Both the position numbers and the translations under genes were made by a program. DNA of 23,305 nucleotides from a virus. This document shows, piece by piece, positions 1 to 23,305 of the stretch (positions within the stretch are counted from its first letter, which is position 1; every line of letters begins with the position of its first letter). Below the pieces are notes generated by a model. That model searched no databases. It was given only the letters and a program-made list of their open reading frames with translations, and was not told the origin of the DNA. The stretch is from IMG/VR virus record IMGVR_UViG_3300044633_000899, positions 1-23,305 of that record; one strand, written 5' to 3'.

Positions 1-1739
1 GTATTGGTCAAACCCCAGAAGAGTTAAATTACCAATACTATAGAAATCTAATATTAAATTCGGCTTACTTATTCAAGTCAAAAGGAACCCGTAAATCTAT
101 TGAAATATTATTACGATTAATTGGTGCACCAGAAATGTTAGTTGAATTTAATGAATACATTTATATTGCTGACCAAAAGATAAATTTAAATGATTTTGAA
201 AAACAATATCAGTTAATAACTGGTGGTACCTATAACCAAGAATTACCGGTGTTAGATACCACTGATATCTTCTCAATTATGGGAACACAATATACAGGGT
301 TTACAACACAAACAATATCACAAAATGTTGATACCGTATTAGAAGATTACCCAATTGATGATCTTGGTTATCCAGCAATGCCCCAACAAAGTGATTCGTT
401 TTTCTATCAAATCGGTGGTGGTTGGTTTGAGTCAACACCGCAGCACAGAATGCCCGAAAAGGTAGATGTAACAAATAGTGTATTTACTGGTGAGAATCCA
501 ACATTCCAAACGACATTACTACCTTTTAATTATGGTGAACAGTACCTACAAAGATACCGACAATTTCCATATATGAATTTAGGTTTTAGGTTAAGAAAGG
601 TTATTGACAATAAAAAAAGTTGGACAGACGAAGAAGACACTTTAAGAAGAAGTTTTGATGGGAATTTTAATGCGTATTATGAGGTTGGTGATGAAAATTT
701 AACAATTAACGTTAAAAACGTTGACATACATATGAATCCAGCACAAGGTTTGGTTTATGACGTGTATACAATGTCCAGAGCGTATAATTACCCAATACCA
801 AACGAGGGTTTGAATTATGTTAAACCAACATATTGTGATCCGACACCAAATAGTCAATACCCAAAAAGAGGTGGGATTGACTGGACAGAAATAAATCCTA
901 AACCAAAACAAAAGACGTTTTTTGAATTTGCACAAACATTTTGGCGAAATATGATAAACGTTAGAAATAGACAATACATAACAGATGGTAAAACTGGGGG
1001 TTACCCAACTTTACAATCAATATATTGGAAATATTTAGAATCAGATTCGGCGATTAATATACCAAACGACAATTTCACGTATCAAACAATGATTAATTAC
1101 GTGCATGGCCTTGGTGATTATTGGATTCGGTTAATTGAACAAATGGTTCCAGCAACAACAATATGGAATACGGGTGTTAAGTATGAGAACTCAATTTTCC
1201 ACAGACAAAAATTTGTTTGGAGAAGACAATCTGGTTGTCAGATTATCCCAGTACCGTGTAAACCGTGTTCATTAGTCAGTCAACTATTTGTGTATGATTG
1301 TCCAATCCAAGCCGTAGATTGTTCATTATATCCTTGGGGTTCTGACCCAACAGTTAATTCATTTGGTGTTGTTTTAAGTTCGGTGGTTAATAAGTATTTA
1401 TTAAATAATGGTTATGACCCAACAAATGATTGTGTTTTAAATTCAATTGAATCAACTTGGTATTTGGATGTTAGTGTTAACGGTGATACATTAGTATCAC
1501 AAGAATTTTTCACTGGTTTTGGATACACATTAAGTGGTACTAGTTACCCAACAACAATTGAATGGCTTAACGCAGTAAACAACATAAATTCTGAACTACA
1601 AATTTTTGGTTTGAGTGTTATAATTAACGATGTTGATGAAACAATAACGGTATATAATAATAATTGTATACCACTAAGTACTCAAAATCAATTTGAATTT
1701 AATGTGGGTATAAACTTTGATATAACGTGTAATAATTAA
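1..1739 (+). CDS. Large virion structural protein, 5'-truncated by the window
   Basis: The frame is open from the first bases (codons begin at position 3), so the first internal ATG at 135 is not the true start and at least 578 residues are present. The upstream part reads as a conserved-looking segment (YLFKSKGTRKSIEILLRLIG). The middle is rich in aromatic residues and resembles large tail or baseplate-associated proteins of Bacteroidota phages (FFEFAQTFWRNM, then QMVPATTIWNTG and FHRQKFVWRRQ). The last ~105 residues, after a Cys-rich joint (CQIIPVPCKPCS), form a separate module related to one inside the next gene. The stop overlaps the next start (TAATG), indicating translational coupling. 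A virion role is inferred from size, composition and neighbours; the exact position in the particle is unknown. Confidence 0.7.
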   Translation, partial: IGQTPEELNYQYYRNLILNSAYLFKSKGTRKSIEILLRLIGAPEMLVEFNEYIYIADQKINLNDFEKQYQLITGGTYNQELPVLDTTDIFSIMGTQYTGFTTQTISQNVDTVLEDYPIDDLGYPAMPQQSDSFFYQIGGGWFESTPQHRMPEKVDVTNSVFTGENPTFQTTLLPFNYGEQYLQRYRQFPYMNLGFRLRKVIDNKKSWTDEEDTLRRSFDGNFNAYYEVGDENLTINVKNVDIHMNPAQGLVYDVYTMSRAYNYPIPNEGLNYVKPTYCDPTPNSQYPKRGGIDWTEINPKPKQKTFFEFAQTFWRNMINVRNRQYITDGKTGGYPTLQSIYWKYLESDSAINIPNDNFTYQTMINYVHGLGDYWIRLIEQMVPATTIWNTGVKYENSIFHRQKFVWRRQSGCQIIPVPCKPCSLVSQLFVYDCPIQAVDCSLYPWGSDPTVNSFGVVLSSVVNKYLLNNGYDPTNDCVLNSIESTWYLDVSVNGDTLVSQEFFTGFGYTLSGTSYPTTIEWLNAVNNINSELQIFGLSVIINDVDETITVYNNNCIPLSTQNQFEFNVGINFDITCNN

Positions 1740-4105
1740 TGTCAATAATAATAAATAACTATTCGGTAACTGGCGACTGCTCAAACCTTGGTGTTGGTGC
1801 TGTGTATTTTAATATAACTGGAGATAGTCCAACTTGGGCTGTTAGCGAAATAACAACAAGTGGTTTATTACCAACATCGGCATCAACGACAGATTATTAT
1901 GTGGATAATTTACCACCTGGTAATTACTTTGTTGAAATCATTGATTCTGGGATACCCACACAAGAAACCATAATATTACCAGTTTATATATCATCGGGAA
2001 CTTGTGTTTCAATAGAGACTGAAGGTACAAATTGTGGTATTACCAATGGATCTATAACAGCAACAACGGCAAACGTTTACGGACCAATTGATTTTTATTT
2101 ATTTGACATTAATGATAATTTAGTTAATTTAGCAATTGGTGTAACAAATGACTACGTGTTTAATAGTTTATCTGCCGACACATATTATGTTGTTGCAGAT
2201 GATGGTGGTGGTTGTACTGGTAGATCAGAATCTTGTATAATATACACCTCAACATCAATAACATACGGACTATACGTTGTAAACGACGCCAATTGTGTTT
2301 CAACGGCGGGAAGTGGTAAGATATTTGTAACAGGTTTAACAGGTAACCCACCATTCACGTATCTTTGGTCTAATGGTGAATTAACAAATCAAATTGAAAA
2401 TTTAATACCTGGAGCATACTCTGTAACAGTAACAGATAGTTTAGGTTGTTCACTAATACAAACCGCAATCGTTAATAATGTAAATCCAGTAACTTTTGGG
2501 TCATTTATAACAACACCACCAACTTGTTTTAGTAATGATGGTGAGATTGACGTGATTATAGTTGATGGTACAGCACCATATTATTATAGTGGTAGTAATG
2601 GTGATACAGTTATAACATATTCTCAAAATTACACATTTACTGGATTAAGTTCGGGTGGCTTCACCGTGTTTGTACAAGACGCTGGACTATGTAGTTTTAC
2701 ACAATCAACAACATTAATAACACCTAATAGTTTTTCTGTTGTAAGTGTCAACACAACTAACTCAAACTGTGGTAATAACGGACAGGTTGATGTTATAATA
2801 AATAGTGGTGGGGGTTTAGGTAGTTTTACATATTCGTTAACAAACTCAAGTGGTAATACGATATCTGATACAACACCATCAATAACATATTCATTCCCAA
2901 ACCTAAGTTCGGATACTTACACATTAACAATAACTGATGGTACTTGTACATATACGACAACCGTAACGATTAATAACGTAATATTATTCGGAATAAGTAC
3001 CTCAATAACAGGTACAACTTGTGGTTTAAATAACGGATCCGTACAAATTACCGCAACAACTGGGGGTACGTTACCATATACATACTCAATAAATGGGTTA
3101 ACACCATCTCAACAAACAATATTTAACAATTTAACATCAGGAAATTACATTGCAACGGTAACTGATTTTAATGGTTGTTCACAAACACAGAATTTTAGTA
3201 TTTCAGCATCAACAGGTGTGTTTTTTGATTTATCAACAACACAACCGATAACGGGTAATGATGGGGAAATTGATGTTTTATTATATAATGGTGAACCACC
3301 ATTTACCTACAATTGGAGTACAAATGTTGGATCACAAACAGGATTAGTTGTTACTGGATTAACAGCCGGAACATACACACTAGAGGTCATTGATGATAAT
3401 GGTTGTGCATACACTAAAAGTACCATATTAAACGGTACTAATAGAGTCTCAACGTACCAAAAATACACTATTTGTGATACTCAATTTGAAAACACTGATA
3501 TTATTGGTAAACGAGGCATCCAACAAATGTACAACGAAGGTTTTTATGATTTAACATTAGATGATGTTAATTGTGTTGTAAATTCAGCAAAATTTACTGC
3601 AGTCCTAAATGTTAACGATGTTGTAAAAAACATTGAATTTTACACATCAAATGGTTTAACAGATTTCCCAAGTGATGTTTTATGGGTTGAAACAATTGTT
3701 AATAACTTAAAAACTTTTGACGGTATAGGTGACGTTATTGTGGACTATACAACAAACACAATACAGATTTTCAACGCGTGTGATATTGTTGGTAGTACTT
3801 GTAACCCACAAATTATTAACACATTATCCGATGTGAAAGTGATTATCAATTTATTGATTGATTATGATATTTCTTGTGTGTCGTGTGATGGACCAACAAC
3901 CACAACAACAACAACCTGTTTATTTAATGAGTTTGAAATACAACTTGGTAGTCCTTGTACTTTTTACTTATATGATTGTGATGGAAGTATATTTGATACG
4001 ATTAGTTTTGTTAGTGGTGGAACATATACTATTTGTGCCGCGAGTTACGGACATGATATATGTGCTGTTAGTTTACCAATAATTCTTGGTCCTTGTAACC
4101 CATAA
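1739..4105 (+). CDS. SprB-like repeat adhesin, probable tail-tip or fibre protein
   Basis: The 788-residue protein has about seven tandem immunoglobulin-like repeats of the SprB type (roughly residues 12-90, 99-166, 186-240, 263-320, 344-404, 428-482, 503-560). Each has the pattern Cys...NGS/G-E-I...PP/PY-TY...W-SNG...L-G-Y-VTV-D-GC; the third (PPFTYLWSNG, AYSVTVTDSLGC) is the clearest. Residues ~605-712 form a module related to the C-terminus of the preceding gene. A poly-Thr linker (720-726) then leads to a ~60-residue Cys-containing end (YLYDCDG) that recurs in the minus-strand gene at 12073-13344. SprB repeats are known from the gliding adhesin of Flavobacterium johnsoniae. Here they probably build an extended surface-binding virion protein. 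The start overlaps the previous stop by one base. Confidence 0.7.
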   Translation: MSIIINNYSVTGDCSNLGVGAVYFNITGDSPTWAVSEITTSGLLPTSASTTDYYVDNLPPGNYFVEIIDSGIPTQETIILPVYISSGTCVSIETEGTNCGITNGSITATTANVYGPIDFYLFDINDNLVNLAIGVTNDYVFNSLSADTYYVVADDGGGCTGRSESCIIYTSTSITYGLYVVNDANCVSTAGSGKIFVTGLTGNPPFTYLWSNGELTNQIENLIPGAYSVTVTDSLGCSLIQTAIVNNVNPVTFGSFITTPPTCFSNDGEIDVIIVDGTAPYYYSGSNGDTVITYSQNYTFTGLSSGGFTVFVQDAGLCSFTQSTTLITPNSFSVVSVNTTNSNCGNNGQVDVIINSGGGLGSFTYSLTNSSGNTISDTTPSITYSFPNLSSDTYTLTITDGTCTYTTTVTINNVILFGISTSITGTTCGLNNGSVQITATTGGTLPYTYSINGLTPSQQTIFNNLTSGNYIATVTDFNGCSQTQNFSISASTGVFFDLSTTQPITGNDGEIDVLLYNGEPPFTYNWSTNVGSQTGLVVTGLTAGTYTLEVIDDNGCAYTKSTILNGTNRVSTYQKYTICDTQFENTDIIGKRGIQQMYNEGFYDLTLDDVNCVVNSAKFTAVLNVNDVVKNIEFYTSNGLTDFPSDVLWVETIVNNLKTFDGIGDVIVDYTTNTIQIFNACDIVGSTCNPQIINTLSDVKVIINLLIDYDISCVSCDGPTTTTTTTCLFNEFEIQLGSPCTFYLYDCDGSIFDTISFVSGGTYTICAASYGHDICAVSLPIILGPCNP
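3893..3916 (+). repeat. Poly-Thr triplet linker
   Basis: A run of ACA/ACC codons encodes seven consecutive Thr, joining the repeat-bearing body of the adhesin to its C-terminal Cys module. It is one of several such linkers in the structural genes, all placed at domain joints. Confidence 0.8.
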
Positions 4106-4106
4106 T

Positions 4107-4412
4107 ATGTCACAATTAATAATATCAAATATCACAGGAGTAACACTACCATATAACATTTATGGTTGTGATTACTATGGAAATAACTGTATCTTATTAG
4201 CAACAATAACAACATCAACAACACCGATAACAATAGAATTACCATCAATGTTTATAACGTATCCAGCGTTAACGGTTAAATTAGGTAATTGTATTAATTG
4301 TGATTATAGTGAGTTTATAACCGCAAGTTGTTTTGTACCCCAATCTAAAAACTTTCAAACGGGGGAAATATTCTTTTTTATGGATGGTACTGAATATACT
4401 TTCCAAACATAA
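4107..4412 (+). CDS. Small Cys-containing virion-associated protein (paralogue of 13346-13567)
   Basis: This 101-residue protein is taken from the ATG one base after the adhesin stop; an upstream TTG at 4086 is in frame but would overlap that gene. Its first ~70 residues align with the minus-strand protein at 13346-13567. Shared positions are an I-S/T-NI start, a P-Y/F...Y-CD core, an N/T-CI pair, an E-L/I-PS-M/V-F motif and a later TVK. A single small beta-rich domain is likely. It has an extra tail (from ~residue 75, FVPQSKNFQTG) that the paralogue lacks. No signal peptide or membrane segment is visible. Function is unknown. Position directly after the adhesin suggests an accessory tail protein or a chaperone for its neighbour. 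Confidence 0.65.
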   Translation: MSQLIISNITGVTLPYNIYGCDYYGNNCILLATITTSTTPITIELPSMFITYPALTVKLGNCINCDYSEFITASCFVPQSKNFQTGEIFFFMDGTEYTFQT

Positions 4413-4414
4413 AG

Positions 4415-4430
4415 TATTTATAAATAAAAA
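4415..4430 (+). promoter_or_regulatory. A/T-rich start region with TATTTATAAATA motif
   Basis: The 18-base gap before the fibre gene contains TATTTATA (4415-4422) overlapping TATAAATA (4419-4426), then an A-run to the ATG at 4431, with no Shine-Dalgarno sequence. TATTTATA also lies before 7013 and 8732, and TATTTATT before 13567 on the minus strand. It may be a late-promoter element or just the A-rich start context used by flavobacteria. TATAAATA is the T4 late -10 octamer, but its spacing here would give an almost leaderless transcript. Confidence 0.3.
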
Positions 4431-5978
4431 ATGGGATTTTTAACTAGTAGAACAATAGCACCAACAGTAACGACAAACGACCTCGTACACATCGTAATTA
4501 CTGGTGATACATCACAAGGAAATCCATCAGGATCATCATATAAAGCAACTATTGGTCAAATAGGTTTAGCAATTGGTACTGGAAACACGATAACAATTAG
4601 TGGGGGTACAGACATTTCAGTTACGGGATCACACCCAAATTTTGGTATTAGTTTTACAGGAACAACAGGTGGTGATTATTTACCATTAAGTGGTGGTACA
4701 GTAAGTGGGGAAACCATATTTACAAGTGGTATAACAGCAAATACAATATCCGCAACAACCATTGGTACTAGTGGTAACTGTGTTGATGATATCTACGTAT
4801 ATAATATACATTCCTGTTCACCATTAAATATAAACCCATTGAATGAAGGTAATATTTATTTCGGACAAACAAGTGGTATTACAATTGATGTTACAAATAA
4901 TAGACTTGGTATTAATAACCCAACACCAACATATCCGTTAGATATTTTAGGTAATGGTAATTCTGGTAGTTTTTATTATACACCATCAAGTGCTGGAGGT
5001 CTTACTTTTTTAAGTGGTACCACAACAACACCAACAGACTCAATTGTGAGGTACGGAGTATCAACACCATCGTATTTAACAAAACCAACAGCATCAATGA
5101 CATTTGGTATTAGAGGGTGGGGTGATTCAACATATAATGCGTATGGTAATAATGGTGATGGTTTTATACGAGCCTCGGTTGAAGTGAATGGATTGACGTT
5201 TATAAAAGCCCAAGGATCGGGAACAAGTGATTATATTCGTTTCTTTGCTGGATCAAACCCAACACTAACACCAAACTTGATGATAAATGGTACAGGAGCA
5301 ACGCAAGGGTTTGTCGGTATCAACACATCAACACCAAGTCAAAGGTTACACGTTAGTGGAAATACGTTAATTGATGGTAGTCTTACTGCAACAACGGCAA
5401 ACACCTCAACATTGGTGATAAACACAACACCAACAACAGATCCTACAAATAATAATGTTTTAGTGAGGGATGTGTCAACCGGTGTTGTTAAACAAAGAGA
5501 TATTACAAGTACTTTAAATAAAAATTACGCATCTTTTTATGATACTGGTGATCAAACAGGTCTTGCTAATGCTGTATTAACTATGTCGGCAAACACATCA
5601 GATTCTTGGAATACTGGAATTACTTTAAGTGCAAATACAAGATTTGTAATACAAAACCCTGGTGTTTATAGTTTAGCGTTTAGTGGTCAAATGGTAAAAA
5701 CTGGTGGTAATACTGCTACGCACGCACACATATGGCTTTACCAAAATGGTCTTGATGTACCAAATAGTGCTAGTCAGATTGGGTTTCCTTCAAATTCTGT
5801 ATATATTGTTTCTGCTTGGAATTTCTTTTTTAGTACTACAACACCAAACGAATATGTTGAATTAAAATGGGAAATAAATAGTAATGTAGATAACCAATTG
5901 TCATTAAAGCATCAACCAGCGACTGGAAATGTACCGGCAATCCCATCTCTTATTGTTACTATTAACCAAGTAAATTAA
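4431..5978 (+). CDS. Tail fibre-like protein with C1q/TNF-like C-terminal domain
   Basis: The 515-residue protein is rich in Gly, Thr, Ser and Asn. Residues 1-110 carry short beta repeats of the 'GGDYLPLSGGTVSG' type common in phage fibres. Residues ~155-170 and ~290-330 each contain a 'GIN...TP...L-HV/DI-SG' motif (GINTSTPSQRLHVSG), typical of trimeric fibre shafts that often precede an intramolecular chaperone or knob. Residues ~364-515 look like a jelly-roll tip of the C1q/TNF/BclA type (FVIQNPGVYSLAFSGQM, HIWLYQNG, YVELKWEIN). This suggests a trimeric fibre whose tip binds a host surface ligand. It stands alone between short A/T-rich gaps. I see no peptidase-type chaperone motif. Confidence 0.7.
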   Translation: MGFLTSRTIAPTVTTNDLVHIVITGDTSQGNPSGSSYKATIGQIGLAIGTGNTITISGGTDISVTGSHPNFGISFTGTTGGDYLPLSGGTVSGETIFTSGITANTISATTIGTSGNCVDDIYVYNIHSCSPLNINPLNEGNIYFGQTSGITIDVTNNRLGINNPTPTYPLDILGNGNSGSFYYTPSSAGGLTFLSGTTTTPTDSIVRYGVSTPSYLTKPTASMTFGIRGWGDSTYNAYGNNGDGFIRASVEVNGLTFIKAQGSGTSDYIRFFAGSNPTLTPNLMINGTGATQGFVGINTSTPSQRLHVSGNTLIDGSLTATTANTSTLVINTTPTTDPTNNNVLVRDVSTGVVKQRDITSTLNKNYASFYDTGDQTGLANAVLTMSANTSDSWNTGITLSANTRFVIQNPGVYSLAFSGQMVKTGGNTATHAHIWLYQNGLDVPNSASQIGFPSNSVYIVSAWNFFFSTTTPNEYVELKWEINSNVDNQLSLKHQPATGNVPAIPSLIVTINQVN

Positions 5979-6012
5979 TTCACTTTAAAGATTTTAACAA
6001 TATATTTTCATT

Positions 6013-6990
6013 ATGAAAGATATTGTATTTGTAACCGCACAACCAGATGTCCCATATTTTCATTGGCAAGTTAAATTATACACACATAATTTTATGTCTT
6101 TAGGTATTAACCCAAACGATATCCACGTCGTCTTTTCAACATTAGGTAATAATGTATTGTCTGAGGGTGCAAATTCTTTAAAAGAACTAGGTATAAATGT
6201 ACATACATATAAAGATGAACGAACAAATAAAACATACATACCAAGTATAAAACCATACCTAATATCAAAATGGTTAGAACAATATCCACAGTTTGGTAAT
6301 TGTTTTTTCTTACACGACGCCGATATTATCTTTAGAGAATTACCAAATTTTGATGAACTATTAAACGATAATGTTTCTTATTTATCAGATACTATTGGTT
6401 ATATTGGATATGAATACATTATGGGTTGTTGTAAACGATATGAAAAACAACACCCAACAACCAACCAAGGACAGTTACTACAAGAAATGTGTGATATAAT
6501 TGGTATTGATGTTAACACAGTTAAGGATAATCAATTAAATTCTGGTGGTGGACAATACATTATAAAAAATACCGATCACAAATTATGGGAAAAGATCTAC
6601 AATGATTCAACACCTTTATATTCACAAATGTTAGACTATCAAAAACGATACCCAATAAATCCTGGTCAAATACAATTTTGGACGGCAGAAATGTGGTCTG
6701 TATTGTGGAACTTATGGTTATATGGGATTGAAACTAAAATTACAAAAGAATTAGATTTTTCTTGGGCGACAGATAGTATTGACGTATATAATAAAAAACC
6801 AATTTTACATATGGCTGGTATTACTGATAATCTAAAATTGACAAAATTCTATAAAGGTGAATATATTAATGTTAACCCAATACAAAAACTAAAAGAAAAC
6901 CCAAACCATTTTGATTATGTAGATAAAAATAATGCAACAATAAAATATATTGATGTTATGAAATCATACACCCAAAAAACGAATAATTGA
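6013..6990 (+). CDS. GT-A-type glycosyltransferase-like protein
   Basis: The 325-residue protein opens with a beta-alpha unit (IVFVTAQPDVPYFHWQV) and has a DxD-like metal/nucleotide-sugar motif at Asp102-Ala-Asp104 in the context FFLHDADIIF. An acceptor-loop-like QLNSGGGQ lies at 174-181, QFWTAEMW at 221-228 and HMAG at 266-269. These match the layout of GT-A glycosyltransferases found in large phages. No signal peptide or membrane helix is visible, so it should act in the cytoplasm. It sits between virion genes with Thr/Ser-rich linkers, so one inference is glycosylation of tail proteins; modification of DNA bases or host glycans is also possible. The donor and acceptor cannot be told from sequence. 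Confidence 0.65.
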   Translation: MKDIVFVTAQPDVPYFHWQVKLYTHNFMSLGINPNDIHVVFSTLGNNVLSEGANSLKELGINVHTYKDERTNKTYIPSIKPYLISKWLEQYPQFGNCFFLHDADIIFRELPNFDELLNDNVSYLSDTIGYIGYEYIMGCCKRYEKQHPTTNQGQLLQEMCDIIGIDVNTVKDNQLNSGGGQYIIKNTDHKLWEKIYNDSTPLYSQMLDYQKRYPINPGQIQFWTAEMWSVLWNLWLYGIETKITKELDFSWATDSIDVYNKKPILHMAGITDNLKLTKFYKGEYINVNPIQKLKENPNHFDYVDKNNATIKYIDVMKSYTQKTNN

Positions 6991-6991
6991 T

Positions 6992-7012
6992 TATTTATAA
7001 TAAAATAGAATA
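6992..7012 (+). promoter_or_regulatory. A/T-rich start region with TATTTATA motif
   Basis: TATTTATA (6992-6999) lies 13 bases before the next ATG in a 22-base gap lacking a Shine-Dalgarno sequence. It is a candidate member of the motif seen before other structural genes. Confidence 0.25.
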
Positions 7013-8695
7013 ATGGCCGAAGAAATATTTAGTTGTGATCAATGTCTTAACGTATCTTTTATAATTACCGCCATTGATTTTGTAAAACCTGTTGATTTAC
7101 AGATGTCTTACGATGGGATTAATGGTTTCTATAGTGGTGAAACACTTGGTGATATATATACTATTTATAACGACAATGGTGTTTGGATTATTGAAGATGA
7201 ACTTGTTATTTTAGCAACTGGTTCTACTTGTGATTGTCCATACAATTGTAATTGGGTTACAAATCCTAATTTAGATGTAACAATTAATGACCTTACAGTG
7301 GTTTCGTGTACACAAACTACAACAACCACATTTTATCCGTTTACAACCACCACAACAACACTACAACCAACACCAATCCAACCAACAAATGAATGTGACG
7401 TTATCACGATATTCCCAATGAATGTTATTTGTGAATCAACAAACCCAACATTTACAAACACGTTTGACGGTATTGCGACAATCTTAATTACTGGTGGGAC
7501 ACCACCTTATGAGATTTTATGGGATAATGGTGGTGTTGGTCCTTTTGTTACAAATTTAGGTGTTGGTGAATACGTTGCAACGATTAGTGATTATTATAAC
7601 GATTTTATAATTACAAGTACTTGTGTTTTAACAGCACAAACACCTGCGACAACAACTACAACATCAACAACTACATTACCTCAGTTTGGTAATCTTTGTT
7701 TTATTGTTTCTGGATATTTTGGTAGACTATATCAAACGCAATACATTAGTTTTGATTTTGATGGTTATATTAACGACAAACCTAGTTGGTTATCTGACGA
7801 TGGAGAATATTTCTTATATTGGAATACTGGTACAACATCACAATGGACTGTTTCTGGTTATACAGGTGGTGCAATTTTTAACCAAAACCCAAGTGTACCA
7901 CCAATTACTGGGTGGCAACATTTAGGTAAACAAAGTTTAGAAATTAATGTTTATGAAGGTGATTGTGTTTTTATCAACCCAATAACATTCCAGATTGGAA
8001 AAAATAACGCAACATGTATTAATGACGGATCCATTATTATTAATGCGAGTGGTGGAATACCACCATATGAATATTCATTAAATGGTGGGACTAATTTCGT
8101 AACAACACCAATAATAAATAACTTATCACCTGGTTCATACATTGTTTTAGTTAAGGATTCATTAAATAATATCTCAACAACACAAAACGTATTAATATCA
8201 CAAAATGTGACAAATACTGTGTATACATTAACATTAAATAAAGTTGGAAACAATATTACCATTGTGGTATCACCAACATTACCTATTGGAACATCAATAT
8301 CATTTGACGTTGTATATGAAAGTGTGTTTACTGTGGCACCATCACCAACTTCAGCTAGTTTTAATGGAAATTTAAATTTATTATTAAATGGTAGTCCAAT
8401 TATATCAAATTCACCAATAATAACGAATACAACAACATTTAATCCGTGTAATAATGGTAGTCTTTATACAACCAACAATAAACTAATTTGGACAAATGTT
8501 GTAATGGTAAATACATCAACACTTACAGGTTCTTTAACCGGTCAAATAACACCAAATACACCTTTACCATCTTGTTATTCTGCAAACAAAAGCAATTCCG
8601 TAACACTAAATAATGTAACAATAAGTGGTTGTCAGTGTTGTTCGGTTGTAATTACACAATTAGTGGTAGAAACAATATCACAAGGGTTTAATTAA
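7013..8695 (+). CDS. Modular virion protein with Thr linkers and SprB-like repeats
   Basis: The 560-residue protein is built of modules. An N-terminal Cys-containing domain (1-80, ending CDCPYNC) is followed by Thr-rich linkers (102-117), an SprB-like unit (~140-205, GGTPPYEILWDNGG) and a second Thr linker (212-221). Next is a Trp-rich domain (~225-310) with the pattern YFLYWN...W-TVSG...PPITGWQHLG, then another SprB-like unit (~325-395, GGIPPYEYSLNGG) and a Cys-rich C-terminus (SGCQCCS). The same style of modules appears in 1739-4105 and 12073-13344, so this is probably another adhesin or tail-tip component. No catalytic motif or signal peptide is visible. It lies between the glycosyltransferase and the tail/baseplate-like gene. 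Confidence 0.6.
   Translation: MAEEIFSCDQCLNVSFIITAIDFVKPVDLQMSYDGINGFYSGETLGDIYTIYNDNGVWIIEDELVILATGSTCDCPYNCNWVTNPNLDVTINDLTVVSCTQTTTTTFYPFTTTTTTLQPTPIQPTNECDVITIFPMNVICESTNPTFTNTFDGIATILITGGTPPYEILWDNGGVGPFVTNLGVGEYVATISDYYNDFIITSTCVLTAQTPATTTTTSTTTLPQFGNLCFIVSGYFGRLYQTQYISFDFDGYINDKPSWLSDDGEYFLYWNTGTTSQWTVSGYTGGAIFNQNPSVPPITGWQHLGKQSLEINVYEGDCVFINPITFQIGKNNATCINDGSIIINASGGIPPYEYSLNGGTNFVTTPIINNLSPGSYIVLVKDSLNNISTTQNVLISQNVTNTVYTLTLNKVGNNITIVVSPTLPIGTSISFDVVYESVFTVAPSPTSASFNGNLNLLLNGSPIISNSPIITNTTTFNPCNNGSLYTTNNKLIWTNVVMVNTSTLTGSLTGQITPNTPLPSCYSANKSNSVTLNNVTISGCQCCSVVITQLVVETISQGFN
7311..7372 (+). repeat. Thr-rich triplet linker
   Basis: Two runs of ACA/ACC/ACT codons (five and six Thr) separated by an aromatic-containing spacer end the N-terminal module and precede the first SprB-like unit. 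Confidence 0.75.
7647..7679 (+). repeat. Thr-rich triplet linker
   Basis: Codons for TTTTTSTTT separate the first SprB-like unit from the Trp-rich module. Together with the linker at 7311-7372 it brackets a ~95-residue cassette. Confidence 0.75.
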
Positions 8696-8717
8696 GTTAT
8701 AAAATCAATAAATTATA

Positions 8718-8731
8718 TATTTATATATTAA
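8718..8731 (+). promoter_or_regulatory. A/T-rich start region with TATTTATA motif
   Basis: TATTTATA (8718-8725) ends 6 bases before the ATG in a 36-base gap made almost wholly of A and T. There is no Shine-Dalgarno sequence. Its role as a promoter is unproven. Confidence 0.25.
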
Positions 8732-11362
8732 ATGGCATACATACTTAAAAATACTTCAGGACTTGTAAACACAAGGGTTACCGATACCGGTAGACAAAAA
8801 TTATCACAAGGTAATTTTAAAATCGCATACTTCCAAGTTGGTGATAGTGAAGTGTCTTACGATAAAACACCGTTAAATTACAATCAACCGAATAGTTATG
8901 TGTTAGAACCACCATTTAATACACAAAACACAAGTGGTGTTCCACAATCAAACAAACAAAGTATTAAATACCCTTATTATGTTGATGGTAACGAAGGAAA
9001 CACATATGGAATACCTTATATGGATTCTGTTGTTGATCCTGTTTATAATAGAGCACCATTAAGAGGTTTTTTTAGTGGTAACACGTCAGCAACAACAATA
9101 GATTGGAAAGTTTTAACAAATAATAAGTATGTGATTTCCGCGAATTTTGTTATTAATTTATCAATGTTAAACGGAACAAATAAGATTAATTTAATTTACG
9201 ACCCTTGTAATGTACAAAATTATAAAGAACCATCTGTTGGTGATATAGTAACAATATATTACGATGGTAAAGGTGGGTATAATTGCGGTTGTACTAATTA
9301 CCCCCCATTACCAACACCATCGCCTAGTTCAACGATTGTTATAACACCAACACCTAGTTTATCTGCAACAAACCCGTGTGCTTCACCAACCCCAACCCCA
9401 ACACCTAGTGCGACACCTTGTTTAACACCAACACCTAGTTCACAATGTCCGTTACCATCGGATCCTAATTGTGAGATGAATATCGCGTCTTGTTATCCGA
9501 TTTTAACTTATAAGATTGTTTCGGTTTGTGAAAATGAAATAACATTAGACAGAAAATTACCATATTTTGGTAATATTTTAGGTGAATGTTTTGGTAGAGT
9601 GGTTATTTACCCACCAAATATGACATCAATATATGATAGTATAACACCACGACCACACTGGTCAGATGATGTTATTAATTTTGAATCAATATGTGATACC
9701 GATCAATTTGATGTTAAGGTTTGGAATATGAATATTCCTTGGACAGAAAACCCGGCTGGGTTAAAAACAAACACATATGAGGGTTATGATAAGTTTGGTT
9801 CAATTGATTATATTGGTACAAAAGAATATTTTGGGTACAACTCAAGTGTTGGTCAAACAGATACAGACTACGTGTATTATTATAATTCATTTGATGAAAT
9901 CGTTGAGGTAAAACCAGAAGAACAAAAGGCTATTGCAATTATTCACTATACTAACCAAACAATTGATTTTTTCTATGGTGAAAAATTCGCTTTAGAACCG
10001 TACAACCCAACAAATATTGATGACACAACAGGTCAAGCAAGAAATTTTAAAATACATATTCCTTGGTTAATGTGGCATAAAAATCCAGAGTGTTGTTATG
10101 GTGAAACATTTTGGGTTGACCCACCAAATTTTGACGATTTAGATTTATTTCAAGTGCAATATATCAAATCAACTAAAAACGATGGGATGAACCAACCAGG
10201 TATTAGATACTACCACTTATGGGATACACATAGAAATTCAAATGGTATACCAAGTCGTATTGGTAAAGTTTTCCCAGACAGTAAAATGATTATTATTGAC
10301 GACGAAGAAATAATTGCTGCGATGTCATATAAATCAAATAGAAACTGGACATTACCAGCACCACAAGTTTCATTAATAACACCAAATACATGTGGTATTG
10401 AATCAACAACGACTGAAGGCGTTTTAACGGGTAGTAATGAAACAATGTATGTCACATATAGACTATCAAATGATGTTGATTTTACAAATTCACTACATTC
10501 AAATTATTATTCAAAAATAACTGGAAATAATAATATTTGTAACCCTGACACACCAAAAAATGTTGCGATCAGATTTGGTGCTGAGTTTAATTGTTTAACA
10601 CAACCATACACACCAACAACAACGACAACAACTTTTAACCCGACAACAACGACAACAACAATAATACCTATTGAAAATTGTTATATTTTAACTGAAGATT
10701 TAAACATCCTTACAACAGAATCTGGTCAAGGACTACTTTGGTGTAACACCATAAATGACGTTGAGACATTACAAGATAGTGTTTATTATCCTATTGGTTA
10801 TTTAACGACAACAACAACACAATGTCCCGTTGTTTGTGATGTACCAAGTGGTTTTTACGCTACAAATTTGGAAATATTAGTACAAAAAGTAACAACAGGT
10901 CAACGACCAAACGCTAGTGATTGGAAAATAATTGATTTCACAAACAATATTAGTGGTCAAACAATTAATGGGTATTTAACACAAGAATCATTAACGGGAA
11001 CAACATTTGTTGTCACAAAGGAATTATATGATTCAGCACCGTACTATAACCTAAATGATTATATTGATTTGACACCATTAGGTAATACAAGTCCAAAATT
11101 AAATTTTGGTGATGAGTATTATTTTTATGGGGGTGTTGAAACTGACATTCAGGCGACAATATATGAAATGAACTATAAAGTTAATTTAAATTTTACTGAG
11201 TTCCAGAATACAACAAACCCAACTTGGACAAAAGGTACTAAATCGTATATCACAGAAATAGCACTATTGGATGAAAACAAAGATATTATGGTTATGTCTA
11301 AATTACAGTCACCAGTATTAAGACAAGGAATCCAACAGTTTGTTGTTAAATTAGACTTCTAA
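8732..11362 (+). CDS. Large tail/baseplate-like structural protein interrupted by low-complexity linkers
   Basis: The 876-residue protein has a well-formed N-terminal segment (LVNTRVTDTGRQKLSQGNF, then AYFQVGDSEVSYD). Its C-terminus contains SYITEIALLDENKDIMVMSKL, which resembles the 'TEIGLYDENGDLVAI.K' strand motif of phage tail-fibre/baseplate proteins. Two features break this body. A Pro-Thr-Ser-rich stretch with Cys punctuation occupies residues ~191-242. Thr tracts at 627-643 and 692-696 bracket a ~45-residue Cys-containing insert (ENCYILTEDL...). The core between them is aromatic and acidic (PHWSDDVINFES, NFKIHIPWLMWHKNPECC). I infer a conserved tail protein that has acquired surface-exposed insertions. 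The PTPS segment contains the 19-bp inverted repeat shared with 12073-13344. Confidence 0.65.
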   Translation: MAYILKNTSGLVNTRVTDTGRQKLSQGNFKIAYFQVGDSEVSYDKTPLNYNQPNSYVLEPPFNTQNTSGVPQSNKQSIKYPYYVDGNEGNTYGIPYMDSVVDPVYNRAPLRGFFSGNTSATTIDWKVLTNNKYVISANFVINLSMLNGTNKINLIYDPCNVQNYKEPSVGDIVTIYYDGKGGYNCGCTNYPPLPTPSPSSTIVITPTPSLSATNPCASPTPTPTPSATPCLTPTPSSQCPLPSDPNCEMNIASCYPILTYKIVSVCENEITLDRKLPYFGNILGECFGRVVIYPPNMTSIYDSITPRPHWSDDVINFESICDTDQFDVKVWNMNIPWTENPAGLKTNTYEGYDKFGSIDYIGTKEYFGYNSSVGQTDTDYVYYYNSFDEIVEVKPEEQKAIAIIHYTNQTIDFFYGEKFALEPYNPTNIDDTTGQARNFKIHIPWLMWHKNPECCYGETFWVDPPNFDDLDLFQVQYIKSTKNDGMNQPGIRYYHLWDTHRNSNGIPSRIGKVFPDSKMIIIDDEEIIAAMSYKSNRNWTLPAPQVSLITPNTCGIESTTTEGVLTGSNETMYVTYRLSNDVDFTNSLHSNYYSKITGNNNICNPDTPKNVAIRFGAEFNCLTQPYTPTTTTTTFNPTTTTTTIIPIENCYILTEDLNILTTESGQGLLWCNTINDVETLQDSVYYPIGYLTTTTTQCPVVCDVPSGFYATNLEILVQKVTTGQRPNASDWKIIDFTNNISGQTINGYLTQESLTGTTFVVTKELYDSAPYYNLNDYIDLTPLGNTSPKLNFGDEYYFYGGVETDIQATIYEMNYKVNLNFTEFQNTTNPTWTKGTKSYITEIALLDENKDIMVMSKLQSPVLRQGIQQFVVKLDF
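9302..9460 (+). repeat. PTPS-rich low-complexity insertion
   Basis: Repeated ACACCAACACCTAGT-type units encode TPTPS motifs punctuated by Cys inside a tail protein gene. Related units occur on the opposite strand at 12271-12872. Confidence 0.75.
9344..9362 (+). repeat. 19-bp inverted repeat, left arm
   Basis: ACACCAACACCTAGTTTAT here is found perfectly reverse-complemented at 12264-12282. Both copies encode TPTPSL in the same codon phase of their own genes. Confidence 0.85.
10612..10662 (+). repeat. Double poly-Thr linker
   Basis: Two runs of six Thr, encoded by ACA/ACG/ACT codons and separated by FNP, mark the left border of a short Cys-containing insert in the tail protein. Confidence 0.75.
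10805..10822 (+). repeat. Poly-Thr linker
   Basis: A run of five Thr codons marks the right border of the insert that begins after the linker at 10612-10662. Confidence 0.7.
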
Positions 11363-11413
11363 TCTTTAAATTATTTAAAACTAACCTATTATATTAATAA
11401 AAAAAAAATTAAT

Positions 11414-12019
11414 ATGTCAAAAAATATTAAAAATTCACCAAAAGTTTTAGGGTTAGACGTATCAACTCGTACAATCGGTTGGGCTCTATTTGATGTTCAG
11501 TCACAAGAATTATTGGAATTGTCACACATATCACCTAGACCAAAATTAAAAGACAATGATGATAAAATATTAGAATTGTTGATTAAATCTGAAATTTTTG
11601 CTGAAAAACTACGACAATATGTTGGATTGGGAATTGTTAGGGTCATCATTGAGGAACCATTAATGAATTCAAATAACGTATATACTATTCAAACCTTATT
11701 AAGGTTCAATAGTTTTGTTTTTAAAGAAATATATAATATTTTAGGTATTGTACCAGAATTTATATCAACATATAATTCTAGAAAATTTGCTTGGCCTGAT
11801 TTTGTTAAAGAAAACGATAAGGGTAAACACGTTTTATTCGGTGGGTTACCAAAAGATGTTGATAAGAAAATGTTAATTTGGGAAAAGGTTGCTAAACGTG
11901 AACCACAAATTGTTTGGGATTACACAAAAAACAATACTTTGAAAAAAGAGAATTTTGACCAAACTGATGCTTATACTTGTGTGTTGGGTTATATGAGATC
12001 AAAAGAAATTTGGAATTAA
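11414..12019 (+). CDS. RuvC-like Holliday junction resolvase
   Basis: The 201-residue protein has an RNase H-like RuvC fold signature. GLDVSTRTIGWAL places the first catalytic Asp at 15; VRVIIEEPL places acidic residues Glu80/Glu81 at the end of a strand; DQTDAY near the C-terminus supplies Asp182 and Asp185. RuvC-family resolvases cut branched DNA with two metal ions. Phages use them to resolve recombination intermediates and debranch DNA before packaging, the job T4 gp49 does with an unrelated fold. An A-rich leader precedes the ATG and a hairpin terminator follows. Odd: it is isolated from the recombination block and lies inside the segment bounded by the 19-bp inverted repeat. Confidence 0.8.
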   Translation: MSKNIKNSPKVLGLDVSTRTIGWALFDVQSQELLELSHISPRPKLKDNDDKILELLIKSEIFAEKLRQYVGLGIVRVIIEEPLMNSNNVYTIQTLLRFNSFVFKEIYNILGIVPEFISTYNSRKFAWPDFVKENDKGKHVLFGGLPKDVDKKMLIWEKVAKREPQIVWDYTKNNTLKKENFDQTDAYTCVLGYMRSKEIWN

Positions 12020-12044
12020 TATCGTTTAAATTACCGATAATTTG

Positions 12045-12074
12045 AAATATCGTCTTTTTAGACGATATTTTTTT
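12045..12074 (+). terminator. Rho-independent-type terminator between convergent genes
   Basis: A perfect 10-bp stem (AAATATCGTC / GACGATATTT) with a six-base loop (TTTTTA) is followed by a T-run on the + strand. It ends the resolvase transcript and abuts the minus-strand stop at 12073-12075. The minus strand lacks an equally long T-run, so it should work mainly for + strand transcription. Confidence 0.8.
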
Positions 12075-13344
12075 ATATTATGCAATTACCAATTTGTGTT
12101 GCAATGAATACTGATGTTGACGTTTGTATTTCTGATGTACAAATCTTAACACTTTTACCAGGACTAACCAAAACACTTTGTGTCTGACCGTAACAGTCTT
12201 TATAATCATAAACATAAACACTAAAAGGATCTGAGTTCACAATTAAAAAATCATAACACGGTAATAAACTAGGTGTTGGTGTCATTGTTGGTGTAACACT
12301 AGGTGTTGGTGTTGGTGTTTGACTTGGGATTGGAACACAGGTTAAACAAGACCCTGCACTTTCAAAACCAATGTTTTGCAATATCGTAACATTATCAACA
12401 CCACTAATGTTCTCAACTAAACCATCATAAACAACACATACTGAATTATCATTAATGTTTGCACGATAAACATAACCTAATGTTGGTAAATTACCAAATT
12501 CATCTAATATAACACTAGATGTATGATATAAGAAACCATTATTACAATCTTTAAATCTTTTACTATTTGCACATCGGATAAAATCGTCAACCGTATTAAA
12601 TGTAACAATACCATCAAAATTACAAGGTCGTGTAATGTCAGGTGTTGAACTAGGTGTCATCGTTGGTGTTGGACTAGGAGTTGGTGTAATCGTTATCGCA
12701 CTTACTGTTAATGAAATACCACCACAAGGGTTTGTGGGTGTTACCGTAGGTGTTGGTGTCATTGTTGGTGTTACACTAGGTGTTGGCGTCGGTGTTGGAC
12801 TTACAGCACAATTAAAAACCGCGTTAAAATCAATATTACAAACAGACGTTGGTGATGGTGTGGGTGATGGACAAGAACCGGCGGTAAAAAAACTATCACA
12901 TAAATCAGGACAAGAACTAACACACGGAGATTTACCAAATAACAAACAACTACCATCCAAGACAGTTGATAAACACCAAGAATTTGATGTTATTGATGAA
13001 AAAATGTAATAAGTTGGTGAAGTGTTACCAGTATAATAAATCGTACCATTATGAAGCGACGGAGCAAGTTCGTAAGTACCATCATAAGTATTAGTGTTTG
13101 AAATACAATATTCCGTATCACAATTAGGACAAGATGTAATATCTGTAATCCCTAAAGGTAGTGTTTTATATATTATCTGATCAACACCATTAGAATAGGT
13201 TGCACTATCAGCCTCAATAGTACATGCAACGTCATAATATAAACCTTCACCTAAAGTAATAGAATCACCATAAAGAGTTAATGTTGGTGTTATAAAACAC
13301 GAAGTATCACCAGAAGAAAATAAACCTAAATTATTACAAGCCAT
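12073..13344 (-). CDS. PTPS-linker modular protein, probable virion adhesin
   Basis: The 423-residue protein consists of Cys-containing modules joined by Pro-Thr-rich linkers. Residues ~20-75 include GLYYDVACTIEADSATYSNG; ~76-160 include NSWCLSTVLDGSCLLFGKSPC; ~240-336 are one further domain. Linkers lie at ~159-166, 182-205, 219-235 and 341-362. The last ~60 residues (VYVYDYKDCYGQ, VKIC) match the end module of the SprB-like adhesin at 1739-4105. Start and direction are supported by the one-base gap to the upstream minus-strand gene (TAA-T-ATG). This is the only minus-strand gene pair seen. It probably encodes a tail or surface-recognition protein. No enzyme motif or signal peptide is visible. 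Confidence 0.65.
   Translation of the reverse strand: MACNNLGLFSSGDTSCFITPTLTLYGDSITLGEGLYYDVACTIEADSATYSNGVDQIIYKTLPLGITDITSCPNCDTEYCISNTNTYDGTYELAPSLHNGTIYYTGNTSPTYYIFSSITSNSWCLSTVLDGSCLLFGKSPCVSSCPDLCDSFFTAGSCPSPTPSPTSVCNIDFNAVFNCAVSPTPTPTPSVTPTMTPTPTVTPTNPCGGISLTVSAITITPTPSPTPTMTPSSTPDITRPCNFDGIVTFNTVDDFIRCANSKRFKDCNNGFLYHTSSVILDEFGNLPTLGYVYRANINDNSVCVVYDGLVENISGVDNVTILQNIGFESAGSCLTCVPIPSQTPTPTPSVTPTMTPTPSLLPCYDFLIVNSDPFSVYVYDYKDCYGQTQSVLVSPGKSVKICTSEIQTSTSVFIATQIGNCII
12264..12282 (-). repeat. 19-bp inverted repeat, right arm
   Basis: This is the exact reverse complement of 9344-9362 and lies in the last PTPS linker of the minus-strand gene, just before its C-terminal Cys module. Confidence 0.85.
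12271..12324 (-). repeat. 54-bp direct repeat, copy A
   Basis: It encodes a TPTPTPSVTPTMTPTP-type linker and matches 12748-12801 at 50 of 54 bases by eye. The two copies are 477 bases apart, a whole number of codons. Confidence 0.8.
12748..12801 (-). repeat. 54-bp direct repeat, copy B
   Basis: This is the second copy of the linker repeat at 12271-12324. Recombination between the copies would remove 159 codons in frame. Confidence 0.8.
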
Positions 13345-13345
13345 A

Positions 13346-13567
13346 TTATACGGTTAAAGTGTCATTTATAGTACAGTTATTACTGTCAACAACTTTAACT
13401 GTGAACGTACTTAACGAACTAAAAACAGAAGGAATTTCAAAAGCATAGGGAAAATCACCGCTGGTTACCGTGTTAACGTAAATACAAGTCGTAACACCTG
13501 AATCACATACGTATACATCAAAGGGTGATGCACCACCAATGTTTGTTATTGTTATATTTGTTGGCAT
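13346..13567 (-). CDS. Small Cys-containing protein, paralogue of 4107-4412
   Basis: This 73-residue protein is nearly co-linear with the first ~70 residues of the + strand protein at 4107-4412. It shares the NI-G start, a PF...Y-CD core, the TCI pair, the EIPS-F motif and TVKV near the end, but lacks that protein's C-terminal tail. It is the first gene of a two-gene minus-strand unit, one base ahead of the PTPS-linker gene. The region upstream is A/T rich (TATTTATT 7 bases before the ATG). Function is unknown; being paired with an adhesin-like gene in both cassettes suggests a partner role. Confidence 0.6.
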   Translation of the reverse strand: MPTNITITNIGGASPFDVYVCDSGVTTCIYVNTVTSGDFPYAFEIPSVFSSLSTFTVKVVDSNNCTINDTLTV

Positions 13568-13643
13568 ATATACTAATAAATATAAAAAAATATAAAAACT
13601 TGTGAAGTTGATAATAATATTTAATTTTACTATATTATAACAA
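13568..13643. promoter_or_regulatory. Divergent intergenic region
   Basis: This 76-base, almost wholly A/T region separates the minus-strand cassette from the primase and must serve both directions. On the minus strand, TATTTATT (complement of 13575-13582) lies 7 bases before the ATG. On the + strand there is a TTG (13608-13610) and, 20 bases on, TATATTAT (13631-13638), only a partial match to the Bacteroidota TTTG-N19-20-TAnnTTTG promoter. Confidence 0.4.
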
Positions 13644-14549
13644 ATGGAAGAAGAACACGAAGCAATTGTTGAATTACTAGAAGAAATTTTTGGCGACCAC
13701 GGACTTCACTACTCAAATCGTGGACAGATATCACTAAATTGTCCGATATGTGACGAAGGTAGAAACAAACACAATTTGGAAGTAAATTACTTCAACGACG
13801 TATATCATTGTTGGAGTTGTGGTGACAGTGAAGGTACACACGGGTCATTAGGTAAATTGTTTGATAAATTTGGAAATAAAAAACAAAAGAAACTATATAA
13901 AATATTTAAACCCGACGACACCGAAAAAAAAGTTAGAGTAAAAAAACCAAAGGCTGTATTACCAGACAATTTTACCTTATTTAAGGATTCACACCCTGTT
14001 TATCCAATACGACGACAAGCATATAATTACTTAAAAAGTCGGGGAATTACAGATGAAATAATTGAAAAATTCGGAATTGGGTTTTGTGATAAAGGTAGTC
14101 ATACAGGTAGGATCATCATTCCTTCATATGATGTAAAAGGGGATTTAAATTATTATGTTGGCAGAAGTTGGGATCCTCACAGTAGAGCCAAATACCGAAA
14201 TCCAGAAGCGGAAAAAGATCAAATCATATTTTGGGAAAATTTAATTGATTGGAACAAGGACATTTATTTGGTTGAGGGTGCTTTTGATGGAATGTTTTTG
14301 GATAATCCAGTTGTGATGTTAGGAAAACATATGTCGGAATTAATGTTTGACAAGATTTACAATAACGCAAAAGGAAATGTGATTATTTGTTTGGATGGTG
14401 ATGCTTGGGATAATGCGGTTAAGTTATACCACGAGTTAAATGGGGGTGAATTGTGGGGAAAAATTAAGATTGTTAAATTACCGAAAGATAGGGATGTTTG
14501 TGACCTTAAAGGACAAATTGATGATTTTTTTGTAAAAATTTTGGATTAG
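13644..14549 (+). CDS. DnaG/T7-type DNA primase (zinc finger plus TOPRIM)
   Basis: The 301-residue protein starts with a Cys4 zinc-binding module (Cys33-X2-Cys36, then Cys56-X2-Cys59 in YHCWSCG) as in T7-type and CHC2 primases. The catalytic core has the TOPRIM residues Glu211 (LVEGAFDG) and Asp251-Gly-Asp253 (ICLDGDAWD), and an RNA-polymerase-domain motif RAKYRNP near 181-187. It should make RNA primers for lagging-strand synthesis at the phage fork. It ends soon after TOPRIM with no helicase domain, so a separate replicative helicase is expected outside this window. It is the first + strand gene after the divergent region. Confidence 0.85.
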   Translation: MEEEHEAIVELLEEIFGDHGLHYSNRGQISLNCPICDEGRNKHNLEVNYFNDVYHCWSCGDSEGTHGSLGKLFDKFGNKKQKKLYKIFKPDDTEKKVRVKKPKAVLPDNFTLFKDSHPVYPIRRQAYNYLKSRGITDEIIEKFGIGFCDKGSHTGRIIIPSYDVKGDLNYYVGRSWDPHSRAKYRNPEAEKDQIIFWENLIDWNKDIYLVEGAFDGMFLDNPVVMLGKHMSELMFDKIYNNAKGNVIICLDGDAWDNAVKLYHELNGGELWGKIKIVKLPKDRDVCDLKGQIDDFFVKILD

Positions 14550-14570
14550 TCAAAAAAATATATATCTTTG
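14540..14570 (+). promoter_or_regulatory. Bacteroidota-type promoter (TTTG-N19-TATCTTTG)
   Basis: TTTG (14540-14543) at -33, a 19-base spacer and TATCTTTG (14563-14570) at -7 match the TTTG-N19-21-TAnnTTTG consensus of Bacteroidota primary sigma factors. The -33 box overlaps the last codons of the primase gene. The start codon of the next gene is 17 bases beyond the -7 box. Confidence 0.75.
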
Positions 14571-14587
14571 TACCATAATTAAAGACT

Positions 14588-15070
14588 ATGAATATTTTTG
14601 TATTAGATTTGGATATCAAGAAATGTGCTATGTACCACTCAAATTCCCATGTTTTAAAAATGATAATTGAATACAATCAATTATTATGTTCCACACATTG
14701 GCTCACTGATAGTGAAGCACCTTATAAATTAACACACAAAAATCATCCTTGTGCAATCTGGACAAGAGAGTGTATTGAAAATTATATTTGGTTGGCCGAT
14801 TTATGTTTGGAATTATGTAAGGAATACACCTACAGATATGGAAAACGCCACAAATCACAAGATGTTGTTGAATGGTGCATTGTTAACAAACCAAACTTAA
14901 CTGAAAATGGTAACATAACTGAATTTCCATTGGCAATGCCAGACGAATGTAAAATTGGAAATGCTGTTGAATCATACAGAGAATATTATATTAAACATAA
15001 ACAATCAATTTCTTCCTGGAAACATAGAGAAATACCATATTGGTTTGAATCGGAAAGATGTTTTGTTTAA
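14588..15070 (+). CDS. Conserved phage protein, possible DNA-repair-related family
   Basis: The 160-residue protein has the spaced motifs of a small family I recognise from phages and bacteria. An N-terminal VLDLD is followed by H21-VLKMIIEYNQLL, then YKLTHKNHPCAIW (46-58), EYTYRYGKRHK (79-89), FPLAMPDE (113-120), ESYREYY and a final WKHREIPYWF. The invariant His, Lys, Asn and Asp/Glu positions suggest an enzyme. Relatives are sometimes labelled pyrimidine-dimer glycosylases, but I cannot confirm that from these motifs and there is no similarity to T4 DenV that I can see. It has its own host-type promoter, so it is probably expressed early. Confidence 0.65.
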   Translation: MNIFVLDLDIKKCAMYHSNSHVLKMIIEYNQLLCSTHWLTDSEAPYKLTHKNHPCAIWTRECIENYIWLADLCLELCKEYTYRYGKRHKSQDVVEWCIVNKPNLTENGNITEFPLAMPDECKIGNAVESYREYYIKHKQSISSWKHREIPYWFESERCFV

Positions 15071-15101
15071 TTGTGAGATAACAAATAAAATATAAAAAGT
15101 T

Positions 15102-15287
15102 ATGAGAGAAGAAATATTAGAAATCGCGTCAAAACTCCAGTTCAATATGATAACGGAAAATGAAGCCGAAGATCTTTTACTAGAGTTATTTGGTGTTAGC
15201 AGTAGATTTGGTGGATATTGTAGTAAAGAAACCCTAGAAGGTAAAAGATGTAGGGATATTTGTGATAAACCTCAGTGTGGTTGGTAG
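15102..15287 (+). CDS. Small hypothetical protein with Cys-rich end
   Basis: This 61-residue protein begins with a predicted helix (REEILEIASKLQ) followed by a second acidic helix (NEAEDLLLELFG). It ends with four Cys in the last ~25 residues (YC...RCRDICDKPQCGW), which could bind a metal ion. The ATG follows an A-rich leader with no Shine-Dalgarno sequence. The next gene starts 5 bases after the stop, so the two are likely co-transcribed. I do not recognise the family. Confidence 0.5.
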   Translation: MREEILEIASKLQFNMITENEAEDLLLELFGVSSRFGGYCSKETLEGKRCRDICDKPQCGW

Positions 15288-15292
15288 ATTTT

Positions 15293-15634
15293 ATGTGTGA
15301 TAGATATGAGAAAATAGACGAAAAATCAAAAATAATTACCGACTTACTTGGTTGTAAGATTGATAAAGGTATTAGGGAATTAATCGTTTTACTTAACTAT
15401 AATCATATTGGAACAACCCAGTCTTGTTGGGGACATAAAAATTGGGGTGAAAAATTTCCTTGGTTTGATATTAATAGTGACTACTATGATAATATAAAAC
15501 CAATTATTCTTGACTTAGAAATTGAACTTGAAAAGATTGGTACTGATACAATACGATTTTATCCGAAATGTAAAACCTTAATAAAAGGTAGGAGAGAATT
15601 TAACAAATTGAAAGAAAAATTAAAACAAAAATAA
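15293..15634 (+). CDS. Conserved phage protein of unknown function ('SCWGH...PW' motif)
   Basis: The 113-residue protein is taken from the ATG at 15293; an in-frame GTG at 15275 would overlap the upstream gene. Its core (IRELIVLLNYNHIGTTQSCWGH, then KFPWFDI) matches a recurrent phage/bacterial pattern 'G..T..SC.GH.......PW..I'. There, Ser/Thr, Cys, His and Trp are the conserved residues and the biochemical role is undescribed as far as I know. The C-terminus is a basic helix (KGRREFNKLKEKLKQK). It is 5 bases before the nuclease gene, so it may act in the same DNA-metabolism operon. Confidence 0.6.
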   Translation: MCDRYEKIDEKSKIITDLLGCKIDKGIRELIVLLNYNHIGTTQSCWGHKNWGEKFPWFDINSDYYDNIKPIILDLEIELEKIGTDTIRFYPKCKTLIKGRREFNKLKEKLKQK

Positions 15635-15639
15635 ACATA

Positions 15640-16503
15640 ATGGATTTAAACAAAACAGCATCTGAGATCCGAGAAATCTTACAGAAAAAAAGACAAGAAT
15701 TTCAGTTAACATTTGAGGAGGAAAGTCACCAATATACAATGTTGGGTTTAGATGGAAAATTAACAAATGAATGGCCATCCGTATCAAAAGTAATGAAGTT
15801 ATTCTACGATGAATTTCCAAGTGAAGAAATGGCCTTCAAAAAGTCTGGTGGCGATCCTGATGAAGCAGAACGATTACTTGCGGAATGGGCAGAAAAAGGT
15901 CGTTTATCAACAAATTTAGGTTCCAGAGTTCATTACTTTCTTGAAGAACAAACATTAAAAGAATTTGGTCACGATAAAGAAGTTCGTCAACCTATTTTTG
16001 ACTGTAACGCAGAACAAATCACAATTAGTGATGCTATGATTACGGGGGGGAAAAATTACATCAATTTATTAAAAGAACGTGGATGTGAGTTATTGGACAC
16101 TGAACTTGTTTTAGGTAGTCCAGAACTAGGCTATGTGGGGCAGCCTGATAAGGTGTGGTTAGTAAATAGTAATAAAGGTGAAGTTGGGTTGTTAGTGTCT
16201 GATTGGAAAAGTAATGCTGAGAAAAATTTCTTAAAACAATGGTTTACTAAACCAATGTTACATCCATTCCAATACTTACCTAATAACGCATTAGGTCATT
16301 ACAATACCCAGTTACCTTTATATGGAAAATTATTACTTAAAATGTTGGAGGGTACAAAATACGAGAACATTAAATTATTAGGTTGTATCATCGTTAGATT
16401 GACTGAGGGTAGAGAATTTGTTGAGTACAGAGTTGATAAATCAACAATAAATACTATACTTGATATGGATATTAAACCAATGTTAAAAAAAATCAAGAAA
16501 TGA
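15640..16503 (+). CDS. PD-(D/E)XK (Cas4/RecB-like) nuclease
   Basis: The 287-residue protein has the ordered motifs of RecB-like exonucleases: LGSRVH (His98), the supporting acidic residue in LLDTELV (Glu155), GQPDKVW with Asp170, SDWKS with Asp188 and Lys190 of the (D/E)XK pair, and Q-LPLY (Gln224-Tyr228), the usual C-terminal QxxxY motif. An N-terminal segment WPSVSKVM resembles the substrate-side motif of phage members. There is no four-Cys iron-sulphur cluster as in Cas4. It probably degrades or resects DNA ends during recombination or host DNA breakdown. It overlaps the following small gene by four bases (ATGA). Confidence 0.8.
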   Translation: MDLNKTASEIREILQKKRQEFQLTFEEESHQYTMLGLDGKLTNEWPSVSKVMKLFYDEFPSEEMAFKKSGGDPDEAERLLAEWAEKGRLSTNLGSRVHYFLEEQTLKEFGHDKEVRQPIFDCNAEQITISDAMITGGKNYINLLKERGCELLDTELVLGSPELGYVGQPDKVWLVNSNKGEVGLLVSDWKSNAEKNFLKQWFTKPMLHPFQYLPNNALGHYNTQLPLYGKLLLKMLEGTKYENIKLLGCIIVRLTEGREFVEYRVDKSTINTILDMDIKPMLKKIKK

Positions 16504-16589
16504 AATACGAGATAGTAACAGTCTGGACAACAACCACAAGTTGGGATAAAATGGTGGGTAAAATAAATATTAATTATATAATCAAATAA
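16500..16589 (+). CDS. Micro-gene of 29 codons, coupled on both sides
   Basis: A start codon overlaps the nuclease stop (ATGA at 16500-16503). The frame stays open for 29 residues (MKYEIVTVWTTTTSWDKMVG and on to IIK), then its TAA overlaps the ATG of the zinc-ribbon gene (TAATG at 16587-16591). Exact double coupling in a packed operon, and filling of an otherwise empty gap, support translation. The product has Trp and Thr clusters and no recognisable domain. It could instead be only a re-initiation path for the next gene. Confidence 0.5.
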   Translation: MKYEIVTVWTTTTSWDKMVGKININYIIK

Positions 16590-16807
16590 TGATGGACGAA
16601 ATTATTAAACCAAGAATTGACTTAAAACAACAAGAAACAGTAAAATGTACTGAGTGTGGATCTAAATATTTTAAAGAAGTCACAATGATTAAAAAAGTAC
16701 CGAAATTATTAACTGGTAGTCACGAGGACTCGATCGTACCATTTCCGACCTATATGTGTAATAGTTGTGGTTTTGTGAATGAAGTGTTTGAACTTTTCAT
16801 TGATTAA
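16589..16807 (+). CDS. Small zinc-ribbon protein
   Basis: The 72-residue protein has two CxxC knuckles, Cys20-X2-Cys23 (CTECGSKYF) and Cys57-X2-Cys60 (CNSCGFVNE), separated by a hydrophobic/basic stretch (VTMIKKVPKLLTG). This is the layout of a phage zinc-ribbon family with a 'MIKKV.LL' centre. It probably binds zinc and a protein or nucleic acid partner. Met1 or Met2 could be the start; the first overlaps the upstream TAA. The following gene begins two bases after its stop codon. Confidence 0.65.
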   Translation: MMDEIIKPRIDLKQQETVKCTECGSKYFKEVTMIKKVPKLLTGSHEDSIVPFPTYMCNSCGFVNEVFELFID

Positions 16808-16808
16808 T

Positions 16809-17042
16809 ATGGATTATAGAGACTTTTACATCTGGTTAGACGGGTTTATGACAAATAGATCCTGGACTGTAATAAAACAGTCTGATATTGAAACGATTCA
16901 AACAAAGATGAAAGAAGTTCATAGTGGTAAGAATCAATTGTCAACACAAAAAATTATTATCAAACAACCTTTTGATCCAATTCAAATTCCAACACCTAAA
17001 AACCCTTTTGATATAACTTGTAAAACAAATTTAGATGATTAA
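16809..17042 (+). CDS. Small conserved phage protein
   Basis: The 77-residue protein is taken from the ATG just after the zinc-ribbon stop; an earlier in-frame ATG at 16779 would lie inside that gene. The N-terminal part, DFYIWLDGFMTNRSW followed by I-TIQTKMKEV, resembles a short phage helical domain ('YxxWLxGFM') seen in several large phages with no assigned role. The second half is a Pro-rich tail (PFDPIQIPTPKNPFD). It overlaps the gp47-like gene by eight bases, suggesting translational coupling to it. Confidence 0.6.
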   Translation: MDYRDFYIWLDGFMTNRSWTVIKQSDIETIQTKMKEVHSGKNQLSTQKIIIKQPFDPIQIPTPKNPFDITCKTNLDD

Positions 17043-17814
17043 AACTATAGTACATTTCTCTGACCTTCATATCAGATTATTTAAAGATCACGACCTATAC
17101 AGATTGGTATTACAGGATGCGATTAACCAATGGAAAGAATTAAAACCTTGTAGAATCGTATTTTCTGGAGACCTAGTACACAGTAAGAACCAGTTAACTC
17201 CGGAATTGATAGAAATGGTTAGTTGGGTTTTAAATGAGTGTTCAGAAATCGCACCAACAGTTATTATACCAGGCAATCACGATGCCTTGATCAACAATAC
17301 TGAACGCTTGGATGCTTTAACACCAATAATTAATTCATTGAATAATGAAGATATTATTTATTACAAAGACCGTGGTGTTTATGAAGACGAAAACATTAGT
17401 TGGTGTGTATATTCACAATTCCAAAACAACATTCCACCAGACATTAATACTGCAACCGGAGTTAAAATCGGATTATTTCACGGACCAATACAAGGAATGA
17501 CAACCGATTTGGGGTTTGATTTTGGTGACCACGCTTACGATATTGATAAGTTTAATGGTTTAGATGTTTGTCTATGTGGGGATATTCACAAAAGGCAAGA
17601 ATTTAACTTTAGTACTGGTAAAGGATATATGATTGGTTCAACTTTACAGAACAATATGGGTGAAAGTGTTGGGAAACACGGATATGGTATTTATGATGTT
17701 GAAACAAAAGATTATAAGTACGTTGATTTGTTCAACCCCAAACCATTTTTGAAATTCTCAATAAAATCCATTGAAGATATTGAGAATGGAACTGAAAGAT
17801 TATTGAATTTGTGA
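17035..17814 (+). CDS. 47: gp47-like (SbcD/Mre11) recombination nuclease subunit
   Basis: The 259-residue metallophosphoesterase has the Mre11 motif series: FSDLHI (Asp10, His12), SGDLVH (Asp46), PGNHD (Asn81, His82, Asp83), FHG (His149) and CGDIHKR (Asp183, His185). With the gp46 ATPase it should form the Mre11-Rad50-type complex that resects ends for recombination-dependent replication. It is short compared with T4 gp47 (339 residues). It stops soon after the phosphoesterase core and a strand-helix tail (FLKFSIKSIEDIENGTERL), so the DNA-capping and Rad50-binding parts are reduced or missing. Unlike the compact arrangement common in phages, gp46 lies four genes downstream. Confidence 0.85.
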   Translation: MIKTIVHFSDLHIRLFKDHDLYRLVLQDAINQWKELKPCRIVFSGDLVHSKNQLTPELIEMVSWVLNECSEIAPTVIIPGNHDALINNTERLDALTPIINSLNNEDIIYYKDRGVYEDENISWCVYSQFQNNIPPDINTATGVKIGLFHGPIQGMTTDLGFDFGDHAYDIDKFNGLDVCLCGDIHKRQEFNFSTGKGYMIGSTLQNNMGESVGKHGYGIYDVETKDYKYVDLFNPKPFLKFSIKSIEDIENGTERLLNL

Positions 17815-17825
17815 TATTTATTGGT

Positions 17826-18365
17826 ATGTTAAAAAATATCATCAAATCTGTACTTAAAGAACATATCACCGAATCACTAATTAACCAAGATGGTAGTTTG
17901 GGTGATATAACCCAGGACGACATTAATGAAATTTTAAGTGGTTATATTGACTGTGCTTTATGGACTGAAGAAGAACGACTAGAAGACGAGTCAACTTACG
18001 AAAGTGATGATGAGGATTATGAAGATATGGATGAGATTGAAAAACTCATTACATTGAAAGGTAAATTTGATAGTAAGGACTTTACATCATTCGTATCAGA
18101 TGATATAGATTTTGACAGTAAAATTGACGCATATCTTGATATCAAAAAATTCATTATGTACGCAGGAGACACCGCAATTGACGAAGCCATTGATGATAAT
18201 GGTCTATACCAATTGGGAATGGATATCTGGTTAACAAGAAACGGACACGGTTCCGGATTTTTTGACAGATCCTACGACAATGAAGAAGACTTGGAAAATG
18301 CTGCAAGAAAAATAAAATCAAAAGATCTATACGTTGGTGACGACGGGAAACTATATTTTAGTTAA
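17826..18365 (+). CDS. Acidic conserved phage protein ('DIWLTRNGHGSGFFDR' family)
   Basis: The 179-residue protein is taken from the ATG at 17826; a GTG at 17811 overlapping the gp47 stop is possible. Residues 40-75 are very acidic (TEEERLEDE, then ESDDEDYEDMDE). The C-terminal ~50 residues carry a strongly patterned motif, DIWLTRNGHGSGFFDR (133-148) and LYVGDDGKLYF (168-178), that I recognise as a recurring conserved phage element of unknown function. The charged N-terminal half could mimic DNA or bind a basic protein (inference). It sits between the two subunits of the gp47/gp46 complex, which suggests but does not prove a link. Confidence 0.6.
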   Translation: MLKNIIKSVLKEHITESLINQDGSLGDITQDDINEILSGYIDCALWTEEERLEDESTYESDDEDYEDMDEIEKLITLKGKFDSKDFTSFVSDDIDFDSKIDAYLDIKKFIMYAGDTAIDEAIDDNGLYQLGMDIWLTRNGHGSGFFDRSYDNEEDLENAARKIKSKDLYVGDDGKLYFS

Positions 18366-18368
18366 AAG

Positions 18369-18399
18369 TTGATATTGTAACAAATTTTGTTTAGATTTG
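18369..18399 (+). promoter_or_regulatory. Candidate Bacteroidota-type promoter (TTG-N20-TAGATTTG)
   Basis: TTG (18369-18371), 20 bases and TAGATTTG (18392-18399) fit the host consensus. The ATG of the next gene is only 6 bases past the -7 box, so a transcript would be leaderless or nearly so. That lowers confidence. Confidence 0.4.
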
Positions 18400-18405
18400 T
18401 TGCAG

Positions 18406-18981
18406 ATGAACTCAAAAATTTACGACAAAACAATTTATTCACAAATTCAAACCTATTGTAATGAAAACAATATCAGTGATATTGAAGATTTTATATTTAG
18501 GTGTTTCAAACAGGGTTTTGATATTAATAGATATGGATTTTTGGGAAAAACCCAGGATGTTATTGAAAAAGAAATCATCATTGAAAAAGAAGTGCCAGTT
18601 GAGGTGATTAAAGAGGTTGAAAAAATTGTCTATATTACCAACACAGAAAATGAAAAAAATTTAACCGAAAGAATAACTAAATTAGACGAAGAAAGTAAAA
18701 AATTTTCCACTAAAATAGATGAACTTGAGTTAGAAAGACAATTTTTTTCCACTAAAACACAAGAAATGGAAAAAAATTTCCATTATAGTTTATCTAAGAA
18801 GGATGAAGAATTAGATGAACTTAAACGGAATTTAGACGATGATCAGTCAAAAAAATTACAAGAAACCTTACAAAAATTAAGGAAAGAGTTAGTTGAAAAA
18901 AACAAAAAAATAGAAGAATTAGAAAAAATAAACCAGAACCCCATTAAAGGAAATTTGATGAATGGTTCAAAATTAATATAA
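18406..18981 (+). CDS. Coiled-coil protein
   Basis: The 191-residue protein is taken from the ATG at 18406; an in-frame TTG at 18397 is inside the promoter-like element. Residues 1-45 look like a small helical head (YSQIQTYCNENN, DFIFRCFKQGFDINRYG). Residues 50-75 form an alternating Glu/Lys/Val segment (KEIIIEKEVPVEVIKEVEKI). Residues ~80-175 form a long coiled coil (KLDEESKKFSTKIDELELE, RKELVEKNKKIEELEKI). Similar short-head coiled-coil proteins are common in large phages without assigned roles. It may be a scaffold or partner of the SMC-like gp46 or the membrane protein that follows 5 bases later; this is inference only. Confidence 0.6.
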   Translation: MNSKIYDKTIYSQIQTYCNENNISDIEDFIFRCFKQGFDINRYGFLGKTQDVIEKEIIIEKEVPVEVIKEVEKIVYITNTENEKNLTERITKLDEESKKFSTKIDELELERQFFSTKTQEMEKNFHYSLSKKDEELDELKRNLDDDQSKKLQETLQKLRKELVEKNKKIEELEKINQNPIKGNLMNGSKLI

Positions 18982-18986
18982 CAATT

Positions 18987-19412
18987 ATGATTGAATTACT
19001 ATTATTTACATTTGTTGCATATGGAATGACAACAATTTTAGTTTACGGATCCATCTTTAATGATGTCCGAGATTTTATTCACCGACAAGCACAAGATGAA
19101 AACAGTTTTATACTAACTAGACCAATTTTTAAGTTTTTATCTGGACTAATTGTCTGTCCGTTATGTACATCAACTTGGGTTGGTTTTCTTTTATCGTTGA
19201 CATTATTTTCACCAATTAAACATTTTATTGGACTTAATAGTTTTTATTATGTATTTTTTGATGGAATGTTTGCCGCAGGAATTGTTTGGGCGTTAAACGC
19301 AATAATTGAATGGTTTGAGGAAAATAGATTAAACAATCAAAAACAAATGGTTGAATATATTTTACCTGATGAAGATGAACCACAACAACAAAAAGAAATT
19401 TTAAACGATTAA
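18987..19412 (+). CDS. Small integral membrane protein with CPLC-T-S-T-W motif
   Basis: The 141-residue protein has three likely membrane helices (about residues 1-22, 52-74 and 85-110). At the start of the second is LIVCPLCTSTWVGF, with Cys57, Cys60 and Trp64, a motif seen in DUF1360-type membrane proteins of phages and Bacillus. The C-terminal tail (~110-141) is polar and acidic (LPDEDEPQQQKE) and probably cytoplasmic. The family has no established role that I know; anchoring of a phage complex or a block on superinfection are possible. It is co-directional and 5 bases after the coiled-coil gene. Confidence 0.6.
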   Translation: MIELLLFTFVAYGMTTILVYGSIFNDVRDFIHRQAQDENSFILTRPIFKFLSGLIVCPLCTSTWVGFLLSLTLFSPIKHFIGLNSFYYVFFDGMFAAGIVWALNAIIEWFEENRLNNQKQMVEYILPDEDEPQQQKEILND

Positions 19413-19424
19413 ATATAAATAAAG

Positions 19425-19646
19425 ATGGGAAAAAAAACAAAAGCACACAGAGCAAAAGTTCAGAAACGAAATCGTACATTATCACAAGAACGATACACGA
19501 TGCAAAATTCATTAACTAAAATGATGAAAGAAATGGCATTACAACAAAATGGTGAAAAAGAAAATTTACAAGTTAAAGTTGGTAATGAAACCGTACCTTT
19601 TGAAATTGTCGCAGAACCTATGACAACAGGGATTAAAGGGTTTTAA
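19425..19646 (+). CDS. Small basic hypothetical protein
   Basis: The 73-residue protein has a strongly basic N-terminus (GKKTKAHRAKVQKRNRT), a helical middle (SLTKMMKEMALQQNGEKENL) and a short beta-like end (VKVGNETVPFEIVAEP). The basic head suggests nucleic acid or membrane-surface binding (inference). The 12-base gap upstream holds TATAAATA (19414-19421), only 3 bases from the ATG, so it is unlikely to act as a T4-type late promoter for this gene. The gp46-like gene starts 8 bases after the stop, placing this gene in the recombination operon. Confidence 0.55.
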   Translation: MGKKTKAHRAKVQKRNRTLSQERYTMQNSLTKMMKEMALQQNGEKENLQVKVGNETVPFEIVAEPMTTGIKGF

Positions 19647-19654
19647 TTACAATA

Positions 19655-22024
19655 ATGGATCTATTTAATCCACCAAAATTATACAATTACAACATTATGA
19701 TTAAAGATATTGACTTCTCAAAATTTGAAAATCCTACAATACAAGTTGTTTGGGAGGATTTGTCAGAGAATTTCACACAAGATAAGATAAAAAGTGTTAA
19801 ACATTATTTCCAAAAGAAATATAATACGACAAATGTAAATGTCTTAACAAAAGCCAAGATTGTTGATCAAGAAACAAATCAAACAATTGATATTTCGGTA
19901 AACATTACCGACACAAATTATCAATTGGATTTATTGAAGAATTTTATTACATCAAAGGGTTATGATAAAAAGATGGACGAAATCTTGGATTTAAATAAAT
20001 CTGTTGAGGGCAGAATGGATAATATTGACACATCACAATTCAAACAGTGGTATATTAGAAATATTGAATTTTCAAACTTTTTATCGTATGGTGAGAATCA
20101 AAAACTGGACATTGATAAGTTAAATGGTATCGTTGTTGTTGAATCAGACCCAAAAAATTTCGGTGGAAAAACTGTTTTAAGCCTGGACCTATTATTGTTT
20201 TTATTCTTTAATGAGACAACCAAAACAACAAAGGCCGAGGAGATTTTTAACCGATTTACCGATAAAGACAAAGTCTCGGTTAAGGGTGAAATCACGATTG
20301 ATGGTGAGGACTATATAATTGTACGAACGATTGAACGAAAAAAATCAAAGAAAGGTGAATGGAATGTAAAAACCGAATTGGACTTTTTCAAAAAGTTGGG
20401 TGATGGATCGTTACAAAACTTTACTGGGGAACAAAGACGAGAGACTGAAGATTTTATTAAGAACTCAATTGGAACAAAGGAAGACTTCTTAATGACAATT
20501 CTAACAACCGCAACAAACTTGGAGGACTTGTTGGAATCAAAACCAACAGCAAGAGGTCAAATTTTGTCACGATTTATGGGACTAGAATTTCTTAAAAGAA
20601 AGGAAGAGGTGGCTAAAGAAATTTATTCCGAATTTAACAAGTCAAAATTATCAAACATTTATAATTCTGAACAATTAAAAAATGATATTGAGACTTATAG
20701 ACAAGAAATAAGTGACCTTAATGATAAAATCATCACATACGATGTTGAACTAAAAACAATTGAAGAAGGTATCACCAAGGGTAAACAATATCGCGATGAT
20801 ATGTTAAACAAAAAACATAGTGACATTGACCGTGAGATTGCGATTATGAATCCAGATGAGGTTAAAAACCAAATCCAAAAGTTAACAACCGAAAAAAGTT
20901 CATTCCAGACAAAGTTAAACGAATTAAATGTTGTTGAACCAGAAACATTTTACCACGAGGACGAACACGACAATGTTAAAGATGAGTACAACAAGGTTAA
21001 TACGGAAAAAATAACACTTGATACAAAAATATCTGAAATTGAGAAATTAAAAAGTTCTGTTAAAGGTGGTATTAAATGTGAACACTGTGGAATTGAGTTA
21101 ATGAACGCTGCGATTACCCAACAAAAAATTTCAGAACTTGACGGATTTATCAATCAAAGAGATGAAAAAATTAGGTTAATGACTGATTTATCACTCAAAG
21201 AAAAAGAATTTGTTGAAACTAAAAAACAGTTTGATGAGTATGAAAAAAACAAACTAATCAAAGAAAAATACGATTTAAGTATTGAAAGTTGTGATTTAAA
21301 AATTGCTGGTTTAAATACAAAACTAGAAAAGTGGGAAGAAGTCCAGGATAAAATCCAAGGTAACAAAAAGATTGATGAGATGTTACTTAAAGCGGATATG
21401 CGTTTGGAAGAACTGGAAAGAACGAAAAGGGCGAAAACAACTGAAATTTCAACCGCTGAGTACAACATTAAATCCAAGAACGAAAAAATCGTACACAACG
21501 AAAGTATGATTGTCAAAATCAATGAAGAAGAACAAAAAGACAGTATCTACAAAATGTACTTGGAGGCCTTCGGTAAAAACGGACTATCTAAAAGTATTAT
21601 GAAAACAATGATGCCGTTGATTAATTCTGAGTTACAACGATTAATGGAAGATAGTGCATACTTCAAATTAGAGGTTAGAATTAACGATAAAAACGAAGTT
21701 GAGTTCATTATGGTTGATAATAGTACTGGTGTTGAGAAATTAATGATTAGTGGGTCTGGTTATGAGAAAACAATTGCGTCATTAGCATTACGATCGGTAT
21801 TAAGTAAAGTATGTTCACTACCAAAGCCCAACATTGTTGTGTTTGACGAGGTTTTTGGAAAGATTGCGAATGACAATTTAGAGTTGGTTGCCGAATTTTT
21901 CACAAAGATTAAAACGTATTTTGATAAGATCTTTGTTATCAGTCACAATCCATTAATTAACCAATGGGCAGATTCAACGATTAGAGTTACCAAGGAAGAC
22001 AATGTTTCACGAATTTTATCTTAA
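19655..22024 (+). CDS. 46: gp46-like (SbcC/Rad50) recombination ATPase with N-terminal extension
   Basis: The 789-residue SMC-type ATPase has an ATP-binding head at both ends. After a ~130-residue extension, IRNIEFSNFLSYGE begins the Rad50 core. The Walker A region is unusual (PKNFGGKT, 166-173; canonical GxNGxGKS/T). Two coiled-coil arms flank a zinc hook CEHC (475-478). The signature is ISGSGYEKTIASLALR (698-713), Walker B is NIVVFDE with Asp731-Glu732, and the H-loop is ISHNP (His764). With gp47 it should hold and process DNA ends. The extension (VVWEDLSENFTQDKIKSVKHYF and on) has no counterpart in T4 gp46 (560 residues) that I know, and helps explain the greater length. A DNA-, SSB- or partner-binding role is possible. 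Confidence 0.85.
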   Translation: MDLFNPPKLYNYNIMIKDIDFSKFENPTIQVVWEDLSENFTQDKIKSVKHYFQKKYNTTNVNVLTKAKIVDQETNQTIDISVNITDTNYQLDLLKNFITSKGYDKKMDEILDLNKSVEGRMDNIDTSQFKQWYIRNIEFSNFLSYGENQKLDIDKLNGIVVVESDPKNFGGKTVLSLDLLLFLFFNETTKTTKAEEIFNRFTDKDKVSVKGEITIDGEDYIIVRTIERKKSKKGEWNVKTELDFFKKLGDGSLQNFTGEQRRETEDFIKNSIGTKEDFLMTILTTATNLEDLLESKPTARGQILSRFMGLEFLKRKEEVAKEIYSEFNKSKLSNIYNSEQLKNDIETYRQEISDLNDKIITYDVELKTIEEGITKGKQYRDDMLNKKHSDIDREIAIMNPDEVKNQIQKLTTEKSSFQTKLNELNVVEPETFYHEDEHDNVKDEYNKVNTEKITLDTKISEIEKLKSSVKGGIKCEHCGIELMNAAITQQKISELDGFINQRDEKIRLMTDLSLKEKEFVETKKQFDEYEKNKLIKEKYDLSIESCDLKIAGLNTKLEKWEEVQDKIQGNKKIDEMLLKADMRLEELERTKRAKTTEISTAEYNIKSKNEKIVHNESMIVKINEEEQKDSIYKMYLEAFGKNGLSKSIMKTMMPLINSELQRLMEDSAYFKLEVRINDKNEVEFIMVDNSTGVEKLMISGSGYEKTIASLALRSVLSKVCSLPKPNIVVFDEVFGKIANDNLELVAEFFTKIKTYFDKIFVISHNPLINQWADSTIRVTKEDNVSRILS

Positions 22025-22030
22025 TTTAAT

Positions 22031-22564
22031 ATGCAAAAAAGATGTTTAACGGGTACAATTTTTGAAAAATTTTTATGTACGGATGGTTTTATCCACAAAT
22101 CAAAATCACCAAAGGTAAAATACTCTGGTGAGGGTAAATCCATCCTAAGTAAAATTAAAAACTCAAATTATGATCCATCAATAGTGGAAGTATTACCTGA
22201 AAGTGATTTTACAAAATACGACATTATAAATGAAGAAACCAACGAAAAGTTGGAAGCAAAAAAATACAAAAGAGAGTCGGTAACAAAATGGACACTATTC
22301 TCTGAACCATTTTTTAAGATTGCAACAAGAAAACAAGCAACAAAAATTACCGTCAGACAATATAATTTATTTGTCAATCGTTTTTGGAAACTTAACAATA
22401 AAAAAGGGTTTTTTGATGATATCATAACACAAATGACTGAAACGTTATCTGGGATTTGTGTTATTGATGGATTCATACCAATAGATGATATTGAGTTTAG
22501 GTTTGTTGTTAAAGATTCCTGGATGGGATATAAAAGAATTACATTAGAATTTAGAGTAAAATAA
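22031..22564 (+). CDS. Uncharacterised protein, possible PD-(D/E)XK-like nuclease
   Basis: The 177-residue basic protein starts 6 bases after gp46. Around its middle it reads TKYDIINEETNEKLEAKKYK, with Asp64, Glu75 and Lys77 spaced as in the D...(E)xK active site of restriction-endonuclease-like folds. The next stretch is amphipathic (KWTLFSEPFFKIATRKQA). The C-terminal half (residues ~105-177) has helices then strands (FRFVVKDSWMGYKRITLEF). This is a motif-level guess only; the hydrophobic strand expected before Asp64 is short. Alternatives are a DNA-binding or terminase-associated protein. Genomic context beside gp46/gp47 favours DNA metabolism. Confidence 0.5.
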   Translation: MQKRCLTGTIFEKFLCTDGFIHKSKSPKVKYSGEGKSILSKIKNSNYDPSIVEVLPESDFTKYDIINEETNEKLEAKKYKRESVTKWTLFSEPFFKIATRKQATKITVRQYNLFVNRFWKLNNKKGFFDDIITQMTETLSGICVIDGFIPIDDIEFRFVVKDSWMGYKRITLEFRVK

Positions 22565-22586
22565 ATCAAATTTGACACAAAAAAAA

Positions 22587-22602
22587 TTAGTATATATACT
22601 AA
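22587..22602. promoter_or_regulatory. 16-bp perfect palindrome, operator candidate
   Basis: TTAGTATATATACTAA is a perfect dyad. It overlaps the -33 position and upstream spacer of the promoter whose -7 box is at 22611-22618. This is a typical place for a dimeric repressor to block polymerase. Its A/T content means chance occurrence cannot be excluded. Confidence 0.45.
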
Positions 22603-22618
22603 ACTTTCACTACCTTTG
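22587..22618 (+). promoter_or_regulatory. Bacteroidota-type promoter (TTAG-N20-TACCTTTG)
   Basis: TACCTTTG (22611-22618) is a full TAnnTTTG -7 box. TTAG (22587-22590), 20 bases upstream, is a near match to the TTTG -33 box; a perfect TTTG at 22571-22574 is too far away (36 bases) for the usual spacing. The -7 region, ACCTTTGTATCA, closely resembles ATCTTTGTACCA at 14564-14575. The start codon is 23 bases downstream, leaving an A-rich leader. Confidence 0.65.
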
Positions 22619-22641
22619 TATCAACAAAAAAAGATAACATT

Positions 22642-23184
22642 ATGAAGTATTTATTATTTGTCTATCCCAATCATACATACTGGGAAGCCGATATTATGAA
22701 CCACGAAATAGGGGTTGAACTAACTAAAATTTCAAAAGAAAAAAAACCAGTTAATTTTATTTACAGCGAAACGGATTCGGTATTTAATTTCAATTCTGAT
22801 TTGTCGGAAGATGAGTTATTAATATACCTTGATACGTTAGATCCCATAATAGATGAGTTTACCTATATTTTAGTTAGAGGTGCTAAAAGTATCACGTCAA
22901 ATTTACCTAAACAACATTTTAAACAATTAACAAACCCTAAAAATAAGGGTAAAACAGATGGTGATATTAATTATTTCGCAACAAGTGACGGTGAATTAGA
23001 TCAAAACTATTATGAAACATTAGTGAATAACGCCATGGATTATTTTTTCAGTAAAAATCTAGGACAAAATGTTTGTACAATGACACTTGACGACCTATTA
23101 GATAAAATATCATTAGATGGTATTGATTCATTAACAACAGAAGAGAAAAATAAATTAGACGAATATTCAAAAACACAATTATGA
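22642..23184 (+). CDS. Uncharacterised protein with DUF6576-like C-terminal motif, upstream of sigma-like gene
   Basis: The 180-residue acidic protein has an alpha/beta N-terminal region (KYLLFVYPNHTYWEADIMN, then NFIYSETDSVFNF). A flexible middle (LTNPKNKGKTDGDINYF) leads to a ~30-residue end LDDLLDKISLDGIDSLTTEEKNKLDEYSK. That end matches the short C-terminal motif common in Bacteroidota proteins such as rhomboid-family membrane proteins ('DKIS..G.DSLT..EK..L...S', DUF6576-like). The main domain is unrecognised. It has its own promoter with a palindrome, and its stop overlaps the ATG of the sigma-like gene (ATGA), so the two are co-translated. Possible roles are sigma-factor control or host takeover, on context only. 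Confidence 0.55.
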   Translation: MKYLLFVYPNHTYWEADIMNHEIGVELTKISKEKKPVNFIYSETDSVFNFNSDLSEDELLIYLDTLDPIIDEFTYILVRGAKSITSNLPKQHFKQLTNPKNKGKTDGDINYFATSDGELDQNYYETLVNNAMDYFFSKNLGQNVCTMTLDDLLDKISLDGIDSLTTEEKNKLDEYSKTQL

Positions 23185-23305
23185 GAGAAAAAACAAACGG
23201 AGCGCCGATTAATCAAGACGAAATTTATCACTACTTAAAGGACATTAGAAAAATAAAAGTAATGACACCTGAACGTGAGAAAGAATTAGCGATTAAAATG
23301 AAGTC
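23181..23305 (+). CDS. RNA polymerase sigma-70-family factor, 3'-truncated by the window
   Basis: The 41 complete codons visible read as a sigma region 1.2-like segment: IYHYLKDIRKIKVMTPEREKELAIKMK. This parallels the 'YLxEIgxxxLLTPEeEieLAkri' start of primary-type sigma factors, including Bacteroidota RpoD. It does not resemble T4 gp55. Regions 2 to 4 lie outside the window, so promoter specificity cannot be read. The start codon overlaps the previous stop (ATGA). A phage-encoded sigma factor would fit switching of host polymerase to late genes, and the structural genes lack the host-type promoters found before 14588 and 22642. Confidence 0.65.
   Translation, partial: MREKTNGAPINQDEIYHYLKDIRKIKVMTPEREKELAIKMK

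Follow-up and report, generated by a model that had tools for sequence, protein, structure and literature searches.

What does a string of repeats from a gliding adhesin family do among the tail genes of a phage? The question is raised by a window of 23,305 nucleotides that sits inside a phage record of 296,330 bp (the 296-kb record). An initial annotation read about seven SprB-type repeats in the product of the gene at 1739–4105. It placed this gene in a virion gene row, and proposed that a phage displaying such modules could bind the polysaccharides bound by its host's moving adhesin, or could engage or compete with the gliding machinery. To our knowledge, the receptors of uncultured Bacteroidota phages are largely unknown.

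Gene row and baseplate setting

The two ends of the record share 174 bp with a single mismatch, and one gene, coding for the upstream protein U, stays open across the join. On the unwrapped record the order is gp25 (PF04965, 8e-12), gp6/Baseplate_J (PF04865, 1.2e-5), two small ORFs, five larger proteins of 1812, 579, 278, 391 and 301 aa, and then U (1005 aa). Downstream of U follow the SprB protein, a small ORF, a 515-aa fibre-like protein, a phrog_4417 protein, a second SprB protein and an 876-aa protein. Since gp25 and gp6/Baseplate_J open the row across the join, the SprB gene belongs to a baseplate/tail-fibre row. The virion gene row of the initial annotation therefore holds, its identifiable baseplate genes lying outside the window. 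A tail sheath gene elsewhere in the record (247987–251310, PF17482, 1.1e-8) indicates a contractile tail, and this very large tailed phage is best read as a jumbo myovirus. Judging from the position of its gene, the SprB protein would be present in the virion. The main genes of the row within the window are:

1..1739, + strand: 3′ part of upstream tail protein U (1005 aa; start at record 294878, crossing the join; frame open across the 174-bp end overlap)
1739..4105, + strand: SprB-repeat protein, 788 aa, single open frame (PF13573 E 2.7e-19; order conserved in 159/160 related loci)
4431..5978, + strand: 515-aa tail-fibre-like protein, further along the row (by position and sequence only)
7013..8695, + strand: second SprB protein (560 aa) with Thr-rich linkers and a pair of repeats, about 7436–7594 and 7997–8161 (PF13573 E 8.9e-11)
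8732..11362, + strand: large conserved protein, 876 aa, last of the row (conserved in related loci L008–L011; presumed structural from its position)

The ATG of the SprB gene overlaps the U stop codon by one base (TAATG). The fibre-like product of 4431..5978 has no Pfam match, and its PHROG match is at chance level (0.03). Promoter counts of the Bacteroidota −33/−7 and T4-late types are alike on both strands. No match to ribosomal protein S21 (PF01165) was found in the record, while control genomes were positive; membership in the group of freshwater bS21 phages (PMC9723584) was therefore rejected.

Identity of the repeats

Pfam SprB (PF13573) matches several stretches of the 788-aa protein, scoring 69 bits where the cut-off is 28; 34 of 36 homologues are matched at E≤0.01. 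No PKD family matches the protein at E≤0.1, and every non-SprB Pfam family falls under its cut-off; a PKD or generic Ig identity of the repeats was thus rejected. The Pfam model spans just half a unit. A repeat profile of 77 columns was derived from units 1–6 of 18 phage homologues, units 1–6 of the window being included in the training. Seven units are found with it, at residues 8–75, 88–168, 178–247, 253–327, 331–413, 419–489 and 492–565, which bears out the number first read. The first unit, outside the training set, scores weakest; the other six reach i-E 5e-19 or better, values that are inflated because these units were in the training set. Three outside proteins, two of them bacterial and one from a 642-kb phage record, are matched by the profile as well, with about 14, 14 and 9 repeats. 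In the 296-kb record, PF13573 has no match beyond the genes at 1739–4105 and 7013–8695. The units are:

1739..2002, + strand: repeat unit 0, divergent SprB-like, residues 1–88 (i-E 7.6e-6, not in training set; own clade 100/99)
2003..2260, + strand: SprB repeat 1, residues 89–174 (i-E 3.8e-21; own clade 100/99)
2261..2488, + strand: SprB repeat 2, residues 175–250 (i-E 4e-19; own clade 98/87)
2489..2728, + strand: SprB repeat 3, residues 251–330, the protein's best Pfam match (34.4 bits, over the Pfam cut-off; own clade 99/99)
2729..2977, + strand: SprB repeat 4, residues 331–413 (i-E 4.9e-19; clade 99/93 save one long-branch bacterial-type row)
2978..3208, + strand: SprB repeat 5, residues 414–490 (30 bits, over the Pfam cut-off; own clade 96/74)
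3209..3436, + strand: SprB repeat 6, residues 491–566, sister of repeat 2 (i-E 5.5e-26; own clade 92/83; repeats 2 and 6 joined 100/99)

In the structure model, the protein appears as a string of seven beta-sandwich units with disordered linkers. The repeats have pLDDT values of mostly 72–93, and the relative placement of the units is not fixed, given a pTM of 0.32. By E-value, the best match among solved structures is the grappling-hook protein GhpA of Aureispira (PDB 9fly, 9flp, 9flw; E 2e-18), which is likewise a string of Ig-like modules in a Bacteroidota surface appendage. As the string bends, TM-scores against single structures are low (mostly 0.11–0.23 by query length), and GhpA is therefore a fold-level resemblance only. 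It differs in being a surface protein of a bacterium, thousands of residues long, and is unmatched in sequence by the phage repeats; a PDB sequence search with the repeats gave no chain as a clear relative.

Signals for export were not detected in the 788-aa protein. TIGR04131 has no match, and TIGR04183 reaches 21.5 bits against a cut-off of 23, at residues 46–78 and not at the C-terminus; the bacterial protein L107 was positive in the same search. By eye, the protein, which starts MSIIINNYSVTGDC, has no N-terminal signal peptide, and the N-terminus MSIIINNYSVTGDCSNL has no hydrophobic signal. This bears on an alternative in which the protein acts outside the particle, on the host surface or secreted at some stage of infection. 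A phage protein of that kind may exist, as the SprB protein of the 642-kb record (LR756502) does bear a T9SS type-B sorting domain. Nevertheless, with its start MSIIINNYSVTGDC free of a signal peptide by eye, a sorting-domain score below cut-off and a gene in the baseplate row beside U, the protein of the window is hardly credible in such a role. The LR756502 protein differs further in its length (1669 aa), its signal-like N-terminus and the lack of a recognised tail-protein neighbour, and is probably exported by the host. LR756502 was rejected as a close relative, since its T9SS-sorted protein occurs in another context.

Host phylum

Over 184 genes, the Shine-Dalgarno signal is absent (2% versus 3% in a control stretch) and the start context is A-rich at −3 and −11 to −14. 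Flavobacterium start contexts have been described likewise, with no Shine-Dalgarno and A-rich positions (PMC6847099). Of 118 Bacteroidota genomes, 25 encode SprB repeats; PF13573 matches none of the 14 control genomes. From the start context and this distribution, the host phylum is likely Bacteroidota. U, which could have hinted at a prophage or a host, is absent from 396 Bacteroidota genomes. No phage record in an annotated collection matches U, and the group is therefore without an isolate in that collection.

A fixed core and a domain shared with U

Relatives of the SprB protein occur in at least 562 viral contigs, and homologues of U in 458. Among 160 related viral loci, taken from the U and SprB-protein scans with some contigs fetched twice, U lies upstream of the SprB gene in every one, at a distance of at most 60 nt in 159 and within 528 nt in the last. 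The commonest arrangement is a SprB start codon overlapping the U stop. In the four loci with U and no SprB core, the contig ends there. Recent capture of a host adhesin gene was rejected: every locus whose contig includes the end of U has the gene, and its repeat positions predate the spread of the phages sampled.

A tree of 123 repeat units shows one group each for positions 0, 1, 2, 3, 5 and 6 (bootstrap 92–100) and, a single long-branch row aside, one for position 4; units 2 and 6 are sisters. The phage units group by position rather than with bacterial repeats, save loosely at unit 5, and the relations between positions are weak because of the few columns. The core has dN/dS values of 0.14, 0.09, 0.18 and 0.20 in four pairs, with single units up to 0.36, and ends at residue 711–744 of the frame in 91 complete distinct proteins. 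The position-specific groups and low dN/dS indicate that the array was complete before the sampled phages diverged and has been under constraint. The seven-unit core is fixed, position-orthologous and under purifying selection. The repeats are not more conserved than the platform domain that follows them.

An array mimicking SprB might be carried by the host's gliding machinery or compete with it. Parts of this machinery have been proposed as receptors of Flavobacterium phages (PMC7345892), and the repeat family is that of SprB. However, the array is divergent and fixed, its units cluster with their positional counterparts and not with bacterial repeats (with a loose exception at unit 5), the sorting domain is below cut-off and the signal peptide is absent by eye; such mimicry is very improbable. 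Positive evidence for the engagement of the gliding machinery suggested initially is absent.

The C-terminal parts of the two adjacent proteins are related:

1425..1730, + strand: C-terminal domain of U, a homologue of the SprB protein's C-terminal domain (97% probability in hhalign, E 1.2e-10; hmmsearch 2.2e-4)
3506..3886, + strand: conserved C-terminal platform domain of the SprB protein, residues 590–716 (in all homologues; homologous to the U C-terminus)

Both have the same predicted order of elements, H-E-E-H-E-E-E, and hmmsearch found no third copy in the genome. The platform is modelled as alpha/beta with pLDDT mostly 75–91 and a dip at 681–700. The model of U is poor (pLDDT 45.6), with the C-terminal domain alone usable; the mean column identity of U is 74% (17 rows). 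The gene overlap and the C-terminal domain in common with U, together with weak profile matches to a neck-whisker protein and to decoration proteins of phages, could also be taken to mean that the protein is a permanent part of the baseplate, a wedge brace or decoration without host contact, whose variable C-terminus is an accessory. This is improbable, as exchangeable Thr/Pro-linked ends are typical of exposed receptor-binding parts and the modelled string of units is not compact.

Exchange of tips at the linker

Behind the platform, the protein ends in two further features:

3887..3919, + strand: Thr-rich linker (GPTTTTTTT), site of tip exchange between phages (pLDDT <50 at 716–731; divergence between the window and L008)
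3920..4105, + strand: tip, 61 aa in this phage and modelled with low confidence (missing from 41% of relatives and highly variable in the others; a longer, dissimilar extension takes its place in L008)

Up to nt 3915 the window shares 99% identity with L008; the two diverge from there to nt 4057 and then return to 97% identity, so that the change starts inside the Thr linker. Further pairs with 98–100% identical cores also carry unlike ends. Among the 91 complete distinct proteins, 37 have no tip, 6 have the linker only and 48 have a module. The tip is missing in many relatives and is therefore not needed for function. The modules fall into about 12 groups, of which the largest may be inflated by linker sequence, and the ends reach 789 aa. 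Tips are exchanged between phages at the linker, as the computation demonstrates. A gene of the same genome, at record 216809–218107, is homologous to tips of other members. A diversity-generating retroelement as the origin of tip variation was rejected, as the record has no RVT_1 (reverse transcriptase) match.

A constant core with an exchangeable end, encoded in a baseplate row, argues for an arm presenting platform and tip to the host. We consider, with a probability of about 0.6, that the SprB protein is a baseplate arm or fibre of a Bacteroidota jumbo myovirus, in which the repeats act mainly as a spacer and the tips are exchangeable. The seven SprB-type Ig-like modules would form an elongated, hinged and fixed string that ends in the platform domain common to the adjacent U. 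In many relatives, the phage of the window included, a disordered Thr/Pro-rich linker would join a tip module to the platform, and recombination at this linker would let tips be gained, lost or exchanged. The repeats would then keep the platform and the tip, the putative host-contacting parts, away from the baseplate. Which end anchors the protein, and the binding of receptors by the tips, we infer.

Alternatively, the repeats themselves may be the binding modules, attaching the virion reversibly through multiple contacts to Bacteroidota surface polysaccharides, with the tip only adding specificity. Ig-like modules of phage tails have been implicated in host or carbohydrate binding (PMC6949934), the repeats are kept in all members, even the tipless ones, and every unit is individually conserved. 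Yet strong purifying selection and a fixed number of units are not what one expects of a surface that contacts receptors and is subject to host escape, the variable and exchanged part sits behind the repeats, and the sole published BACON structure shows linkers and not binders (PMC6949934). Binding by the repeats is therefore doubtful. A further idea is that the array functionally copies the host adhesin surface, binding the polysaccharides bound by SprB or coupling to moving adhesins, so that the virion would be carried along the gliding cell before injection; this we hold to be quite improbable. Of the initial interpretation, the SprB-type repeats, the baseplate or tail gene and the Bacteroidota-like phage stand, while the adhesin that copies or competes with SprB is not supported. 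The array keeps its seven position-specific units and is under purifying selection, the variable, swapped sequence lies behind it, and a T9SS sorting domain and, by eye, a signal peptide are absent; a spacer fits better than a mimic.

Comparison with known systems

The gliding or T9SS adhesins of Bacteroidota (Flavobacterium SprB; L107) have repeats of the same family, with about 70–80 residues per unit, which are recognised one by one by the phage-unit profile. The N-terminus of the bacterial L107 is signal-like and the protein carries a type-B sorting domain (TIGR04131), whereas the phage array is without a sorting domain. Bacterial genomes carry runs of equal-scoring repeats; the phage array consists of seven fixed, divergent units in a baseplate row.

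The nearest precedent is the BACON array of crAssphage, whose tail protein has taken up a Bacteroidota surface domain as a stable tandem array (PMC6949934). Both are built from a Bacteroidota-typical Ig-like domain, in tandem, in a protein of the tail region, with position-specific clades (PMC6949934). Unlike the BACON array, the present one belongs to another domain family and to a myovirus baseplate row, its unit number is constant across the family, it shares a platform domain with the upstream protein, and its exchangeable tips are borne on linkers. BACON is not among the Pfam matches of the SprB protein or its homologues. Our reading would add to the BACON case a second domain from Bacteroidota surface proteins, in a tail of different architecture, with a host-type adhesin repeat fixed as a baseplate arm in a large group of environmental phages. 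A constant core with linker-exchanged tips also offers a defined site at which the host range of uncultured Bacteroidota phages could be read or tested.

Among viral structures, the best match comes from an uncultured phage and already bears the name 'SprB repeat'. UniProt A0A6J5LD72, 'SprB repeat [uncultured Caudovirales phage]', is similar over its full length, both in sequence (34% identity, 714 aa, E 2.8e-58) and in fold, and A0A6J5LDA4 bears the same name. For both, the database supplies a name only and open-licence literature gave no position, architecture or function; an earlier description elsewhere is possible.

The second SprB gene of the row (7013–8695) carries the two further units that had been read there. 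Pfam SprB matches its 560-aa product, and the repeat profile also places two units in it, at residues 142–194 and 329–383. Four related contigs have SprB matches at the corresponding place.

Tip-related sequences and neighbouring genes

Sequences that are homologous to tips of the SprB protein family, or that carry a motif like one in the variable C-terminal tip of the window's SprB protein (ORF 1739-4105), lie elsewhere in the 296-kb record:

Record 216809-218107 (L016): a homologue, at up to 43% identity, of tip modules found in other members of the family
Window 12073-13344, minus strand: Cys- and Thr/Pro-rich ORF, antisense inside the plus-strand row
Window 13346-13567, minus strand: a second such antisense ORF inside the row

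The first of these is a possible within-genome source of tips. Both antisense ORFs carry a YVYDYKDC/PFDVYVCD motif, resembling the tip and ORF 4086-4412.

Between the fibre genes lies a protein whose gene is kept at the same place in relatives:

Window 6013-6990: phrog_4417 protein (match 5.4e-73), glycosyltransferase-like by eye

In 135 upstream regions of the record, TATAAATA has 14 sense and 28 antisense occurrences, against an expected 4. One copy stands at window 4419, immediately ahead of ORF 4431.

Repeated gene families are also present:

Record 24348-26946 (L019): a tandem array of three related genes that begin MNVLSLFDGLSCGQIALNR and resemble C5 cytosine methyltransferases
Record 238754-242671, with more at other places: numerous ~148-aa paralogues that begin MKIIITENQYKLIKEN

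Short RLTESDLTRIVKRVIKE leaders occur on many proteins of the record.

A gliding-adhesin-like protein in another phage

LR756502.1 514381-519387 (L012:13822-18828): SprB-repeat protein of 1669 aa, in an uncultured phage record of 642 kb

With its signal-like N-terminus, its T9SS type-B sorting domain (TIGR04131) and its ~14 SprB repeats, this protein is gliding-adhesin-like and could be exported by the host. Topoisomerase-like genes, recognized by eye, are among the neighbours of its gene.
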